From assembly GCA_029057785.1 (NCBI GenBank), contig JAIDZC010000022.1, positions 1 to 64,000 on the forward strand: DNA of 64,000 nt. Direction: 5' to 3'. How positions within the stretch are numbered: position 1 is the first letter of the stretch; every line of letters begins with the position of its first letter. The position numbers were made by a program, and so were the translations under genes. This DNA comes from Anaeroplasmataceae bacterium. Its GTDB lineage: Bacteria; Bacillota_I; Bacilli_A; Acholeplasmatales; Anaeroplasmataceae. Shown piece after piece: positions 1-64,000 of the stretch. The notes below the pieces were generated by a model. That model ran no database searches. It was not told where the DNA came from and saw only the letters and a list, made by a program, of their open reading frames with translations.

Positions 1-33
1 AACTTTTTTATAATATTTTTTGGATTTATTTTA

Positions 34-1149
34 TTAGAAGTAATTTTTTACTTGATTGATGCTTGCTACCTTTATTAAATCCTCATATGAATTTTGGATT
101 TGATTATTCTTTACAAGCATTAAAAGATATTCTAATACTTTAGGAATTTGGTGTGCTTGATAGCCTAGTTGTTCTAAATCTGCAGCTTTAATTTCTAAAT
201 CACGAAACATTAAAGCTTGCTGTTTTTCCAATAAGATATAGCATTTCTTTTCCAAAGCATCTAAGAAGGGAATTTCTGCTATTTGATTTAGGGCACAGTG
301 TTCTGCTCTTTTAATAGAAAACAAAATACCAATATCTTCTTTTTGAAAGTTTAGAAAATTCTTTAATGTTTCCTCAGTGAAAAGATATTCTTGACAATCT
401 AGAAGCTGTAAGATACGCACTCTAACCTCTTTTGAAAATCCATATTCTCTTAAAAACTTTTCAGCAAGAATTATATCTTGGTTTTTCCATAGGAGGACAA
501 GACGTAAAATGAGAGTATTCTTTGTATAATCTAAGCATTTCATTTGAAAATCGTTTATGGGAAAAAATTTAGAAAAAATATTTTTATATTTCCAAAAGAG
601 TTTTCCTGGTGTCTCCAGAGTAAGAAAGGCTGTCAAATACTTCCCAATTTCAATCTTTTTTGTTGAATGGAAGTCTCCATGAAAGTTTGCAAGATAGTTT
701 GCTAACTTCTGTTCAAAATGAAAACCAAATTTTACATGATAGAATAAAGCTTCTAAAAGAAAAATAGGTTTTCCTTTTAAATTATTGTAATCTAAAACGG
801 ATATTCTTTTCCTTTCTATATCATCTAAACCTTGTTTTTCATCAATTATACCATGCTTAGGATGATAAAGAAGAGTATCTACTTTATAACAACATTCTTT
901 ATAATAGGTTTCTTTACTTGTTAAAAAGAAAATACGAATTCTTTTCTTATGCTCTTGTATATGAACAATATTTTCTTCTTCTTTTTGTTTCTTAGATAAA
1001 GAAAATAGAGGAGCAGATGTAATCATATCGTACTCCTCTATCGGTCTACCTAATATATGTTGTAAAACAGTTGTTCCAACAAGATAGGCATCATACCTTT
1101 GCTTTTCTATTTCTTCAATATACTTTAAAACATATCCTTCTACATTCAT
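34..1149 (-). CDS. Degenerate CCA-adding enzyme / poly(A) polymerase family protein
   Basis: 371 aa. The N-terminal 120 residues follow the head domain of class II tRNA nucleotidyltransferases: 'YLVGTTVLQHILGRPIEEYD' stands where 'YLVGGxVRDxLLGRxxxDxD' is expected, and 'GIIDEKQGLDDIERKRI' matches the 'GIIDPFGGxxDIxxKxIR' block. Key residues are altered. The GG turn is GT, the metal-binding DxD is E39-Y40-D41, and the third carboxylate of RRD appears to be Cys87. The rest is helical with no recognised motif. The ATG directly follows the map stop codon, so it is the last gene of the valS T-box operon. It is probably an inactive or re-purposed paralogue; whether a true CCA enzyme exists elsewhere cannot be seen here. 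The family call is mine from motifs. Confidence 0.6.
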   Translation of the reverse strand: MNVEGYVLKYIEEIEKQRYDAYLVGTTVLQHILGRPIEEYDMITSAPLFSLSKKQKEEENIVHIQEHKKRIRIFFLTSKETYYKECCYKVDTLLYHPKHGIIDEKQGLDDIERKRISVLDYNNLKGKPIFLLEALFYHVKFGFHFEQKLANYLANFHGDFHSTKKIEIGKYLTAFLTLETPGKLFWKYKNIFSKFFPINDFQMKCLDYTKNTLILRLVLLWKNQDIILAEKFLREYGFSKEVRVRILQLLDCQEYLFTEETLKNFLNFQKEDIGILFSIKRAEHCALNQIAEIPFLDALEKKCYILLEKQQALMFRDLEIKAADLEQLGYQAHQIPKVLEYLLMLVKNNQIQNSYEDLIKVASINQVKNYF

Positions 1150-1956
1150 TTAATGTGCTAGAATTTGAACCCCTGTTTCTGTTATTAAAACAGTATATTC
1201 AAATTGACTAGACCAGCCTCCATCATCTGTATAAATTGTCCAGTTGTTGGATGCATCTAAAAAGACCTCTCTTGTGCCTTCGTTAATCATTGGCTCGATC
1301 GTAAAGACCATACCAGGAAATAAGACCATACCTGTATTTTTCTTTCCATAATGATAAATGAAGGGATCCTCATGAAATTCTAATCCTACTCCATGTCCAC
1401 CGATTTCATGTACTACACTAAAGCCATTTGCCTTTGCATGTTCTTCTATAATATAGCCTATATCCCTAAGTCTTGAAAAAGGCTTCAAATTCTTTACAGC
1501 TAAATCAAGACATTCTTTAGAAACTTCGACCAAGCGTTTAGCTATAGGGTCTACCTCACCTATCATGAACATTCGTGAAGCATCTGCGTAATATCCTTGA
1601 TAGATGGTTGTGCAATCCACATTAATAATATCTCCATTTTTTAGGATTGTATGCGGATCTGGTATACCATGACAAACAGCATCATTGATACTTGTACATA
1701 CGCTCTTTGGAAAGCCCTCATAATTTAGAGGAGCACATATTCCACCAAGCTCCTTTGTCTTTTTGGCTACAAGCTGGTCAATCTCTTCTGTACTCATTCC
1801 TGCATGAATATGGCTGGCAACATAATCTAATACCTTTGTATTAATGATTCCAGCCTGTCTGATACCTTCTATTTGTTCTTCGGTCTTTATCATTTCTTTA
1901 GTTGGGGTTTTAATTCCTAAGGCTGTATACTTTTTTACTAATTCTTCATAATTCAT
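1150..1956 (-). CDS. map: Methionine aminopeptidase, type I
   Basis: 268 aa. Cytosolic metalloprotease that removes the initiator Met from nascent proteins. The five metal ligands of the pita-bread fold are visible: D114 (NVDCT), D125 (YADAS), H188 (GGHGVG), E221 (TIEPM) and E253 (QFEYT), plus substrate-binding H96 (CHGIPD). The usual 'EHT' after the last ligand reads 'EYT'. About 30 residues precede the catalytic core, as in many Firmicute type I enzymes. Its ATG overlaps the folC stop by 4 bp (ATGA), so it is translationally coupled within the valS operon. Identification is firm from the motifs and length. Confidence 0.95.
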   Translation of the reverse strand: MNYEELVKKYTALGIKTPTKEMIKTEEQIEGIRQAGIINTKVLDYVASHIHAGMSTEEIDQLVAKKTKELGGICAPLNYEGFPKSVCTSINDAVCHGIPDPHTILKNGDIINVDCTTIYQGYYADASRMFMIGEVDPIAKRLVEVSKECLDLAVKNLKPFSRLRDIGYIIEEHAKANGFSVVHEIGGHGVGLEFHEDPFIYHYGKKNTGMVLFPGMVFTIEPMINEGTREVFLDASNNWTIYTDDGGWSSQFEYTVLITETGVQILAH

Positions 1957-3209
1957 TTTTGAAATACCTCAAATAGTTTTTTTCTTGCTTCACTGATGAA
2001 ATGAAGAGAGCCTGTGATGACAAGAATTTCATTTTCTTCTAATTCTAAAATCGCTTGATCTATTGCCTTTTGATAATCTTCTATAACTTCATAAGGCCTT
2101 GTTGTGTAGTTTTTAAAATCATAAGCATTTGCTGCTCGTTTATCTAATATAGTTGTAAAATAATATTTATAAGTAATTGCATCTAGGATTTCTAGCATTT
2201 TGCCAGCAGCCTTATCCTTCAATGCAGTAAACATTACCTTAATCTTCTGATTCGGATAAGCTACTTTCAAGCTTTCACATAAAGCATTTATTCCATCTAA
2301 ATTATGAGCACCATCGATAAGGATATTTTCTTTGATGTATTCAAATCTTCCTGGCCAGGTAGCTTTAATGAGGGCAAGATTCAAAAGCTCCTCTAGATAG
2401 TCTTTATCCAAATATTTCATTACAGCAATAGAAAGACTGGCATTATAGGCCTGATAAAGCCCTTTGAGGGCAGTTCTATAGTCCTTCCCGTCATATGTAA
2501 AGTGTGTGCCATCCTTACCCATAGTAATATTTGAAATAAGTGGTTTAACAAAATGCATATCGATATTATTCTTCTTTGCATAGGAAGAAAAATACGAAGC
2601 TAAGCCCTCATCTACTGTTGTAAAACAAGGAACTTCTGGTCGAGTGATTCCTAGTTTATGCGTAGCAATTTCTTCTAAGCTATTTCCAAGTTGTGCCATA
2701 TGATCATAGCCAATATTTGTAATAACTGCCACACTTTTGTCTAAAGCATTTGTTACATCTAAAAGTCCACCTAGACCACACTCTAAAACAAGTACTTCAA
2801 TTGCTTGATCCTGAAAATACAGCAATGCCATTAAAAAGGTGAGTTCAAAGAAGGGAATTGTATCTTGGTATTTTTCTTGATAGAGATTGGAAAAATCTTC
2901 TAATCTTTTTGTATAAGATAAAACCTCATTATCTGTTATATAAGCACCATTCACTTCAATCCGCTCATTAAAGGATATTACATAAGGAGACACAAATAGA
3001 CCTACTTTTTTCCCCTTTAATAAAAGCATTTGATGAAGAAAGCTAGCGGTTGAACCTTTACCATTAGTTCCTGCAATATGGATAATGGAATAATTGGTTT
3101 TGATATTTAAAAGCTTTATACATTCTTTAATTCTTGATAAATCCTCACGCTTATGAGATTTCTTCTGTTCATAGAGCCATGTTAGGGCTGCAGCATAATC
3201 CTTTATCAT
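1953..3209 (-). CDS. folC: Folylpolyglutamate synthase / dihydrofolate synthase
   Basis: 418 aa, normal length for FolC. It adds glutamate to (dihydro)folates in an ATP-dependent Mur-ligase-type reaction in the cytosol. The P-loop 'HIAGTNGKGST' lies at residues 44-54. 'LECGLGGLLDVTN' matches the family 'GGRLDATN' block, with Leu for Arg. 'ILIDGAHNLDGI' is the C-terminal Mur-ligase motif. It overlaps valS upstream and map downstream by 4 bp each. The valS-folC pairing is common in Firmicutes, which supports both calls. Confidence 0.95.
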   Translation of the reverse strand: MIKDYAAALTWLYEQKKSHKREDLSRIKECIKLLNIKTNYSIIHIAGTNGKGSTASFLHQMLLLKGKKVGLFVSPYVISFNERIEVNGAYITDNEVLSYTKRLEDFSNLYQEKYQDTIPFFELTFLMALLYFQDQAIEVLVLECGLGGLLDVTNALDKSVAVITNIGYDHMAQLGNSLEEIATHKLGITRPEVPCFTTVDEGLASYFSSYAKKNNIDMHFVKPLISNITMGKDGTHFTYDGKDYRTALKGLYQAYNASLSIAVMKYLDKDYLEELLNLALIKATWPGRFEYIKENILIDGAHNLDGINALCESLKVAYPNQKIKVMFTALKDKAAGKMLEILDAITYKYYFTTILDKRAANAYDFKNYTTRPYEVIEDYQKAIDQAILELEENEILVITGSLHFISEARKKLFEVFQK

Positions 3210-5809
3210 AGATTAACCTGAGCTAAGGCAGCACATACCTCATCATATTGTGCTTCATAATCCTTAAGCTTAGCTTCTTCAGCATCTATTTTCGCTTGAG
3301 GTGCTTTCGCTAAAAAGTTCTGATTTGAAAGCATTGCACGTGAACGTGCAAGCTCACGTTCTAATCTTTCTTTAGAGGCAAGAAGCTTTGCCTTTGCCTC
3401 TTCAATATCTACTAAATCTGAGGTAGGAATATAGACATTAGCACAAGATAAAACTACAACAACCATACCTTCAGCTTTAATTTCATCTAGAGTTAGAGTA
3501 AGTTCCTTTGGATTCGTAAATTTTGTTAAATACCCTCTTGTAGCTTCTAACTTATCTAAGGTGTCTTTATCCTTACAGCTGATAAAGATACTGATTGGCT
3601 TAGAAGGTGCTTTGTTTGCTTTAGAACGTTCATTTCTTATGGAAGTAATAATTTCTACTAAATCATCAAAGGCTTCCTTAGCATTTTTAAACTCAAAGGC
3701 TTTATTTTTCTTTGGCCAAGGTGCCACCATAATAGAATCTTCTTCATGAGGTAGGGCTTGATATAATTCTTCTGTGATAAATGGACAGAATGGATGAAGC
3801 ATTTTTAAAATTGCTTTTAATACATAGACTAAAACATTCTTAGTCATTTGTTCATTTTCCTTATCTCCACTACTTAAATCTACCTTTGAAATTTCAACAT
3901 ACCAGGATGCAAAATCTTCCCAAACAAACCCATAAAGCTCTTTTGCAGCTTCTCCTAGTTCATATTTGTCAAAGTTATAATCTACCATATGAATGGTATG
4001 ATTTAGGCGCGTAAGAATAGACTTTGAAGCAATATTTAGTTTACTTGGATCAATTTCTGTTAAGACAAAATCCTCACCCAAATTCATTAATACATATCGG
4101 GTAATATTCCAAATTTTATTCAAATAGTTCCAAGCAGCTTCAATTTTCGTTTCATCAAAGCGCAAATCTAGACCTAAAGCGCCACCAGTTGTCAAGAAAT
4201 ATCTTAAGGAATCTGTACCATATTTCGCAATAACATCAAATGGATCTACACCGTTTCCTAAGGATTTACTCATCTTTCTTCCATCCTTCGCACGAATTAA
4301 ACCATGGATGACAATGTCTTTAAATGGTGCCTTATGGGTAAATTCAATTCCTTCAAATAGCATTCTAGATACCCAGAAGAAAATAATATCATAGCCAGTA
4401 ACTAGACAGCTTGTTGGATAGTAACGTTTTAAATCTTCTGTTTCTTCTGGCCAGCCAAGAGTTGAAAATGGCCATAGAGCTGATGAGAACCATGTATCTA
4501 AAACATCCTCATCCTGTACCCAGCCATCACCAGGGCATTCCACTTGAACTTTTACTTCTTCATCCTTATACCATGCTGGAATTCTATGACCCCACCAAAG
4601 CTGTCTTGAAATACACCAATCCTGAATATTGGTTAGCCAGTGATTTAGCGTTTGTGTAAAGCGTTCTGGAACAAAGCGATATTCTTTATTTTCTAATACT
4701 TGTTTAGCTAAAATATCCATCTTAACGAACCACTGCTTAGATAGTCTAGGCTCTACAACTACACCTGTTCTTTCACTATGTCCTACAGAGTGGATAATAC
4801 TTTCCTTTTTGATAAATAATCCAGATTTTTCTAGATCCTTTAAAAGGGCTTCACGACAAGCAAAGCGGTCCATTCCTTCATAAATTCCAGCCATAGCATT
4901 CATTGTACCATCATCATTCATACATAATGGCATATCCAAATGATGACGCAAACCAACCTCATAATCATTTGGGTCATGAGCAGGCGTAACCTTTACACAG
5001 CCTGTTCCAAATTCCATATCTACATAGGAATCAGCTATAACTGGAATTTTGATATCTGTTCCTGGAATATAAACCTCTTTTCCTATAATATTCTTATAGC
5101 GTTCATCTTCTGGATGTACCATAATAGCTTGGTCAGCAAACATCGTTTCAGGTCGTGTAGTGGCAATTGTAACAAATCCCGTTCCATCAACAAATGGATA
5201 GTTAAAATGATAAAATGCTCCTTCAACATCCTTATGTTCTACTTCAATATTAGATAAAGCGGTACGTGCTTCAGGATCCCAGTTGATAATTCTTTTTCCT
5301 TGATAGATGTAGCCTTTTTTATAAAGTGTGATAAATACATGATTTACTGCCTGATTGAGCTTATCATCTAAGGTAAATCTTTCTCTAGTGTAGTCTAAGC
5401 TTAAACCTAAGGCTGCCCATTGTTTACGAATGGTTGCAGCATAATCTGCTTTCCACTGCCATGCAACCTTTAAGAATTCTTCTCTACCAATATCATATCT
5501 AGAAATCCCTTGTTGTTTTAACTTTTCATCTACTTTAGCTTGAGTTGCAATACCTGCATGGTCCATACCAGGAAGCCACAAAGCATCAAATCCCTGCATT
5601 CTTTTTCTTCTTATGATGACATCCTGGATAGATGTATCACAGGCATGTCCTAAATGCAATTTTCCTGTAACATTTGGTGGTGGAATCACAATGGTAAATG
5701 GTTCCTTAGATTTATCCCCTGCAGTGAAAAAACCACCCTTTAACCAGAAATCATATTTTCCTTCTTCAACTAATTTAAAATCATATTTTGGTTCTAATAC
5801 TTTACTCAT
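3206..5809 (-). CDS. valS: Valine--tRNA ligase
   Basis: 867 aa from this start. Class I aminoacyl-tRNA synthetase charging tRNA-Val. The HIGH motif is HLGH at residues 52-55 (after PPPNVTGKL) and KMSKS is at about 512-516. The editing domain carries 'TTRPETMFAD'. A C-terminal coiled coil (charged heptads ending near the last 60 residues) is typical of ValRS. I chose the ATG at 5809 (MSKVLEPKY): it has AAAGGAAGAAG in front, and the upstream ATG at 5827 lies inside that ribosome binding site. The gene overlaps the acetyltransferase by 8 bp and is controlled by the T-box at 6374-6605. Confidence 0.97.
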   Translation of the reverse strand: MSKVLEPKYDFKLVEEGKYDFWLKGGFFTAGDKSKEPFTIVIPPPNVTGKLHLGHACDTSIQDVIIRRKRMQGFDALWLPGMDHAGIATQAKVDEKLKQQGISRYDIGREEFLKVAWQWKADYAATIRKQWAALGLSLDYTRERFTLDDKLNQAVNHVFITLYKKGYIYQGKRIINWDPEARTALSNIEVEHKDVEGAFYHFNYPFVDGTGFVTIATTRPETMFADQAIMVHPEDERYKNIIGKEVYIPGTDIKIPVIADSYVDMEFGTGCVKVTPAHDPNDYEVGLRHHLDMPLCMNDDGTMNAMAGIYEGMDRFACREALLKDLEKSGLFIKKESIIHSVGHSERTGVVVEPRLSKQWFVKMDILAKQVLENKEYRFVPERFTQTLNHWLTNIQDWCISRQLWWGHRIPAWYKDEEVKVQVECPGDGWVQDEDVLDTWFSSALWPFSTLGWPEETEDLKRYYPTSCLVTGYDIIFFWVSRMLFEGIEFTHKAPFKDIVIHGLIRAKDGRKMSKSLGNGVDPFDVIAKYGTDSLRYFLTTGGALGLDLRFDETKIEAAWNYLNKIWNITRYVLMNLGEDFVLTEIDPSKLNIASKSILTRLNHTIHMVDYNFDKYELGEAAKELYGFVWEDFASWYVEISKVDLSSGDKENEQMTKNVLVYVLKAILKMLHPFCPFITEELYQALPHEEDSIMVAPWPKKNKAFEFKNAKEAFDDLVEIITSIRNERSKANKAPSKPISIFISCKDKDTLDKLEATRGYLTKFTNPKELTLTLDEIKAEGMVVVVLSCANVYIPTSDLVDIEEAKAKLLASKERLERELARSRAMLSNQNFLAKAPQAKIDAEEAKLKDYEAQYDEVCAALAQVNL

Positions 5810-6344
5810 ATTTCTTCTTCCTTTCATATTCTTCCTTTGTCATCGAATAAAAGCTTGCATCAATCAGCCTGCCATCATATAGCTTTTTATAAGAACAAAG
5901 AGTTCCATCATAATTAAACCCACATTTCTCGGCGACTCGCTTACATCTATAATTATCCGTATGATGTCCTACCTCTAAAATCTCACAGTCTGTTTTTTCA
6001 AAGGCATAGGCCATCATTAGCTTTACTGCTTCTGTCATAATCCCTTGATTCCAATAGGCACTATTTAAAGAAAAACCTAGGGATTTCGCTTTATTATACT
6101 TGCGGATGCCTGTATTATATAGGGAAATGATTCCCACCAATATATCCTTATCCTTTAATGCAATAGCAAAAGATTCTTTACTTACGATTTGACCATTTAG
6201 GACTCGGCTTGCAATATCTTTAGAAGGAAATGGCTTCCAGCCTGCAAAAGGGCCGACATTTGGATCTTTGCCATATTCAAAGTAAGCATCTAAATCGCTA
6301 AACCTCAAATCTCTAATATTTATTTTTTCTCCAATGATTCGCAA
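5802..6344 (-). CDS. GNAT acetyltransferase, RimJ/RimL type
   Basis: 180 aa. Single GNAT fold: 'INIRDLRFSDLDAYFEYGKD' at the start and the acetyl-CoA region around 'LGFSLNSAYWNQGIMTEAVK' and 'VAEKCGFNYDGTL' resemble ribosomal-protein or small-molecule N-acetyltransferases of the RimJ/RimL group. The substrate is unknown. The start is TTG at 6344, supported by AAAGGAGGG about 8 nt upstream. It is the first gene after the valS T-box terminator, so it should respond to uncharged tRNA-Val. That is an odd location for an acetyltransferase and may only be passenger linkage. Confidence 0.85.
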   Translation of the reverse strand: MRIIGEKINIRDLRFSDLDAYFEYGKDPNVGPFAGWKPFPSKDIASRVLNGQIVSKESFAIALKDKDILVGIISLYNTGIRKYNKAKSLGFSLNSAYWNQGIMTEAVKLMMAYAFEKTDCEILEVGHHTDNYRCKRVAEKCGFNYDGTLCSYKKLYDGRLIDASFYSMTKEEYERKKKYE

Positions 6345-6373
6345 GGCCTATCCCTCCTTTAAATAAAATAAAA

Positions 6374-6401
6374 GTCCTTAAAAGATTTCTCTTCTAAGGA
6401 C
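6374..6401 (-). terminator. T-box-regulated terminator hairpin
   Basis: Arms GTCCTTA/TAAGGAC extend inward by AGA/TCT and are followed on the minus strand by TTTTATTTTATTT. It is mutually exclusive with the antiterminator formed by the T-box core at 6412-6426. Confidence 0.85.
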
Positions 6402-6605
6402 GAAAAAATTTCCGTGGTACCACCCTAGTTCTATATTTCTATAGCACTCATTTCCCTTTAACGCAGGGGATTTACGAAATAAACTACTACGATTTCATCT
6501 ATTTAGCTCCCTAGCTACCTTCAATAGTTTTCATAAAATCCTTTCACCAAACAGACTTTTCTCTAAAATGAAACTTTCTATTTACTCCTCTAGTTCAACG
6601 CCTAT
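6374..6605 (-). promoter_or_regulatory. T-box leader of the valS operon
   Basis: On the minus strand the leader carries the exact T-box core AGGGTGGTACCACGG (6412-6426), which pairs with the uncharged tRNA acceptor end. It is followed by a Rho-independent terminator whose arms are 6374-6380 and 6395-6401, with a U-run toward the acetyltransferase start. Upstream are stem I-like elements (AGGAGTAAATAG, then GGTGAAAG). A GTA triplet at 6516-6518, just 5' of the closing CTAG helix, is the best specifier candidate (Val), agreeing with valS. The T-box is certain; the specifier position is inferred without folding. Confidence 0.92.
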
Positions 6606-6611
6606 GCTAAA

Positions 6612-6640
6612 ATTTTACAGCAGGTAAAAAATTTTGTCAA
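6612..6640 (-). promoter_or_regulatory. Sigma-A promoter of the valS T-box operon
   Basis: Minus-strand TTGACA (6635-6640), 17-nt spacer, TAAAAT (6612-6617). It is the only consensus promoter upstream of the T-box and would start the leader near 6605. It begins just past the stop codon of the SGNH gene. Confidence 0.8.
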
Positions 6641-6648
6641 GGAAAATT

Positions 6649-7620
6649 CTAGTTTTTTTCATTCAATCTATGATATAAATTTAAAGCTATTTGCATTTGT
6701 CCATAATCAGATGGATGTAAGAAATCTGCAGTTAAGCTAGAAAAATCATCAAGGAGTTCTTGTGGAGGTATATAAGCATGCTTCCTAATAGATTCAGCAT
6801 ACGCTCTAAACTCCATCATTTTTTTATAAGCTAAACTCTCTGGTTCTAATAGATTTCCATTATCTAATACACTTGTAAAATATACCTGCTTTGTCTGAAA
6901 TGAATTAAGAAGCAGGTCCAAATGCTTCTGATATTCTTCTAAACTATAAAGTCCAAGAACATTCACTCCAAATTCAGTAAAGGCTACATCACAAGGAATT
7001 TCTTTTAAATACTTGCACATAATTTCTTCTGCTTGGCAGGATCCAGGTATCGATTTATTTATGACATCCATTTTTAAAAGCCTAGATAAAATAAATGCAT
7101 AGGAATTGATATATTCTAGTGCCTCACTACCATGAGATATAGAGGAACCATATAGTAAAAGACTTTTTCTTGGAAGTTCTTCTTTTAAAGGAGGACGTCT
7201 ATTTCCATAAGTATTTAATCCAATATAAGAAACATAACCACTATAACCAATGACAATACGTACCATTCTAGGATGATAGGTATATTCCTTGATTACATCT
7301 CTGTACTTTAAAAATTTTTCTGGAATTTCAACATGAAGATTCGTAATAACTCCTTCTTTAAGTGCATAGGCCTGATGCATATAATCTCCAAAGAACACAT
7401 ATACCTTAGAATCTTCTTTATCACTTCTAAGCTTTAAATCAAAGAATAAAGAATCTGTTACAAATCGTAATTCTACGCCAATGGCACGATATCCATAGAA
7501 TCTTCCTCTTGTGTGAGCCGAATTGCCTAAGCTTTGAATCAAATCTTCCTTGAATCTAAGAATATTACCTTGCTTATTTATTTCTTCTACATTAAAAAAC
7601 TCAATATCATCATAAATCAT
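6649..7620 (-). CDS. SGNH/GDSL-type hydrolase
   Basis: 323 aa, no signal peptide. The N-terminal 150 residues look like a beta-rich domain ('YRAIGVELRFVTDSLFFDLK') as in CE2-type and related esterases. The C-terminal half is an SGNH hydrolase: 'LLLYGSSISHGSE' (block I nucleophile Ser), 'GSCQ' (block II), 'TEFGVNVLG' (block III, Asn) and 'DFLHPSDYG' (block V, Asp/His). It probably deacetylates or de-esterifies a sugar or small ester; the substrate is unknown. It follows recO by 15 bp and is likely the last gene of the ybeY-era-recO operon. Confidence 0.8.
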   Translation of the reverse strand: MIYDDIEFFNVEEINKQGNILRFKEDLIQSLGNSAHTRGRFYGYRAIGVELRFVTDSLFFDLKLRSDKEDSKVYVFFGDYMHQAYALKEGVITNLHVEIPEKFLKYRDVIKEYTYHPRMVRIVIGYSGYVSYIGLNTYGNRRPPLKEELPRKSLLLYGSSISHGSEALEYINSYAFILSRLLKMDVINKSIPGSCQAEEIMCKYLKEIPCDVAFTEFGVNVLGLYSLEEYQKHLDLLLNSFQTKQVYFTSVLDNGNLLEPESLAYKKMMEFRAYAESIRKHAYIPPQELLDDFSSLTADFLHPSDYGQMQIALNLYHRLNEKN

Positions 7621-7635
7621 ATCTTTTTTTCCTTT

Positions 7636-8301
7636 CTAAAGGTGATAGTCCTTTAATTTGAAATTTGCATGAATTGCATAATATTGATATATTTCATCTA
7701 ACAAATCAGTGTAAGAAAGATTTAAAGAAACATCCTTAAATTCTTTTGAAAAATAAAGATTTTGAAAATCCTGTAAAAGCTGATAATTTCTTTCATGATA
7801 TAAAGAACAACTATCACATAAGGCTCCACCTTCTAGACAAGAAAAATTGACTAAATTTGTTTTAGAACAACGTACACATTTTTTCAATTCAGGTTTGATT
7901 CCAAAAACGGCGAGCATCTTGACTAAAAAAATACTCAAGATTTGATAAGGCAATTCAGTATCTAAAAGCTCATTCAAGGTTTGAATCAAAAAGGAATAAA
8001 TTCTTCTATGATTGACACCTTCTTCTAGATGAAAAATAATATCTAAAATAGGTGTTAAAACACCCACCTTGGTTAAGCTTTCATAGATGGAATAAAAACT
8101 CTTTTTTAAGCTATATTCTATCACTGTAGGAAGCTTTCCAGAACTCATCTCAAATTCAACTTGATTTAAGGTTGTGATAAAACCTAGTTTCGTTTTAGTT
8201 GCATCCAGTGCCTTTACACTAATTATGCCAGAGGGTGTATATAAATAAACGAGCTTTGATTTTTCTTTATAATCTATAGTCTTTAATACGATTCCTTCCA
8301 A
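7636..8301 (-). CDS. recO: DNA repair protein RecO
   Basis: 221 aa. Helps load RecA at gaps in the RecFOR pathway. The N-terminal OB fold starts with 'MEGIVLKTIDYKEKSKLVYL', the typical RecO opening. A zinc-binding cluster 'CVRC...CDSC' lies near residues 142-165. The gene is immediately downstream of era, the conserved era-recO order of Firmicutes. The 13-bp gap and strand indicate one operon. Slightly shorter than the roughly 240-255 aa of Bacillus enzymes. Confidence 0.93.
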   Translation of the reverse strand: MEGIVLKTIDYKEKSKLVYLYTPSGIISVKALDATKTKLGFITTLNQVEFEMSSGKLPTVIEYSLKKSFYSIYESLTKVGVLTPILDIIFHLEEGVNHRRIYSFLIQTLNELLDTELPYQILSIFLVKMLAVFGIKPELKKCVRCSKTNLVNFSCLEGGALCDSCSLYHERNYQLLQDFQNLYFSKEFKDVSLNLSYTDLLDEIYQYYAIHANFKLKDYHL

Positions 8302-8314
8302 AGCTCATCACCTT

Positions 8315-9229
8315 CTATAAACTATCTGGAGTGTAACCAAAGCTACTTAAGTCACTTGGTCTATCCTTCCAGTCCTTCTTTACCTTAACCCAAAGTTCTA
8401 AATGAACCTTGCTAGATAATATTTTTTTAATATCCATTAAACTACGTTCTTTAATCTCTTTAATCATTGTTCCATTTTTCCCAATGATAATCTTCTTTTG
8501 ACTATCGCGTTCTACATAAATTGTTACATAAACATCCTTGTATTCCTCATTTGTAGGACATGGAGTAACTTGATCTACTACGCATGCAATACTATGAGGG
8601 ACTTCTTCTTGAGTCAAATTTAAAATTTTTTCACGAATTGCCTCTGCAATTAAAAAATAATTCGAGTGATCGGAGGCCATATCATCAGGATAATATTTTG
8701 GACCAAATGGTAATACTTTAATTATATCTTCCAAAAGATGATCTAGATTCTTTTTTTCTAAAACAGAAATAGGGTATACTCCTGCAAAAGGATATAGGTC
8801 CTTATAAAGAGCAATAGTTAAATCAATGTCATTAAATTTTTTTAATTGATCTACTTTATTGATTACTAAAAAAACAGGAAGCTTAGATTTCTTTAAATTC
8901 TCTAATATGATTTCATCTCCACGAAGAACTTCTTTCACTGGTGTTGTCATAAATAAAATACAATCCACTCCAGTAGTTGCATCATAGGAGGCATGAACCA
9001 TTCTTCTTCCTAGTTCTGTTTTAGCTTTATGAATACCTGGGGTATCCGTAAAAGCAATTTGATACTCTTCAGTTGTTAAGATACCTAAAATACGATTTCT
9101 AGTTGTCTGTGGTTTTGAAGATATAATTGCAACCTTCTTGCCAACCATTTCATTTACAAACGTAGATTTTCCTACATTAGGTCGTCCAATTACAGCAACA
9201 AAACCAGATTTATAAGTATCAATCTGCAT
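8315..9229 (-). CDS. era: GTPase Era
   Basis: 304 aa, normal Era size. A membrane- and 16S rRNA-associated GTPase needed for 30S maturation. G1 is 'GRPNVGKST' near residue 16, G3 is DTPG and G4 is NKVD. A C-terminal KH RNA-binding domain includes 'KIIIGKNGTMIKEIKERS'. Its start overlaps the end of cdd by 11 bp. The ybeY-cdd-era-recO order is a standard Firmicute ribosome-maturation cluster. Confidence 0.97.
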   Translation of the reverse strand: MQIDTYKSGFVAVIGRPNVGKSTFVNEMVGKKVAIISSKPQTTRNRILGILTTEEYQIAFTDTPGIHKAKTELGRRMVHASYDATTGVDCILFMTTPVKEVLRGDEIILENLKKSKLPVFLVINKVDQLKKFNDIDLTIALYKDLYPFAGVYPISVLEKKNLDHLLEDIIKVLPFGPKYYPDDMASDHSNYFLIAEAIREKILNLTQEEVPHSIACVVDQVTPCPTNEEYKDVYVTIYVERDSQKKIIIGKNGTMIKEIKERSLMDIKKILSSKVHLELWVKVKKDWKDRPSDLSSFGYTPDSL

Positions 9230-9632
9230 TTTCTATTTCCTCAAAGGCATAAGGTAAAAGTTCTTCTATCGTTGTATCTTTAAACTTTTTGCTGGTAGTT
9301 GCAAGGACAATTAAAGTATCCTTATTTAATAGCTCTGCCATAACCTGACGACATGCACCACAAGGACTTACAGGTAGTTCTGTATCAGCAATGATGCACA
9401 TCGCTTCTACATCATCCTTTGTTACTCCTGCACTTACCATTTTGAATAATGCTGTACGCTCTGCACAGTTTGTTAAACCATAGCTCACATTTTCAACGTT
9501 ACAGCCTGTAATATAACTTCCATCCTTTAAAAGGATAGCAGCACCTACTTTAAATTTTGAATAAGGGCTATAGGAAAAGCTTCTTGCTTTTTGAGCAACC
9601 TCTATCAATTCATTCTTTTGTATAGCATCCAT
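9219..9632 (-). CDS. cdd: Cytidine deaminase
   Basis: 137 aa, the usual size for the tetrameric enzyme. It converts (deoxy)cytidine to (deoxy)uridine in pyrimidine salvage. Zinc-site residues are C56-A-E58 (NCAERTA) with catalytic Glu58, and C91/C94 in PCGACRQ. 'CNVENVSYGLT' is the substrate-binding stretch. It lies between ybeY (13 bp) and era (11-bp overlap). Confidence 0.96.
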   Translation of the reverse strand: MDAIQKNELIEVAQKARSFSYSPYSKFKVGAAILLKDGSYITGCNVENVSYGLTNCAERTALFKMVSAGVTKDDVEAMCIIADTELPVSPCGACRQVMAELLNKDTLIVLATTSKKFKDTTIEELLPYAFEEIENAD

Positions 9633-9645
9633 ACATAATCCTCCT

Positions 9646-10071
9646 TTATCGCTTTAAGCCTGCAGCTTCTAATATTTCTTCTTGCTTCTGGCACATCTTT
9701 TCTTCATCTTCCTTGGTCATATGATCATACCCACACAAATGCAAATATCCATGAACAGCCAAAAAAGCAACTTCTCTTGTGACAGAATGACCATAATCAT
9801 TGGCTTGTCTAAAAGCCTGTTCTAAATCAATGAAAATATCTCCTAATTCATCTTCTAACTCATTATCTGGATCATCACATAATGCAAAAGAAATAACGTC
9901 TGTGACTCTATCTACATTACGATAAATCTTATTGATTTCATGAATTTTCGCATCATCAACAAAAACAATACTAAAAACCTTATCATCTTTTATAGGAGCA
10001 AATACTTTTGATATTAACTCTTCATATTCTTCAGTTGGAATATTTCCTTCATTGAAAAAATTAATTGTCAT
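9646..10071 (-). CDS. ybeY: Endoribonuclease YbeY (16S rRNA maturation)
   Basis: 141 aa. The zinc-binding signature HGxLHLxGYDH is complete as 'HGYLHLCGYDH', with H107, H111 and H117. 'RVTDVISFAL' is the second conserved block. The enzyme acts in 16S rRNA 3' end processing and ribosome quality control, fitting its neighbour era. It overlaps the upstream HAD gene by 11 bp. Confidence 0.96.
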   Translation of the reverse strand: MTINFFNEGNIPTEEYEELISKVFAPIKDDKVFSIVFVDDAKIHEINKIYRNVDRVTDVISFALCDDPDNELEDELGDIFIDLEQAFRQANDYGHSVTREVAFLAVHGYLHLCGYDHMTKEDEEKMCQKQEEILEAAGLKR

Positions 10072-10933
10072 TCTTATCTCCTAATAGTTTTGTAAATGTT
10101 TGAAGTTGACGCTCTTCTTTATTTCTCAAGGTTTCAAGCATAGACATATTCTCAATCATTAGCTTAACAATCTTTTCTAGATTTGAGTTTGTTGAGTAGT
10201 CTGCAGCACAAACATAGTTCACTCTTCCATCATCAACTAGAGGCAATACTTTGTCAATATATTGTGGTTGATATAGGGCAATAGATTTACCACCCTTATC
10301 CTTTAAAAGCTGCATACAAGGAATATCTGTAAGTCCATCTCCAATATAAATCATATTTCTATACTGGATAGCTCTTCTATCATCAGTAATTTCCATATTT
10401 AACTTTTCTTCATCAACCTCATCTAAGGCACCCTTACTAATTCTAAAAATGTATTGTGTTTTTTGAGTATAGTTGATTGCCATTCCTGGCCATATTGCTT
10501 CCTTCGTATGGGAATCATAGATGAACTTGCATCCATAGATTTTCTTAAAATATTTTGCAATAGCACTTCCATCTATAATTTCCTTTGTTCCAGAAGAAAT
10601 GATGTAATGCTCAATATTCACTCCAAGTTCAGCACCAAATTGGTTAATACGATCAAACCAAGTTTGTACACCACGATAGTATGTAATATCATTCCCTAAA
10701 GAATTTAAGTATTCTTCTGTTAAAGGAATTCCACATCTTTTACACTCCTCAATCATAACAAACATATAAGATAAAATTTTATCCATAGAATTCTTTTTTG
10801 TATTAATAGATGCCTTATTCCAAAACTCCTCTGGCTCCATACCTAGATTCTTAATAAAGGAATAGTTTTGCATATCTGTTGTACAAAGTGTTTTATCGAA
10901 ATCATACATAATTCCAATTGTTGTTTTTGCCAT
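10061..10933 (-). CDS. HAD-superfamily phosphatase (phosphoserine phosphatase-like)
   Basis: 290 aa from ATG 10933; the GTG at 10942 is less likely because GGGTG precedes the ATG. HAD motif I is 'MYDFDKTLCTTD' (nucleophile Asp). Motif II is Ser/Thr in 'ISSGTKEII' and motif IV is 'IGDGLTDIPCM'. A large helical cap lies between motifs I and II. The substrate is unknown. It is the first gene of the HAD-ybeY-cdd-era-recO-SGNH transcript, with a promoter at 10960-10988. Confidence 0.82.
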   Translation of the reverse strand: MAKTTIGIMYDFDKTLCTTDMQNYSFIKNLGMEPEEFWNKASINTKKNSMDKILSYMFVMIEECKRCGIPLTEEYLNSLGNDITYYRGVQTWFDRINQFGAELGVNIEHYIISSGTKEIIDGSAIAKYFKKIYGCKFIYDSHTKEAIWPGMAINYTQKTQYIFRISKGALDEVDEEKLNMEITDDRRAIQYRNMIYIGDGLTDIPCMQLLKDKGGKSIALYQPQYIDKVLPLVDDGRVNYVCAADYSTNSNLEKIVKLMIENMSMLETLRNKEERQLQTFTKLLGDKNDN

Positions 10934-10959
10934 ATTATACACCCACTTTTCTATTATTT

Positions 10960-10988
10960 ATTATATCATAATTAATGTAAAATTACAA
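10960..10988 (-). promoter_or_regulatory. Sigma-A promoter of the HAD-ybeY-cdd-era-recO operon
   Basis: Minus-strand TTGTAA (10983-10988), 17-nt spacer, TATAAT (10960-10965), about 25 nt upstream of the HAD start codon. Confidence 0.7.
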
Positions 10989-10993
10989 ATCCA

Positions 10994-12139
10994 CTACTTC
11001 TTGTGGTTCATTAAAATTCTGCAAGCAAGTTTTCCCATCTGTTCATAAGCAAATTTGGATGGATGAAGATGATCTCCTGAATCACAATTTTCTTGAAAAC
11101 AAATACCATCATCACTATATAATCCGATTCTTCCTTCAAAATCAATATGATTTTGTTCCCTTATCCAATCATTTACTTCATTTTTTAAATTTTCTCTAAA
11201 TGAAGCATAGGTTCTCCACCCATATATCGGAAGTAATGTTCCAAAAAATACTTCTAATCCAAGCTTTTCTGCTTCTGTTTCATAATATTTTAAACCTTCA
11301 ATCAATTCATCACTTGTAGGTAAATCACTCATCGGTCTAAAGATATTAACAGCAGTTCCTACAGGATGAATAATATCATTGATACCATGCTGAATGATAA
11401 TCGTCTTAGCACCTGATACAGATGAAACCTCATGGACAAAGCGGTGGTATCCATGCTTTCCATAGGATTGATAGGTAATACAGTCATATTCTCTTAGAAT
11501 TCGTGTACCAGATACGGCCTTACGGACAACACTAAAATTTGTGCAGCCTTTTTCTCTTAAAGCAAGTAGCAAATAATCTGGCCAGTCCTGACTGGTTATG
11601 GAATCTCCATAACAAATGATTGCTTCATTATCCTCTTCTGTATATAAATCTATATTAGCTAAAAAATATACCCATGAGGTGGATTTGGATGTATTGATAT
11701 CTAATTTAGAAGCCAATGCTTGATTTCCATAAGCAAAATATCCTTTAGATAAAGGTCCTATAATATCTACCCCTGAAGTTAAATTTGTGTACTCCTTTAA
11801 ATACATCGATACAATCAAATACTTACCTTCTTCAAGCTTTATATCTATAGGATCAGAGAGGATGGATTCATGCGCATCTAAAACAAATCTAGAAGCTCCA
11901 TTCACTGTTAATTGGATAGGTTTCGTATCTTCCTTATCGGATAGGCTTTCCCCAATAGATACATAAATAGAGTCTATCTCTACCTTCTCATCACAACAAA
12001 AATTATCAAGCGTAATTCTTATCTTTTTTCCATTAAAAGGAATGAAAATTGGATATCTTAATGTTAAATCCTTTGCATAAGTTGCAGGCTGTGGCAACAC
12101 TTTAGATTGAGCATTTCCCCATATTGTAACCCATTTCAT
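10994..12139 (-). CDS. SGNH/GDSL-family esterase
   Basis: 381 aa from ATG 12139; a GTG sits directly before it. The N-terminal half is beta-rich ('YPIFIPFNGKKIRITLDNF') and the C-terminal half is SGNH: 'IICYGDSITSQDW' (block I, Ser), 'AVSGTRIL' (block II), 'IIQHGINDII' (block III GxND) and 'GDHLHPSKFAYEQMG' (block V Asp/His). This layout is known for carbohydrate or polysaccharide esterases, but the substrate cannot be read from sequence. No signal peptide. It stands alone with its own promoter. Confidence 0.85.
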   Translation of the reverse strand: MKWVTIWGNAQSKVLPQPATYAKDLTLRYPIFIPFNGKKIRITLDNFCCDEKVEIDSIYVSIGESLSDKEDTKPIQLTVNGASRFVLDAHESILSDPIDIKLEEGKYLIVSMYLKEYTNLTSGVDIIGPLSKGYFAYGNQALASKLDINTSKSTSWVYFLANIDLYTEEDNEAIICYGDSITSQDWPDYLLLALREKGCTNFSVVRKAVSGTRILREYDCITYQSYGKHGYHRFVHEVSSVSGAKTIIIQHGINDIIHPVGTAVNIFRPMSDLPTSDELIEGLKYYETEAEKLGLEVFFGTLLPIYGWRTYASFRENLKNEVNDWIREQNHIDFEGRIGLYSDDGICFQENCDSGDHLHPSKFAYEQMGKLACRILMNHKK

Positions 12140-12163
12140 CACATCATCTACTTTCTCACCTTA

Positions 12164-12193
12164 ATTTTACCATAAATTAGTAAAGAATTACAA
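12164..12193 (-). promoter_or_regulatory. Candidate promoter of the SGNH esterase
   Basis: Minus-strand TTGTAA (12188-12193), 18-nt spacer, TAAAAT (12164-12169), about 25 nt upstream of the start. Confidence 0.5.
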
Positions 12194-12330
12194 TTGTTTC
12201 AAAATTTTATTTAAACTGGCTAAATGAGGATAATTTTTATAAAATCTTCTTCTAATTTAGACATAATCTTCTATAAATTTTATGCTTTTAGAAATTTTTT
12301 AAAAAACATATTAAAATCAAAAAAAGAAAA

Positions 12331-12360
12331 TTGAAAACATACTTATTATGTGGTTATAAT
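12331..12360 (+). promoter_or_regulatory. Promoter of the small hydrophobic peptide mRNA
   Basis: TTGAAA (12331-12336), 18-nt spacer, TATAAT (12355-12360). The predicted start near 12367 puts the hairpin CAAGGC-ACT-GCCTTG (12368-12382) at the very 5' end of the RNA, as in type I toxin mRNAs. Confidence 0.7.
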
Positions 12361-12462
12361 AGGATTGCAAGGCACTGCCTTGGGCAAGGCTAGGTAGCTA
12401 TCTGGAATCTTGCAGGATTGTTCCTTTTTAGGATTTGCCTGTGATTTAGGAGGAAGGATAGT

Positions 12463-12597
12463 ATGAATCTTCTATCTATAATTACTCAAATACTTGTATT
12501 ATTGAACGCAGTAGTGAATACTATTATTTCATTTTATCGAGTTAAAAAAGTAGTGAAAGAAAAAGAAAATTCTACCTTACGCCGACCAAGCAAATAG
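12463..12597 (+). CDS. Small hydrophobic peptide, candidate type I toxin
   Basis: 44 aa, missed by a 60-aa cutoff. It starts MNLLSIITQILVLLNAVV, forming one membrane helix to about residue 25, followed by a basic tail (YRVKKVVKEKEN then STLRRPSK). The ribosome binding site AGGAGGAAGG lies 9 nt before the ATG. The size, single helix and charged tail fit membrane-acting type I toxins. I do not recognise the family, and it is not obviously Fst, Ldr, TxpA or BsrG. The repeated copy keeps the C-terminal 30 codons nearly unchanged (differences mainly in the last four codons). Confidence 0.6.
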   Translation: MNLLSIITQILVLLNAVVNTIISFYRVKKVVKEKENSTLRRPSK

Positions 12598-12605
12598 GTA
12601 GAATT
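12568..12605 (-). terminator. Terminator of the predicted antisense RNA
   Basis: 10-bp arms AATTCTACCT (12568-12577) and AGGTAGAATT (12596-12605), followed on the minus strand by TTCTTTTTCTTT. It overlaps the last codons of the peptide ORF. Confidence 0.5.
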
Positions 12606-12626
12606 ATTAGGTAGATAAACAATACC

Positions 12627-12654
12627 AGGTAGTTTTACCTAGCCTTGTTTTTTT
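12627..12654 (+). terminator. Terminator of the toxin-like mRNA
   Basis: Hairpin AGGTA-GTTT-TACCT, then AGCCTTG and seven T. TACCTAGCCTTG can instead pair with 12385-12396 in the 5' leader. Confidence 0.6.
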
Positions 12655-12665
12655 ATTACACTTAT

Positions 12666-12694
12666 ATTGTATGTTATTTTTTTTGTAAAATCAA
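12666..12694 (-). promoter_or_regulatory. Promoter of the predicted antisense RNA
   Basis: Minus-strand TTGATT (12689-12694), 17-nt spacer, TACAAT (12666-12671). In the second copy the -35 is kept but the -10 has decayed to CGATAT with a 16-nt spacer. Confidence 0.6.
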
Positions 12695-12719
12695 TACTTT
12701 TTTATATTAGTTATAGACT

Positions 12720-15700
12720 TTAATTATTAATAGGGGCATAATTATCTACACTTCCAAATGAAGAATTACCACCAACTACTCCTTCAATTGCATTTACATA
12801 TTTAGCATAGTTAGTAATTTGATATCCTGTTGAATATGATTTACCAGTAATAAGATATGGAATATTTACATATTTATAACCATCTGGAATATCATAAGTC
12901 ATTGTTGTGGAAGAGCAATTAGAAATTGAACCAGAGTTGTATCCTGCTAAAGCACCTGCATACATATGAGTATACGCAAAGGCCTCTCCTTTTAATCTTT
13001 CGCCAAGATCTGCCTTTGCAGAGGAATATGATGAAATTTTAGAATTCACTGAACAGGAACTTATCGTTCCTTCATTACGTCCAGCAATTCCACCAAAGGA
13101 AATATGTTGTATAGTACTTACTTTAGTTTTATAAATGTATTGAAGCATATATTGTCCAATTAATTGCCAAATTGTAGTAATGGTCTTTATTTTAATGGAA
13201 CAATCATTTATAAATTCACTTGAGATTGACCCACTAACAGTACAATTTTCAACGTTACCAGTTTGGGCATTTATTCCAACAATCCCACCAGATATAAATT
13301 CATATTCCATAGTAATTTCTTGATTGTTTTCTGTTATAGTTTTAGATACCGTAAACTTAATTTTATTTTCACCATTTAATTTACAATTCATGATTGAGCC
13401 TCTATTATATGCTGCTACACCACCAAATAAAACATTAGAATTTGTAACATTAATATTAAAATTAGATATATTGACATTTACAATTGTCCCATAATTATAG
13501 CCAAACAATCCTGCAACAAATGTCTCTTCAGAATTATCAGAGCTAAAATTAAATCCACTGATTGTATGCCCATTTCCGTAGAATATACCCTTAAATGGTA
13601 ATTTTTCAGTACCTAAAGCAACCCATTTTACATCAGTAAGATCAATATCAGAATCTAACCAATAATACCCACTTGGATTATTCTTAATATTCATTAATCC
13701 TGCAACATCAGTGATATGAACAAATAAATCTTTACTTACTAGAGTAAATGATAACTCACCACATACATCACAAATATTATCTCTATCTGCATCTGTATGT
13801 CCTAGTTCTAGTATATCATCTTCTTTTTCATCTTCACATATAGAACATTGGTATAATCCTCTTCCTTTTTCTGTACAGGTAGATTCTTTTTTTGTTTCTA
13901 TCAAATTAAATTGATGAGCAGGGATAATCTCACATCCATATTGTATTAAATCACAAACTTCACATTTAACACCTGGCCTATTTCCATCTACAGGATGTCT
14001 TTCTATAATATTTCCATCATTATCCTTTACAATTCCACAAGTCGGATTTTTTCCTTCTATATCAATCCAAGAGTGTTCGATTTTTTCTGTACTAACACTA
14101 TATGTATTTTCACAAGTAATACAATAATATTCATCATCGCCTTCTTCTGTACAAGTAGGTTCTTTAATAGTATTTTGATAAATACCATTATGACCTGTTG
14201 CTTCTAATATCTCGTGATAATCATTTCCGCAATCATCACAATGATATACAACAAGTCCATTCGTTGTACAAGTTGCGTCTTTCTTACTTTTTAGTGTTGA
14301 TGAAGCAGAGTCATGACCAGTAGCAGGAACTATATTGATCTTTCTTATACTATTACAACCTTCGTTGCTACATTTTTGAAGAGTATAACCATCTACTTCA
14401 CATAATGGTGCAATTGTTTCATCATCAATATAATTATGGCCTATAGGATCAATAAAGTCCTTAATAAATAAGCGATTGCAATCAATGCAATTATAAATGG
14501 TAAATCCTCCATATTCACAAGTTGGTTCAACAATCATTGTATCAAATCGATGACCTATAGTAAGCTCCCATTCCAATAGAGGATTCTCATCTGTAACAAT
14601 TATCCATCCTTCCGAATCCCAATATAATTCGTCAACCAAAAATTCTTCACTCCATAATTTAGAATAAAGAACACCCTCAATGGTTTCATATTCAATAACT
14701 CTATCTTCATATTTTCCAGAAACAACTAGTGCTGCCCCTTGCATAAAATAACATTTAAATAAAGCACCCGCATTAAGTCCTACAAAATATCCATTATTTC
14801 CACCAACACCTGAAACATCTCCTGTTGAATAACATTTTGTTAATGTTCCTGAAGAATCATTATTTCCTGCAAAACCTCCAACATTTCCACTACTGGTTAC
14901 AGTAACATTTCCAGAAGCATAGCTGTTTTGAATTACAGATTGATTTGTACCTACAAATGCCCCTATCGAACCACCCTTATTTGATTCAATTGTCACAGTT
15001 GAATAGGTGTTTTCAATAACACCATTTTTATTAAGTCCAACTATTCCACCTAAATTATTATAAACATTTGTTCCGTTAAGCATATTGCCACTAGAATATG
15101 ATTTTCTTACAATGCCAGAATTATCATTCATGCCAATAAGTCCACCAATATAACCATAATTATATCCTTGTTCCTTACTTGTAGTGTCAATAGAAATATA
15201 TGAATTTGAGAAAGATTTATCAACCTTACCACCAAAATTTAAACCAACTATTCCACCAATATGTATATTATTAATTGAATTTGTTTGATAATTATCACCA
15301 TTAGCTGCCATTGTCCCACTGATGTCCGCAGAAAATTCACATCCTACAATGCTAGAACTATTTTTACCAACAATTCCTCCTATAATAAAATTAACGATCT
15401 TATTATAATTATTTCCAGCAGGGCTATTAATATAGCTTGAATTAGTTAACCTTAGTGTCAAACTAACACAAGATGAACAATTCTCTACACTACCATTTGT
15501 GTTTTCTGAGCAAATCGAACCAAAAACAAAATCACGACTTTTATGACCAAACTCTTGATTACTATTTAGAGTATATTCTAGCATTATAACACCATTTGCT
15601 ATATGGCAATTTTGAATATCCCCATCATTTTTTCTTGCAATAATAGACATATAATAACTATTAGAATTAACATTATAATTCAGAGTGAAATTAGAAAAAT

Positions 15701-17024
15701 TAATATTTTTAATTTTTCCTTTATTATTAATAATGAATGCATAAGAACTAATAGTTGATGAAGTTAAGTTGAAATTTTTAATAGCATATCCATTTCCTTC
15801 TAAAATTCCAGAGAAAGATTCAATTCCTTGCCATACATTTCCATTCAAATTAATATCATTAATTAAATGATAATTAGCTTCTGGATGCTCTCTAATTGCA
15901 ATTAATTCTTCTGCTGTTGAAATTGCTGTACTAGTAATCCATTTCGCATAAAGAGTTAAATTTTCTTCAATTATGGTATCAGCAGTATATTGAATTTCTT
16001 CATCTGAAGAATACCAACCTACAAAATATAATCCATTTTTTGTTGGTATCTCTATTTCTCCTAATTTATCGCCATAATTATATTGAATTGGATTAATTGT
16101 AGTTCCACCATTTGTCTCAAAAGTGACTGTACATTTCAATATATCATAACGAGCATAAAGAGTTTTTCCCTCTAATAAAGATGCTTCTACAATACATTTT
16201 CCTTCCCCATCTGCAAATTGGATATCATCACTGTCAAACCAACCTTGAAATGCCTTCCCTTTATAATTTGGAATTGGTAAATATATGGTTTCACTATGTT
16301 CTACTTGAATCACATTGCTTTCTAACTTACCCTCATAAGGTTCTAAAGTTAGATGATATTTGATAGGAGTATAAATTGCATTAACTGTAATATCATTAGC
16401 AGATAATTTATATTTTTCCCAGCTTGCTGTATAACCCTCTTTTGAAGGAATTTCAGGTTCTTCTATAGTTTTTGTGTTTACAGTAAAAGTTTCTGTCTTT
16501 ACTATCTCATTATTGATTTTAAAAGTAATTGTGTATTCTTTTTCATCTTTACACCAAACACAGATGCCACTTTCATACTTGTGATCTACTTTCTCTATAA
16601 TAGCTTGTTCAGAAAAGATTATACCACAATCTTTACATTTGGAACCGCTAGTAATTCCAGAATGTTGACAAGTTGCCTCAATTGCTGTACCAATATCTAT
16701 CTTTATATGCTCCGTCATAGGTACTACTTCTGTATATGTATTTTGGCATGCTGTACAAGTAAATATTTTACTCCCTGTTTCTTGGCATGTAGCAGTTTTG
16801 GTTATCACACCTTGGTTGTATCTATGTCCTAAGGCTTGAATGGGAGCATCATAGAAATCATTACATCCTGAACAATATACTCTTTTTGTCCCAGATTCTG
16901 TACATGTTGCATTTTCAATAATTTCTGAATGATTATAATTATGCGTATGACGAGCACCACATGCAACTAATAAAATCAATCCTGTAAAGCAACAAACAAT
17001 TGTGAATAAAATTTTTTTAATCAT
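12720..17024 (-). CDS. Large composite surface lipoprotein (Cys-rich repeats, InlB-type repeats, GLUG repeats)
   Basis: 1434 aa. Signal peptide with lipobox LVAC (Cys22), so lipid-anchored outside the cell. Order of domains: Cys-rich repeats of the form 'TCxxxGxxxxxCxxC' with trailing 'GH' (about 25-160); InlB/Flg_new-type repeats ending in 'GWFDSD' and 'LYAKW' (about 165-365); a GLUG block with 'GGIVGLN', 'GGFAGNN' and 'YSTGDV' units (about 385-760); a second Cys-rich block (about 830-1090); and a second GLUG block to the C terminus. No sortase motif. GGAAGG precedes the ATG. Such mosaics are typical adhesins or matrix proteins of gut Firmicutes; the ligand is unknown. It lies between two copies of a toxin-antitoxin-like locus. 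Confidence 0.85.
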   Translation of the reverse strand: MIKKILFTIVCCFTGLILLVACGARHTHNYNHSEIIENATCTESGTKRVYCSGCNDFYDAPIQALGHRYNQGVITKTATCQETGSKIFTCTACQNTYTEVVPMTEHIKIDIGTAIEATCQHSGITSGSKCKDCGIIFSEQAIIEKVDHKYESGICVWCKDEKEYTITFKINNEIVKTETFTVNTKTIEEPEIPSKEGYTASWEKYKLSANDITVNAIYTPIKYHLTLEPYEGKLESNVIQVEHSETIYLPIPNYKGKAFQGWFDSDDIQFADGEGKCIVEASLLEGKTLYARYDILKCTVTFETNGGTTINPIQYNYGDKLGEIEIPTKNGLYFVGWYSSDEEIQYTADTIIEENLTLYAKWITSTAISTAEELIAIREHPEANYHLINDINLNGNVWQGIESFSGILEGNGYAIKNFNLTSSTISSYAFIINNKGKIKNINFSNFTLNYNVNSNSYYMSIIARKNDGDIQNCHIANGVIMLEYTLNSNQEFGHKSRDFVFGSICSENTNGSVENCSSCVSLTLRLTNSSYINSPAGNNYNKIVNFIIGGIVGKNSSSIVGCEFSADISGTMAANGDNYQTNSINNIHIGGIVGLNFGGKVDKSFSNSYISIDTTSKEQGYNYGYIGGLIGMNDNSGIVRKSYSSGNMLNGTNVYNNLGGIVGLNKNGVIENTYSTVTIESNKGGSIGAFVGTNQSVIQNSYASGNVTVTSSGNVGGFAGNNDSSGTLTKCYSTGDVSGVGGNNGYFVGLNAGALFKCYFMQGAALVVSGKYEDRVIEYETIEGVLYSKLWSEEFLVDELYWDSEGWIIVTDENPLLEWELTIGHRFDTMIVEPTCEYGGFTIYNCIDCNRLFIKDFIDPIGHNYIDDETIAPLCEVDGYTLQKCSNEGCNSIRKINIVPATGHDSASSTLKSKKDATCTTNGLVVYHCDDCGNDYHEILEATGHNGIYQNTIKEPTCTEEGDDEYYCITCENTYSVSTEKIEHSWIDIEGKNPTCGIVKDNDGNIIERHPVDGNRPGVKCEVCDLIQYGCEIIPAHQFNLIETKKESTCTEKGRGLYQCSICEDEKEDDILELGHTDADRDNICDVCGELSFTLVSKDLFVHITDVAGLMNIKNNPSGYYWLDSDIDLTDVKWVALGTEKLPFKGIFYGNGHTISGFNFSSDNSEETFVAGLFGYNYGTIVNVNISNFNINVTNSNVLFGGVAAYNRGSIMNCKLNGENKIKFTVSKTITENNQEITMEYEFISGGIVGINAQTGNVENCTVSGSISSEFINDCSIKIKTITTIWQLIGQYMLQYIYKTKVSTIQHISFGGIAGRNEGTISSCSVNSKISSYSSAKADLGERLKGEAFAYTHMYAGALAGYNSGSISNCSSTTMTYDIPDGYKYVNIPYLITGKSYSTGYQITNYAKYVNAIEGVVGGNSSFGSVDNYAPINN

Positions 17025-17049
17025 TTTATATCATCCTTCCCAATATATA

Positions 17050-17190
17050 ACCACCTATTAAAATAATTCATGGTCTTTTTTAGAAAGAAAAGGCTTAAAT
17101 TTGATGAGAATTCTTGTAAAAGACTTCTAAAAATGATAAAATTAGACCATAAATCACTTTAAAAAACCATCTATTATTTTAATAGGTGGT
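17050..17190. repeat. 141-bp element with about 30-bp terminal inverted repeats (MITE-like or leader hairpin)
   Basis: Left end 17050-17079 and the reverse complement of 17161-17190 match at 27 of 30 positions, the outer 18 perfectly (ACCACCTATTAAAATAAT). It lies in the untranslated region just upstream of the lipoprotein ribosome binding site, so minus-strand RNA could fold into a long hairpin there. No target-site duplication is evident, which argues against a clean transposon-derived element. Both readings remain open. Confidence 0.5.
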
Positions 17191-17198
17191 CTTTTTTT
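17167..17198. terminator. Bidirectional terminator after the ABC exporter operon
   Basis: ACCATCTATTA-TTTT-TAATAGGTGGT (one wobble) followed by T7 on the plus strand and by six T on the minus strand. It would end minus-strand transcripts of the exporter operon before the lipoprotein gene. It forms the right end of the inverted-repeat element. Confidence 0.6.
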
Positions 17199-17277
17199 AA
17201 AAAAATAATGTCACTTGTTATGATAGATGACAATTATATTATAGAATTTGAACTATCTTGTTCATTTTTACTTAAGT

Positions 17278-17486
17278 AAATACTTGTATTAATGAATGCA
17301 GTAGTGAATGCTATTATTTCATTTTATCGAGTTAAAAAAGTAGTGAAAGAAAAAGAAAATTCTACCTTACGCCCGCCAAAGCAATAGGTAGAATTACTCA
17401 TTGGTTAAACAATACCAGGTAGTTTTACCTAGCCTTGTTTTTTATTACACTTATATCGTGTGCTATTTTTTTTAAATCAATACTTT
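17278..17486 (+). repeat. Direct repeat, copy 2: truncated toxin-antitoxin-like locus
   Basis: Second copy of 12488-12702. It lacks the promoter, 5' hairpin, ribosome binding site and first 14 codons; an in-frame TAA stands just before the homologous part. The terminator and the TACCTAGCCTTG word are intact, but the antisense -10 is degraded. It appears to be a decayed copy. Confidence 0.85.
17292..17387 (+). pseudogene. 5'-truncated copy of the small hydrophobic peptide gene
   Basis: 31 codons starting MNAVVNAIISFYRVKKVVKE and ending RPPKQ. It keeps the second half of the helix and the basic tail of the 44-aa peptide at 12463. No ribosome binding site precedes this ATG, so expression is doubtful. 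Confidence 0.6.
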
Positions 17487-17509
17487 TCAAGAAAAGATTT
17501 TAATGTACA

Positions 17510-19300
17510 TTATGATTCAAATGAAGAGGCAAACTGACTATTATATAAATCAGCATAAAAGCCTTTCTTATTTAATAATTGTTCATGATTACCTTGTTCT
17601 ATAATATTTCCATCCTTTAAAACAAGAATAATATCAGCATTTTTAATGGTAGATAGTCTATGAGCAATGACAAAGGAAGTTCTCCCTTCCATCAACTTAT
17701 CCATTGCTTTTTGAATCAGTTCTTCTGTTCTCGTATCTACACTAGAGGTTGCCTCATCTAAGATGAGCATTGGAGAATCCTCAACCATAGCTCTTGCGAT
17801 GGTTAGAAGCTGCTTTTGTCCTGCAGAAATATTTGCTGTTTCATCAAAAATATAGTCTAAACCTCCAGGTAAAGAATTGACGAAATGATCCATATGGCAT
17901 GCTGAAAGACATTTCATAATTTCTTCATCTGTTGCATCTAAATTTCCATATCTTAAATTATCTCTTAGCGTTCCTTCAAAAAGCCAGGTATCCTGTAGTA
18001 CCATACCAAATAAGGAGGCTACATTATTTCTTGTTAAATCCTTTGTAGAGATAGAATCAATCGTGATATCTCCACTATTTACCTCATAAAAACGCATCAA
18101 TAAATTCACGAGTGTCGTTTTTCCAGCACCAGTAGGCCCTACAATAGCTACCTTCATACCAGATTTGATATCACAGTTAAAATTAAAGATGATTTGCTTA
18201 TCTTCATAATAGCCAAAGTTAACATCTGTAAAACATACATTTCCTTTAACTTCTTCTTTAGATAAACTAGTTCCTTCTACATCAGGGATAAGCTCTTGCT
18301 CGTCTAAAAATTCAAAGACACGTTCACTTGCAGCTGCACAGGATTGTAATACATTCGCAATCTGACCAATTGTCTGTAGAGGTTGATTTGCCATACGTGA
18401 ATACTGGATAAACATTTGAATGAATTCTACTCCTGCAAGTCCACTTACGACAAGTATTCCACCTAAAAAGCAGATGGTTATATAAGAAGCATTTCCAATG
18501 AAAAGCATAATCGGCATCATTAAACCAGATGCAAACTGGCTTTTCCAAGCACTATTCTTTAAAGACTGATTACATTCATCAAAAGCCTTATAGTTATTCT
18601 CTTCTTGATGATAAGCAATAATAACTTGATGTCCTGAATAAGCTTCTTCAATATGTGCATTTAAATCACCAAGTGATCTTTGTTGAGCTCTAAAGAATTT
18701 TTGAGAATTCTTAACAATTAAGATGAGTGCTACCATAGATAAAGGAATGGATACAACACAAATTAAAGCCATCTGCCAGGATATAGTAAACATCATCACA
18801 AATACACCAACAAGCAAAATCACTGAAGAAAATGTATTAACTAGACTTTGATTTAGATTCTGACTAATACTATCCACATCATTTGTAACACGAGATAATA
18901 AATCTCCATAGGAGGTGGAATCAAAATATCTTAATGGAACTTTATTTATTTTTTCGGAGATATCTTTTCTTAACTTATAAGAAATCTTTTGAGTTACCCC
19001 TGTCAATATAAAGGAAGCAATATAGTTTCCAAGTGCAGAACATGCATAAATACAGATTAAGGCAATGCCTAATCGTTTTATATAATCAAAATCAATAGGA
19101 AGTCCTGCAACCTTGTGTTGACATTCTTTCGTCACTTCTCCTAAAAGCTTAGGACCAAATAAGGATCCTAGTGCTCCTATAATAGAAAGGAATATGGCAA
19201 GAACAATCCAAACAATATAAGGCTTTAAATAAGGTAGGAGCTTTCCAAGACCCTTTTTCATACTTTTAGGTTTACTTTGTAACTGCATTGGTCTAGGCAT
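17510..19300 (-). CDS. ABC exporter subunit with canonical ATPase site (heterodimer half 2)
   Basis: 596 aa from ATG 19300. A perfect AAAGGAGGAG stands 8 nt before it, and the 18-codon upstream extension is rejected. Six-helix transmembrane domain, then the nucleotide-binding domain: Walker A 'GPTGAGKTT', signature 'NISAGQKQL', Walker B 'LILDEATSSVD' with catalytic Glu, H-loop 'IAHRLST'. The start overlaps its partner by 8 bp. Together they resemble heterodimeric multidrug exporters (BmrCD/LmrCD type), which have one degenerate site. The substrate is unknown. Controlled by the MarR gene upstream. Confidence 0.92.
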   Translation of the reverse strand: MPRPMQLQSKPKSMKKGLGKLLPYLKPYIVWIVLAIFLSIIGALGSLFGPKLLGEVTKECQHKVAGLPIDFDYIKRLGIALICIYACSALGNYIASFILTGVTQKISYKLRKDISEKINKVPLRYFDSTSYGDLLSRVTNDVDSISQNLNQSLVNTFSSVILLVGVFVMMFTISWQMALICVVSIPLSMVALILIVKNSQKFFRAQQRSLGDLNAHIEEAYSGHQVIIAYHQEENNYKAFDECNQSLKNSAWKSQFASGLMMPIMLFIGNASYITICFLGGILVVSGLAGVEFIQMFIQYSRMANQPLQTIGQIANVLQSCAAASERVFEFLDEQELIPDVEGTSLSKEEVKGNVCFTDVNFGYYEDKQIIFNFNCDIKSGMKVAIVGPTGAGKTTLVNLLMRFYEVNSGDITIDSISTKDLTRNNVASLFGMVLQDTWLFEGTLRDNLRYGNLDATDEEIMKCLSACHMDHFVNSLPGGLDYIFDETANISAGQKQLLTIARAMVEDSPMLILDEATSSVDTRTEELIQKAMDKLMEGRTSFVIAHRLSTIKNADIILVLKDGNIIEQGNHEQLLNKKGFYADLYNSQFASSFES

Positions 19301-21083
19301 GGTCAATCTCCTCCTTTGAAACTTGAGAGTAAGCAATTTCTTGGTATACCTCACAATTTTTTATCAATTCTTTATGTGTACCAGCGCCTACTATCTTTCC
19401 TTTTTCTAAAACTAAAATTAAATCTGCATCCATTATTGTACCAATTCTTTGCGCAACAATAATCTTTGTTGGATTATACTCTAGCTTCTTTAGGTTATCT
19501 CTTAATATCTTATCTGTCTTAAAATCAAGTGCAGAGAAAGAATCATCAAATACAATGATTTCTGGTTTTTTGATTAAGGCTCTTGCAATAGATAATCTTT
19601 GTTTCTGTCCTCCTGAGAAATTGGAGCCTCCTTGGGCAACGCCCTGATCTAATCCTTCTGGATGATTCAAAATAAAATCATCAGCCATAGAAAGTTGAAG
19701 TGCTTCCTTCATTTCCTCTTCTGTTGCATCCTCTTTCCCATAAAACAAATTCGAACGAACAGTTCCTTTAAAGAGTAAAGCCTTTTGAGCAATAAAGGCA
19801 ATCTTATCTCTCAATACTTCCATATCGTAGTCCTTCACATCTACTCCATCAACCAAAACTTTACCCTCAGTAGCATCAAAGAATCTTGGAAGAAGGTTAA
19901 TCAAAGAAGTTTTTCCTGAACCTGTTGATCCTATAATTGCAACTGTATCTCCTTGATTCACCTTAAAGGAGATATGATCTAAAACATTTTCGTTAGAATT
20001 TGGATAGCTAAAGCTTACATCCACATACTCAATTGTACCCTTTATTTCTTCTTCAGGAGAAATCGGATTACTTGGGTTTGAAAGGCTAGGACAAACATCT
20101 AACACTGCTCTTACACGTCTTGCAGATACCAATCCTCTTGGAACCATAATGAAAATCATAATCAATTGCATAAACGCAATAACAATCATCATCGTAATCT
20201 GTTGAAATCCAAACACACTACCTAAGAACTCAGGTCTTTCGTTGATGATATAAGCACCAACCCACAAAATAGCAAGTGAGGTACCATTCATAATGAGCAT
20301 CATACCTGGATTCATTAAATTAAGCATACGATTGACAAAAATATGAGTTTTAGAAACGGATACGTTTACTTCATCAAATTTTTTCTCTTGATATTCTTGA
20401 GCACAGTTTGCACGAACTACACGAATTCCAGTTAAGTTTTCTCTTGTCACTAAATTTAGTCGATCGGTTAGCTCTTGAATCTTTTTAAATTTTGGTAATA
20501 CAATTAAAAAGATGCTCACAACTAAAGTTACTAATGTAATTACTGCAATCACAACAATCAAGCTCAAGTTCGCAGTAGACTCAATTCTTCCTGCCTTAAT
20601 AATACCCAAAATAGCTGTTGTTGGGGCAGCTATAGCCATACGTAATGTCATGATTACAACCATCTGTACCTGTGTAATATCATTCGTTGTTCTTGTAATC
20701 AATGATGCTGTTGAGAACTTATCAATTTCACTGATGGAGAACTTTTGAATATGGGTATATACTTCTTTTCTTAAATTATAAGAAAACTTTGCAGCAATTC
20801 TTGATGCTAATAAACAGACAACAATTGATGAAACTAAAGATATGGCAGCAAATCCAAACATCTCAAGTCCATTTCTTAAAATTGCATTTTGATAAGTCGA
20901 TTTTAACTCATCAGTTAAGATTCCTTGCAACGAGGCAGCCTCTGCCATACTTGCATTTGTTAAGATGTTCGTAAGTCTTGTGGGTAATTCCAAATCACTA
21001 TAAACCTGTAAAATTACCAGACCAATGACAACAAAAATAAGTAAATAGGATAACTTATCCATATGTTTTAAAAGCTTAATCAT
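19293..21083 (-). CDS. ABC exporter subunit with degenerate ATPase site (heterodimer half 1)
   Basis: 596 aa. Transmembrane domain then nucleotide-binding domain: Walker A 'GSTGSGKTS', signature 'NFSGGQKQR'. The Walker B is 'IIVFDDSFSALD', with Asp in place of the catalytic Glu, and the H-loop reads 'IIVAQRIGTI', with Gln in place of His. These changes are the normal asymmetry of heterodimeric exporters. It overlaps MarR upstream and its partner downstream, so the three genes form one operon. Confidence 0.92.
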   Translation of the reverse strand: MIKLLKHMDKLSYLLIFVVIGLVILQVYSDLELPTRLTNILTNASMAEAASLQGILTDELKSTYQNAILRNGLEMFGFAAISLVSSIVVCLLASRIAAKFSYNLRKEVYTHIQKFSISEIDKFSTASLITRTTNDITQVQMVVIMTLRMAIAAPTTAILGIIKAGRIESTANLSLIVVIAVITLVTLVVSIFLIVLPKFKKIQELTDRLNLVTRENLTGIRVVRANCAQEYQEKKFDEVNVSVSKTHIFVNRMLNLMNPGMMLIMNGTSLAILWVGAYIINERPEFLGSVFGFQQITMMIVIAFMQLIMIFIMVPRGLVSARRVRAVLDVCPSLSNPSNPISPEEEIKGTIEYVDVSFSYPNSNENVLDHISFKVNQGDTVAIIGSTGSGKTSLINLLPRFFDATEGKVLVDGVDVKDYDMEVLRDKIAFIAQKALLFKGTVRSNLFYGKEDATEEEMKEALQLSMADDFILNHPEGLDQGVAQGGSNFSGGQKQRLSIARALIKKPEIIVFDDSFSALDFKTDKILRDNLKKLEYNPTKIIVAQRIGTIMDADLILVLEKGKIVGAGTHKELIKNCEVYQEIAYSQVSKEEIDHA

Positions 21084-21513
21084 AGTTTTCCTCCAAAAAT
21101 TTTAAAGTGATATCCAAAATCCTACTTAAATGTTCTTTTTCTTCACCTAAAGCTTCCAAAAATAACTCTCCACGTTGTTTTTGATGCTGAAATAATTCTT
21201 CCAATTGTTGCTTAGTTTCTAAAGTTAGAGTATAGTACTTAATTCTTCTATCTGCTTCATCTGTGCTTTTCTCCACTAATCTTCTAGTCTCTAAGGCATC
21301 TAGCTTATGCATAACTGCAGGTATAGAGACATCAAAGTATTTTGCAAGACTTGATGCCTTTACTTGCTTTTTATCCATACTTGAAAAATAAATACAATTT
21401 AAAATGTCAAATTCCATTCGGGTAAGATTGTACCGTTTAAGAATTTGACATAGGTTACTAATAAATTTATTTTTCATCGCTCGTAATTTCATTGAAATTT
21501 CTTGATTTTCCAT
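21076..21513 (-). CDS. MarR-family repressor of the adjacent ABC exporter
   Basis: 145 aa. Winged helix: 'LTRMEFDILNCIYFSSMDKK', then recognition helix 'ASSLAKYFDVSIPAVMHKLD', and wing 'VEKSTDEADRRIKYYTLT' with the conserved D-x-R. It is the first gene of the MarR-ABC-ABC operon. A 13-bp inverted repeat (21523-21565) covers its promoter region, which suggests autoregulation with release by an exported compound. The ligand is unknown. Confidence 0.93.
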   Translation of the reverse strand: MENQEISMKLRAMKNKFISNLCQILKRYNLTRMEFDILNCIYFSSMDKKQVKASSLAKYFDVSIPAVMHKLDALETRRLVEKSTDEADRRIKYYTLTLETKQQLEELFQHQKQRGELFLEALGEEKEHLSRILDITLKFLEENYD

Positions 21514-21522
21514 AGTATCACC

Positions 21523-21565
21523 TATAATACTTTACTAAATAAAGTTTATTATGTAAAGTATTATA
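21523..21565. promoter_or_regulatory. Operator palindrome of the MarR-ABC operon
   Basis: Perfect 13-bp inverted repeat: TATAATACTTTAC (21523-21535) and GTAAAGTATTATA (21553-21565), with arm centres 30 bp apart. It ends 10 nt upstream of the MarR start, and the right arm reaches the last codons of the preceding gene. A weak minus-strand TTTACA-17-TAAAGT lies within it, so binding would block the polymerase. Confidence 0.75.
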
Positions 21566-22673
21566 CATCATTTTCAAGATTTTGCAATGAAATTTCTTGA
21601 TTTTCTAGCACTTCTTTTTCTTTTTGTTCTTTTTTATGACGTCTTGCTACTACTTGTTCAAAAATTAAGTAAACAATAAAGCTTACTAGCATCAAGAAAT
21701 AATAGGTAATAAAGCGCCATAATAATAAACCTGATGTAGCAATAGTTCCACTAATTGCTGGAATGACTGTTACAAATAACTGTCTGAAAGCAAATTCTAT
21801 ACCTCCTGTAGCACCTGGTGTTGGGATATAACAGGTCATAGCTATAGAGAAGGTTGTCATAGCAATGACCAAAGCCAGATTTGAAGGTCCTACTTCAATG
21901 CCTAAGGATAAAAGAATAAAAAATGGGATGGAATAATAGCATATTAAACCAAGGAGTTTAAAGAGTATACAGGTAAAAAACTTTAACTTTTGACTTAATA
22001 AAGCCTTAAATGTAGCCTGTGCACCAGCACAATATTCATCAAATGCTCCCACATATTTACTCAATTTTCCTTTAAAAATCTTCAAATTTAAAAACCATCC
22101 AACCAATTTAGACAAAATTCTTCGTATTGTTTTGGATAATCCAACTAAACTAAATAAGGCAAATATTAAAAAATTCATTACAAGTCCCACAATCACCATA
22201 ACCTTAAGATAGGTAACACCATGGGTAAGTTCATTAAAAAAGAATAAAGAACCAATGCATAATAAAATAACTGCAATTTGGCAAATCACAAAGTTCATAA
22301 GAATGATTCCCGATGCCCTATGCAGACTCACACCTATTTTTCGGTATGAGTAGATTTGAAAAGGTTGTCCACCAGAGGCAAACGGAGTAATTCCATTAAA
22401 AAAATACTCTATTGAACCAATCATTAATGAATCTCTATACTTAATATTTCCTTCTTCTTTTGAACGTCCTAAAATAAATAGTGTTAAAGGATAAAAAATC
22501 ATATATAAAAATAAGAAAAGAAACGCACATGCCAACCAATTGAGTTTGACATTCTTAAGTACATTCCCTATCTCTTTCATATCATTTAGAGATAAAATAA
22601 CGATGACAACAACAATCGTAAGAATTAAAAATAATATTAACTTAGGAAGTATCTTTTTTATATTTTGTTTCAT
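21561..22673 (-). CDS. LPG-synthase-type / flippase-like integral membrane protein (YbhN/UPF0104 family)
   Basis: 370 aa with about eight membrane helices. 'NGITPFASGGQPFQIYSYRK' and 'PTPGATGGIEFAFRQLFV' are the hallmark blocks of the lysylphosphatidylglycerol synthase transmembrane family. It lacks the C-terminal aminoacyl-transfer domain of MprF, so it is a stand-alone membrane domain, possibly a lipid or glycolipid flippase. The charged tail after the last helix is cytosolic. It is downstream of degV, with a strong hairpin between them. Confidence 0.85.
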   Translation of the reverse strand: MKQNIKKILPKLILFLILTIVVVIVILSLNDMKEIGNVLKNVKLNWLACAFLFLFLYMIFYPLTLFILGRSKEEGNIKYRDSLMIGSIEYFFNGITPFASGGQPFQIYSYRKIGVSLHRASGIILMNFVICQIAVILLCIGSLFFFNELTHGVTYLKVMVIVGLVMNFLIFALFSLVGLSKTIRRILSKLVGWFLNLKIFKGKLSKYVGAFDEYCAGAQATFKALLSQKLKFFTCILFKLLGLICYYSIPFFILLSLGIEVGPSNLALVIAMTTFSIAMTCYIPTPGATGGIEFAFRQLFVTVIPAISGTIATSGLLLWRFITYYFLMLVSFIVYLIFEQVVARRHKKEQKEKEVLENQEISLQNLENDV

Positions 22674-22686
22674 ACATTCCTCCTAA

Positions 22687-22714
22687 AAAATAGGCTTCAG
22701 CTGAAGCCTATTTT
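22687..22714 (-). terminator. Palindromic terminator overlapping the degV stop codon
   Basis: Perfect 14+14 palindrome AAAATAGGCTTCAG/CTGAAGCCTATTTT; the degV TAG lies in the stem and T6 follows. The next gene's AGGAGG starts right after, so this may attenuate rather than end the operon. Confidence 0.75.
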
Positions 22715-23595
22715 GCATCATATTTTCGAATAAAGGCAATTCCTATAGGATATGGACCTGTATGAACAGAAATTGTAGCACCAATTTGATTCATAAGTTC
22801 AATCTTTTTATGAAAAATTTCTTCAAATTTAGTAGCAATTTCTTTTCCTTCTTCTAAAGAATGACCATAACCGACCTCTATTAAGTAATCATCTAGATTC
22901 AAATTATATTTTTTCACAATTCCTGCGAATTTATCAAAAATCTTCATAATAGCACGCTTTCTAGATAAGGCAATACCACCAGACTGAATTTCTCCATCCT
23001 TAGCAATAATCAAAGGAGTAACCTTAAAAATATTTCCAACTACCGCAGTCAGCTTACCAATTCTTCCACCATGCTGTAGATAAGAAAGTCCATTAATTGT
23101 AAAATAACAACGTCCTGTTGTCTTAATTTCTTCTATTTTTTTGATAACTTCATCTAAGCTTAATCCATTTTCCTTCATTCTTGCAATCTCACGAACCAAT
23201 AATCCTTGAGAACAAGAAAGCATAGTGGAATCTACAATTTCTACTCTTGCATCAGGGTGTTCATCTAAGAACATATCTCTTGCCATAAGTGCAGAATTTA
23301 AAGAACCACTAAACTTCTTAGAAATGGTTATACATAAGATATCTTTATCCAAAGCATAAGTTTTTTCAAATTCATTCATATAATCCTCTGCTGTAGGCAT
23401 TGAGGTTTTTGGAAAAATATTTGGATTATCAATTAATTTTTGATAAAAGTCTTGAACAGAAAAATCAATCTTTTCCCTTAAGTAGTTCTGTTCATCATAA
23501 GCAACATAAAAAGGTACAACTCTAATCCCTAGTTTTGATACAGTTTCATCTGCTAAATCGCAGGCACCATCTGAAATAATTTCAAAATCCTTCAT
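22708..23595 (-). CDS. DegV family fatty-acid-binding protein
   Basis: 295 aa. 'FEIISDGACDLADETVSKLG' at the N terminus, 'PKTSMPTAEDYMNEFEK', 'ITISKKFSGSLNSALMARD' and the C-terminal 'TISVHTGPYPIGIAFI' are the DegV fold blocks. DegV/FakB proteins hold fatty acids for phosphorylation by FakA. No FakA is visible here, so the fatty-acid-kinase role is inference. A second DegV is at 31989. It has its own promoter (23620-23647). Confidence 0.93.
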   Translation of the reverse strand: MKDFEIISDGACDLADETVSKLGIRVVPFYVAYDEQNYLREKIDFSVQDFYQKLIDNPNIFPKTSMPTAEDYMNEFEKTYALDKDILCITISKKFSGSLNSALMARDMFLDEHPDARVEIVDSTMLSCSQGLLVREIARMKENGLSLDEVIKKIEEIKTTGRCYFTINGLSYLQHGGRIGKLTAVVGNIFKVTPLIIAKDGEIQSGGIALSRKRAIMKIFDKFAGIVKKYNLNLDDYLIEVGYGHSLEEGKEIATKFEEIFHKKIELMNQIGATISVHTGPYPIGIAFIRKYDAK

Positions 23596-23619
23596 TCTAT
23601 CTTCCTCCTAGGTCTCTTA

Positions 23620-23647
23620 ATTATAGCATATTCCTATCCTTTTTCAA
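23620..23647 (-). promoter_or_regulatory. Sigma-A promoter of degV
   Basis: Minus-strand TTGAAA (23642-23647), 16-nt spacer, TATAAT (23620-23625), about 25 nt before the start. Confidence 0.65.
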
Positions 23648-23658
23648 ACAAAATCTTT

Positions 23659-24312
23659 TTAGTTTACTTGAAATTCAACTCCATTTAAAGATTTTAAATA
23701 GGAATTACTTAATAAAGCATATGATTTTACAATCACTTTTTTTAAATTTGCACATCCAATAAAGGCATCCTCACCAACTAAGGAGCAGGTTTTGGGAATG
23801 ATCATTTCTTCAATATTTGTATATCCAAAGGCATAAGAGCCAATAGATAAGGTATTCGTAAGTTCTACCTCTATCAAATTACTACAGCCAATAAATGTAC
23901 CACCTAGAATATCTTGAAGATTTAACTGAACTGACTTTAAACTCGAGCAATTTTCAAAAGCATTTCTACCAATCGTCTTCACATTGGATAAATCAATTTT
24001 TTCTAATTTCCTACAATTTAAAAAGGCAAGACGTTCTATTTCTATTAAGTTTTCACTCAAAATAATCTCTTCTAAATTTGTCTTATTCATAAACGCTCTT
24101 GCTTTTATTTTTGTTACAGGCTTATTATGAATGCTTTCTTTTATCTCATAACTTCTAGCATTCCCATAAACCTTATCCACATAATAGGTTTCTGCTTCAC
24201 GATCATATCCATAGCTGATTCTAGGAATGTTAAAAAAGCATATTAAAATAATACTTATAATGACTATAGATGCTATGATACTACTGAGTATGATTATATG
24301 CTTCTTTTTCAT
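23659..24312 (-). CDS. BspA-type leucine-rich repeat (LRR_5) membrane-anchored protein
   Basis: 217 aa. One N-terminal membrane helix (residues 5-27), then four to five LRR_5 repeats such as 'NLEEIILSENLIEIERLAFL' and 'LKSVQLNLQDILGGTFIGCS'. An uncleaved anchor would leave the repeats outside the cell. BspA-type repeats are common in adhesins of oral and gut bacteria; this one is very short. It is the last gene of the queH-ABC run, 14 bp after the exporter gene. Confidence 0.82.
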   Translation of the reverse strand: MKKKHIIILSSIIASIVIISIILICFFNIPRISYGYDREAETYYVDKVYGNARSYEIKESIHNKPVTKIKARAFMNKTNLEEIILSENLIEIERLAFLNCRKLEKIDLSNVKTIGRNAFENCSSLKSVQLNLQDILGGTFIGCSNLIEVELTNTLSIGSYAFGYTNIEEMIIPKTCSLVGEDAFIGCANLKKVIVKSYALLSNSYLKSLNGVEFQVN

Positions 24313-24325
24313 GAAGCGTCACCTC

Positions 24326-26113
24326 CTAATCCATATGTTTATATTGTAACTCATAAAGGTTATAATATAACCCTTTTTTAGATAAAAGCTCTTGATGTGT
24401 CCCCATTTCCATAATCTTTCCTTTATGGAGGACAATGATATTATCTGCATGCTGAACAGTAGATAATCGGTGGGCAACGATAAGCATAGTTCCAACATTC
24501 ATCATCTTCTCTAAGGAATCTTGAATAAGAACCTCAGTTTCTGTATCAATGTTGGCAGTTGCCTCATCCAAAATCATAATATTTGGTTTGTGAAGAATGG
24601 TTCTAGCAAAAGATAATAACTGACGTTCACCAGAAGAAAAGTTATTTCCACGTTCTAAAACCTCATAATCATAGCTATTATCTAGCTTTTCAATGAAATG
24701 TGATGCATTCACATAACGACATGCTTCTATAACCTCTTCATTTGAAAATCTTTCATCACGCATCGTAATATTAGAACGAATCGTTCCACTGAACAAAAAT
24801 ACATCTTGAAGCATTTGTCCAATATGACTTCTTAAGCTTTCTAAGGCGATATCTCTTACATCTATTCCATCGATACGAATGGAACCTTTTTGAATCTCAT
24901 AATTTCTTACAATTAAAGCAAGTATTGTCGTCTTACCTGCTCCTGTTGCACCAACAAAAGCTACTGTCTGATTTGGCTCAATTGTAAAGGACACATCTTT
25001 TAAAATCCAGTTACCTTCATTATAGGCAAACCACACATGATCAAACTCAATTCTACCTTCAATATGATCTAAGACAATTGCATCCTCTTTATCTAATATT
25101 TGTGCCTTCATATCTAAAATTTCAAAGATACGCTCAGAGGAAGCAAAAGCGGATTGTAGTTGATTAAATTGATCTGCAAGCTGCTGAATCGGATTGAAGA
25201 ATTGACCATTGTATTGATAGAACTTGACTAAATCCTTAGACAATAAGGTTTTATTTAGGACCATATAGAATCCATTATACAAAATGATAATGTGGCATAA
25301 AACATATAAAACATAAATAGCAGGTCTAAAGACTCCAAAGATGAGTACCTCTTTAATACTGTTCTTCTTCAAATCTTTATTCCTAGTGTTAAATTCTATT
25401 GTTTTCTTTTCTTCTTGATTGAAAATTTGAGTAATTTTCATACCACTTAAATTTTCTGATAAGAAAGCATTCATATTAGAAACGGACCCTCTCACCTTAC
25501 GATACTGTCTTCTAGAAATCTTATTAAATGCAATCGTCATTGCAATCAAGAATGGGATTACACAAAGAATGTAGGCAGTAAGGAGGGGAGAAATGATAAG
25601 CATCATCACAAGTACAAAGATTATTGTTAAAACATAACGAATTAAATTTACAATAACATTTGTATAAAGCTCATTGACCATATTAACATCTGAGGTAACC
25701 CTTGTCACAAGTTTTCCAACTGGTGTGGCATTGATTTGAGCTATAGCTAAGCCTTCAATTTTAACAAAGACCTCTCTTCTTACATCTCTAACAATTCTTT
25801 GTCCTGCTTTTTGAAGCATCATAGAATTAAAATAGTTTAAAAAAGCACTACCCACAACAATCGCAGCATATCCACAAAGTAGGATAATAATGAAGATTAT
25901 TTTATCTTGCATTGTTTTTTCTGCATTATCTAATACACCAATGAGTTCACCCTCTAAATATGCTGGTGTTAAATCGACTACTACAAGTAAAGCTGTAAAT
26001 AAAAAAGATAAAATAAAGCTCCATTTTTCTTTTCTAGCATATTTTAATAATCTTTTTAAAACCGTACTATCCTTATAGGTGCGAATATTTTTGTTATCAT
26101 CAAACTTCTGCAT
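24326..26113 (-). CDS. ABC exporter subunit with canonical ATPase site (second heterodimer)
   Basis: 595 aa, transmembrane domain plus nucleotide-binding domain. Walker A 'GATGAGKTT'; signature 'NFSSGERQL' (non-standard SSGE); Walker B 'IMILDEATANID' with catalytic Glu; H-loop 'VAHRLST'. It shares a base with its partner upstream. The pair matches multidrug or lipid-type heterodimeric exporters; the substrate is unknown. Confidence 0.92.
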   Translation of the reverse strand: MQKFDDNKNIRTYKDSTVLKRLLKYARKEKWSFILSFLFTALLVVVDLTPAYLEGELIGVLDNAEKTMQDKIIFIIILLCGYAAIVVGSAFLNYFNSMMLQKAGQRIVRDVRREVFVKIEGLAIAQINATPVGKLVTRVTSDVNMVNELYTNVIVNLIRYVLTIIFVLVMMLIISPLLTAYILCVIPFLIAMTIAFNKISRRQYRKVRGSVSNMNAFLSENLSGMKITQIFNQEEKKTIEFNTRNKDLKKNSIKEVLIFGVFRPAIYVLYVLCHIIILYNGFYMVLNKTLLSKDLVKFYQYNGQFFNPIQQLADQFNQLQSAFASSERIFEILDMKAQILDKEDAIVLDHIEGRIEFDHVWFAYNEGNWILKDVSFTIEPNQTVAFVGATGAGKTTILALIVRNYEIQKGSIRIDGIDVRDIALESLRSHIGQMLQDVFLFSGTIRSNITMRDERFSNEEVIEACRYVNASHFIEKLDNSYDYEVLERGNNFSSGERQLLSFARTILHKPNIMILDEATANIDTETEVLIQDSLEKMMNVGTMLIVAHRLSTVQHADNIIVLHKGKIMEMGTHQELLSKKGLYYNLYELQYKHMD

Positions 26114-27897
26114 TATTCGTCACCTCCATTGATTTCAGCTTCCAAGGATTGAAGATGAACCATCTCCTGGTATAGAGAACAGCTAGCAAGAAGCTCTTCA
26201 TGTCTACCAACACCAACAATAGCACCTTCATCCATCACGACAATTAAATCCAATGTTTTAACTGTAGAGATACGGTGAGCAATCATAATGGTTGTTTTAC
26301 CTTCTCTTAAATTTCTTAAATTGGAAAGAATAGTTTCTTCTGTCTTTGTATCTACAGCTGAAACAGAATCATCAAAAATTAGGATAGGTGGATTTTTAAC
26401 AATTGCTCTTGCGATAGATACCCTTTGCTTCTGTCCACCAGATAGAGTGACTCCACGCTCTCCTAAGATTGTGTCATACTTCTCTTGAAATTCCAAAATG
26501 TTATTATGAACATCTGCAAGCTTAGCTGCAGAAACAATGGCTTCTTCATCTAGTTTTTCATATGCAAAAGCTATATTATTCGAAATTGTATCGCTAAATA
26601 GGAAGTTATCCTGTGGCACATATCCAATCGCTTCTCTTACTTTTTTAAAAGGAATATGCATAATATCTTTATCATCTAAGAAAATTTGACCATCACTTAA
26701 GTTATAGGTGCGTAGCAATAAATCCACGATTGTAGTCTTACCACAGCCCGTCTTACCTATAATTCCTACCATAGTTCCTTCTGGTATACTTAAGGATATA
26801 TTAGAAAGGACTTTATTTGAACCATCAGGATATTGAAAGTTTAAGTCCTTAAACTCTATCTTGCCACGGATTTGATCAATATCAGTGACATCTGTATCTA
26901 CAATTTCAATTTTCTCATCCAAAAATTCATCTACACGATTTAAGGATGCTTTAGCCTGAGCACGCATATTGATTAATTGTGCTACTGCCATAAATGGCCA
27001 TATCACAGCATCAAAGTAACCAACGAACTCCCACATATCACCAACTGTAAACTCTTTGCCCATAAAACCATTCAAAACAAAATAGGAACCTCCAGCAAAA
27101 AGTAAAAGAAAGATAGAGGAAATAACAACAGTTAATAAAACATTTAATAGTGTAGAATACTTCACATAATTAATATTCTTTGCACGATTATCTTCATTGA
27201 TTTTATCAAAATGCCTAATTTCATGGACTTCCTTTACAAAGGCCTTTACAACTGCAATACCACTAAAGTTTTCTTGAGTGAAATCAGATAATGCCTCATA
27301 AGCCTCTTGTCTTGCTTTAAACTTCTCCTTTAGGATACGACCAACAATTGCAGATATGACAGCAATTAAAGCCATTGGGATAATACCGAAACAGGATAAA
27401 ATCCAATTGGTGGTAAACATTCTATATAATGCAAAGCTTCCTAAAAATACAGCATCTATAGCCATAACAGTACCACTACCAAAGGACTGTTTAATTACTT
27501 GTAAATCATTTGTAAAAAGTGCCATTAAAGCACCTGTCTTGTGATGCTTATAATATGCATTTGATAAGGATAAGGAATGCTTAAACATTTCCTCACGTAC
27601 ATCAGATTCTATTCTTGCAGCAACACCAAAGATACAGTATCTCCATGTAAAACGTCCAATGAACATAATTCCAGCAATTCCTGCAAGTTCAAGCATCAGT
27701 CTTTTGATTCCCTCAGGATTGTTAAACAAGGAGTCTGGATCCCCTTGTGCTTTATCTCCAATACCATCCAAGATTTCTCCACAAATTCTTGGGATTTCTA
27801 GCTGAAACCAGTTTACAGCAAGTAAGGCTAAAAGTCCAAAAAGGAAAAATAAAAAATATTTTGCATAATATTTATTTACATTCTTTCCAAAGATCAT
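26113..27897 (-). CDS. ABC exporter subunit with degenerate ATPase site (second heterodimer)
   Basis: 594 aa. Walker A 'GKTGCGKTT', signature 'TLSGGQKQR', Walker B 'ILIFDDSVSAVD' (Asp for the catalytic Glu), H-loop 'IAHRIST' intact. Transmembrane domain of six helices. It pairs with the gene ending at 24326, with the asymmetric Walker B typical of such heterodimers. It directly follows the acyl-ACP thioesterase, hinting at (but not proving) a lipid link. Confidence 0.92.
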   Translation of the reverse strand: MIFGKNVNKYYAKYFLFFLFGLLALLAVNWFQLEIPRICGEILDGIGDKAQGDPDSLFNNPEGIKRLMLELAGIAGIMFIGRFTWRYCIFGVAARIESDVREEMFKHSLSLSNAYYKHHKTGALMALFTNDLQVIKQSFGSGTVMAIDAVFLGSFALYRMFTTNWILSCFGIIPMALIAVISAIVGRILKEKFKARQEAYEALSDFTQENFSGIAVVKAFVKEVHEIRHFDKINEDNRAKNINYVKYSTLLNVLLTVVISSIFLLLFAGGSYFVLNGFMGKEFTVGDMWEFVGYFDAVIWPFMAVAQLINMRAQAKASLNRVDEFLDEKIEIVDTDVTDIDQIRGKIEFKDLNFQYPDGSNKVLSNISLSIPEGTMVGIIGKTGCGKTTIVDLLLRTYNLSDGQIFLDDKDIMHIPFKKVREAIGYVPQDNFLFSDTISNNIAFAYEKLDEEAIVSAAKLADVHNNILEFQEKYDTILGERGVTLSGGQKQRVSIARAIVKNPPILIFDDSVSAVDTKTEETILSNLRNLREGKTTIMIAHRISTVKTLDLIVVMDEGAIVGVGRHEELLASCSLYQEMVHLQSLEAEINGGDE

Positions 27898-27898
27898 A

Positions 27899-28609
27899 TT
27901 ATTCCTCCTTCATCAACATTTCTAAAACGGGCACATCTTTCATAATCTGAAAATATGTCAGCTTTCCGTCAGTTTTCTTTCGTATTGATAAAATATCGTT
28001 TTCTCTCGATTCTTTCAAATAATGAATTTCTACAAAAGACACCTTCATTTTCTCTATTTCAGCCAGGCTATATCCATCAAATAAAATGCGTAAATACTCT
28101 GCATTATTGACGTGTCTAGAATAATCTAAGTAGCTAGAGCTAACAGTTAACCTTCGCTCTTCTATACAATCTGCATCCCATTTGCTAAATTCAATTGGAC
28201 AAGGTTTAGAAATAGGAACCTGGAAATCAATTGCCTGTAGTCTTAGTAATTTACGGGAGGCGATTGATGCAGTTAAGCATTCTACCCAAGCAGTAATGCC
28301 ATCTTGTCTATTCTTTGGATGAATGTAAACCTCTATGATACAAGAAACTTTAGATTCATGCTCTACTCTGCAAGCCTCTATTACGACTGTCTCATCCCAA
28401 ACAGGAAGTCTTTTGATTTGAAAACACGTCTTAGTAAATAACCATAATGCTTGATAGTCTTTTTTTACACTTAAATTATCCTTATGATAAATTCCAAGAA
28501 AACTAGCCACCCCTGCTTCTACCATCTTTAAAATTTCAGGAATCTTAAGAAAAGCATTTGTATCACACATCCCATATTCAATTTTCTTTTCATAAATAAA
28601 CTCCATCAT
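27899..28609 (-). CDS. Acyl-ACP thioesterase
   Basis: 236 aa. Two hot-dog domains in tandem. The first starts 'IEYGMCDTNAFLKIPEILKM', and the second contains 'SSSYLDYSRHVNNAEYLRIL', a hallmark of bacterial FatA/FatB-like enzymes. It releases free fatty acids from acyl-ACP in the cytosol. The start ATG has AAAGAGG in front. One base separates it from the exporter gene and two from the RluA-type gene. DegV/FakB proteins elsewhere in the window could use such fatty acids. Confidence 0.85.
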   Translation of the reverse strand: MMEFIYEKKIEYGMCDTNAFLKIPEILKMVEAGVASFLGIYHKDNLSVKKDYQALWLFTKTCFQIKRLPVWDETVVIEACRVEHESKVSCIIEVYIHPKNRQDGITAWVECLTASIASRKLLRLQAIDFQVPISKPCPIEFSKWDADCIEERRLTVSSSYLDYSRHVNNAEYLRILFDGYSLAEIEKMKVSFVEIHYLKESRENDILSIRKKTDGKLTYFQIMKDVPVLEMLMKEE

Positions 28610-28611
28610 TT

Positions 28612-29499
28612 TTACCTCTTTAATAGTTGTTTCATATCAAATGGAATATCCTTAACAATTTCAATTGGCTTGTGTGTAACAGGATGAATAAAGCTAGCCT
28701 TATAGGAATGAAGCATTACCCGTGAAGCCTTATGATCAAAATTCCCATAGAGCTCATCTCCTAATAAGGGATGTCCAATAGAAGAAAGATGAACACGGAT
28801 TTGATGTGTTCTTCCTGTTTCAAGAACAACCTCAACCAAACTAAAATCCTTATATTCTTTAATAACCTCATAATGTGTAATTGCATCTTTACCTGTTTTA
28901 GATATTCTTTTTCTTTGTTGATGATGACGATCTTCACCAATAGGTGCATGAATCGTATCTTTTTTATTTTTAAATCTCCCTTTTGCGAAACATAAATATG
29001 TTCTTTTTAGTTCATGCGTAGATATCATTTGATCTAATTTAGCCAGTGTTAAGCAATCCTTTGCAAATAAAAGAACTCCTGTTGTATCCATATCCAATCT
29101 ATGTGCATAGCGAACCTGATATGCACACCCTTTATTTTTATAATAATAGGCAACGATATTACACAGAGTACCTCGCTTAGATTTATCATCTGGATGAACC
29201 AAAATATGACAAGGCTTATTGACCGCTAAAATATAGTCATCTTCATAAAGAATATCAAGCTTTTTTGCATCAGGAAGAAAATCAATCTCCTCTTTAAAGT
29301 CTATAGAAACCAAATCATTTTCTCTTAGAATAAGTGAAGGATTTGCTAGTTTGCCATTTACATAAATCATTTTTGAAGCAAATATTTCATGAATTCTTGG
29401 CTTTCCTAAATGATAAGCTTCTAAGTATTCTTTTAGTGTTTTACTTTCACTTTCCTTTGTAATCTTATAGCTTGTCATCATGGATGTATTTTGATTCAA
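28612..29499 (-). CDS. RluA-family pseudouridine synthase
   Basis: 295 aa. The N-terminal S4-like region ('PRIHEIFASKMIYVNGKLAN') is followed by the synthase core with 'RYAHRLDMDTTGVLLFAKD', which holds the catalytic Asp in HRLD. 'GRTHQIRVHLSSIGHPLLGD' is the second signature. It modifies uridines in rRNA or tRNA; the target is not determinable. The start is uncertain: TTG at 29499 or ATG at 29481/29478, none with a good ribosome binding site, all overlapping the upstream gene's 3' end. Confidence 0.9.
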   Translation of the reverse strand: MNQNTSMMTSYKITKESESKTLKEYLEAYHLGKPRIHEIFASKMIYVNGKLANPSLILRENDLVSIDFKEEIDFLPDAKKLDILYEDDYILAVNKPCHILVHPDDKSKRGTLCNIVAYYYKNKGCAYQVRYAHRLDMDTTGVLLFAKDCLTLAKLDQMISTHELKRTYLCFAKGRFKNKKDTIHAPIGEDRHHQQRKRISKTGKDAITHYEVIKEYKDFSLVEVVLETGRTHQIRVHLSSIGHPLLGDELYGNFDHKASRVMLHSYKASFIHPVTHKPIEIVKDIPFDMKQLLKR

Positions 29500-30586
29500 T
29501 TAATCCAACAATTCCATTATGCTTAATTAAGCTATAAGGCTTTGCCTTCTTGATTACTGAAATCTCTTCTCCTTTTTTCAAATTGATAAATGTATTTGAA
29601 CCATCATAACAATAATGCTTTCCATCAGCCTCAAATATAAATTCCTCATGTACCCACAATTCATCAGTTGTTCCTATTGGACGAATCAAGTAAAAATCCA
29701 AATCCTTCGTAAGGAGCTCTACTTCATTTTTACCAAAGCGCATAGTGAACTGATTTTTAGGTTTATCATAGTTGATATCTTCTTGTACTATATATTTAGG
29801 ATAATGATCTATCGCAAAAAAACTAAAACTCATCTCCGATAAATTATTTAAAGAAACAACATTAATCTGTCCTCCCTTGACAAGATTGTTGCCGCCATCT
29901 AAACAAATTATATTCTTTCTAAAATCAAAGATTGGATTCACACAAGGAATATCAGAACGATAATTTCTTGTAGGATTATGTCCAACAATCATCGTTTTTG
30001 GCTGAACAGGACTTAATTCTAAAAAACGATCACATTTCAATACATCTAAGGCATTTTCTGGAATATGATGAATATCCATAATTCCTCCATGTACTAAAAC
30101 TAATGTATCATTAATGAAGATGACATCTGGAAGCTCATCAACAAAAGTAAAGTATTCCTTATATTTTTCTTCTATGGTTTTGATATACTTCTCTATATCC
30201 ATATCCTTAGAAATTGGGTATGATAGTTCTGCAGCCATATCATTGATTACAGATTTTTTAAGCTCTGTTGCATAATAAAGAAATCTTTTTTTATCTAGGG
30301 GAGGTAGAATAAAGCGAAACACTTCATCACAATTACCAGCCATAAAATAAACATTTTCCTGTTTGCTTAATTCTACAATATATTTTAACATAGCAAGGTT
30401 ATCAGCAGGATCTCCCTTTTCTATCATATCCCCAACTACAAATAGGTAATCTGAGGAATTAAACTCTGCCTTTTTTAAGGCTTCTTTAAAAAGCTTAATA
30501 TCTCCATGAATATCACTCATAAAAAGAAGTCTGCGATCGTTTGGAATATTCAAATGTAGGATTTTTGTTTTTTTATTCTTCTGCAT
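29465..30586 (-). CDS. Calcineurin-like metallophosphoesterase with C-terminal SH3-like region
   Basis: 373 aa. The metallophosphatase motifs are in order: 'FMSDIHGD', 'VGDMIEKGDP', 'AGNCDE' and 'IVGHNPTRNY'. The C-terminal 90 residues carry an SH3-like stretch ('ISVIKKAKPYSLIKHNGIVG'). The pattern resembles serine/threonine protein phosphatases of the PrpE type, but the substrate is unknown. AAGGAAGAA precedes the ATG. It overlaps queH by 14 bp. Confidence 0.82.
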   Translation of the reverse strand: MQKNKKTKILHLNIPNDRRLLFMSDIHGDIKLFKEALKKAEFNSSDYLFVVGDMIEKGDPADNLAMLKYIVELSKQENVYFMAGNCDEVFRFILPPLDKKRFLYYATELKKSVINDMAAELSYPISKDMDIEKYIKTIEEKYKEYFTFVDELPDVIFINDTLVLVHGGIMDIHHIPENALDVLKCDRFLELSPVQPKTMIVGHNPTRNYRSDIPCVNPIFDFRKNIICLDGGNNLVKGGQINVVSLNNLSEMSFSFFAIDHYPKYIVQEDINYDKPKNQFTMRFGKNEVELLTKDLDFYLIRPIGTTDELWVHEEFIFEADGKHYCYDGSNTFINLKKGEEISVIKKAKPYSLIKHNGIVGLIESKYIHDDKL

Positions 30587-31187
30587 TTTGATTCTTCCTT
30601 TCTAGCTTAGAATATAGACATCCGCAATAGTCTTGGCGATATAGACCATACTCTTTAGATAGTTCTATAGAATGTTTATAGCCTTCTTCTTTTTTAAAAT
30701 CTGAAAATAGATAAGGAATATGATATTTTTCTTCTAGACTTTTTCCAATTTCATTTATCCATTTTGTAATCTTATGAGGAGAAATGGATAAGGTGGTTGT
30801 GAAATAGTCAAAGTCAAGGTCTTTGGCCTTCTTTACAGTTTTTTCCAATCTTAGCTGGTAACATTTATAACAACGTTCTGTTCTCTCACCTAGCTTCTCA
30901 TACCCCTTTACTGCCTCTTCATAATCAGATTGTTTATGTGTATCAAAAATCACTTTTATATTGGAATCAATCTCTTTACAAAATCTTATTTCTTCAGCTA
31001 ATCTTTTTTCATATTCCTCTATTGGAGAAATATTATCGTTAGAATAAAAAATAGTGATATCAAAATAGTTCTTTAAAAGCAAAATCACATGTGAGGAGCA
31101 AGGTGCACAACAGCTATGAAGGAGTAGTCTTGGACGATACTCTAGTGTACTAAGAAATTCTTTGAGCTCTTTATAGCTATCTAGCAT
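30573..31187 (-). CDS. queH: Epoxyqueuosine reductase QueH
   Basis: 204 aa. 'LLLHSCCAPCSSH' (adjacent Cys26-Cys27) and 'ERCYKCYQLRLEKT', 'DYCGCLYSK' are QueH/DUF208 signatures providing the metal and Fe-S ligands. It catalyses the final reduction of epoxyqueuosine to queuosine in tRNA, replacing the cobalamin enzyme QueG. It heads the long operon that runs down to the LRR gene, from a promoter at 31220-31248. Confidence 0.93.
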   Translation of the reverse strand: MLDSYKELKEFLSTLEYRPRLLLHSCCAPCSSHVILLLKNYFDITIFYSNDNISPIEEYEKRLAEEIRFCKEIDSNIKVIFDTHKQSDYEEAVKGYEKLGERTERCYKCYQLRLEKTVKKAKDLDFDYFTTTLSISPHKITKWINEIGKSLEEKYHIPYLFSDFKKEEGYKHSIELSKEYGLYRQDYCGCLYSKLERKNQNAEE

Positions 31188-31219
31188 TCTAACACCTCAC
31201 TTTTTTAGAAATCTTTATT

Positions 31220-31248
31220 ATTATATAATAAAAACCAAATAGAAACAA
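31220..31248 (-). promoter_or_regulatory. Sigma-A promoter of the queH operon
   Basis: Minus-strand TTGTTT (31243-31248), 17-nt spacer, TATAAT (31220-31225), about 33 nt before the queH ATG. Confidence 0.65.
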
Positions 31249-31269
31249 TAAAATTAGACAAATTAAGAG

Positions 31270-31296
31270 AAAAAAGACCATCTATGAACGATAGTC
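31270..31296 (-). terminator. Terminator of the MarR-DegV-YhhN operon
   Basis: Hairpin arms GACCATC (31276-31282) and GATAGTC (31290-31296, one wobble), followed on the minus strand by T6. It includes the stop codon of the YhhN gene. Confidence 0.6.
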
Positions 31297-31989
31297 TAAA
31301 CGAGTATATATTCCAATCGATGTTGCTAGGAAAATCTGAGCAGGATAATAGGAACCTAAACAAAGGATTGTAAGTACTTCTTTTGCATCCTTTGAAAATG
31401 ATCCAAACTTATTTAAAAGTAGCATACAATCTGAAAAGAAAAATAAAATACTTCCAATCAAAATGATAAGTTCTACTCTATAGTCTTGATGCTTTAAAAG
31501 GGAGGTAATAAAATTAGCAATGGCCTTCCCCACCATAAAGGATATAATGATTGCATAAAAGATGACAACAACCTTCATCAAAGCTCCTCCAAAATCAAAC
31601 ATTGGAGATAAAGCTATCCAAAGCACAGCAGGGATTGCAAGTACACAGCTACAAATCAAATCCATCCAACTAAATTGTCTTAACTGATAATAAGAAATTG
31701 CATAAAAGATATGTCCTATCGCAAATAATATAGCACCCGAAATAAACTGGATATTAAGAACAATATCTGCAACCATAGTAAATGCAAGTCCTGTTAGCAT
31801 AAAGATTGGAAATCTCAGTTTCTTCTTTTTTAAGAAGGTAAGAATAAAGAATGTGATTCCCAATAATAAGAATAAAGCACTAGTAATGCCCTTCCTCCAT
31901 AAACCTCCATAAAGAATATAGAGGATATCCCAAATAAGAACAAGGAGTGCAATCACAGCACCTGCAATTTCAAAAATATATTTTTTCAT
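31282..31989 (-). CDS. YhhN/TMEM86-family membrane protein
   Basis: 235 aa, about eight membrane helices. 'MVADIVLNIQFISGAILFAI' followed by 'GHIFYAISYY', and later 'GSILFFFSDCMLLLNKF', match the Asp-containing blocks of the YhhN/TMEM86 family. Animal members hydrolyse lysoplasmalogen; bacterial roles are not known. Its stop lies in the terminator. It is coupled to DegV by a TAATG overlap, placing it in a MarR-controlled lipid-type operon. Confidence 0.8.
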   Translation of the reverse strand: MKKYIFEIAGAVIALLVLIWDILYILYGGLWRKGITSALFLLLGITFFILTFLKKKKLRFPIFMLTGLAFTMVADIVLNIQFISGAILFAIGHIFYAISYYQLRQFSWMDLICSCVLAIPAVLWIALSPMFDFGGALMKVVVIFYAIIISFMVGKAIANFITSLLKHQDYRVELIILIGSILFFFSDCMLLLNKFGSFSKDAKEVLTILCLGSYYPAQIFLATSIGIYTRLDYRS

Positions 31990-32849
31990 TATTTCTTCAC
32001 CCTTTTAGAAAAGAATGCAACAGCTATGGCACCAGGTCCAACATGAGTTCCAATTGTACTTCCGATTTGATAAATAGGGACAGAATCTGTGTTATGTTGC
32101 CATAAAGCTGCACTATCTTCCAAATATTTTTTCAAGAAATCATCAGATAACCCAGAATATCCTGTTACATAAGGATAGTTAAAATCAATTCCGCCACAAG
32201 CTTCAATCTTTTCAACTAAAAGATTATTTCCCTTTTTGGAACCTCTAGCCTTACCAACCATTTTCACTTGACCATTCACAATGGATACTACTGGTTTAAT
32301 AGAAAGCATTTCTCCAGTAAATGCAACAACTGAAGATATTCTTCCCCCTTTTTTGAGATACTTTAAAGTTCCCACAACCGCAAGAAGCTCTATTGTTTCC
32401 TTCTTTTGATCTAATTTTTCCTTAATTTCACTTGCAGAAAGTTTCCCTTCTTCTACTAATCTTATAGCAAGATCACAAAGAATTCTTTCTCCAATACAAG
32501 CATTTAGACTATCTACTACAAAAACCTTATTCTTAAATTTCTTAGCTGCAGTTACCGCATTATTGTAAGTACTCGATAGCTTTGAAGATAAGGTAATACA
32601 GATAACAGAGGATCCATCTGCTGTAAGCTTCTCAAATTCCTCTTCAAAACGATACGGATTGATCTGACTTGTTTTAGGAAGCTCATCATTTTCTATCAAT
32701 TTTTCAAAGAATTCATTATGATTTAGATTCACACCATCTAAATAAGTATCCTCACCAAAGCTAACTTCAATAGGTAATAAATATATTCCTTTTTCTTCTG
32801 CCTCCTTTAAATCAATATCTGATGCAGAATCTATTAGAATTTTAATCAT
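31989..32849 (-). CDS. DegV family fatty-acid-binding protein (second)
   Basis: 286 aa from ATG 32849. AAAGGGAG precedes it with proper spacing, whereas the GTG at 32861 abuts that site. 'IKILIDSASDIDLKEAEEKG' and 'TLSSKLSSTYNNAVTAAKKF', with 'TIGTHVGPGAIAVAF' near the end, are the DegV blocks. Different from the DegV at 22708, as both keep the family residues but have little close identity. It overlaps MarR by 8 bp, so repressor, DegV and YhhN are co-transcribed. Confidence 0.92.
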   Translation of the reverse strand: MIKILIDSASDIDLKEAEEKGIYLLPIEVSFGEDTYLDGVNLNHNEFFEKLIENDELPKTSQINPYRFEEEFEKLTADGSSVICITLSSKLSSTYNNAVTAAKKFKNKVFVVDSLNACIGERILCDLAIRLVEEGKLSASEIKEKLDQKKETIELLAVVGTLKYLKKGGRISSVVAFTGEMLSIKPVVSIVNGQVKMVGKARGSKKGNNLLVEKIEACGGIDFNYPYVTGYSGLSDDFLKKYLEDSAALWQHNTDSVPIYQIGSTIGTHVGPGAIAVAFFSKRVKK

Positions 32850-33300
32850 TTTTTTCAACACTCCCTTTATGTAGTTTTTCTAAATTGTCCCGGATAAGCT
32901 CTAATCCCTCATACATCACACTTCTTTTTTCTAAGGACAAGCCCTCTGTAGCACGATCCAGTAATGTATCTATCTTTTCTGCCACATACCTTCCAATCTC
33001 TTTTCCTTCTTCTGTTAGACACAAGGGACTACGATATCGTTTTTCTTTTATATCTTCACAAGATACTAAACCTCTTTTTTCCAGTTCATCTAAGGATCTA
33101 GAAATCAAGGCCTTATCCTCATTACAACTATCGCAGAGCTCCTTAGAGGTAAGAGGCTTATCACTTGTGTATAGGTAATACAGACAAGAAACATGAGCAC
33201 TTTTTAAATCAAAACGATTCATTTCTTCTGCCTTAATCTTATAAATGCTCCTAGAGATTTGATTAAGGAGCACAGTAAAATTTTGATATCTATTTTGCAT
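32842..33300 (-). CDS. MarR-family repressor of the DegV-YhhN operon
   Basis: 152 aa. Winged helix with 'SAHVSCLYYLYTSDKPLTSK', recognition helix 'CNEDKALISRSLDELEKRGL', and wing 'EDIKEKRYRSPLCLTEEG'. The gene starts the operon. Two near-identical palindromes (33311-33328, 33347-33364) flank and overlap its promoter, a strong sign of autorepression. The DegV and membrane partner suggest a fatty-acid or lipid signal, by inference only. Confidence 0.92.
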   Translation of the reverse strand: MQNRYQNFTVLLNQISRSIYKIKAEEMNRFDLKSAHVSCLYYLYTSDKPLTSKELCDSCNEDKALISRSLDELEKRGLVSCEDIKEKRYRSPLCLTEEGKEIGRYVAEKIDTLLDRATEGLSLEKRSVMYEGLELIRDNLEKLHKGSVEKND

Positions 33301-33310
33301 ATTACACCTC

Positions 33311-33364
33311 TTGTTGATTTGTCAACAATACTATCATACACCTATTTTGTTGATAAGTCAACAA
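33311..33364 (-). promoter_or_regulatory. Promoter with two 18-bp MarR operators
   Basis: TTGTTGATTTGTCAACAA (33311-33328) and TTGTTGATAAGTCAACAA (33347-33364), centres 36 bp apart. The minus-strand promoter TTGACT (33356-33361), 17 nt, TATGAT (33333-33338) has its -35 inside one operator and the other operator just downstream of its -10. Confidence 0.88.
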
Positions 33365-33380
33365 CTATGAATAAATAAAT

Positions 33381-33422
33381 AAAAGGATATCCTAGTATAG
33401 TAACACACTGGATATCCTTTTT
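33381..33422 (-). terminator. Terminator of the GH4-HAD operon
   Basis: Arms AAAAGGATATCC (33381-33392) and GGATATCCTTTTT (33410-33422), with T-rich sequence after it on the minus strand; it could also work on the plus strand. Confidence 0.7.
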
Positions 33423-33426
33423 AAAA

Positions 33427-34146
33427 CTAAATTTTATGAAATATTTCTTGATTTAAATATGAAAATAGCATAGCATAGTCTCCATGTGGAAATATACTTA
33501 TATCCACATTATCTTTGTTGATAAGGCAATCTGTTAATAAAAATACTTTCATGCCTAATTCTTTGGCAATCATATCTTCTCCTACATCATTTCCTATCAT
33601 GAGACATTCATTAGGTTGATAAGGAAAATGACTTAGAATTTCTTCATAATATTTTAAATTTGGCTTACAATAATGAGAATTCTCGTAACTGGTAATCCAA
33701 GAAAAATCTGAATCTTTTATTCCTGCCCAAGCTAGTCTTTTGGTTTGAGCAATTAAAGGAAATATGGGATTCGTTGCTAAAATGAGTTCAACCTTCTTCT
33801 TTTTTAAAAACTCTATTAGCTTTGGGGCATTCTTTGTGTATCCACAGGTGGACTTAACCTGATCAAACTTTTCCTCATAAAAGCTTGTAAAGAAAGGAAG
33901 ATCCTTAGTTGCATCAAAGCCTAAAACTGCAGAAAATGTTTTCCAAAAAGTGTCCTCATTAGATAAAAGACCATCATTTTTCACCATAGCTTCTGTTCCT
34001 TTCCAAATGCCTTTGATAAGTTCTTTAGGATCATAGCCATAGGAAGACATATAAGCACCTATTTCTTTAAAATAGCCACTTGTATATTTTTCAATATCCA
34101 TCGGAAGTAAAGTGCCATCCATATCAAATAATATTGCTTTAATCAT
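33427..34146 (-). CDS. HAD-family hydrolase
   Basis: 239 aa. Motif I 'ILFDMDGTLLPMD', motif II 'LATNPIF', motif IV 'MIGNDVGED'. A helical cap lies between. It resembles phosphoglycolate/beta-phosphoglucomutase-type HADs, but the substrate is not clear. It follows the GH4 gene by 9 bp, so a role with phosphorylated sugars is possible but unproven. The terminator lies right after the stop. Confidence 0.8.
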   Translation of the reverse strand: MIKAILFDMDGTLLPMDIEKYTSGYFKEIGAYMSSYGYDPKELIKGIWKGTEAMVKNDGLLSNEDTFWKTFSAVLGFDATKDLPFFTSFYEEKFDQVKSTCGYTKNAPKLIEFLKKKKVELILATNPIFPLIAQTKRLAWAGIKDSDFSWITSYENSHYCKPNLKYYEEILSHFPYQPNECLMIGNDVGEDMIAKELGMKVFLLTDCLINKDNVDISIFPHGDYAMLFSYLNQEIFHKI

Positions 34147-34155
34147 CTTTTGATC

Positions 34156-35550
34156 CTACTTTAGGTATTCTTCTAGATTTGGATAATAAGGAAGTAAATA
34201 TGCTTTTGTGTTTGCAATCATTTCTTTAAATAGCTTCTTTCCATCCTCTAAGGAAAGACATGAACAAAGTGCTTGATTCATAAAGCAAGCATAGATTTGA
34301 TCGAAATCTCTATTCTTAATTCCTTCATATAAAGTATCTATATTGTTTGAAGCCTTCTCTACCATATTTACTACAGCTAAAGGTAAAGGCTTTGAAACAA
34401 TTGGTTTTACCTGATCATTTTCAAAAATGCAGTTTGTTTCTACGATAGAACCTAAAGGTAATTGTGGACATTGTCCCTGATTAGGTAAATTTACGTTAGA
34501 AATAATGACTTGATGTCCCAAAATAGCCTTCATTAAATCTGTCGCTTCTTCTCCAGATGGAACTAAATTGATTTCCTTTTTCCCTTCAGCAAGTAAAATA
34601 GATTCTTCTATTCTTTCCTTCATTTGATTTACTCTGAAATCAACTGTAGTTAAATTAAACTTCCAGTCCTTCACTGTTTGAGGGTCTTTTAAATACCAAT
34701 GAGGATTGACAAATTCAGCCAAATGTCTATCACCTGCTGCAGCCAAAGCACCATAACGATTGAATAAATCCATTTTAACCTTGTTTCCATAGGCAAAACA
34801 ATCTGTTCTAAATTGGAAACGATCAAAATATTCATAATAGCCTTCCTCATAATATTTATCCATAAAGCTAGGGATAAGCTTTAATAAATCAATATCTTTG
34901 TACTTGGCTTCTGTAATCCATGTGAAATGATTAACACCTGAAGCATCCGTATAAATATCCTTACGAGTTGCCTTAATTCCTAATTCCTTTTCTAATACTA
35001 GGCATAAGAAGGCTTGAGTATGGAATACTTCATGACAACAACCAAAGGCCTTAATCTCTGGGAATACATCATGTAAGGTTTTTACACAAATACTCATTGG
35101 GTTTGTAAAATTAATGACCCAAGCATTTGGACATACTTCTTTAATCTTCTTCGCAAATTCCTCATAGATAGGAACTGTACGCATTGCACGCAAAACACCA
35201 CCAGGACCTGCAGTATCTCCTACGGACTGATAAATCCCATAAGCCTCTGGAGTGTGAACATCGCTTCTCATTTCTTCAAAGGTTCCAGGTAAAATCGAAA
35301 TAACAACAAAGGTTGCATCCTTTAAACAATCTTCCAATTTCTCATAAACCACATAATCAATTTTGGATAATGTCTTAGGATTCTGATTGATTCTTTCTCC
35401 TATTTTTTGATTTCTTACGGCAGCCTCTATATCAATATCATAAAGTCCCATTTCACCAGAAAGACCCTCTGATAAAGCCAAATCTGTCATAAAGGTTCTA
35501 GCCCATTGCTTAGAACCTCCACCTAAATAAGCAATTTTAAATTTCTCCAT
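34156..35550 (-). CDS. Glycoside hydrolase family 4 (NAD-dependent) enzyme
   Basis: 464 aa, normal GH4 length. Rossmann motif 'KIAYLGGGSKQW', 'VINFTNPMSICVK' (conserved NxTNP) and 'GCCHEVFHTQ' (metal-binding Cys/His) are clear. GH4 enzymes use NAD+ and Mn2+ by an oxidation-elimination mechanism. The 'CCHE' form is closer to alpha-glucosidase or alpha-galacturonidase members (AglA/LplD type) than to phospho-beta-glucosidases; the exact substrate is uncertain. It overlaps the acetyltransferase upstream. Confidence 0.87.
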   Translation of the reverse strand: MEKFKIAYLGGGSKQWARTFMTDLALSEGLSGEMGLYDIDIEAAVRNQKIGERINQNPKTLSKIDYVVYEKLEDCLKDATFVVISILPGTFEEMRSDVHTPEAYGIYQSVGDTAGPGGVLRAMRTVPIYEEFAKKIKEVCPNAWVINFTNPMSICVKTLHDVFPEIKAFGCCHEVFHTQAFLCLVLEKELGIKATRKDIYTDASGVNHFTWITEAKYKDIDLLKLIPSFMDKYYEEGYYEYFDRFQFRTDCFAYGNKVKMDLFNRYGALAAAGDRHLAEFVNPHWYLKDPQTVKDWKFNLTTVDFRVNQMKERIEESILLAEGKKEINLVPSGEEATDLMKAILGHQVIISNVNLPNQGQCPQLPLGSIVETNCIFENDQVKPIVSKPLPLAVVNMVEKASNNIDTLYEGIKNRDFDQIYACFMNQALCSCLSLEDGKKLFKEMIANTKAYLLPYYPNLEEYLK

Positions 35551-36106
35551 CTTGATACTCCTCTTTCTTTAAAATGTAATTTCTATCTGCAATTTTTCCA
35601 ATTTTCCCTTCAAATATACCCTCAGAAACAAAATGAAAGCCACACTTTTCTATCACGCGTTTACTTTGAGAATTCTTAATAAAATGACCACAAGTGATAA
35701 AGTCCAAATCCTGTTCTTCAAATAAATATTTTATCACTCTTTTTACTGCCTCTGGCATGAGTCCTTTTCCCCAAAAATCCTTAGATAAGACATAGCCAAG
35801 CTCTAACCCTCTAAGGTTATCATAATCTTTATAATATTTTTCATTATATTTTTCTAAGCCTACAGATCCAATCACTTTTTTTGTTTCTTTATGAACTAAA
35901 GCCAAAGTTTTCTTTTCTTCCATAAAGATATTCAAAATCCTCTTACTTTCTTCAATGGATTGATGATGGTACCAACCTGCCATCTCTCCAACACCTTCTA
36001 CTTTTGCATACTCATAGAAATCATCCAAGTCACTTTCTTCAAAGGGTCTTAAAATAAGTCGTTCTGTTTCTAGCTTTACATTACTGACATCAATTCTTTC
36101 ATTCAA
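35537..36106 (-). CDS. GNAT acetyltransferase
   Basis: 189 aa from the TTG at 36106, favoured by GGTGA in front; GTG at 36115 is the alternative. 'LETERLILRPFEESDLDDFY' is the usual RimJ/RimL opening. 'LSKDFWGKGLMPEAVKRVIK' holds the acetyl-CoA loop, and 'VIEKCGFHFVSEGIFEGKIG' ends the fold. Substrate unknown. It overlaps the flavoprotein upstream by 8 bp and the GH4 gene downstream by 14 bp. Confidence 0.83.
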   Translation of the reverse strand: MNERIDVSNVKLETERLILRPFEESDLDDFYEYAKVEGVGEMAGWYHHQSIEESKRILNIFMEEKKTLALVHKETKKVIGSVGLEKYNEKYYKDYDNLRGLELGYVLSKDFWGKGLMPEAVKRVIKYLFEEQDLDFITCGHFIKNSQSKRVIEKCGFHFVSEGIFEGKIGKIADRNYILKKEEYQDGEI

Positions 36107-37634
36107 ACTCTTCACCTACAATCTTCATTGCTGTTAAAAGCCCATCTAGGCTGGCACTGATAATACCTCCAGCATAGCCTGCACCTTCTCCAATGGGATA
36201 GATATGCTTTTTGGCTTCTTTTGTTATTTTATCTCTTAATATTCTAACAGGAGATGAGCTTCTTGATTCTATACCAATAAGGATTGCATCCTCATCATAA
36301 AATCCCTTTAGCTTATGATTAAATTCTAAAATACCTTCCTTGATTCCTTCTACCACATATTCAGGTAGACATTTTCTTAGGTCTTGAAATGTAAGACCAT
36401 GTGGGTAGGTTGGAATCACACTACGATAATTTTTAGCAATCTTATCCTCCATAAATTCCTTCATCAGGTTCGCAGGAGCCTGATAAGTATTAGCGAGTTC
36501 AAAAGCCAAATGTTCATATTTTTCTTGATATGCAAGTCCCTCCAAAGGTGTGTCTCCATAATCTTCTGGTCGAACATCAACTAGAATAGCGCTATTCGAA
36601 TTTATACCTTCACGAGCATAATTACTCATTCCATTTGTTACAATACTATTTGGCTCTGAGGCAGAGGCTAGAACATAGCCACCTGGACACATACAAAAGG
36701 TATAAATGCCTCTTCCTTCTTTATGTGTCGCAAGCTTATAATAGGCCTTAGGTAAATAGGAATGAAAATCTCCATATTGTGCTTTATCAATTTTTTCTGC
36801 AAGATGCTCAGCACGAACTCCCATAGAGAAGGCTTTTGCCTCCATAGGAAGTTTCTCATATAAATGCCGTATCGTATCTCTTGCAGAATGACCTATACCT
36901 AAAAGTAGATGCTTTGTTGTAAAGCTTGGTCCAGTCGTTTTAATCTCGATATACTCCTTTTGATCTATCCAATCTAAAAAAGTTGTATTAAAATAAAATG
37001 TTCCACCTAAATTTTCTATTTCAAGTCTTATATTTTTTACTACCTCTCTTAAAACATCTGTACCCACATGAGGCATACTCTCATACAAAATATCCTCATG
37101 TGCTCCATGAACTACGAGTTCCTTAAAGATAAATTCAATCAAGGGGTGCTTCCTGTTACAGGTAAGCTTTCCGTCTGAAAAAGCTCCTGCCCCTCCTTCA
37201 CCAAACTGCACATTAGAATTTGGATTCAAAACTTTATTTTCTAAAAAGTTTTGAACAGAGACTATACGTTCTTCTATAGATCCACCACGTTCAATGATGA
37301 TTGGTTTTGCTCCACAACGAGCCAAATATAGACTTGCAAAAATTCCTGCAGGGCCAAATCCGACAACCACAGGAGAATAAGCTTCTTTCCAACTTGGATA
37401 GGTAAGCTTCACCTCTTTTTTATTATAAAGAGAAATTGTCTTTCCCTTTAGCACTTCTTCCGTTATAATTAAAAGTCTATAAACTACATATACCTCATTT
37501 TTCTTTCTTGCATCAATAGATTTAGAAAGAATATGATAAGAAAAATTCTTTAATTTAAATTTCTTTTGAATCAAACTATCTAAATTTTCTTGATTGCTTG
37601 CAAGAACCTTAAAATCATCTACTTGATATTGCAT
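36099..37634 (-). CDS. FAD-dependent dehydrogenase (COG2509 type)
   Basis: 511 aa. The N-terminal 90 residues are a small domain. The Rossmann motif is 'VVVGFGPAGIFASLYLAR' with 'IIIERG', and the family signature 'FGEGGAGAFSDGKLTCN' follows. The C-terminal 'IGEGAGYAGGIISASLDG' binds the FAD tail. Function of the family is not established. AGGAGAAG precedes the ATG. It overlaps the second flavoprotein by 16 bp, so the two are made together. Confidence 0.88.
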   Translation of the reverse strand: MQYQVDDFKVLASNQENLDSLIQKKFKLKNFSYHILSKSIDARKKNEVYVVYRLLIITEEVLKGKTISLYNKKEVKLTYPSWKEAYSPVVVGFGPAGIFASLYLARCGAKPIIIERGGSIEERIVSVQNFLENKVLNPNSNVQFGEGGAGAFSDGKLTCNRKHPLIEFIFKELVVHGAHEDILYESMPHVGTDVLREVVKNIRLEIENLGGTFYFNTTFLDWIDQKEYIEIKTTGPSFTTKHLLLGIGHSARDTIRHLYEKLPMEAKAFSMGVRAEHLAEKIDKAQYGDFHSYLPKAYYKLATHKEGRGIYTFCMCPGGYVLASASEPNSIVTNGMSNYAREGINSNSAILVDVRPEDYGDTPLEGLAYQEKYEHLAFELANTYQAPANLMKEFMEDKIAKNYRSVIPTYPHGLTFQDLRKCLPEYVVEGIKEGILEFNHKLKGFYDEDAILIGIESRSSSPVRILRDKITKEAKKHIYPIGEGAGYAGGIISASLDGLLTAMKIVGEEFE

Positions 37635-38710
37635 AGTTCTTCTCCTATCTTGAGTGCTGAACAGAAAGCAAACATCAAATTATAGCCACCACACATCCCA
37701 TCAATATCTAGAAGCTCACCACCAATATAAATATGAGAATCTTTTTTCAAATTCATATGTTCTGTGATTTCATCTAAAGAAATTCCGCCTGATACCACCT
37801 GAGCGAATTCAAAATCATATACATCTATGATTGGAAAGCTTAACTGATGAAGAAGCCTATTCACTTCTTCAATAGGATAAGTTTTAAAATACTCTACTAA
37901 CTTTGGATGTACTAAACTAATTAAATCTTCATGACTGCTTATCTCGACATCCATATCTGGTAATAAATCTAAACAAATAGAACATCCACTTCTATCCTTT
38001 AATCTAGCATATCTACTCGACAAATTCATCACACATATTCCCGAAATGCCATCAAGCTTTAAGATGGCTTCACCAGCTTCAGAATAAATTACTTCTTTAT
38101 TTTTTATTAAAGAAGCCTTACACTTTACTCGAACTCCATTAAGCTTCTTAAAATTACAATCCAATTTAAAGCCAACAAGACTCGGCTGTGGTGAGTTGAT
38201 TTCCAAATTCAAAGTAGATAAATGATTATAAAATCCTTCTTGTTTTTTGGGAATAAAGGAAGCTATAGATCCTGTACTTAAAACCACATAATCAAATGGT
38301 CCACGGACTTCATTTAAATAATATTTATTGTTTAACTTATGAATAGAGGTGATTGGAAAATTTTCAACGATATGAAGAGGATTTTTCATAAGGCATTCTA
38401 AAACACTTAAGGAAGATTCACTATAAGGATAAATTCTCCCCTCTTCATCTGTTTTTGTATGAAGACCTATGCTTTTCCAAAACTCAAAAAGCTTATACTT
38501 GTACTCTTTAACAAGAGTATAACCGAATAGTTTGTTATACACTTCTTCCTTTAAGTTTTCGTTTCCTATATTGGCTTTACCATTACCACTAGCTAAAAGT
38601 TTTCTTCCTACTAGACTTTTTTCAAAAAGCTCATAAGAAATATGATTTTTTTCTAATAGATTTGCAAGCATTAGCCCACAAGCTCCACCACCTATGATAG
38701 CTACCTTCAT
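37619..38710 (-). CDS. HI0933-like flavoprotein (NAD(P)/FAD oxidoreductase)
   Basis: 363 aa from ATG 38710 with GAGGTGAGG before it. Rossmann 'VAIIGGGACGLMLANLLEKN', then 'LLASGNGKANIGN' in place of the family 'SGGGRCNLTN', and the C-terminal 'GGELLDIDGMCGGYNLMFAF' block. It is shorter than the usual 400 aa. Some members (BaiN) act on bile acids, but this is not shown here. The substrate is unknown. First gene of a run that reaches down to the HAD gene at 33427. Confidence 0.87.
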   Translation of the reverse strand: MKVAIIGGGACGLMLANLLEKNHISYELFEKSLVGRKLLASGNGKANIGNENLKEEVYNKLFGYTLVKEYKYKLFEFWKSIGLHTKTDEEGRIYPYSESSLSVLECLMKNPLHIVENFPITSIHKLNNKYYLNEVRGPFDYVVLSTGSIASFIPKKQEGFYNHLSTLNLEINSPQPSLVGFKLDCNFKKLNGVRVKCKASLIKNKEVIYSEAGEAILKLDGISGICVMNLSSRYARLKDRSGCSICLDLLPDMDVEISSHEDLISLVHPKLVEYFKTYPIEEVNRLLHQLSFPIIDVYDFEFAQVVSGGISLDEITEHMNLKKDSHIYIGGELLDIDGMCGGYNLMFAFCSALKIGEELCNIK

Positions 38711-38736
38711 ATGCCTCACCTCTTATCTAATATACT

Positions 38737-38765
38737 ATTGTATCATTTTTAGGCATAATTTACAA
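38737..38765 (-). promoter_or_regulatory. Sigma-A promoter of the flavoprotein-GH4 operon
   Basis: Minus-strand TTGTAA (38760-38765), 17-nt spacer, TACAAT (38737-38742), about 27 nt before the start. Confidence 0.65.
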
Positions 38766-38841
38766 AATAAAATGTTACAAAGAAATAATTTTTTTCTCTA
38801 GGCACTATCAAATTATGTTACATATTTATCAGCAAATATAA

Positions 38842-38863
38842 AAGCCCACATAATTGTGAGCTT
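38842..38863 (-). terminator. Terminator of the sigma-factor operon
   Basis: Hairpin AAGCCCACA (38842-38850) / TGTGAGCTT (38855-38863), one mismatch, with TTTTATATTT after it on the minus strand, about 75 nt past the last stop codon. Confidence 0.55.
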
Positions 38864-38938
38864 GATTAAACCTTTAAAAATTCAGTAATAATTATTTTTA
38901 GCTATGCCAAATTTTCTTCTTTGCTATAAGAATCAAAT

Positions 38939-40192
38939 TTAAGCATCTATTTTAAAATCAAAGATATACTTTTCATAATTGGAAAAAGGAATGAGGTAAT
39001 CATAGCTATAAAGACGACCAATACCTTTTCCTGAATACTTATCTTCTTCAATTAGCATTATTTCATTGTTATATTCTTCTAAAGTAATTTTGTTTTGCTC
39101 ATAAAGAATCTTCACAAGTTCTTTTGCAAGAGCACTGCCTTTTTTTTCCTCAAGATATTCAAAGGTTTCTTTGAGTCTAAAGGAAACTCTAATGTTTTCA
39201 GATATATATTCTGCTTTATACCTCTTATACTTTCCCTCTGTCCATGATTCTATGGAATATAGTACTCCCTGAGGATTATAATAGTGTATTAATTTTCTCA
39301 TATATTTCTTCTTATCAATTACTTTTTTACTATAAAGACGATTTAAACTTGCATACCATAATCCAGGTTCTACATTATAATAACCAATTTCCTTAGTACT
39401 AGGATCAAGGAGTATAATTGTTCGATTATAATCAGCAAATAATACTCCTAATTCATCATTAATGAAATAGATTCTTTGAATCAACTTATAATCCTCAGTA
39501 AATTCTCCTTTTATTGGAGAAATTTCAGAAGTTAAAGTCTCACTTGAAGAAATTTTGTCTTTAATCTCATCAGGCATATTATACTCCAAAGTAAACACTA
39601 TAGAATCAAAGCTAGGAGTTTCCTTTAAAGCTTTAGCTTTTATTTCAAGATCAATAGGATAAGTGTAATCATTCGAAACAATGTATTGTCCTAATTCATT
39701 TTTTGGCCATTCATATGTGTCTGAGTGAATATCCTTAAAAGTATATTCTGTTGGTGATAAAAATTCAAAATATTCTGAGATAATCTTTATATTCAAATCA
39801 CCTTCTGAAATACATTCTTTATCTGCTTTTCGTAATCTATATCTTATAATGAATTCCTCATCATAACTATAAGATTTTTTTTCTATATCAACATAATAAA
39901 CAAATGGTGTAATATAGGGCATAGATGGCACTCCATTACCACTTTCACTATTTCCATCATAATGAACTCCTCCTTGATCTGGGACAAGATTCATAGAATT
40001 TCTTAAACTCAACGAAACAATAATCATTATAATAACTGCTATGAATACAAGACCTATACTTAGGTTAGGCCATACCCATCTCTTCTTGTTTGCTTGTTTA
40101 GGCTTGATATTCACTTGTTCTTTTATTTTTGAATAGTTAGATTCAAATTGTACTTTTTCATCAATGACCTTTTCTATATAGTCCTTAGGCAT
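38939..40192 (-). CDS. Membrane protein paired with ECF sigma factor (candidate anti-sigma)
   Basis: 417 aa from ATG 40192; 40204 is also possible. The first 45 residues are charged and cytosolic, one membrane helix follows ('LSIGLVFIAVIIMIIVSLSL'), and the long C-terminal part would be outside. That is the layout of anti-sigma factors of ECF sigmas. No known anti-sigma motif is visible, so the role is inferred from position: it overlaps the sigma gene and is second in the operon. Function otherwise unknown. Confidence 0.6.
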   Translation of the reverse strand: MPKDYIEKVIDEKVQFESNYSKIKEQVNIKPKQANKKRWVWPNLSIGLVFIAVIIMIIVSLSLRNSMNLVPDQGGVHYDGNSESGNGVPSMPYITPFVYYVDIEKKSYSYDEEFIIRYRLRKADKECISEGDLNIKIISEYFEFLSPTEYTFKDIHSDTYEWPKNELGQYIVSNDYTYPIDLEIKAKALKETPSFDSIVFTLEYNMPDEIKDKISSSETLTSEISPIKGEFTEDYKLIQRIYFINDELGVLFADYNRTIILLDPSTKEIGYYNVEPGLWYASLNRLYSKKVIDKKKYMRKLIHYYNPQGVLYSIESWTEGKYKRYKAEYISENIRVSFRLKETFEYLEEKKGSALAKELVKILYEQNKITLEEYNNEIMLIEEDKYSGKGIGRLYSYDYLIPFSNYEKYIFDFKIDA

Positions 40193-40715
40193 ATTTTCTT
40201 CCATCCTTATAGTTTTTAAATTTTTTAATTGCTCGATGATATGTGGTTATTATACTGTTTGTTGGTTTTTTTAACTCTTCAGCTATACTTTTAAATTTCA
40301 TTCCTTCAACTGAATGCTTTAGGATAATGTCTATCTCTTCTTTAGATAGGCATTCTTCCATTTCCTTTAAAAGCAGATAATATGAATTATTATTAGCCTT
40401 ATCAGGAATCAAGAAAATACTTTCTGAAACTTCTACATAATTATTTTTCTTATTCATAAAATCTAATGCTTTATTTTTAGCACTAGTTGTTAAATAGGAC
40501 TTTATGTTATCAGTTAAATTGATTTGCTGAATTTGATTAAAAAAACTTAAGAACACATCATTTGTTAAATCTTCTATATCCTCTAGCTGATTTACATATT
40601 TTGATATAACAAAAAATACTAATTTACAATAGGTAGCATAGATCTCATTAAAAATCTTATGAATTTTTTCTTCATTTCTAGACTGTATCCTATGATAAAG
40701 TCTTTTACCCTTCAT
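40185..40715 (-). CDS. ECF-type RNA polymerase sigma factor
   Basis: 176 aa. Region 2: 'YCKLVFFVISKYVNQLEDIE' and 'DLTNDVFLSFF'. Region 4 ends with the helix-turn-helix 'GMKFKSIAEELKKPTNSIIT'. Regions 1.1 and 3 are absent, as in ECF sigmas. GGTGAT precedes the ATG. It is the first gene of a two-gene unit with the membrane protein, which suggests signal-controlled release. The target genes cannot be read from this window. Confidence 0.88.
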   Translation of the reverse strand: MKGKRLYHRIQSRNEEKIHKIFNEIYATYCKLVFFVISKYVNQLEDIEDLTNDVFLSFFNQIQQINLTDNIKSYLTTSAKNKALDFMNKKNNYVEVSESIFLIPDKANNNSYYLLLKEMEECLSKEEIDIILKHSVEGMKFKSIAEELKKPTNSIITTYHRAIKKFKNYKDGRKYA

Positions 40716-40845
40716 ATAGCATCACCAAGCTCTCTTTTGATTGAAAAATATATTTTTCACTATATATAACGAATTTTATCGTATTTTTATTTCAAAAAAT
40801 TAAAAAACAATTTTTTTTAAAAAAATAACCTTATTATAAATAAAA

Positions 40846-40875
40846 AAGTTACTAATTTTATCTTATTAGTAACTT
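40846..40875 (-). terminator. Terminator of the acyltransferase-glycosyltransferase operon
   Basis: Perfect 11-bp arms AAGTTACTAAT (40846-40856) and ATTAGTAACTT (40865-40875), followed on the minus strand by T6. Confidence 0.8.
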
Positions 40876-40878
40876 ATA

Positions 40879-41673
40879 TTATGGATTGGTTTTATAAAAT
40901 TTATAATAACAGTTCCATACTACTTCTTCATTTTTCTTTTTTAGCATTTCTTTGTTATCTTTTAAAGAAAGCTTACTATTAGGATAAATTGGTCTTAAAA
41001 TATGAACAAAAAATTCGCGTTTTTCAATTCCTTCTTTAGTGAACTTACCTGTCTTTTTAAAAGTGATAAAAATAGGAAGTATTGGTACCATATATTTGGC
41101 CGCATAGTGAAAAGCCCCCATTTGATAGGGTCTAGGCTTTTCATAGCACCACCACTCTGAACATTCTGGAAAAAAACTGACCCAGTGTCCTTTCTTTAAA
41201 TAGACCTCTAATTGATTCTGAAATTTCTTCATCATACTGCCTCTACTTGGAATCGGAAAAATTCCATAAGCTCTCATATAATTACCCAGCCTACATTTCA
41301 TATTATTGAATTCGGCGGTGGTATAATGAATATTCTTTTTCTTTAAGGCAGTACCTATAGCTATAGAATCTAGCTTATTCACATGATTACAGGTAATAAT
41401 AGCTCCACCCTTTATACCATTTAGATTGGATTTCCCAATGACTTTTGTCTTTAACCAAAAATGATTTGCGATAAAAGTATATGGCTTTATAAGAAAGATT
41501 TTTAATATTGCATATAATATTTTTTTAGAAAAGGTTAAGGTATAGGAATACTCCTCATTAATTTCATAATATTCTAAACAAGGGCTATCATCTAAGTGGT
41601 CATTCCATCTTTCTTCTTTTTCGGCAAGTTCTATTTTTTTTAAGACATCCTTTGTTGTTTCACTTAAATTCAT
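40879..41673 (-). CDS. PlsC-type acyltransferase
   Basis: 264 aa. Catalytic HX4D motif as 'ITCNHVNKLDSIAIG', then 'GIFPIPSRG' and 'FFPECSEWW' (glycerophosphate-binding EG(T/S)-like block changed to PECS). Hydrophobic stretch near residue 50-75. Members acylate lysophosphatidate or other lipid acceptors at the membrane. It follows the glycosyltransferase by 3 bp and lies with a second acyltransferase in the same operon. A lipid or glycolipid product is likely; the exact reaction is not known. Confidence 0.82.
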   Translation of the reverse strand: MNLSETTKDVLKKIELAEKEERWNDHLDDSPCLEYYEINEEYSYTLTFSKKILYAILKIFLIKPYTFIANHFWLKTKVIGKSNLNGIKGGAIITCNHVNKLDSIAIGTALKKKNIHYTTAEFNNMKCRLGNYMRAYGIFPIPSRGSMMKKFQNQLEVYLKKGHWVSFFPECSEWWCYEKPRPYQMGAFHYAAKYMVPILPIFITFKKTGKFTKEGIEKREFFVHILRPIYPNSKLSLKDNKEMLKKKNEEVVWNCYYKFYKTNP

Positions 41674-41676
41674 TGA

Positions 41677-42969
41677 CTAAACCTGCTTAAATGCACTTTC
41701 CTGAAATTCAACTCTTTTGATAGTTTTCCACACCTTCGCCTTTCTAAAGGTAAATATCTTTATCATAATACCAATATAACCCATATAGTAGAAAGGATGT
41801 GTCAAAGCGATAAATACTCTAGTTCTTCTTTTCATAGGCAGATACTTTTTATCTACAATCATACAACGAATTGTCATTATAAAAAATCCAAAATAGATTA
41901 GAAAAAAGGAAAGTAAGGAAATGAGATAAAATCCATAAGCTAGTGGGTGCCCAAGAACTGAGGTCACTATTCCAATAATTAAATTTGAAACTATCATGAT
42001 AGATAAAAATCCGATGTACGCATAAACATAATAGAGACTATGAACTGCATAAAAATTTAGATGATCCTGCTTGGTTTTCCGATTTCTTTTCTGTTCGCCA
42101 TCAAAAATCCGATCACAATCTACCACGCCAGTCATCCAGCGATTTCTTCTTAGGTTTGTAGCATGTAAGCTTGTAGATTCTTCAACATAGCACACCGCAT
42201 ATGAAACATATTCTGTTTGATAATGATGAATTGCACAGGTTCTTTGAAGCTCCATATCCTCTGTTAGAGTATTTTGAAATGGCCACCCCTTCCATTCTTC
42301 TACTAAACTTCCTTTAATTAAAAGACCTGTTCCAAGAGTCATTGTTACAATTCCCTGGTCAGATTTAGCTCTATTCCCAAGCTCAGACATCAGCGTCCAA
42401 ATTAAGCCATTGCAATAAGAGGCCCAGCTATTTGCTTTCTTATCTTGATTTAAGTAATTTTTTACTACTAGCTTAGAATTATAAACCTCTTTGCCACTGC
42501 TGAATGCTCGATTCATTTCACACAAAAACATAGCATCTAGAACACAATCTGCATCAATGATAAAAAAACCATCGTATTTATTATCACTAATATTGAGAAT
42601 ATTTCGAATTGCATAGTCTAATGCATGACCCTTAGTTTGTTGTTCTTCATCAATAAATATTTTTGATTCAAGATTATGACTTTGAATCAGCTCTATAGTT
42701 GGATCATCTGGTTCCTTTACCACAATAAAAACATCAAATAGACTCTTTTCATAGGTTTGTTTTAGGATAGAATCTAGAAGGGGTAAAATTGTTTTTCCTT
42801 CATTCCTTGCAGGAATTATTATAGCAAACTTATGCAGTTCTAAAGATTCAATTCTTTCTTGAGGTGAAGAATTTAAAAACCACCAGCTCATTCTTCTTCT
42901 GTATACGATAAGAAAAAGCAAAGTAGAACCTCCAACTAAGCAAAGCATAACAATTAAGCAAATTTTCAT
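41677..42969 (-). CDS. Membrane family 2 glycosyltransferase (cellulose-synthase-like)
   Basis: 430 aa. N-terminal helix, then the GT2 fold: 'IIPARNEGKTILPLLDSILK', 'IIDADCVLD' (DxD-type), 'TLTEDMELQRTC' and 'RRNRWMTGV' in the Q/RxxRW position, with two to three membrane helices at the C terminus. This is the layout of processive or lipid-linked enzymes of the BcsA/PgaC/hyaluronan-synthase type. It is bracketed by two PlsC-type acyltransferases. The sugar is not known. Confidence 0.85.
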   Translation of the reverse strand: MKICLIVMLCLVGGSTLLFLIVYRRRMSWWFLNSSPQERIESLELHKFAIIIPARNEGKTILPLLDSILKQTYEKSLFDVFIVVKEPDDPTIELIQSHNLESKIFIDEEQQTKGHALDYAIRNILNISDNKYDGFFIIDADCVLDAMFLCEMNRAFSSGKEVYNSKLVVKNYLNQDKKANSWASYCNGLIWTLMSELGNRAKSDQGIVTMTLGTGLLIKGSLVEEWKGWPFQNTLTEDMELQRTCAIHHYQTEYVSYAVCYVEESTSLHATNLRRNRWMTGVVDCDRIFDGEQKRNRKTKQDHLNFYAVHSLYYVYAYIGFLSIMIVSNLIIGIVTSVLGHPLAYGFYLISLLSFFLIYFGFFIMTIRCMIVDKKYLPMKRRTRVFIALTHPFYYMGYIGIMIKIFTFRKAKVWKTIKRVEFQESAFKQV

Positions 42970-43736
42970 TTTGTTTCACATTCCTTTTTTATGTATTTTA
43001 TCTTTTCATAACTGCTTAATTTACTTCTTCTTGTCATTGCCTCATAGGCTTGATTCCTTAAATCCTCTATACTATCTGATTTATTTAAATCCTTTTTAGA
43101 ATTAAATGGGCCATCGACATACGCAATGATTTTTGTACGAATTTTGGATTTATGATAAGTTACGGTGAAGGTAAAGCATGGAACATCTTCTAAATAGGGA
43201 TAGGTAAAGGATACCTTTCCAAAGGGTCTTATTTTTGTATAATATGGCCAAATATGGGCCTCTGGATAAATCATAATTACAGATTTCTTTTCAACAAGCT
43301 TATGCAAATACCCCTTAAAGTTCCGCATTCCATTTAAGCAATTGGGAATAGGAACTGCACCAATCATTGCCATAAAATTTTTGGTTCCTTTTAGACTCAA
43401 GTTTTCTGAAGCTACTAATACATACACTTTTTTAGGAAAGCAAATTAAGGAAGGCATAAATCCATCTGCAGGAACATTGGTATGATTCGCATACATAAAA
43501 TATCCGCATCTTCTATACTTCTTCAGTACTTCTTTATTTTTAATTTGAAATCCAAAGCGTAGCTTCATATAGATGTATGCGATTGGCTTCATAATGATAT
43601 TATAAAGGAGACTTGCAAAAAAACGCCATATTATGCTTCTTTCATATGGATATGTTTCATCTATTTTAATTGGCTTTCGCTTGATTCCACTAAAGTCTTC
43701 GTTTATTTCATCCTGATATAAAATACTCTTATCCAT
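42966..43736 (-). CDS. PlsC-type acyltransferase with H-x5-D variant motif
   Basis: 256 aa from ATG 43736, which has GAGGGAGGGAAAG before it; the ORF extension to 43760 overlaps that site. 'YFMYANHTNVPADGFMPS' carries His and Asp five residues apart instead of the usual four, followed by 'GAVPIPNCLNGMR' and 'IMIYPEAHIWPYYTK'. An N-terminal hydrophobic stretch suggests membrane attachment. First gene of the acyltransferase-GT2-acyltransferase operon. The acceptor is unknown. Confidence 0.8.
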   Translation of the reverse strand: MDKSILYQDEINEDFSGIKRKPIKIDETYPYERSIIWRFFASLLYNIIMKPIAYIYMKLRFGFQIKNKEVLKKYRRCGYFMYANHTNVPADGFMPSLICFPKKVYVLVASENLSLKGTKNFMAMIGAVPIPNCLNGMRNFKGYLHKLVEKKSVIMIYPEAHIWPYYTKIRPFGKVSFTYPYLEDVPCFTFTVTYHKSKIRTKIIAYVDGPFNSKKDLNKSDSIEDLRNQAYEAMTRRSKLSSYEKIKYIKKECETK

Positions 43737-43868
43737 TCTTTCCCTCCCTCTTATACACAAATTATATGGAAAGAATCAAAGGATTTCCACCTAATGTTTT
43801 CTCTAAACTCTTTAGAATGAAAGAAAGTTCTATCTCTTAAAAGTAGAGTACAAAGGAAGACATTTTTT

Positions 43869-43889
43869 TCATCTTAAGATGAGTATACT
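43869..43889 (+). promoter_or_regulatory. Candidate promoter and operator of the XRE membrane regulator
   Basis: Perfect 14-bp palindrome TCATCTTAAGATGA (43869-43882), followed at once by TATACT (43884-43889), a possible -10 for a transcript starting near the ATG at 43897. No convincing -35 is present. Placement suggests autoregulation of the regulator. Confidence 0.5.
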
Positions 43890-43896
43890 TTTCATT

Positions 43897-44490
43897 ATGG
43901 AAGATATCAAAAAAAGAATTGGCCAAAATTTGGCCATTTTACGAAAAAGAAAAAAATATACACAAGCAGATTTAGCTGATATTTTAAAATACTCAGATAA
44001 ATCCATTTCCAAATGGGAAAAGGGAGAATCTTTACCAGGAATCGATGTATTATATGGGTTATGCAACTTTTATGGGGTCACCCTAGATTACCTAACACAT
44101 GAAGGGACTTATGAAGAAAAAAAGGCCTTTATTAAAAAGGATAAAACTCTTGTCAACAAAATCATTATTGTTCTTTTATCCATTTCTCTAATCTGGTTTC
44201 TAATCATTATTGCCTATGTTTATCCGTATGTAATGAATAAAGTGAATCTATGGATTTTGTTTATTTGGGGTTTTCCAGTAACCTTTTTACTTTCTCTAAT
44301 ATTTAATAGCGTATGGGGAAAAAAGAAATATAAATATTGCCTTTTAAGTTTTTTTATGTGGTCACTTATTACCGCGATATTTTTATTGTTAATTTATTTA
44401 AATCAGTCTTATCAGGTATGGGCAATTTTTTTATTAGGAGTACCAGCACAAATTGCGATTATTTTATGGAGTCAATTAAAAAAGCCTTAG
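43897..44490 (+). CDS. XRE-family regulator with membrane helices
   Basis: 197 aa from ATG 43897 (MEDIKKRIGQNLAILRKRKK). The N-terminal Cro/C1 helix-turn-helix covers about 5-60 ('YTQADLADILKYSDKSISKW' and 'EKGESLP'), then three to four membrane helices from about residue 85 to the end. Membrane-tethered XRE regulators of this type are known in Firmicutes, but their signals are mostly not. No ribosome binding site is visible before either start (43879 or 43897), and a -10 directly upstream suggests a leaderless mRNA. Divergent from the lipid operon, convergent with the GT4 gene. Confidence 0.85.
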   Translation: MEDIKKRIGQNLAILRKRKKYTQADLADILKYSDKSISKWEKGESLPGIDVLYGLCNFYGVTLDYLTHEGTYEEKKAFIKKDKTLVNKIIIVLLSISLIWFLIIIAYVYPYVMNKVNLWILFIWGFPVTFLLSLIFNSVWGKKKYKYCLLSFFMWSLITAIFLLLIYLNQSYQVWAIFLLGVPAQIAIILWSQLKKP

Positions 44491-44501
44491 AAATTTCTAA
44501 G
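44486..44501. terminator. Shared bidirectional terminator of the XRE and GT4 genes
   Basis: Palindrome CTTAGAAATTTCTAAG. Both stop codons lie in the stem, with T-rich sequence after it on each strand. Adjacent convergent genes end 6 nt apart. Confidence 0.7.
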
Positions 44502-45639
44502 ACTTCTTTTCTTTATTTTCTTTTATTGCAAGTTCAAATACATCCTCTAGCTGCTTAACACAATTATCAATAGAATATTGTTTTGCATATTCAATATATT
44601 CTAGACTTCTTTTTTCTTTCTCTTCTGGATGTTCTATGTAATACTCAATCTTTTCCTTTAGTGAATGATAATTTCCATGTTCAAATAGGTTATGCTCATC
44701 TAAGGCAAATTGATTTGTAGCAGAAATTTTACTATCAGAAATAATAGGTACTAAACCACAGGTAAAAGCCTCCATACAGCTGATTGCCTCAATTTCAGCA
44801 TCAGAGGAATGCACATACAAATCGGAATAATTAATCACATCCAAAAGTTCTTTTTCATCATAAAAGCCAAAAATCAGAGGATTTGTTAATTTCTCTCCAA
44901 GACTTTTCAAATGACTTTCCCATGGACCCTTGCCAGCTAAAATAATTTGAATTTTAGATTCATATTTAGATTCTAAAACAGCTTGAATAATTAAATCCTG
45001 TCGCTTTTCTACAGAATATCTTCCAACCATTAAAATAATATATTTATCTTGAAGTGCCTCAGGCTTGGCCACTTCTTTCTTCTTAAAAGCATGACTTACA
45101 CCATTTGATATAACATGAAGGTTTGCTTTATATCCATGTTCTATAAGCTGATTAGCAATCATTTTAGATGGACAATGAACATGGTCAAATTTATTATAAA
45201 ATTTCTTAAATTTTCTATAAATCATATTATTTACAGATTGTAATTTATTCATATGTAAAGTGGATGTAATATTTTCTGGTTGAAGATGGAATGCAGCAGT
45301 TGAGGGAATACCTGCCTTATCACATAGTTTTTTTCCTAGACGCTGACATCCAAAGGGCAAAAGAAAATGAACAATATCGCTACCCTCTATTGCCTTCTTA
45401 ATAACCTTCTTATTCTTTTTGGCAAAAATAAATCCTTGAGATTTAGAAACCTGATATAATACGGGAATTTTACTAATTCCCAATTCAAAAGCATGATCTG
45501 GTTCAACATTATCTACTGTGGATGCAGCAATCTTAACTGTGTGTCCATGCTGTGCTAATACCTCAGCAAACCTACGTGTTGTCATAGTCGTTCCATTTGA
45601 TGCCTGAGCATAGGAATCAACGATTAATGTAATAACCAT
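44497..45639 (-). CDS. Family 4 glycosyltransferase (GT-B)
   Basis: 380 aa from ATG 45639 (GGGTGAG before it; GTG at 45651 is the alternative). Opening 'VITLIVDSYAQASNGTTMTT', 'LMVGRYSVEKRQDLIIQAV' and 'YVHSSDAEIEAISCMEAFTC' (E-x7-E type) are GT4 motifs. Several GT4 enzymes of this form glucosylate diacylglycerol in Firmicutes and Acholeplasma. That activity is inference from resemblance and from the nearby acyltransferases. Own promoter at 45671-45699. Confidence 0.87.
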   Translation of the reverse strand: MVITLIVDSYAQASNGTTMTTRRFAEVLAQHGHTVKIAASTVDNVEPDHAFELGISKIPVLYQVSKSQGFIFAKKNKKVIKKAIEGSDIVHFLLPFGCQRLGKKLCDKAGIPSTAAFHLQPENITSTLHMNKLQSVNNMIYRKFKKFYNKFDHVHCPSKMIANQLIEHGYKANLHVISNGVSHAFKKKEVAKPEALQDKYIILMVGRYSVEKRQDLIIQAVLESKYESKIQIILAGKGPWESHLKSLGEKLTNPLIFGFYDEKELLDVINYSDLYVHSSDAEIEAISCMEAFTCGLVPIISDSKISATNQFALDEHNLFEHGNYHSLKEKIEYYIEHPEEKEKRSLEYIEYAKQYSIDNCVKQLEDVFELAIKENKEKKS

Positions 45640-45670
45640 AGTACTACTCACCCTTCTTTAAGACATTATC

Positions 45671-45699
45671 ATTATACAATATTCGTTATATTTAGACAA
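45671..45699 (-). promoter_or_regulatory. Sigma-A promoter of the GT4 gene
   Basis: Minus-strand TTGTCT (45694-45699), 17-nt spacer, TATAAT (45671-45676), about 31 nt before the start codon. Confidence 0.75.
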
Positions 45700-45751
45700 G
45701 TATATTTTTTAGTTAAAGAAATACATTACCCAATTTTAGTATTTGCATAGT

Positions 45752-46243
45752 TTAGCATAAATATAAAATAGCATTAGAAAAATCTTCTTCCTCTAAAACC
45801 ATATAAGAAACAAGCTTTGTTGTCTTTCCCTCATAGATATAATCTACATTCTTTTCCACAGCAATCTTATCAATGATGTCTTGAATATAAATAGCTTTAG
45901 AATCACTCATAAGCTCTTTAGGTAAGCTAACCAATAAAGGACGAATATGCTGTTCCTGTAGATAATCAATGATTTCACGTAAGGAAGAATCAAATTCTAG
46001 TGGATTTTCTAAATCTGCTTCTCCTAATGCTAGAATGCAATCACTGTATAATTCTTTCATAGGTAAAAGATGAATGAGACGTTTTGCTCGATCAATTTCC
46101 ATTCCACCTAGGGAGTAATTATCTATATTATACTCTTTTGCAAGCTTAATGACCGCTTGCATAGAGGTAGGAATATAGTTTCCTTTCACATATTTTATAT
46201 CTTCAAACAAACTACCACCAAAAATAGCAATATTCTTTTTCAT
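45752..46243 (-). CDS. Degenerate SGNH-hydrolase-like protein
   Basis: 163 aa from ATG 46243, which has AGGAAGGA before it. 'IAIFGGSLFEDIKYVKGNYI' has the block I serine position, and 'ILALGEADLENP' sits where block III GxND is expected (Asn changed to Ala). No DxxH block V is seen at the C terminus. It may be an inactive or truncated SGNH relative; the call is tentative. Divergent from the DUF1836 gene. Confidence 0.5.
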   Translation of the reverse strand: MKKNIAIFGGSLFEDIKYVKGNYIPTSMQAVIKLAKEYNIDNYSLGGMEIDRAKRLIHLLPMKELYSDCILALGEADLENPLEFDSSLREIIDYLQEQHIRPLLVSLPKELMSDSKAIYIQDIIDKIAVEKNVDYIYEGKTTKLVSYMVLEEEDFSNAILYLC

Positions 46244-46278
46244 AATTTCCTTCCTCATTTCATCTAGTTTCTAATACT

Positions 46279-46307
46279 AGTTTACTTCAATAAAACAAAC
46301 TTGTCAA
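46279..46307 (-). promoter_or_regulatory. Sigma-A promoter of the SGNH-like gene
   Basis: Minus-strand TTGACA (46302-46307), 17-nt spacer, TAAACT (46279-46284). Confidence 0.65.
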
Positions 46308-46326
46308 GTGTTTTTTATAAAAAATA

Positions 46327-46355
46327 TTGTAATTTTCAATAATTCGTGATAAAAT
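46327..46355 (+). promoter_or_regulatory. Sigma-A promoter of the DUF1836 gene
   Basis: TTGTAA (46327-46332), 17-nt spacer, TAAAAT (46350-46355). The ORF's first ATG (46346) lies upstream of the predicted start, so it is not used. Confidence 0.65.
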
Positions 46356-46375
46356 ATCCAATGTGGGGTGAAATC

Positions 46376-46972
46376 ATGAATTCAATTAACGATATTTTAG
46401 GAAAATGGTTAGATGAGTTAAGTAAATTTTCATATAAGGACTATAAGGATTTACCAGATATAGATTTATATATGGATCAAGTGGTCACATTTTTAGATAA
46501 ACAGCTTGCTATATTTCAGACTTCTTCATTAGATAAGCAAATTACTTCTTCTATGATTAATAACTATGTTAAAGGTGAGGTTGTTAGTGCTCCTATATCT
46601 AAAAAGTATAATAGAGAACACTTAGCGCTTATTCAAGAGGTTTGTACATTAAAGCAAGTTTTAACAATTGCTGAAGTAAAGCAAATCATAGATGAGCGTT
46701 ATCGTAAGGAAGATTTGCCTAAGGATGAAATCTTTGATCACTTTAAGACTTTAGTAAACGATAAAAATAAGGAAGCCGTTGATTTAACAAAATCCTTATT
46801 AGATAATATCGAGCAAAATGATCTTAGAGCTTTAACTGATTTATCTGTCGATTTAGCATTAACAGCAAGTGCTTTTATCTCTATCAGCAAAAGAATCCTC
46901 TTCTTAAATCGTCTATATCAACAGGATTTAGAGAATAAGAAAAAGGATAAAACCGAAAAAACTGAAGAATAA
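46376..46972 (+). CDS. DUF1836 domain protein, predicted regulator
   Basis: 198 aa from ATG 46376, with GGGGTGA as ribosome binding site. 'SSMINNYVKGEVVSAPISKK' with 'YNREHLALIQEVCTLKQVLT' is the DUF1836 signature, which resembles a MerR-type DNA-binding helix-turn-helix. The rest is helical with a charged tail. Function unknown; often annotated as a transcription regulator. Own promoter and terminator, so it is a single-gene unit. Confidence 0.8.
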   Translation: MNSINDILGKWLDELSKFSYKDYKDLPDIDLYMDQVVTFLDKQLAIFQTSSLDKQITSSMINNYVKGEVVSAPISKKYNREHLALIQEVCTLKQVLTIAEVKQIIDERYRKEDLPKDEIFDHFKTLVNDKNKEAVDLTKSLLDNIEQNDLRALTDLSVDLALTASAFISISKRILFLNRLYQQDLENKKKDKTEKTEE

Positions 46973-46980
46973 GATTTAAA

Positions 46981-47007
46981 AAAATGGGTCTCATAACCCA
47001 TTTTTTT
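46981..47007. terminator. Terminator between the DUF1836 and SpoIIIAH-like genes
   Basis: ATGGGT-CTCATA-ACCCAT (46984-47001) flanked by A- and T-runs, so it can work on both strands. It follows the DUF1836 stop and reaches the SpoIIIAH-like stop. Confidence 0.75.
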
Positions 47008-47494
47008 AATCGTTATTTGAGGTTGACGAAAGCTTAACCGTATAATTTGAATTAAACTTTTCTTTAGCCAATCTAGTAATACTTATGAAGTTCGCCTTTG
47101 TAAGGTCTGTATCTGTACAAACATCAATCACAAGAACTTCGTCTTGTAGAAGTACTAACACATCCTCAAAATCTAAGGAAGCCATGATCATTTCTTCTAA
47201 AGCAATTTCATCCATTTTGGTTTGTCTTAGAGAAACAATTTTTGCATTTTCTTCTTCCACTTGAGCCACAGTTAATGTTCCTGATGCAATCTTAGCCTCT
47301 GCTTCTTCAATAAGAGCTGTTACCTCTTCTATACTCTTCATTCTTGCTTCTGCAAATTCTGGATTTGTTGTGCTTGTATCAAGACTTGGAGAACCTACAG
47401 GATCAGTCGTCTTATTGGCCTCGTGGATGTAGAATATAGACATCATAACAACTACGGCTAAAAGTAATATTGGCAATCTCAGTTTCTTTTTCAT
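47006..47494 (-). CDS. SpoIIIAH-like protein
   Basis: 162 aa. One N-terminal membrane helix (residues 6-23), a helical linker rich in Glu/Ala, then a small C-terminal domain: 'LDFEDVLVLLQDEVLVIDVC' and 'LAKEKFNSNYTVKLSS' follow the ring-forming SpoIIIAH/YscJ-type domain. SpoIIIAH spans the mother-cell membrane and pairs with forespore SpoIIQ. Here it is outside a spoIIIA operon. A SigE-like promoter (47518-47544) supports sporulation expression. No other spoIIIA gene is nearby. Confidence 0.7.
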   Translation of the reverse strand: MKKKLRLPILLLAVVVMMSIFYIHEANKTTDPVGSPSLDTSTTNPEFAEARMKSIEEVTALIEEAEAKIASGTLTVAQVEEENAKIVSLRQTKMDEIALEEMIMASLDFEDVLVLLQDEVLVIDVCTDTDLTKANFISITRLAKEKFNSNYTVKLSSTSNND

Positions 47495-47517
47495 ATACTA
47501 TTCCTCTCCTATAGTAA

Positions 47518-47544
47518 AGTATATGATATGAGTTTTCATTTTAT
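47518..47544 (-). promoter_or_regulatory. SigE-like promoter of the SpoIIIAH-like gene
   Basis: Minus-strand ATA (47542-47544), 16 nt, CATATACT (47518-47525; 7 of 8 to CATACAnT). The -35 overlaps the stop codon of the upstream gene. AGGAGAGGA follows before the ATG. Confidence 0.45.
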
Positions 47545-50500
47545 GCAAATTTTTCTATTACTTTATTCATACGAATCGATTTTTTCCAGTAGCTACCATA
47601 TATATATTCTATGCCTAGCTCTGTAGCTTTTAGAACCTCTTCTTTACTAGAAACATTAGAAAGAATAAAGATAATTCCTTTATCTTTGCAAAGCTTTGTT
47701 AGTTCAGCCACAGAATCAAAGCCTTGCTTAGAAACATCATAAATATAATATGAAATATTATTTTGATATACATCCATAAGGTTACTAGAAGCAACCTTAT
47801 AGCCTAAAGCCTTTAGACGTTTTAATTCTTTATGAGCTCCGGCCTCATAAAAGAAGATCAATCTCTTAGTCGTTTTGTAGAAGCTATGCTGTGATTCTAT
47901 GAAAGGAACCAAATTTGCCTCCATTACTTTAGAGCTTAACGTTACTAGAATCGGCAAAGATGTCTTAGAAACTTCACTTAGCATTTTTAATTCTTTTGAA
48001 CAGCAATTAATTACATATTTATCTACAAGTTCTTCTAATCCTCTTCTAGCTATAACCCATTTCATATGAGTCTGGTCTACTTCAAAACTATCTAAAGAAA
48101 CTTGAGCAACATAAGCATAAACCTCTGTTTTAGATAAATCAATAAGCTGTTTATAAGATATACCTAATCTTCCATGGTCAATAGCTTCACTAATATTGGT
48201 ATCTAACTGATTTTCAACAAATCTTAATTTTGCAGCCTCACTATCGTAATGACTAATATGATGGTTCAAATCCTTTAAGCTCTTGGCATCATATAAAGCA
48301 TCATAGGCATAATCAATCAGCCTGCTTGGCTCCTGAATATTTGCATTCTTAGAAAGACGAAATACTCCACAATTAAAGAATAGCTTAATTCTACTACTTA
48401 GCATATTTAAGACTTTTGCGACCTTATCAAAGGCCTCAATTAAAAGATGATCTACAGTTCTTTTATCATTTATGTCAATGAAAAGGATAGCATAGCGATC
48501 ATATCCCATATGATACAGCTTAATTTGGAAATTATTTGAAAAATGGGATCGCATCTGCTCTGCAATTGCTAAGATAACCTGCTTAGAAGTGTTGATTCCA
48601 TATAAATCCTCATAAAGCTTAAAGTCATGAATATCAAAAACTGCAAGACTCAGCTTACGATTATCCATATACTCCCCTAAATCTGTAACTAACTTAATTT
48701 CTGTATCCAACATACTAATAGGATTTGTATAGGCTAAATGATATAATTCCTGACTCTTTTCCTTATTTTTGGTGTTATCCTCGATTAAAGAATATAAAGA
48801 TAGGATTCCATTTTCATAGGATGGAAAAAAAGTCTCTTTAATTTCTATATAATTTTGATTTTTCCTGTATCGATATTCAATAGATTGATTAGCAGATAAA
48901 TACTTATAAATATTATCAATTAAAGCCTCATATTGTGCCAAATCAGAAGCATGAATATGGGCTTTAAAATCCTCTTCACTTATGTCTTCTAAGCTTCCTA
49001 AAATGTTTTTTGCTTGAGCAGAAAGATGAATATGTCCTTCCATTAATTCCTTTATGCCAGAGGTCATATGCTCATAAATGAAAAACATTTTTTTATTAGA
49101 TGAACGTATTTCATTTTGAGCAAGCTCATTAGATAAAACACGATGAAGCATCTGAGATACAAGCTTTAAGGTTTCATATACCATATCCTGATCTAAGAAT
49201 GGCTCTAATCCCCAAAACGCAATAGATGCAAAAGGAATATCTTCTTTGAATAATGGAATGGCAATACCATAAGGTATATCTAAATATGGTTCCTGTGTTA
49301 CAATGTTTTTAAGACCACTTGTAGAGTGTCTATTCAAATAAACCTCTTGTTCTTGTGCAATGGCTAGCATATTGATTGTATCGCTAGCCTTTTCATAATC
49401 TAGAAGCTTATCATAGGCTCTTTCCTTCTTATAATGCAGTCCATTATAGCCACGATCATAATAAAGTAAATATGCTTCCTCAAAAGGAATAAATTTAGCT
49501 AGTTCAATTAAAGCTAACCGAAAAATCTCACGAAATTTTACAGTATCATCTAGATTATTTATAATGGCAAACATCTTCTCTAGCTTAATATACGTACTTG
49601 AAACATAAACCTCTTGAACATTTTTTGTAAGCTCATGAATATTTGGCATCAATTTAGAAGACTCTTTTTCTTCCTCTATCTCTTCATTTTCTTTTACTCT
49701 TGGAACGACAATACCAGATTTCAGAGCATCTGTCTTTGCCTTTGCCTTCTTCTTGTTTAAGCTATATTCATTTACTAAATCTTGATAATGCCTTATAGAA
49801 ATCAAAGAATTGGTTTGAGTGTACAAATCAAGACACGCCTTACAGTATGCTAAAGCGGTAGGATTTGTAACACTTTTTAAATATTCTTCGTAATTACTTT
49901 CAATGATAGATGCCTTACGATAATCCTTACTTTCTATATAGGCTTTTAAAAGAAGAGTGGCAGTTAAAATAATTGTTTCTGCTTCTAAATCATATTCATT
50001 TAATAGGCGGTTGCCTTCACAAATGACTTTGATGTAATTTCCCTCTATAAAGGCAATTTCTAATTTTTTATATTCTATATCAATTAATTTATTGGTATTT
50101 AGAGTATCCTGATAAATTTTTTCTAGTTCAGGTGTAATATTTAAATAGGATTTATAGTCATGAACCTCATAATAAATAGCCGCCAAGCATTCATATGCCC
50201 AGGAAGATTCTTCAATAGTTAGAATTTCATTAGAATAATTCTTAAGCTCTCCAATCGCCCGATGATAATCATGTCTTGCCATTGCAAGCCGAATTTCATC
50301 CTTCGTATTGGATAAGGAATTAGATATTTTTAAATGTTTCTTCTTTTCATCTATATATTTTCTTGTTTGATCAAAAAGCTTAATCTCTAAAGTAATGTCA
50401 ATAATTGCATCACAAATGGCAATAACCTCTTGATCTCCTAGCTTAGAAAAATCTGGAACATAGGAATATAATGCCTTTAATGCATCATTGGTTTTCCCTA

Positions 50501-50639
50501 AAGCATGTAGGATTAAATTTCTATACGCAAAAGCTTTATAGTAGTCTATGCTTTTCTTATTACAGCCAGCTAAAAATAAATCTATTTTCTTTATAGATTG
50601 CATCGTTTTATCAAGTTGCAATATTTCATTTAAATACAT
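47541..50639 (-). CDS. Large TPR-GAF-PAS protein with degenerate GGDEF and EAL domains
   Basis: 1032 aa from ATG 50639; GTG at 50651 is the alternative. About 1-300 are TPR-like helices, 350-515 a GAF domain, 525-640 PAS-like, then a GGDEF fold ('LAVFDIHDFKLYEDLYG') whose GGDEF signature reads 'MGYDRYAILF', and an EAL fold starting 'GRLGISYKQLIDLSKTEVYA' with AYVAQV in the EALVR position, ending 'ATELGIEYIYGSYW'. Both catalytic signatures are lost, so it probably senses or scaffolds rather than makes or breaks c-di-GMP. Cytosolic, no membrane helix. Overlaps the phosphoesterase gene upstream. Confidence 0.75.
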   Translation of the reverse strand: MYLNEILQLDKTMQSIKKIDLFLAGCNKKSIDYYKAFAYRNLILHALGKTNDALKALYSYVPDFSKLGDQEVIAICDAIIDITLEIKLFDQTRKYIDEKKKHLKISNSLSNTKDEIRLAMARHDYHRAIGELKNYSNEILTIEESSWAYECLAAIYYEVHDYKSYLNITPELEKIYQDTLNTNKLIDIEYKKLEIAFIEGNYIKVICEGNRLLNEYDLEAETIILTATLLLKAYIESKDYRKASIIESNYEEYLKSVTNPTALAYCKACLDLYTQTNSLISIRHYQDLVNEYSLNKKKAKAKTDALKSGIVVPRVKENEEIEEEKESSKLMPNIHELTKNVQEVYVSSTYIKLEKMFAIINNLDDTVKFREIFRLALIELAKFIPFEEAYLLYYDRGYNGLHYKKERAYDKLLDYEKASDTINMLAIAQEQEVYLNRHSTSGLKNIVTQEPYLDIPYGIAIPLFKEDIPFASIAFWGLEPFLDQDMVYETLKLVSQMLHRVLSNELAQNEIRSSNKKMFFIYEHMTSGIKELMEGHIHLSAQAKNILGSLEDISEEDFKAHIHASDLAQYEALIDNIYKYLSANQSIEYRYRKNQNYIEIKETFFPSYENGILSLYSLIEDNTKNKEKSQELYHLAYTNPISMLDTEIKLVTDLGEYMDNRKLSLAVFDIHDFKLYEDLYGINTSKQVILAIAEQMRSHFSNNFQIKLYHMGYDRYAILFIDINDKRTVDHLLIEAFDKVAKVLNMLSSRIKLFFNCGVFRLSKNANIQEPSRLIDYAYDALYDAKSLKDLNHHISHYDSEAAKLRFVENQLDTNISEAIDHGRLGISYKQLIDLSKTEVYAYVAQVSLDSFEVDQTHMKWVIARRGLEELVDKYVINCCSKELKMLSEVSKTSLPILVTLSSKVMEANLVPFIESQHSFYKTTKRLIFFYEAGAHKELKRLKALGYKVASSNLMDVYQNNISYYIYDVSKQGFDSVAELTKLCKDKGIIFILSNVSSKEEVLKATELGIEYIYGSYWKKSIRMNKVIEKFA

Positions 50640-50644
50640 CTGCC

Positions 50645-51088
50645 TCACCACCGATATAAAACACTTTTTATTTTTCCTTCTTGATATAATTGAATTTCTT
50701 CATCAAGAATTACAATATAGCCATTTGGATAACTACCAGGATTTAAGAATAATATTCCTTCTTCTATAAAACACATTTGCTGATGTGTGTGACCAAATAG
50801 AATAACATCTGCTTCTTTTTCTAAAGCTCTATAAATAAGTCGATCAAGCCCATACTTCACATTTTCTTGATTTCCATGTGTAACATAAACCTTTTTACCA
50901 AAAAGTTCTAGAAGTAAAGCATCTTCTCCGTAAATATCACAATTTCCCTTCACAAAGAAAACATTCCTATGGTTGAAAGAGGCTAGACTATTCCCATAAT
51001 CTCCACAATGAATTACTGCATCAAACTTTTCAAAGTCAAGAGTTTCTAAAGAAGTATGATGACTATCACTCAAAACTAAAATTTTCAT
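50645..51088 (-). CDS. YfcE-type metallophosphoesterase
   Basis: 147 aa. 'KILVLSDSHHT', 'IHCGDYGN', 'VKGNCD', 'VTHGNQE' and 'LFGHTHQQ' are the complete metallophosphatase motif set of the YfcE/MJ0936 phosphodiesterase family. The natural substrate is not known. It overlaps rdgB by 23 bp, the common rdgB-yfcE/ysnB pairing of Firmicutes. Confidence 0.92.
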   Translation of the reverse strand: MKILVLSDSHHTSLETLDFEKFDAVIHCGDYGNSLASFNHRNVFFVKGNCDIYGEDALLLELFGKKVYVTHGNQENVKYGLDRLIYRALEKEADVILFGHTHQQMCFIEEGILFLNPGSYPNGYIVILDEEIQLYQEGKIKSVLYRW

Positions 51089-51653
51089 GTGTTAGCTCCT
51101 TTAGCTTTTGGATTGCCTTGGCACGATGAGAAATTTTATTTTTTATTGTCAAAGGAAGTTCTGCCATAGTTTTACCATATTCCTCAACGTAAAAGCAAGG
51201 GTCATAGCCAAAGCCATTTGTTCCCATAAGTTTTTCTGTGATTTTGCCTTCACATTTTCCTTCTGCAAGAACATAGGTACCATCTGGATAATACATACAA
51301 ATCACACAAACAAATTGGGCTCTACGATCGGTCACACCTACTAAATTTTTCAACAAAAGCTGATTATTGGCTTCTGCATTATGATTAGAGGCATATCTAG
51401 CAGAATGAATTCCTGGTGCCCCATCTAGTGCCATAACCTCTAAACCTGAATCATCTGCAATAACAATACCATTGGTTTCTGTTGAAACCTGTTTAGCCTT
51501 TATTATTGCATTCTCTTCAAAGGTTTTACCATCTTCTATAATTTCTTTTGTGTATGCAATATCCTCTAGAGATAAAACTTCACAATTGGGAAATAATTCT
51601 TTAAATTCCTTCAGTTTTCCTTCATTTCTTGTGGCAATCACAATCGTTCTCAT
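51066..51653 (-). CDS. rdgB: XTP/dITP pyrophosphatase (HAM1 family)
   Basis: 195 aa. 'IVIATRNEGKLKEF' opening, 'VIADDSGLEVMALDGAPGIH' and 'SARYA' active-site block, and 'NGFGYDPCF' and 'ISHRAKAIQKL' near the end are complete. It removes deaminated purine nucleotides from the pool. Followed by the phosphoesterase and the GGDEF/EAL-like gene in one operon. GAGG precedes the ATG. Confidence 0.95.
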   Translation of the reverse strand: MRTIVIATRNEGKLKEFKELFPNCEVLSLEDIAYTKEIIEDGKTFEENAIIKAKQVSTETNGIVIADDSGLEVMALDGAPGIHSARYASNHNAEANNQLLLKNLVGVTDRRAQFVCVICMYYPDGTYVLAEGKCEGKITEKLMGTNGFGYDPCFYVEEYGKTMAELPLTIKNKISHRAKAIQKLKELTHENFSFE

Positions 51654-51742
51654 AAAAAAACCTCAACTTTTGATTTATAAGATAATTTTACCACAAAACA
51701 TCTATATTATAGAAATAAAAATTAAAATAATTTGTCATTTTT

Positions 51743-52153
51743 TTATATCAATTGATTTTCATTTAAAATAATATGTATTTCTTGATATCCTAAAAGCTTC
51801 CCAGTTTGAATTAGGGCCTCATGAAAAACAGGAATATCTGATAATAAAATATAATTATCTACAGTGTAATAAACTCTCTTATTTTTAACTTCACTTGCAA
51901 GTAATGTAATATTAGGATTTGCCGGGGAAACATATCCAATTGGTAAAGTATTTTGATATCTCGTGTAAAGAACGAATAAATCTTCCTCATTTTCCAGTTT
52001 ATATTCTATTATCACTTCTTCTAGTTTTTGTGAGGACTCTTTAATAGCATAAACAGAAATCTCATCTATTTCCTCAAAACTGACTTCTATATTTTTTTTA
52101 CAGGAACAGCATACAAGTAAAATTAATCCTATACATAATAATAATCGTTTCAT
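51743..52153 (-). CDS. Small lipoprotein of unknown function
   Basis: 136 aa from ATG 52153 (GGTGAT before it). Signal peptide 'MKRLLLCIGLILLVCCSC' with a Cys cluster as lipobox. The mature part has no motif I recognise. Divergent from coaD. Tentative as to function. Confidence 0.6.
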   Translation of the reverse strand: MKRLLLCIGLILLVCCSCKKNIEVSFEEIDEISVYAIKESSQKLEEVIIEYKLENEEDLFVLYTRYQNTLPIGYVSPANPNITLLASEVKNKRVYYTVDNYILLSDIPVFHEALIQTGKLLGYQEIHIILNENQLI

Positions 52154-52196
52154 AAAATCACCGAATAAAAATATGTTCAAATTCTATAAATTATGC

Positions 52197-52202
52197 TATA
52201 AT
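52197..52202 (+). promoter_or_regulatory. Extended -10 promoter of coaD
   Basis: TGCTATAAT with the -10 at 52197-52202; the -35 is weak (TGTTCA). AGGAGG follows before the ATG at 52227. Confidence 0.55.
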
Positions 52203-52226
52203 ATTAAAAACTAGGAGGGATGGAAT

Positions 52227-52706
52227 ATGAAAAAAGCTGTTTATCCAGGATCCTTTGATCCATTTTCAAATGGACATCTTGATATTGTAAAAAGAGCTTC
52301 TAAACTCTTTGATGAGCTTCATATATTAGTATCCTACAATCTATCAAAAAAGACAAACTTCACTAAGGAAGAACGTGTAGCTATGATCCAAAAATGTGTG
52401 GCATCCTTAGAAAATGTAGTTGTTGATTCCTATGATGGATTAGTAGTGAACTATTGTAAAGAAAACTCTATTGATGTCATTGTAAGAGGTCTAAGAAATT
52501 ATAACGACTATGAAAATGAATTCAATCTTTTTCAATACAACAGAGATATTTCTCCTAATATAGAAACCATACTTCTTCTCCCTTCAACTAAGAATCAGTT
52601 TGTTTCTTCATCTGCTATAAAGGAACTGGTTTGTTTTCACTGTGATATATCTAAATATGTTCCAAAGGAAATTGAAAAAGACATCATAACAAAATTTAAA
52701 AAGTAA
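52227..52706 (+). CDS. coaD: Pantetheine-phosphate adenylyltransferase
   Basis: 159 aa. 'AVYPGSFDPFSNGHLDIVKR' (H-I-G-H-type ATP site) and 'VRGLRNYNDYENEF' are the CoaD blocks; 'SSSAIKELVCFHCDISKYVP' is the C-terminal signature. It makes dephospho-CoA in coenzyme A synthesis. It runs on the plus strand with its own promoter and terminator. Confidence 0.95.
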   Translation: MKKAVYPGSFDPFSNGHLDIVKRASKLFDELHILVSYNLSKKTNFTKEERVAMIQKCVASLENVVVDSYDGLVVNYCKENSIDVIVRGLRNYNDYENEFNLFQYNRDISPNIETILLLPSTKNQFVSSSAIKELVCFHCDISKYVPKEIEKDIITKFKK

Positions 52707-52761
52707 TTTTCAAAAAGAAAGAGTTATATTTGAAGTGATAAGATATTGGAATAAGTAAAAT

Positions 52762-52794
52762 AAAGAAACCCATTAAATTTGGGTTTCTTTATTT
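52762..52794 (+). terminator. Terminator of coaD
   Basis: Arms AAAGAAACCCA (52762-52772) and TGGGTTTCTTT (52780-52790), followed by ATTTTC. Confidence 0.75.
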
Positions 52795-52908
52795 TCTAAA
52801 TTTTTTTTGTTCACTTCTTCGCTCATAATAATTCTTATGCTTTTGAAATGCATCATTAGAATGATTAAAATCGTAGGTGCCTTTGAAGCTTCCCCACAGT
52901 GCTCTATC
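52789..52908 (-). pseudogene. 3' remnant of an unknown gene
   Basis: 40 codons open between TAA (52909-52911) and TAA (52789-52791), coding-like: 'ALWGSFKGTYDFNHSNDAFQ' then 'KHKNYYERRSEQ'. No start codon or ribosome binding site fits. It overlaps the coaD terminator. It reads like the end of a deleted gene; I do not recognise the family. The 286-bp gap holds nothing else. Confidence 0.3.
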
Positions 52909-52991
52909 TTAAATATCAAAATTAAAAAATATTTTCGAATGAACTGTTTATCTATGCTAGGAATAACTGAATATTATAGTTAAAATTTATT

Positions 52992-53234
52992 TTATTTTTT
53001 TAACAGTTTAAATAAGTCTGGTGTGATGCCTTTATCCTTTAGCATTTTTACAATTCGATCCTCTTGATCCCTAGATAAAGTCTTATTTGCCAAACCACAC
53101 CCTTTGCGAATAATTAATCTCAAATTATCCTCATCATTTAAATCTAGAGTTGAAGCTTCACTTACAAGTTCATACATCGCCTCTTGATTTATATTTGATC
53201 TTGCAATCAAATCAATTATGTTCTTAAAATCCAT
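52992..53234 (-). CDS. SpoVIF family protein
   Basis: 80 aa. 'NQEAMYELVSEASTLDLNDE' and 'DNLRLIIRKGCGLANKTLSR' with 'DRIVKMLKDKGITPD' follow the small SpoVIF family of Bacillus (coat assembly). GGGAGG precedes the ATG. A SigK-like promoter (53254-53280) fits its late mother-cell expression. Family call from memory of B. subtilis SpoVIF, so moderate. Confidence 0.65.
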   Translation of the reverse strand: MDFKNIIDLIARSNINQEAMYELVSEASTLDLNDEDNLRLIIRKGCGLANKTLSRDQEDRIVKMLKDKGITPDLFKLLKK

Positions 53235-53253
53235 TTAAAAATCCTCCCAAAAT

Positions 53254-53280
53254 TAATATATGAGAGGACATTCGTTTAGT
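53254..53280 (-). promoter_or_regulatory. SigK-like promoter of the SpoVIF gene
   Basis: Minus-strand AC (53279-53280), 16 nt, CATATATTA (53254-53262), matching AC-N16-CATANNNTA, 20 nt upstream of the ATG. Confidence 0.5.
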
Positions 53281-53283
53281 TGA

Positions 53284-54291
53284 CTATGATAAAATAATTA
53301 CTTCTTCTTTTAGACTTCTACTTAAAAGATTAGACAAAGCTTCTTTGGCCGTATTTTCATTTTTTATAACCTGATATGCTGCAGAAATAATTGGAAGTTC
53401 TAGATTATACTTCAAACCAATTTGATAAGCCGCTTCAATGGTTTTAATTCCTTCTACAGTTTGGGTCATAGAAGCTAAGGCTTCCTTAACAGTCATACCT
53501 TGTCCAATCTTTAAACCACATTGAAAGTTTCTTGAATTCATTGATGAAGCTGTTACAATCAAATCACCAATACCAGATAAACCATAAGCAGTTTCGGTCT
53601 TACCTCCTAATGCTGAAACAATCAAAACAATCTCTCTTACACCTCTACTAATCAAGAAGGCTCTTGCATTTTCACCTAATCCCATACCAAAGGCAACCCC
53701 AGATACTATAGCTATTGCATTTTTAATTGCTCCTGAGGTTTCAACACCAATGACATCACTTGAGGTATACACTCTCAAATAGCGAGCATTAGAAAATAGA
53801 TTTTGTACAAATTTAGCATCCTCTTCCTTTGTTGAAGCTGCAACTAATGCTGTAAGCTTTCTTAAAATCAGCTCCTCCGCATGAGAAGGACCAGAGAGAT
53901 TCACATATCCTTTAAAATATTTCTCATCAATCTCATCTTTCACAATTTGACTTACACAATAAGAGGTTTCAGGCTCGATTCCTTTACTCACATTAATAAA
54001 CAAAGTAGGCTTTTTCAAAAGAGAATTCATCTCTCTTAGTACCGCTCTTGTTACCTTTGTAGGAACACTTAAAAGAACAATATCTGAAAAATCTACTGCT
54101 TCCTCAAGACTTAATGTCGCCTTAATATTCTCTGGGATAGTTATATCAAAAAATGGATGGGTATGTTCCTTATTAATTTTATCAACAAATATAGGATTGA
54201 TATCACGGATTAAAACCTCGTGATGATTATCAGATAGAACCTGAGATAAAGTTGTTCCCCAAGCTCCACCACCAATGCAGGATACCTTCAT
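53284..54291 (-). CDS. gpsA: Glycerol-3-phosphate dehydrogenase (NAD(P)+)
   Basis: 335 aa. 'VSCIGGGAWGTTLSQVLSDN' Rossmann motif, 'NVSKGIEPET', 'LSGPSHAEE', and 'SGAIKNAIAI' with the catalytic Lys. It supplies sn-glycerol-3-phosphate for phospholipid synthesis. It is downstream of der by 2 bp, the conserved der-gpsA order of Firmicutes. Confidence 0.96.
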   Translation of the reverse strand: MKVSCIGGGAWGTTLSQVLSDNHHEVLIRDINPIFVDKINKEHTHPFFDITIPENIKATLSLEEAVDFSDIVLLSVPTKVTRAVLREMNSLLKKPTLFINVSKGIEPETSYCVSQIVKDEIDEKYFKGYVNLSGPSHAEELILRKLTALVAASTKEEDAKFVQNLFSNARYLRVYTSSDVIGVETSGAIKNAIAIVSGVAFGMGLGENARAFLISRGVREIVLIVSALGGKTETAYGLSGIGDLIVTASSMNSRNFQCGLKIGQGMTVKEALASMTQTVEGIKTIEAAYQIGLKYNLELPIISAAYQVIKNENTAKEALSNLLSRSLKEEVIILS

Positions 54292-54293
54292 AG

Positions 54294-55598
54294 CTAATCC
54301 CTCTTTCTAAATTCAAATTTTATAGGTGTTCCAAAAAAATCAAAGCTTTTACGAATTTGATTTTCTAAATAACGATGATAAGAAAAGTGTAAGTATTTAG
54401 GCTCATTTACAAAGAATGTAAAAGTAGGTGGGTTTACACCAACCTGAGAAGAATAATAAATTTTTATCTTTCCACCATTAAATTCACTAGGTGGAAACAT
54501 TGCCACTGCATCATTGATTACATCGTTTAATACAGAGGTAGAGATTCTTCTATTGTTTGCATCATAGGCCTGTTCTATTGCAGGAAATAAAGTATGAACA
54601 CGCTTGTTATCTAAAGCAGATAAAAATACAATCGGTGCATAATCTAGATACTTGAATTCTTTTCTAATATCTTCTGTAAAGCGTTGCATTGTCTTAGAAT
54701 CCTTATCCACTAGATCCCATTTATTTACAACAATAATACAAGGTCGATTATATTCTTCAATATACTGCCCAACATGTGTATCTTGTTCTAAAATTCCTGT
54801 ATCTGCATCCAAAACTAATAGAACAATGTCACTTCTCCCAATAGCATCTATACTCCTTATCACAGAGTATTTTTCAATGTTCTCATATATTTTACCACGC
54901 TTTTTTAAACCAGCTGTATCTATAACGACATACTCCTTATCGTATGCCTTAAAGCGTGTATCGATAGTATCTCTTGTTGTCCCTGCAATTGGAGATACTA
55001 TTACACGATTGTCATTTAATAAACAATTCGTTAAGCTAGATTTTCCAACATTAGGACGTCCAATCAAAGAAAAGTGGATAGCAGTATCTTCAAAATTCTC
55101 TTCCCTTTTTGGAAAATGCTCAATGACTTGATCCAATAAATTTCCTGTTCCTATTCCATGAGAGGAAGAAACAGGAATTGGGTCTCCAAATCCCAATGCA
55201 TAAAATTCATATATATTATCCTTAAACTTTTGATCATCAACCTTATTCACAGCAAGAATGACAGGCTTTTTTGTTTGATACAATAGCTTAGCAATGTAGG
55301 TGTCATCATTCGTAACACCACTTCTGCAATCCGTCAAAAATACAATGACATCTGCCTCATCCATTGCAATTTCAGCCTGCATCTTTATTTCTGTCAAAAA
55401 AGGGGCATCCCCCAATTCGATTCCGCCAGTATCGATAAGGAAAAATTCCTTCGATAACCAGCTGCCTTTAGCATAAATTCGATCGCGAGTTACCCCTGGT
55501 TGATCATCAGTAATGGATAATCTTTCGCCAATAATACGATTAAATAGCGTTGACTTACCAACATTCGGTCTACCAACAATTGCTACCTTTGGCAACAT
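54294..55598 (-). CDS. der: GTPase Der (EngA)
   Basis: 434 aa, two GTPase domains: G1 'GRPNVGKST' near residue 9 and 'GRPNVGKSS' near residue 182, with DTGG/DTAG and NKVD/NKWD, followed by a C-terminal KH-like domain. Ribosome 50S assembly factor. Co-transcribed with cmk-rpsA upstream and gpsA downstream. Confidence 0.97.
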   Translation of the reverse strand: MLPKVAIVGRPNVGKSTLFNRIIGERLSITDDQPGVTRDRIYAKGSWLSKEFFLIDTGGIELGDAPFLTEIKMQAEIAMDEADVIVFLTDCRSGVTNDDTYIAKLLYQTKKPVILAVNKVDDQKFKDNIYEFYALGFGDPIPVSSSHGIGTGNLLDQVIEHFPKREENFEDTAIHFSLIGRPNVGKSSLTNCLLNDNRVIVSPIAGTTRDTIDTRFKAYDKEYVVIDTAGLKKRGKIYENIEKYSVIRSIDAIGRSDIVLLVLDADTGILEQDTHVGQYIEEYNRPCIIVVNKWDLVDKDSKTMQRFTEDIRKEFKYLDYAPIVFLSALDNKRVHTLFPAIEQAYDANNRRISTSVLNDVINDAVAMFPPSEFNGGKIKIYYSSQVGVNPPTFTFFVNEPKYLHFSYHRYLENQIRKSFDFFGTPIKFEFRKRD

Positions 55599-55622
55599 AT
55601 TATCACCACCAAATACAATTTT

Positions 55623-57647
55623 TTATTTTAATGCATCCTTTAATACATCACCTAATGTTAAAGATGCATCCTCTTCTTCAAGATATTTTTCAAAGGATTT
55701 ACGTTCTTCTTTTTCAGTAATCTTACGGATAGATAATCTTAGGCGCCACTCTGCAGGTTTGATATCAATAATCACTGCTTGAGCAGTATCATCAACATGG
55801 AAGTAATCCTTAACTGAACCATTTTGACTTTCTGTTAATGCTTCATTAGCTGGAACAAAGCCATCTACGCCTAAAGTTTCAACCTTAAGACCATTTTCTA
55901 AAACATCCGTAACCTTAACCTCAACTACATCTCCAAGCTGAGCAGTTACTCTTGTCCAAGGATTGTCCATTAAAGCCTTACGAGATAAAGAGATTTTTTC
56001 CTTCTCTGAATCTAAGGATAAAATAGCACATTCTACTTCATCCCCAATGATAACAAAAGCATTATAGTTATCGTTAGGATTATGAGAATACTCAGATTGA
56101 TGTAATAAGCCTCTTACATTTGGAGCAAGCTCAATTAATAATCCAAAAGGCATTTTACTTACAACCTTACCTTTAACCGTTTGACCTACAGCAACTGTCT
56201 TAGCATAAGCAGCATATGGAGTATCTAGTAATGCCTTACGAGATAATACAAGTTTGCCGTTTTCTTTAGATAAAACTTTAACCTCTAAAGTGTCACCTTC
56301 TTTTGCAACAGCATTGATGTCACTTGTGAAGGTATGAGCTAATTGATTGATACGAAGTAAACCTTGGTTGTACTTAAAGCGGATAAATAAACCAAATTTC
56401 TCTACTTTTGCAACTGTACCAGTTAAAACATCTCCAACTTGAATAGATTCTAGTTCTTGTGCCTTAGCAGTTGCATATTCTTCTTTTTCAATTGCACGAC
56501 GAGAAACAACAGCGTTCTTTCTTTCTTCATTTACTTCAATGATACGAACCTGTAGCTTATCTTTAATTTTTACCTCTTGTGGAGCTTGGCTTAAAGGCAT
56601 AAATAAGTTATTTCCTTCAAAATTAACAGTATAACCTTTATTTGGAACAACCTTAGTTACAACTACCTCAATAGCCTCTTCCTTCTCTTTGGCTTCAACT
56701 ACACGCTTAAAAGCAATTTTAGATAATTGATTTAAACGGGATAAATAAATATTTTCCTCATTTACCTTAGCTACTTGGCATTCAATTTCGTCGCCAACAT
56801 GCACAAGTCCCTTAAAGCTTTCAATGCTTTTATCCTTTGTATAGCAGTCTAAATGCATTGTTCCTTCAGTGAACTGATGAACATCTAAGTAGATGGTCTT
56901 ATCCTTTACTGTAACTACAGTACCAACAACTTGATCTCCTACTCTTAATTTTTTAGGTAAATTCAAATCTTCCATTTTAAAATCTTCCATACTTCCTAAC
57001 CTCTCATTTATTAAATCTATAATTTTATTTGCTACTTCATCCATTGTTAACTGAGTTGTGTCAATTGGAATTGCATCCTCCGCTTGTTTTAGTGGAGCAA
57101 GCTCACGATGTGAATCCTTATAATCACGAGCAATAATCTCTTCTAAGATTACCTCATATTGTGCTGGAATTCCTTTCGCTTGGATTTCAGCACAACGTCT
57201 TTTAGCTCTTTCCTCTGCAGTTGCAGTTAAGAAAATCTTTAAGTTAGCATTTGGTAATACCACTGTTCCAATATCTCTTCCATCCATTAGAACTTTACCT
57301 TCTTTAGCAGATTCTCTTTGATATTTTACCATAAGCTCGCGTACCATTGCAAACTTGCAGCAAGTTGAAACATTATTTGTCACTTCACTACTCCTGATTT
57401 CCTCAGATACATCTACACCATTTAAATAAATAATATTATTTTTGTAGATGATAGAAGTTTCATTCAAAAAGCTATAAGAATTTTCATCCTCAATATTTAC
57501 TTTTCTCCTTAAAGCTTCTAAGGTAACTGCTCGATACATTGCACCTGTATCAATATGTGTGAAACCTAATCTCTTCGCTACTAGCTTAGAAATTGATGAT
57601 TTACCACTACCAGCAGGACCATCTAAAGCAACAACAAAATTCCTCAT
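55623..57647 (-). CDS. Fusion: cytidylate kinase + five-S1-domain RpsA-like protein
   Basis: 674 aa. Residues 1-218 are (d)CMP kinase ('VVALDGPAGSGKSSISKLVA', 'RDIGTVVLPNA'), which phosphorylates CMP and dCMP. After 'GSMEDFKMEDLNLPKK' there are five S1 RNA-binding domains, each ending in a 'LSRxxL/ALxD' block, as in ribosomal protein S1. The same open frame runs through. An internal ATG near 56990 has AGAGG 9 nt upstream, so a separate S1 product is possible. First gene of the der-gpsA operon. Confidence 0.93.
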   Translation of the reverse strand: MRNFVVALDGPAGSGKSSISKLVAKRLGFTHIDTGAMYRAVTLEALRRKVNIEDENSYSFLNETSIIYKNNIIYLNGVDVSEEIRSSEVTNNVSTCCKFAMVRELMVKYQRESAKEGKVLMDGRDIGTVVLPNANLKIFLTATAEERAKRRCAEIQAKGIPAQYEVILEEIIARDYKDSHRELAPLKQAEDAIPIDTTQLTMDEVANKIIDLINERLGSMEDFKMEDLNLPKKLRVGDQVVGTVVTVKDKTIYLDVHQFTEGTMHLDCYTKDKSIESFKGLVHVGDEIECQVAKVNEENIYLSRLNQLSKIAFKRVVEAKEKEEAIEVVVTKVVPNKGYTVNFEGNNLFMPLSQAPQEVKIKDKLQVRIIEVNEERKNAVVSRRAIEKEEYATAKAQELESIQVGDVLTGTVAKVEKFGLFIRFKYNQGLLRINQLAHTFTSDINAVAKEGDTLEVKVLSKENGKLVLSRKALLDTPYAAYAKTVAVGQTVKGKVVSKMPFGLLIELAPNVRGLLHQSEYSHNPNDNYNAFVIIGDEVECAILSLDSEKEKISLSRKALMDNPWTRVTAQLGDVVEVKVTDVLENGLKVETLGVDGFVPANEALTESQNGSVKDYFHVDDTAQAVIIDIKPAEWRLRLSIRKITEKEERKSFEKYLEEEDASLTLGDVLKDALK

Positions 57648-57675
57648 GACTATCCCTCTTTAAACAATCTAAATT

Positions 57676-57704
57676 ATTATATCACATAATTTGGCTTTTT
57701 TCAA
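57676..57704 (-). promoter_or_regulatory. Sigma-A promoter of the cmk/rpsA-der-gpsA operon
   Basis: Minus-strand TTGAAA (57699-57704), 17-nt spacer, TATAAT (57676-57681), about 29 nt before the start. Confidence 0.75.
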
Positions 57705-57707
57705 TTC

Positions 57708-58439
57708 TTACAAACTATATAAAACCTTAATTTCGTGTGGTTTTAAAGGTCTTATCTCTCCTTTTGCTAGTCCTTCTAGAGTTACGCCGCCAAAAGAAAT
57801 GCGCTTTAGCTTCTTAACTGGAAAGCCGACTGTTTCACACATTCTACGAACTTGTCTATTTCTTCCCTCAGTAATCGTTAAATTAAGAAGAGTGGAAGAG
57901 TTTGCTCTATCCATAGAAAGAACCTCTACCTTTGCACGCTTTGTAAGAACTCCATCTAAGAGAATTCCTCTCATCAGCTGATTCACTGCATCTTGAGTTA
58001 AAATTCCATCTACTCTTACCTGATATACTTTTTCAATTTCTTTTGCAGAACGGGTCAATCGATAAGATAAATCCCCATCATTCGTTATTAATAAAACTCC
58101 AGAGGTATCATAATCAAGACGTCCCACTGGAAATAATCGGTGTGCCTTTTTTATCTCCTTAGGAAGCAAATCCATTACAATTCTTCTTCCAAGTTTATCA
58201 CTTACAGCTGTCAAATACCCTGTAGGCTTGTACATTACATAATATACTAAATCTTCCTTATTTAGAAGTTTCCCATCTACTTCAATCATATCCTTATAGG
58301 AAACTTTTGTTCCAAGTTCAATAACCTTTACTCCATTGACCTTTACACGGCCAGCCAAGATAATTTCTTCACATTTTCTCCTAGAAGCAACTCCGCAAGA
58401 GGCCATAACCTTTTGTAGTCTTTCTTTATTATCATTCAC
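57708..58439 (-). CDS. rluB: RsuA/RluB-family pseudouridine synthase
   Basis: 243 aa from GTG 58439, with GGTGAT before it and a promoter whose start falls just upstream, so the TTG at 58466 is rejected. S4 domain 'RLQKVMASCGVASRRKCEEI', synthase 'VGRLDYDTSGVLLITNDG' with catalytic Asp, and 'TEGRNRQVRRMCETVGF'. It modifies U2605 of 23S rRNA in RluB orthologues. The symbol is by family resemblance. Confidence 0.92.
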   Translation of the reverse strand: MNDNKERLQKVMASCGVASRRKCEEIILAGRVKVNGVKVIELGTKVSYKDMIEVDGKLLNKEDLVYYVMYKPTGYLTAVSDKLGRRIVMDLLPKEIKKAHRLFPVGRLDYDTSGVLLITNDGDLSYRLTRSAKEIEKVYQVRVDGILTQDAVNQLMRGILLDGVLTKRAKVEVLSMDRANSSTLLNLTITEGRNRQVRRMCETVGFPVKKLKRISFGGVTLEGLAKGEIRPLKPHEIKVLYSL

Positions 58440-58456
58440 GACAATCACCGATATTG

Positions 58457-58485
58457 ATTTTACCAAAAAATAAGATGAAATACAA
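58457..58485 (-). promoter_or_regulatory. Sigma-A promoter of rluB
   Basis: Minus-strand TTGTAT (58480-58485), 17-nt spacer, TAAAAT (58457-58462). Decides the GTG start of rluB. Confidence 0.65.
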
Positions 58486-58600
58486 CTAAGAACGATATTT
58501 TTTTTAAATCATTTGCAAAAGATTCATCTATTTTTTTTCATAAAATAAATAAGTCTTTCCTAATTCTTCCATTTACATTAAAAAAGTTGAAATTGTAGAC

Positions 58601-58629
58601 TTAACAAATGTCGTATTTTGTGTTATTAT
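58601..58629 (+). promoter_or_regulatory. Promoter of the 18-codon ORF
   Basis: TTAACA (58601-58606), 17-nt spacer, TATTAT (58624-58629). Confidence 0.65.
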
Positions 58630-58657
58630 GAGGATATATGTAAGGAGATGATATATT

Positions 58658-58714
58658 ATGCAATTTTATATTAAGATTCAAAATGAGTTGAATCGTATAA
58701 TTTTTGAAAGATAA
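58658..58714 (+). CDS. 18-codon ORF with strong RBS and its own terminator
   Basis: Starts MQFYIKIQNELNRIIFER. AAGGAG stands 10 nt before the ATG. The stop codon is inside the terminator stem. It may be a leader peptide for the glycosyltransferase 118 nt downstream or an independent small protein or peptide. No known family. Confidence 0.5.
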   Translation: MQFYIKIQNELNRIIFER

Positions 58715-58757
58715 ATCTCTTATACTATGATTTTATAAAAAGATTTATCTATTTTTT
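58709..58757 (+). terminator. Terminator of the 18-codon transcript
   Basis: Perfect 10-bp arms AGATAAATCT (58709-58718) and AGATTTATCT (58741-58750), then ATTTTTTT. Gives a transcript of about 120 nt from the promoter at 58601. The rest of the 58440-58831 gap holds the rluB promoter and AT-rich sequence. Confidence 0.7.
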
Positions 58758-58831
58758 TATGATTAGAAAAATTTACTTAACAAAAACAATAACTACATTA
58801 TTTCAAATATAAATGAAAACGAGGAAAGCCT

Positions 58832-59986
58832 ATGAAAAAAATATCCATTCTGATAACTAATCGAAATCAGGGAAATAAATTATTCTCTTCTATGGATAGT
58901 ATAGTAAAACAAACCTATCCAAATCTTGAAATTCTCATCTTAACTGCTGGATATAAGAATGAGGGGATTGAGTATATAAGAGATCTACAAGCACAATATG
59001 ATAATATCTTTGTATATGAAAAAAAATATGCCTCACTTAATAGTCTAAGAAAATTGGGGTTATCTAAGGCTACTGGTGAATATGTATTATTCGCATTACC
59101 TGATGATATTTTAAATCAAAACGCTATTACAGTTCTTTTGGATTGCATAGAAAAAGAGAAAGCCGATATTGCAGTTGGAAGCTTCTACCATCCATACTAT
59201 AATCATTATTTGGAAAATGAATGCTATGAATCAGAGGGAAAGAAAAATCTCATTTCTTATCAGAGAGATATATTTTCTAATGCAATGCTTACGGGAAAGC
59301 TTTACCGAAAAAGTCTATTTAAAGAAATCAAATTTAAAGATGTTTTTTTGAATGAGTCTTTAATCAATCTACAAATTTTAAAACGAGTAAAAAAAATTAC
59401 TACAACAGAAAAAATTCTCTTTGTCTGTAAGGAACACTATACTCTTTTTAAAGCTTCAAGATTTTGGGAAAATCAACAAAGCTTTTGGTATAAATGTCAG
59501 CCTGTTTTAGAAGCATCTATTAAAATTTCTAATCGAAATAAAAAGCTTTTTACTTCTCGCATTGGATTTGAATCTATTTATTTACATGCTTTAGATTATC
59601 TTCTTTGGGAGCTTTTAGCATATGCAATCCATCATGCCTCTATTGAATCTCTTACGATGGAGATGTATCAGGTTTTAAATGACTCCTTCTTCATATCTTG
59701 CTTAGAACAAGTTCCTTTAGAAGGTCTAACGAGAAAAAAGTTAACTCCTGATGAAACTCTAGCAAACTGTATTTTATACGCGGATCTTCTAGTCAAGAAT
59801 ATTTCATCTCTCCAAGAAGAAATTTCACAAATCTCTATTTTGCATGTTTGCTATATGCTTTTCTTAAAGCTTTTCTATCGTCAAGTAAACGAACTTAACA
59901 CAAGTCACTTCTTATGCAGAATTCGTGAAGAATTAAATTTAAACGAATCTAAGGAAGCAAAGTATGTAAATGGCTTAAATTTATAA
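58832..59986 (+). CDS. Family 2 glycosyltransferase
   Basis: 384 aa. 'ISILITNRNQGNKLFSSMDS' and 'VKQTYPNLEILILTAG' open a GT-A fold, and 'LFALPDDILNQNAI' holds the nucleotide-sugar Asp pair (DxD-like). The C-terminal 170 residues are helical with no motif I recognise. Donor and acceptor unknown. GAGGAAAG precedes the ATG. Its promoter is not clear; the 18-codon element lies just upstream. Confidence 0.8.
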   Translation: MKKISILITNRNQGNKLFSSMDSIVKQTYPNLEILILTAGYKNEGIEYIRDLQAQYDNIFVYEKKYASLNSLRKLGLSKATGEYVLFALPDDILNQNAITVLLDCIEKEKADIAVGSFYHPYYNHYLENECYESEGKKNLISYQRDIFSNAMLTGKLYRKSLFKEIKFKDVFLNESLINLQILKRVKKITTTEKILFVCKEHYTLFKASRFWENQQSFWYKCQPVLEASIKISNRNKKLFTSRIGFESIYLHALDYLLWELLAYAIHHASIESLTMEMYQVLNDSFFISCLEQVPLEGLTRKKLTPDETLANCILYADLLVKNISSLQEEISQISILHVCYMLFLKLFYRQVNELNTSHFLCRIREELNLNESKEAKYVNGLNL

Positions 59987-59987
59987 T

Positions 59988-60488
59988 TTATTTTAAAAAA
60001 TATAGAAATAATACTAAGCAACATAAAAAACAGATACAATCACTAATGAGTCCAACCAAGTAGGCATGTCGAGTCTTACGAATACCTACACTTCCAAAAT
60101 AAAGTCCCATCACATATACCGTAGTATCACTTCCACCCTGTAAAATGGAGGAGGTCATACCTGCTTTACTATCCGGACCATAGTCCTTAAATATTTGTAG
60201 CATAATGGACATGCTTGCATGAGAGGAAGCTGGTCTAAAAGCACCTTGAACAAATAATTCATTTGGAATTGTAACTGTATGAATTAAATCATTTAATATA
60301 CCGCTTGCTTTAAAAACATTTACAGCTACAAGCATACAAAGGAGGTAGGGGAAAATTGTAATCCCCTCCTTCATTTGATAAACTGCACCATCAATAAAGG
60401 AATCATAGACATTGGTCTTTTTTATAAGACCATAGACTAGAATAATTAAAATAAAACCTATGATAAAATAATAACTAATATTTTCCAA
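59988..60488 (-). CDS. spmB: Spore maturation protein SpmB
   Basis: 166 aa with about five membrane helices. 'IDGAVYQMKEGITIFPYLLC' and 'FRPASSHASMSIMLQIFKDY' followed by 'ILQGGSDTTVYVMGLYFGSV' are SpmB blocks (nucleoside-recognition/Gate domain). It works with SpmA in dehydration of the spore core. It overlaps spmA by 14 bp. Confidence 0.92.
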   Translation of the reverse strand: MENISYYFIIGFILIILVYGLIKKTNVYDSFIDGAVYQMKEGITIFPYLLCMLVAVNVFKASGILNDLIHTVTIPNELFVQGAFRPASSHASMSIMLQIFKDYGPDSKAGMTSSILQGGSDTTVYVMGLYFGSVGIRKTRHAYLVGLISDCICFLCCLVLFLYFLK

Positions 60489-61056
60489 ATTTTCTCACCA
60501 GCCTATCCATCACAATAGAAAAAATTGTAGTTATAGTTGATACAATAAGTACATATGGAATAATACTTACAGGATTCTGACTACCATATTCTTTTCTTAA
60601 TGAAATCAAAACCGTTGGTATTAAGCATAATCCTGAGGTGTTGATTAACAAAAATGTAATCATTTCATCTGAGGCAACTGGAGAATTCCCATTCAAATCA
60701 TCTAAGCTTTTCATTGCCTTTAGACCAAAGGGTGTTGCGGCAGAACCCATAGAAAGTAAATTAGCAACTAAATTCAAACTGATATATTGCATTGCCTCAC
60801 TCTTACGGTCTAGCTTTTTAAATAATGGATGAATAATAAAAGAAACATAATTTGTGATTACTTGTAGAAGACCACTGTTTTTACATATTTCAAGCATACC
60901 ACCCCAAAATATGAGTAATGCATAAATATCTGCAAACAAAAATAAGGCATCTTTTGGTGTTGCAAGCATTGCTTCTACTACTACTCCAACTCTTCCTGTG
61001 AAGCAGGCATAAATCATACCAACTAAAAAAATAAAAACAAAGATGATGTTGATCAT
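60475..61056 (-). CDS. spmA: Spore maturation protein SpmA
   Basis: 193 aa, membrane protein. 'FWGGMLEICKNSGLLQVI' and 'NLVANLLSMGSAATPFGLKA' and 'TFLLINTSGLCLIPTVLISL' are the SpmA Gate-domain blocks. With SpmB it is needed for spore core dehydration and heat resistance in Bacillus. First gene of the pair, with a SigE-like promoter at 61075-61101. Length is normal. Confidence 0.93.
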   Translation of the reverse strand: MINIIFVFIFLVGMIYACFTGRVGVVVEAMLATPKDALFLFADIYALLIFWGGMLEICKNSGLLQVITNYVSFIIHPLFKKLDRKSEAMQYISLNLVANLLSMGSAATPFGLKAMKSLDDLNGNSPVASDEMITFLLINTSGLCLIPTVLISLRKEYGSQNPVSIIPYVLIVSTITTIFSIVMDRLVRKFGKY

Positions 61057-61074
61057 ATAGATATCACCTAAAGC

Positions 61075-61101
61075 ATTATATGAAATAAATATTTTTTTTA
61101 T
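61075..61101 (-). promoter_or_regulatory. SigE-like promoter of spmAB
   Basis: Minus-strand ATA (61099-61101), 16 nt, CATATAAT (61075-61082; 7 of 8 to CATACAnT), the same spacing as at the SpoIIIAH-like gene. Confidence 0.5.
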
Positions 61102-61108
61102 GTTTTCT

Positions 61109-61137
61109 TTGCTAGTTGTTCTAATCTGTGGTAAAAT
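61109..61137 (+). promoter_or_regulatory. Promoter of the M18 aminopeptidase
   Basis: TTGCTA (61109-61114), 17-nt spacer, TAAAAT (61132-61137). Back-to-back with the spmA promoter. Confidence 0.6.
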
Positions 61138-61162
61138 AATTTTTAATAAGGAGGAAATGAAT

Positions 61163-62530
61163 ATGTATCAAGAATATGCATGGAAAAAATATAATGGAAA
61201 ATCATTAGATGAATTAAACAAGTTTGCAGAGGAGTATAAAAGCTTTATCAGTGACTGTAAAACAGAACGCTTGTGTGTTGCCAAAAGCATTGAGCTTTGT
61301 AAAAAAGCAGGCTTCAAAGATGTAAAAGATGTGAAAGAACTTAAAGCTGGCGATAAAGTATATGCAGTAAATAAGAATAAAAATATTGCAGCATTTGTAA
61401 TTGGAGATGAGCCACTTACAAGTGGACTTGCAATTTTAGGAGCTCATATTGATTCTCCTAGAATGGATTTAAAACAAAATCCTCTCTATGAAAGTGAAAC
61501 ACTAGCTTACTTTGATACACACTATTATGGTGGAATTATTAAATATCAATGGGTTACAATCCCACTTGCATTATATGGTGTAGTAGTTAAAAAGGATGGT
61601 ACTTCTGTTTCCATTTCAATTGGCGATGAGGAAAATGATCCAGTAGTTGGTATTACTGACCTTTTACCACATTTAGGAGCAGAAAAAATGCAAAAGGTTG
61701 CAGCTAAGGTCATTGAGGGAGAAGGTTTAGATCTTCTTATTGGTTCTATTCCTGTTGCTGATGAAGAAAAGGATCCATCCAAAAAAGCAATTTTAAACTT
61801 ATTAAAGGATAAATATGGTATTGAGGAAGAGGATTTCGTTTCTGCAGAAATTGAGGTTGTACCAGCTGGTAAAGCAAGAGATTTTGGACTAGATCGTTCT
61901 ATGATCGCAGGCTATGGCCATGATGATAGAGTTTGTGCTTATACTTCTTTAATGGCACTTTTAGATACACCAAAATGTAAGAAAACTACATGTGCCGTTT
62001 TAGTAGATAAGGAAGAGGTTGGTTCTATTGGCGCTACCGGTGCTGCTTCTAAGTGGTTTGAAAATACAATTGCTGAATTAATTTCTTTAACTGAAGACTA
62101 TTCCGATTTAAAGCTTAGAAAAGCATTAACAAATTCTGAAATGCTATCTAGTGATGTTTCTGCTGCCTTAGATCCACTTTATGCCTCAGTAATGGAACGC
62201 AAGAATTCAGCATTTATTGGAAAAGGTATCTGTTTTAATAAATATACTGGTTCTAGAGGAAAGAGTGGTTGTAATGATGCACAACCAGAGTTTATTGCAA
62301 AGCTTAGAAAGATGATGGATGAAAATGAGGTCAACTATCAAACCTCAGAGCTTGGTAAAGTTGATCAAGGTGGTGGCGGTACAATTGCCTATATTCTTGC
62401 CAACTACAATATGAGTGTAATTGATGCAGGAGTACCTGTTCTATCTATGCATGCACCAATGGAAATTGTTTCAAAGGTTGATGTATACGAAGCTTACTTA
62501 GCTTATAAAACATTCTTAAAAAATGCATAA
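61163..62530 (+). CDS. M18 family aminopeptidase
   Basis: 455 aa from ATG 61163, with AAGGAGG 8 nt upstream; the track-style start at 61100 lies before the promoter's start point. 'AILGAHIDSPRMDLK' (His and Asp metal ligands), 'AGYGHDDRVCAYTSL', 'CAVLVDKEEVGSIGATGA' (catalytic Glu) and 'VLSMHAPMEIVSKVD' (last His) are the M18 blocks. Dodecameric cytosolic zinc aminopeptidase that clears peptides. Monocistronic, with a terminator. Confidence 0.94.
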   Translation: MYQEYAWKKYNGKSLDELNKFAEEYKSFISDCKTERLCVAKSIELCKKAGFKDVKDVKELKAGDKVYAVNKNKNIAAFVIGDEPLTSGLAILGAHIDSPRMDLKQNPLYESETLAYFDTHYYGGIIKYQWVTIPLALYGVVVKKDGTSVSISIGDEENDPVVGITDLLPHLGAEKMQKVAAKVIEGEGLDLLIGSIPVADEEKDPSKKAILNLLKDKYGIEEEDFVSAEIEVVPAGKARDFGLDRSMIAGYGHDDRVCAYTSLMALLDTPKCKKTTCAVLVDKEEVGSIGATGAASKWFENTIAELISLTEDYSDLKLRKALTNSEMLSSDVSAALDPLYASVMERKNSAFIGKGICFNKYTGSRGKSGCNDAQPEFIAKLRKMMDENEVNYQTSELGKVDQGGGGTIAYILANYNMSVIDAGVPVLSMHAPMEIVSKVDVYEAYLAYKTFLKNA

Positions 62531-62574
62531 AAAAGAAATATCACAAAATAAATATTTTGAAGATAATCTACACG

Positions 62575-62603
62575 GAGGGCATAAAGCCCTCTATATTTTT
62601 TTC
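62575..62603 (+). terminator. Terminator of the M18 aminopeptidase
   Basis: GAGGGC-ATAAA-GCCCTC (62575-62591) followed by TATATTTTTTTC. The 62604-62817 stretch after it is AT-rich with nothing recognised. Confidence 0.75.
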
Positions 62604-62817
62604 TAAAATTTTATGTACTAGTAAGTAAAGATTAGTTTGTGTTATTTTAGTCATACTATCACAAAAAATCATATCCTATATCCCTTTGATTATAATGGCA
62701 TATAATAAAAGACTCCTTCTATTAAGATTATTAATGATATATTAATATAAATAAAGGTAAACACTATATTACTTCTTAAAGTTTAATTTTTCTCACATCA
62801 TTCAAACCTTAAAGTAC

Positions 62818-62854
62818 AAAAAAGACTGTCAACAATTTTTCCTTGTTAACAGTC
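62818..62854 (-). terminator. Terminator of the frameshifted lipoprotein gene
   Basis: Arms GACTGTCAACAA (62824-62835) and TTGTTAACAGTC (62843-62854), one mismatch, then T6 on the minus strand. It lies 56 nt past the stop of the second reading frame. Confidence 0.65.
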
Positions 62855-62909
62855 GACATAAACTAAAAAGCAGTTTTTTCTTATAAATACATTTCATTTT
62901 AGGGCTTAT

Positions 62910-63525
62910 TTACTCAACTCTTTGTGAAATTATAGATTCATAAATAGAAACTAAAATTTGCTGTATGAATTCCTCTTCAAATATCCCCTCAAATACTATG
63001 TCACATGATGCAAACAAATTTTGAGTTGTATTTCTTAAGCAATATCTTGTCTTATCTTCATAAACATCATAAAGAGGGTCAGACTCCCATACTTCCTTGC
63101 AAGCGCTCTTCCATAGATTCCTTTAGACCAAAAACACCAAAAATGATACTAAATTTTCTTTTTTTATCAAGTCTTCCTATGATAACATAACGCTCAATCA
63201 AAACATCTGAAGTAATCTCTTCATCTTCTGTTTTCTTGCCACCTTTTTTCCTTGCCATTAGGTAATAAGAATACTCCTCTACTCCTCCTAATTGAAAATT
63301 AAATTGATAAGAATATTGTTTACGCTCACATACTTCACTACCAAGAATCATTTCTTCATAAGTATCATACTTATAATAAACATCTCTATAAATATCATTT
63401 TCATCTCCACCACCTGGTGGTATCACAGCAGTTTTCTTGTCTTTACAACTACATAGAACCAAACAAAACAATAAAATGATATTGAGAGTGAAAATTTTGA
63501 AACCTCTTATATTTAGTTTACTCAT
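62910..63525 (-). pseudogene. Lipoprotein gene with a frameshift
   Basis: The first part (63525-63079) encodes a lipoprotein: signal 'IILLFCLVLCSC', then a Glu/Tyr-rich domain. The frame stops at TGA 63079. Another frame stays open on the same strand from just after 63122 to TAA 62910 and is protein-like ('ESDPLYDVYEDKTRYCLRNT', 'LFASCDIVFEGIFEEEF', 'QQILVSIYESIISQ'). A one-base shift within 63082-63122 would join them into about 200 aa. The start is ATG 63525, with GGTGA before it. Either a broken gene, a sequencing error or programmed or phase-variable shift. Function unknown. Confidence 0.6.
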
Positions 63526-63578
63526 ATATTTCACCAACTTCTAGTCATAGATTATTTTTATTTCTTTCAAAATGAACA

Positions 63579-64000
63579 TTACTTCTTATGAAATTGTGAT
63601 AATTTCAGTTTAATCCACTCATCTGCAAGATCAATCCATCGTGCAATATAGGGACTTTCTAATTCCTTTTTTCCATCACTAGAGGCCTTGTTTGCAACAG
63701 AAAGTCCATGTGCGCCAAAAGGGAATAAATGATATTCCACATTTCCTTCAGCTTTTCTATATGCTTCTATTAAGCGTAAAGAATTCTCTACTGGAACAGA
63801 TTGGTCTGTGTAGGTTCCCCATAAGAATAAATCTACTGCATTTTCTTTAGTCACTTGTGTCTCTAAAGAAAGATATCCTCTTAAAGATGGATTATCGACA
63901 TTTTCCTTTAATAAGAGTTCAAAAGAGCCAAGATGTGCACAAGAAACATCTGCAGTTATGACAGGATAACCCAAAATTAACAAATCTGGTTTTACTTCAT
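63579..64000 (-). CDS. Alpha/beta-hydrolase esterase, partial (window edge)
   Basis: C-terminal 140 residues only; the reading frame stays open to the window end, where an in-frame 'VKPDLLILGYPVI' precedes the listed start. 'DLFLWGTYTDQSVPVENSLR' carries the catalytic Asp and 'YHLFPFGAHGLSVANK' the catalytic His of the BD-FAE/acetyl-xylan-esterase-like family. The nucleophile Ser lies outside the window. Likely a carbohydrate esterase; substrate not determinable. Confidence 0.8.
   Translation of the reverse strand, partial: EVKPDLLILGYPVITADVSCAHLGSFELLLKENVDNPSLRGYLSLETQVTKENAVDLFLWGTYTDQSVPVENSLRLIEAYRKAEGNVEYHLFPFGAHGLSVANKASSDGKKELESPYIARWIDLADEWIKLKLSQFHKK

Follow-up and report, generated by a model that had tools for sequence, protein, structure and literature searches.

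Regulators in which both the GGDEF and EAL domains are catalytically dead are of a known kind, and they usually share cells with c-di-GMP use, which makes their dependence on the messenger hard to settle. DosP, MorA, PA0575 and PA0861 are reported to act as c-di-GMP enzymes and possess EAL sites, while LapD (a membrane protein) and FimX bind c-di-GMP and CsrD of Escherichia coli acts without c-di-GMP turnover. In LapD and FimX a dead GGDEF-EAL pair serves signalling (PMC3032553), and the pair is also degenerate in CsrD (PMC5635695, PMC5876332). In E. coli, specific contacts are made by GGDEF domains that are degenerate (PMC5635695), and HubP is bound by a GGDEF domain that is inactive (PMC9061725). 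The staphylococcal GGDEF protein GdpS is kept where no other GGDEF protein exists and its effects are reported to be c-di-GMP-independent, its effect on the ica operon being also independent of its protein-coding function (PMC9714401).

The window analysed here, a 64,000-nucleotide stretch of an Anaeroplasmataceae genome, encodes a 1032-aa protein with a dead GGDEF-EAL pair of this kind, in a family and architecture for which we found no description in the open-licence PMC papers searched. The protein shares its tandem GGDEF-EAL fold with DosP, MorA, PA0575 and PA0861, its best profile and Foldseek matches, and an upstream PAS domain with PA0861, but it has lost both sites and gained a TPR-GAF region. 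Counterparts of the c-di-GMP pocket residues of LapD and FimX are absent from it. CsrD is membrane-linked, gammaproteobacterial and devoid of a TPR-GAF region, whereas the 1032-aa protein has TPR, GAF and PAS parts in place of a transmembrane segment, and GdpS differs in that its GGDEF domain is conserved and an EAL domain is lacking. We consider it probable that the 1032-aa protein is a c-di-GMP-independent hub for signal input and protein contact and not an enzyme, because of its folds, its dead sites, its vertical inheritance, the selection acting on it, its conserved synteny and its retention where c-di-GMP parts have been lost. The gene cluster at the locus comprised the following features.

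46976 to 47009, minus strand: terminator-like hairpin that ends the cluster of rdgB, yfcE, the gene of the 1032-aa protein and the spoIIIAH-like gene
47006 to 47494, minus strand: SpoIIIAH-like small membrane protein, downstream of the 1032-aa protein gene; this order is shared by genus g1 and part of genus g6
47541 to 50639 (stop codon included), minus strand: 1032-aa soluble protein with TPR, GAF, PAS, degenerate GGDEF and degenerate EAL parts (ORF, Pfam, AlphaFold2, Foldseek, hydropathy)
50645 to 51088, minus strand: yfcE-like metallophosphoesterase, directly upstream of the 1032-aa protein gene; synteny conserved, but missing at this site from genus g4
51066 to 51653, minus strand: rdgB/HAM1 NTP pyrophosphatase, upstream and overlapping yfcE; a neighbour across the order

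The open reading frame of the original prediction is real, and its strand, which had been left out, is now fixed as minus, with the stop at 47541 and an ATG at 50639 as the best start. A Shine-Dalgarno-like GGTGAGG stands before this ATG and overlaps the yfcE stop codon. Hydropathy agreed with the description of the protein as cytosolic, as no transmembrane segment was found (Kyte-Doolittle, no 19-residue window above 1.6) and the protein is soluble by this measure. Its parts, from the N-terminus, were as follows.

49716 to 50639, minus strand: TPR-like helical superhelix of about 17 helices, residues 1-308 (AlphaFold2; profile matches to consensus TPR proteins; Foldseek match to the TPR of 8chy)
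49110 to 49607, minus strand: GAF-like alpha/beta domain, residues 345-510 (AlphaFold2; Foldseek matches to GAF-containing proteins)
49407 to 49433, minus strand: YKKERAYDK, residues 403-411, the best-conserved GAF element, on its second and third strands (ortholog conservation)
48777 to 49067, minus strand: PAS domain, residues 525-621 (Pfam, AlphaFold2, Foldseek)
48240 to 48776, minus strand: linker and degenerate GGDEF domain, residues 622-800 (Pfam, AlphaFold2, profile search, Foldseek)
48492 to 48506, minus strand: GYDRY in place of GGDEF, residues 712-716 (alignment to L177)
48459 to 48470, minus strand: NDKR, a family-specific motif, residues 724-727, in which D725 and R727 do not vary (57 orthologs from the order)
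47544 to 48239, minus strand: degenerate EAL domain with the loop-6 segment deleted, residues 801-1032 (Pfam, AlphaFold2, Foldseek, alignment)
48102 to 48110, minus strand: VAQ in place of EAL, residues 844-846 (alignment to L177)

Pfam recognized the GGDEF domain above its cut-off (1.4e-9, residues 659-787), the EAL domain below threshold (0.0011) and PAS_3 weakly (0.014), and the EAL model was matched in 40 of 49 family members at E<=0.01. NCBIfam gave GGDEF-type matches that were all under cut-off, and a PDB sequence search with the protein as a single query gave weak GGDEF matches only. AlphaFold2 models were built on 49 orthologs in two pieces, residues 1-625 (pLDDT 86) and residues 610-1032 (mean pLDDT 90). 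Top Foldseek matches of the second piece were all GGDEF-EAL proteins (PA0575, MorA, DosP, PA0861 and LapD; E to 2e-24), with TM-scores (target) of up to 0.76 at 3.2 A against isolated EAL domains, and the N-terminal half matched PAS, GAF-containing and TPR structures. Both enzyme folds and the large TPR and GAF/PAS regions of the original prediction were borne out by these comparisons. Residues 345-510 can be assigned as GAF-like with moderate confidence from structure and not from Pfam, as GAF_2 was found in only one of the 49 family members, at 0.005. The motif YKxxRxY of this putative domain was highly conserved (Y403 in 47/49 orthologs, K404 in 48/49) and was also present in homologues from f19, another family of the class.

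For the catalytic motifs, 57 orthologs of the order were tabulated against L177, a relative of GAF-PAS-GGDEF-EAL architecture that carries SGDEF and sites of the EAL type. The predicted replacement of both motifs held in this alignment throughout the family, so that the GGDEF fold was recovered without its active-site motif and the EAL fold without its catalytic residues. The EAL glutamate, the NxS asparagine, the DDFG aspartates, the loop-6 lysine and the AEG glutamate were all lost from the 1032-aa protein, the loop-6 lysine/aspartate segment was a gap in 57/57 orthologs, and neither [SG]G[DE][DE]F nor DDFG occurred in any of the orthologs checked. Judged by these motifs, the family is catalytically dead in every ortholog checked, and the inactivity is therefore not a recent decay. 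The EAL glutamate (E844) was kept in 18 of the 57 orthologs, and residual ligand binding may therefore persist in some members. Family-wide conservation analysis identified five residues that were invariant in 49/49 orthologs: Y409 in the GAF-like domain and the fold-specific positions Y680, G681, D725 and R727 in the degenerate GGDEF domain.

Homologs of the 1032-aa protein were found in 53 of 60 relatives and in 41 of the 43 good genomes. Most were of full length, with in essence a single copy in each genome, and carriers included Anaeroplasmataceae MAGs, Anaeroplasma bactoclasticum ATCC 27112 and Acholeplasma laidlawii (ortholog at G054 C1:894930-897932). A survey of 395 genomes of the class showed the full-length protein throughout the order except in genus g23, whose genomes of 0.6-0.9 Mb are phytoplasma-sized, and distant full-length homologs in family f19. 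The protein tree matched the taxonomy, in that a single branch set each genus or family group with more than one row apart from the rest. The 1032-aa protein belongs to the core of the Acholeplasmatales, where it is inherited vertically and in single copy, and dN/dS values were 0.05-0.09 for unsaturated pairs, to which these values are confined as dS was saturated in many pairs. As an unnamed core protein of the whole order, including the culturable A. laidlawii, it is directly testable. A phage origin was rejected, as tblastn against phages gave no match, and so was a role in anti-phage defence, for which there was no PADLOC match. In one closed genome (L179, G049:C1:1082566-1086748) both this gene and an adjacent gene, coding for the RNDxVGHP protein described below, were broken by a frame split and stops, through either decay or sequencing error.

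Operon analysis showed that rdgB, usually followed by yfcE, was located upstream of and co-directional with the gene of the 1032-aa protein in families f1, f2, f3 and f5. In families f3 and f5 a choline-kinase/APH-like gene, with a product weakly similar to thiamine kinase and CcrZ models, was often found between yfcE and this gene (L050, L056, L057 and similar loci). At loci of genus g4 (L026, L027, L030-L033, L035 and L044) and at one f2 locus, yfcE was missing and rdgB abutted the gene, and yfcE was rejected as an obligate partner on account of its absence from the locus in g4 genomes. This neighbourhood bears on the reading that the protein binds or turns over another nucleotide through the GAF YKxxRxY motif or the NDxR face of the degenerate GGDEF domain, and would be a repurposed enzyme or receptor instead of a scaffold. 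That the gene stays linked from family to family with rdgB, which acts in nucleotide sanitation, would fit such a role, as would rdgB and yfcE together as neighbours, and so would the polar and charged residues that are invariant within the GAF motif and at positions D725 and R727. These residues could, however, serve folding or interfaces, the protein stays where the g4 locus drops yfcE, and no nucleotide-binding motif was recognised in it, so that we regard this reading as unlikely.

The original prediction had also proposed that the genome may lack c-di-GMP altogether. No further GGDEF or EAL match was found within the window, where it had seen no active protein of either kind, but the own genome (1.76 Mb in 44 contigs, 97.7% complete) contained six matches to GGDEF and two or three to EAL, among them a protein with an intact GGDEF motif and an EAL protein that keeps its catalytic residues, both encoded outside the window. 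The former (contig C2) has 956 aa in a REC-HD-GYP-GGDEF arrangement, and its ARIGGDEF site is intact, and the latter (contig C32) has an EAL domain retaining E, N, E, DD, K, E and Q. With canonical GGDEF, HD-GYP and EAL present, absence of c-di-GMP was rejected for this genome; the dead enzyme folds and the TPR, GAF and PAS parts of the prediction stood. The own genus (g1) has few c-di-GMP components and no c-di-GMP-I riboswitch was found in the own genome, which suggests partial pathway reduction. A further protein of the own genome (L002, G000:C31) combines a degenerate GGDEF domain with an EAL domain in which the EAL glutamate is intact and DDFGTG has become VDGFPL.

The proposed absence holds instead for the recognisable c-di-GMP components of the sister genus g4, where the 1032-aa protein is kept. 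This genus was sampled by eight genomes (89-99% complete) and surveyed for three components, GGDEF, EAL and the c-di-GMP-I riboswitch. All GGDEF matches in the eight genomes belonged to the 1032-aa protein or to a second dead GGDEF family, an EAL match above cut-off was found in 0/8 (51/60 genomes overall) and the c-di-GMP-I riboswitch in 0/8 (33/60 overall), while the 1032-aa protein was kept in 8/8. In the single close g4 pair, its dN/dS was 0.073 overall, 0.059 for the degenerate GGDEF domain and 0.038 for the degenerate EAL domain, indicating that purifying selection on the degenerate pair persists without recognisable c-di-GMP enzymes. Genus g4 can therefore be interpreted as a natural experiment in which recognisable c-di-GMP components are gone and two dead proteins are still under selection, and as the 1032-aa protein was retained after loss of intact GGDEF, intact EAL and the c-di-GMP-I riboswitch, its conserved function would be c-di-GMP-independent, at least there.

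This outcome counts against a second reading, that the protein is an effector of the LapD/FimX type, catalytically dead but with an EAL domain that continues to bind c-di-GMP and a signal passed on by conformational change. LapD, FimX and DosP are among its best structural and profile matches, c-di-GMP enzymes are present in the own genome, and the orthologs with E844 would suit such binding. Against this, the protein itself lacks the EAL glutamate and has lost the NxS, DDFG and AEG residues together with the loop-6 lysine segment, the motif residues of the c-di-GMP pocket region are not conserved, and it is kept in g4, where no co-occurrence with c-di-GMP synthesis could be recognised. We therefore give an effector of this type only a low probability, and most likely the 1032-aa protein does not bind c-di-GMP. 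PilZ was rejected as a partner, as it occurred in 1/60 genomes.

That the protein is what remains of a decaying c-di-GMP enzyme and does little might be supposed from the scarcity of c-di-GMP genes in its genus and from the split G049 copy, which may be a pseudogene. This reading is very improbable and largely refuted by full-length frames nearly order-wide, conserved gene order, dN/dS far below 1 in unsaturated pairs and the same invariant residues in 49/49 orthologs, and a pseudogene or relic was rejected on selection and conservation.

As a c-di-GMP-independent hub, the 1032-aa protein would be a cytosolic signal integrator and scaffold that neither synthesizes nor breaks down c-di-GMP. Its TPR superhelix may hold client proteins, the GAF-like domain with its YKxxRxY motif and the PAS domain may serve as sensors, either of a small molecule or of an intramolecular state, and the degenerate GGDEF-EAL pair, its fold kept without an active site, would relay the change through protein contacts. 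The protein probably predates the divergence of the order's families. Its ancestor would have been a (GAF-)PAS-GGDEF-EAL enzyme, and the nearest relatives of that enzyme in which the motifs look intact survive elsewhere in the class. The closest such homologs outside the order were (GAF-)PAS-GGDEF-EAL proteins of family f12 (L177 in G116; L209-L212). L177 aligned with the 1032-aa protein over the GAF-PAS-GGDEF-EAL region (2.5e-78) and shared Y-K-x-x-R, as well as ExR at the NDxR site. The f12 proteins differ in that SGDEF and the main catalytic residues of the EAL domain are present, and there is no TPR region in L177.

Two further core families were co-distributed with the 1032-aa protein. 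The second dead GGDEF family has about 500-530 aa, two N-terminal hydrophobic helices, two PAS domains and a degenerate GGDEF domain with a conserved SG(L/V)xF...TDxRKM, and its own-genome copy lies at G000:C18:45421-46962 (L004, L043). Matches to it were found in 41/43 good genomes and 7/8 g4 genomes, a few of these being other GGDEF proteins only, and both it and the 1032-aa protein were missing from g23 genomes. A D-x-R motif common to the two families is not claimed, as hhalign placed the motifs out of register. The other family is a 350-aa protein encoded directly downstream of the 1032-aa protein gene in 22 loci (families f2, f3 and f5) and present in 40/43 good genomes, including the own genome (G000:C39:16518-17537; L240, L243), where it adjoins typA/bipA, and in 7/8 g4 genomes. 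Searches of Pfam, NCBIfam, PADLOC and PDB sequences gave no match to it. Its motif RNDxVGHPTxRxY was invariant, with R-N-D-x-V-G-H in 18/18 copies and R-N-D-V-V-G-H in the 10 family-f1 copies read. The HEPN signature is Rx4-6H in which R is followed by a polar residue (PMC3710099), and the RNDxVGHP motif fits this signature, making the 350-aa protein putatively HEPN-like.

Both families are candidate partners of the 1032-aa protein on the sole basis of co-distribution, and a connection to RNA is hinted at by the HEPN-like neighbour only. That the 1032-aa protein, the membrane PAS-PAS protein with its degenerate GGDEF domain and the HEPN-like protein, possibly an RNase, form one undescribed Acholeplasmatales pathway, in which c-di-GMP enzyme folds would have been turned entirely into modules for protein contact that control RNA metabolism, is a speculative and rather doubtful proposal. 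A SpoVIF-like protein was also encoded near the cluster (52992 to 53234 of the window), and together with the SpoIIIAH-like protein it represents sporulation-type genes in an Anaeroplasmataceae genome.
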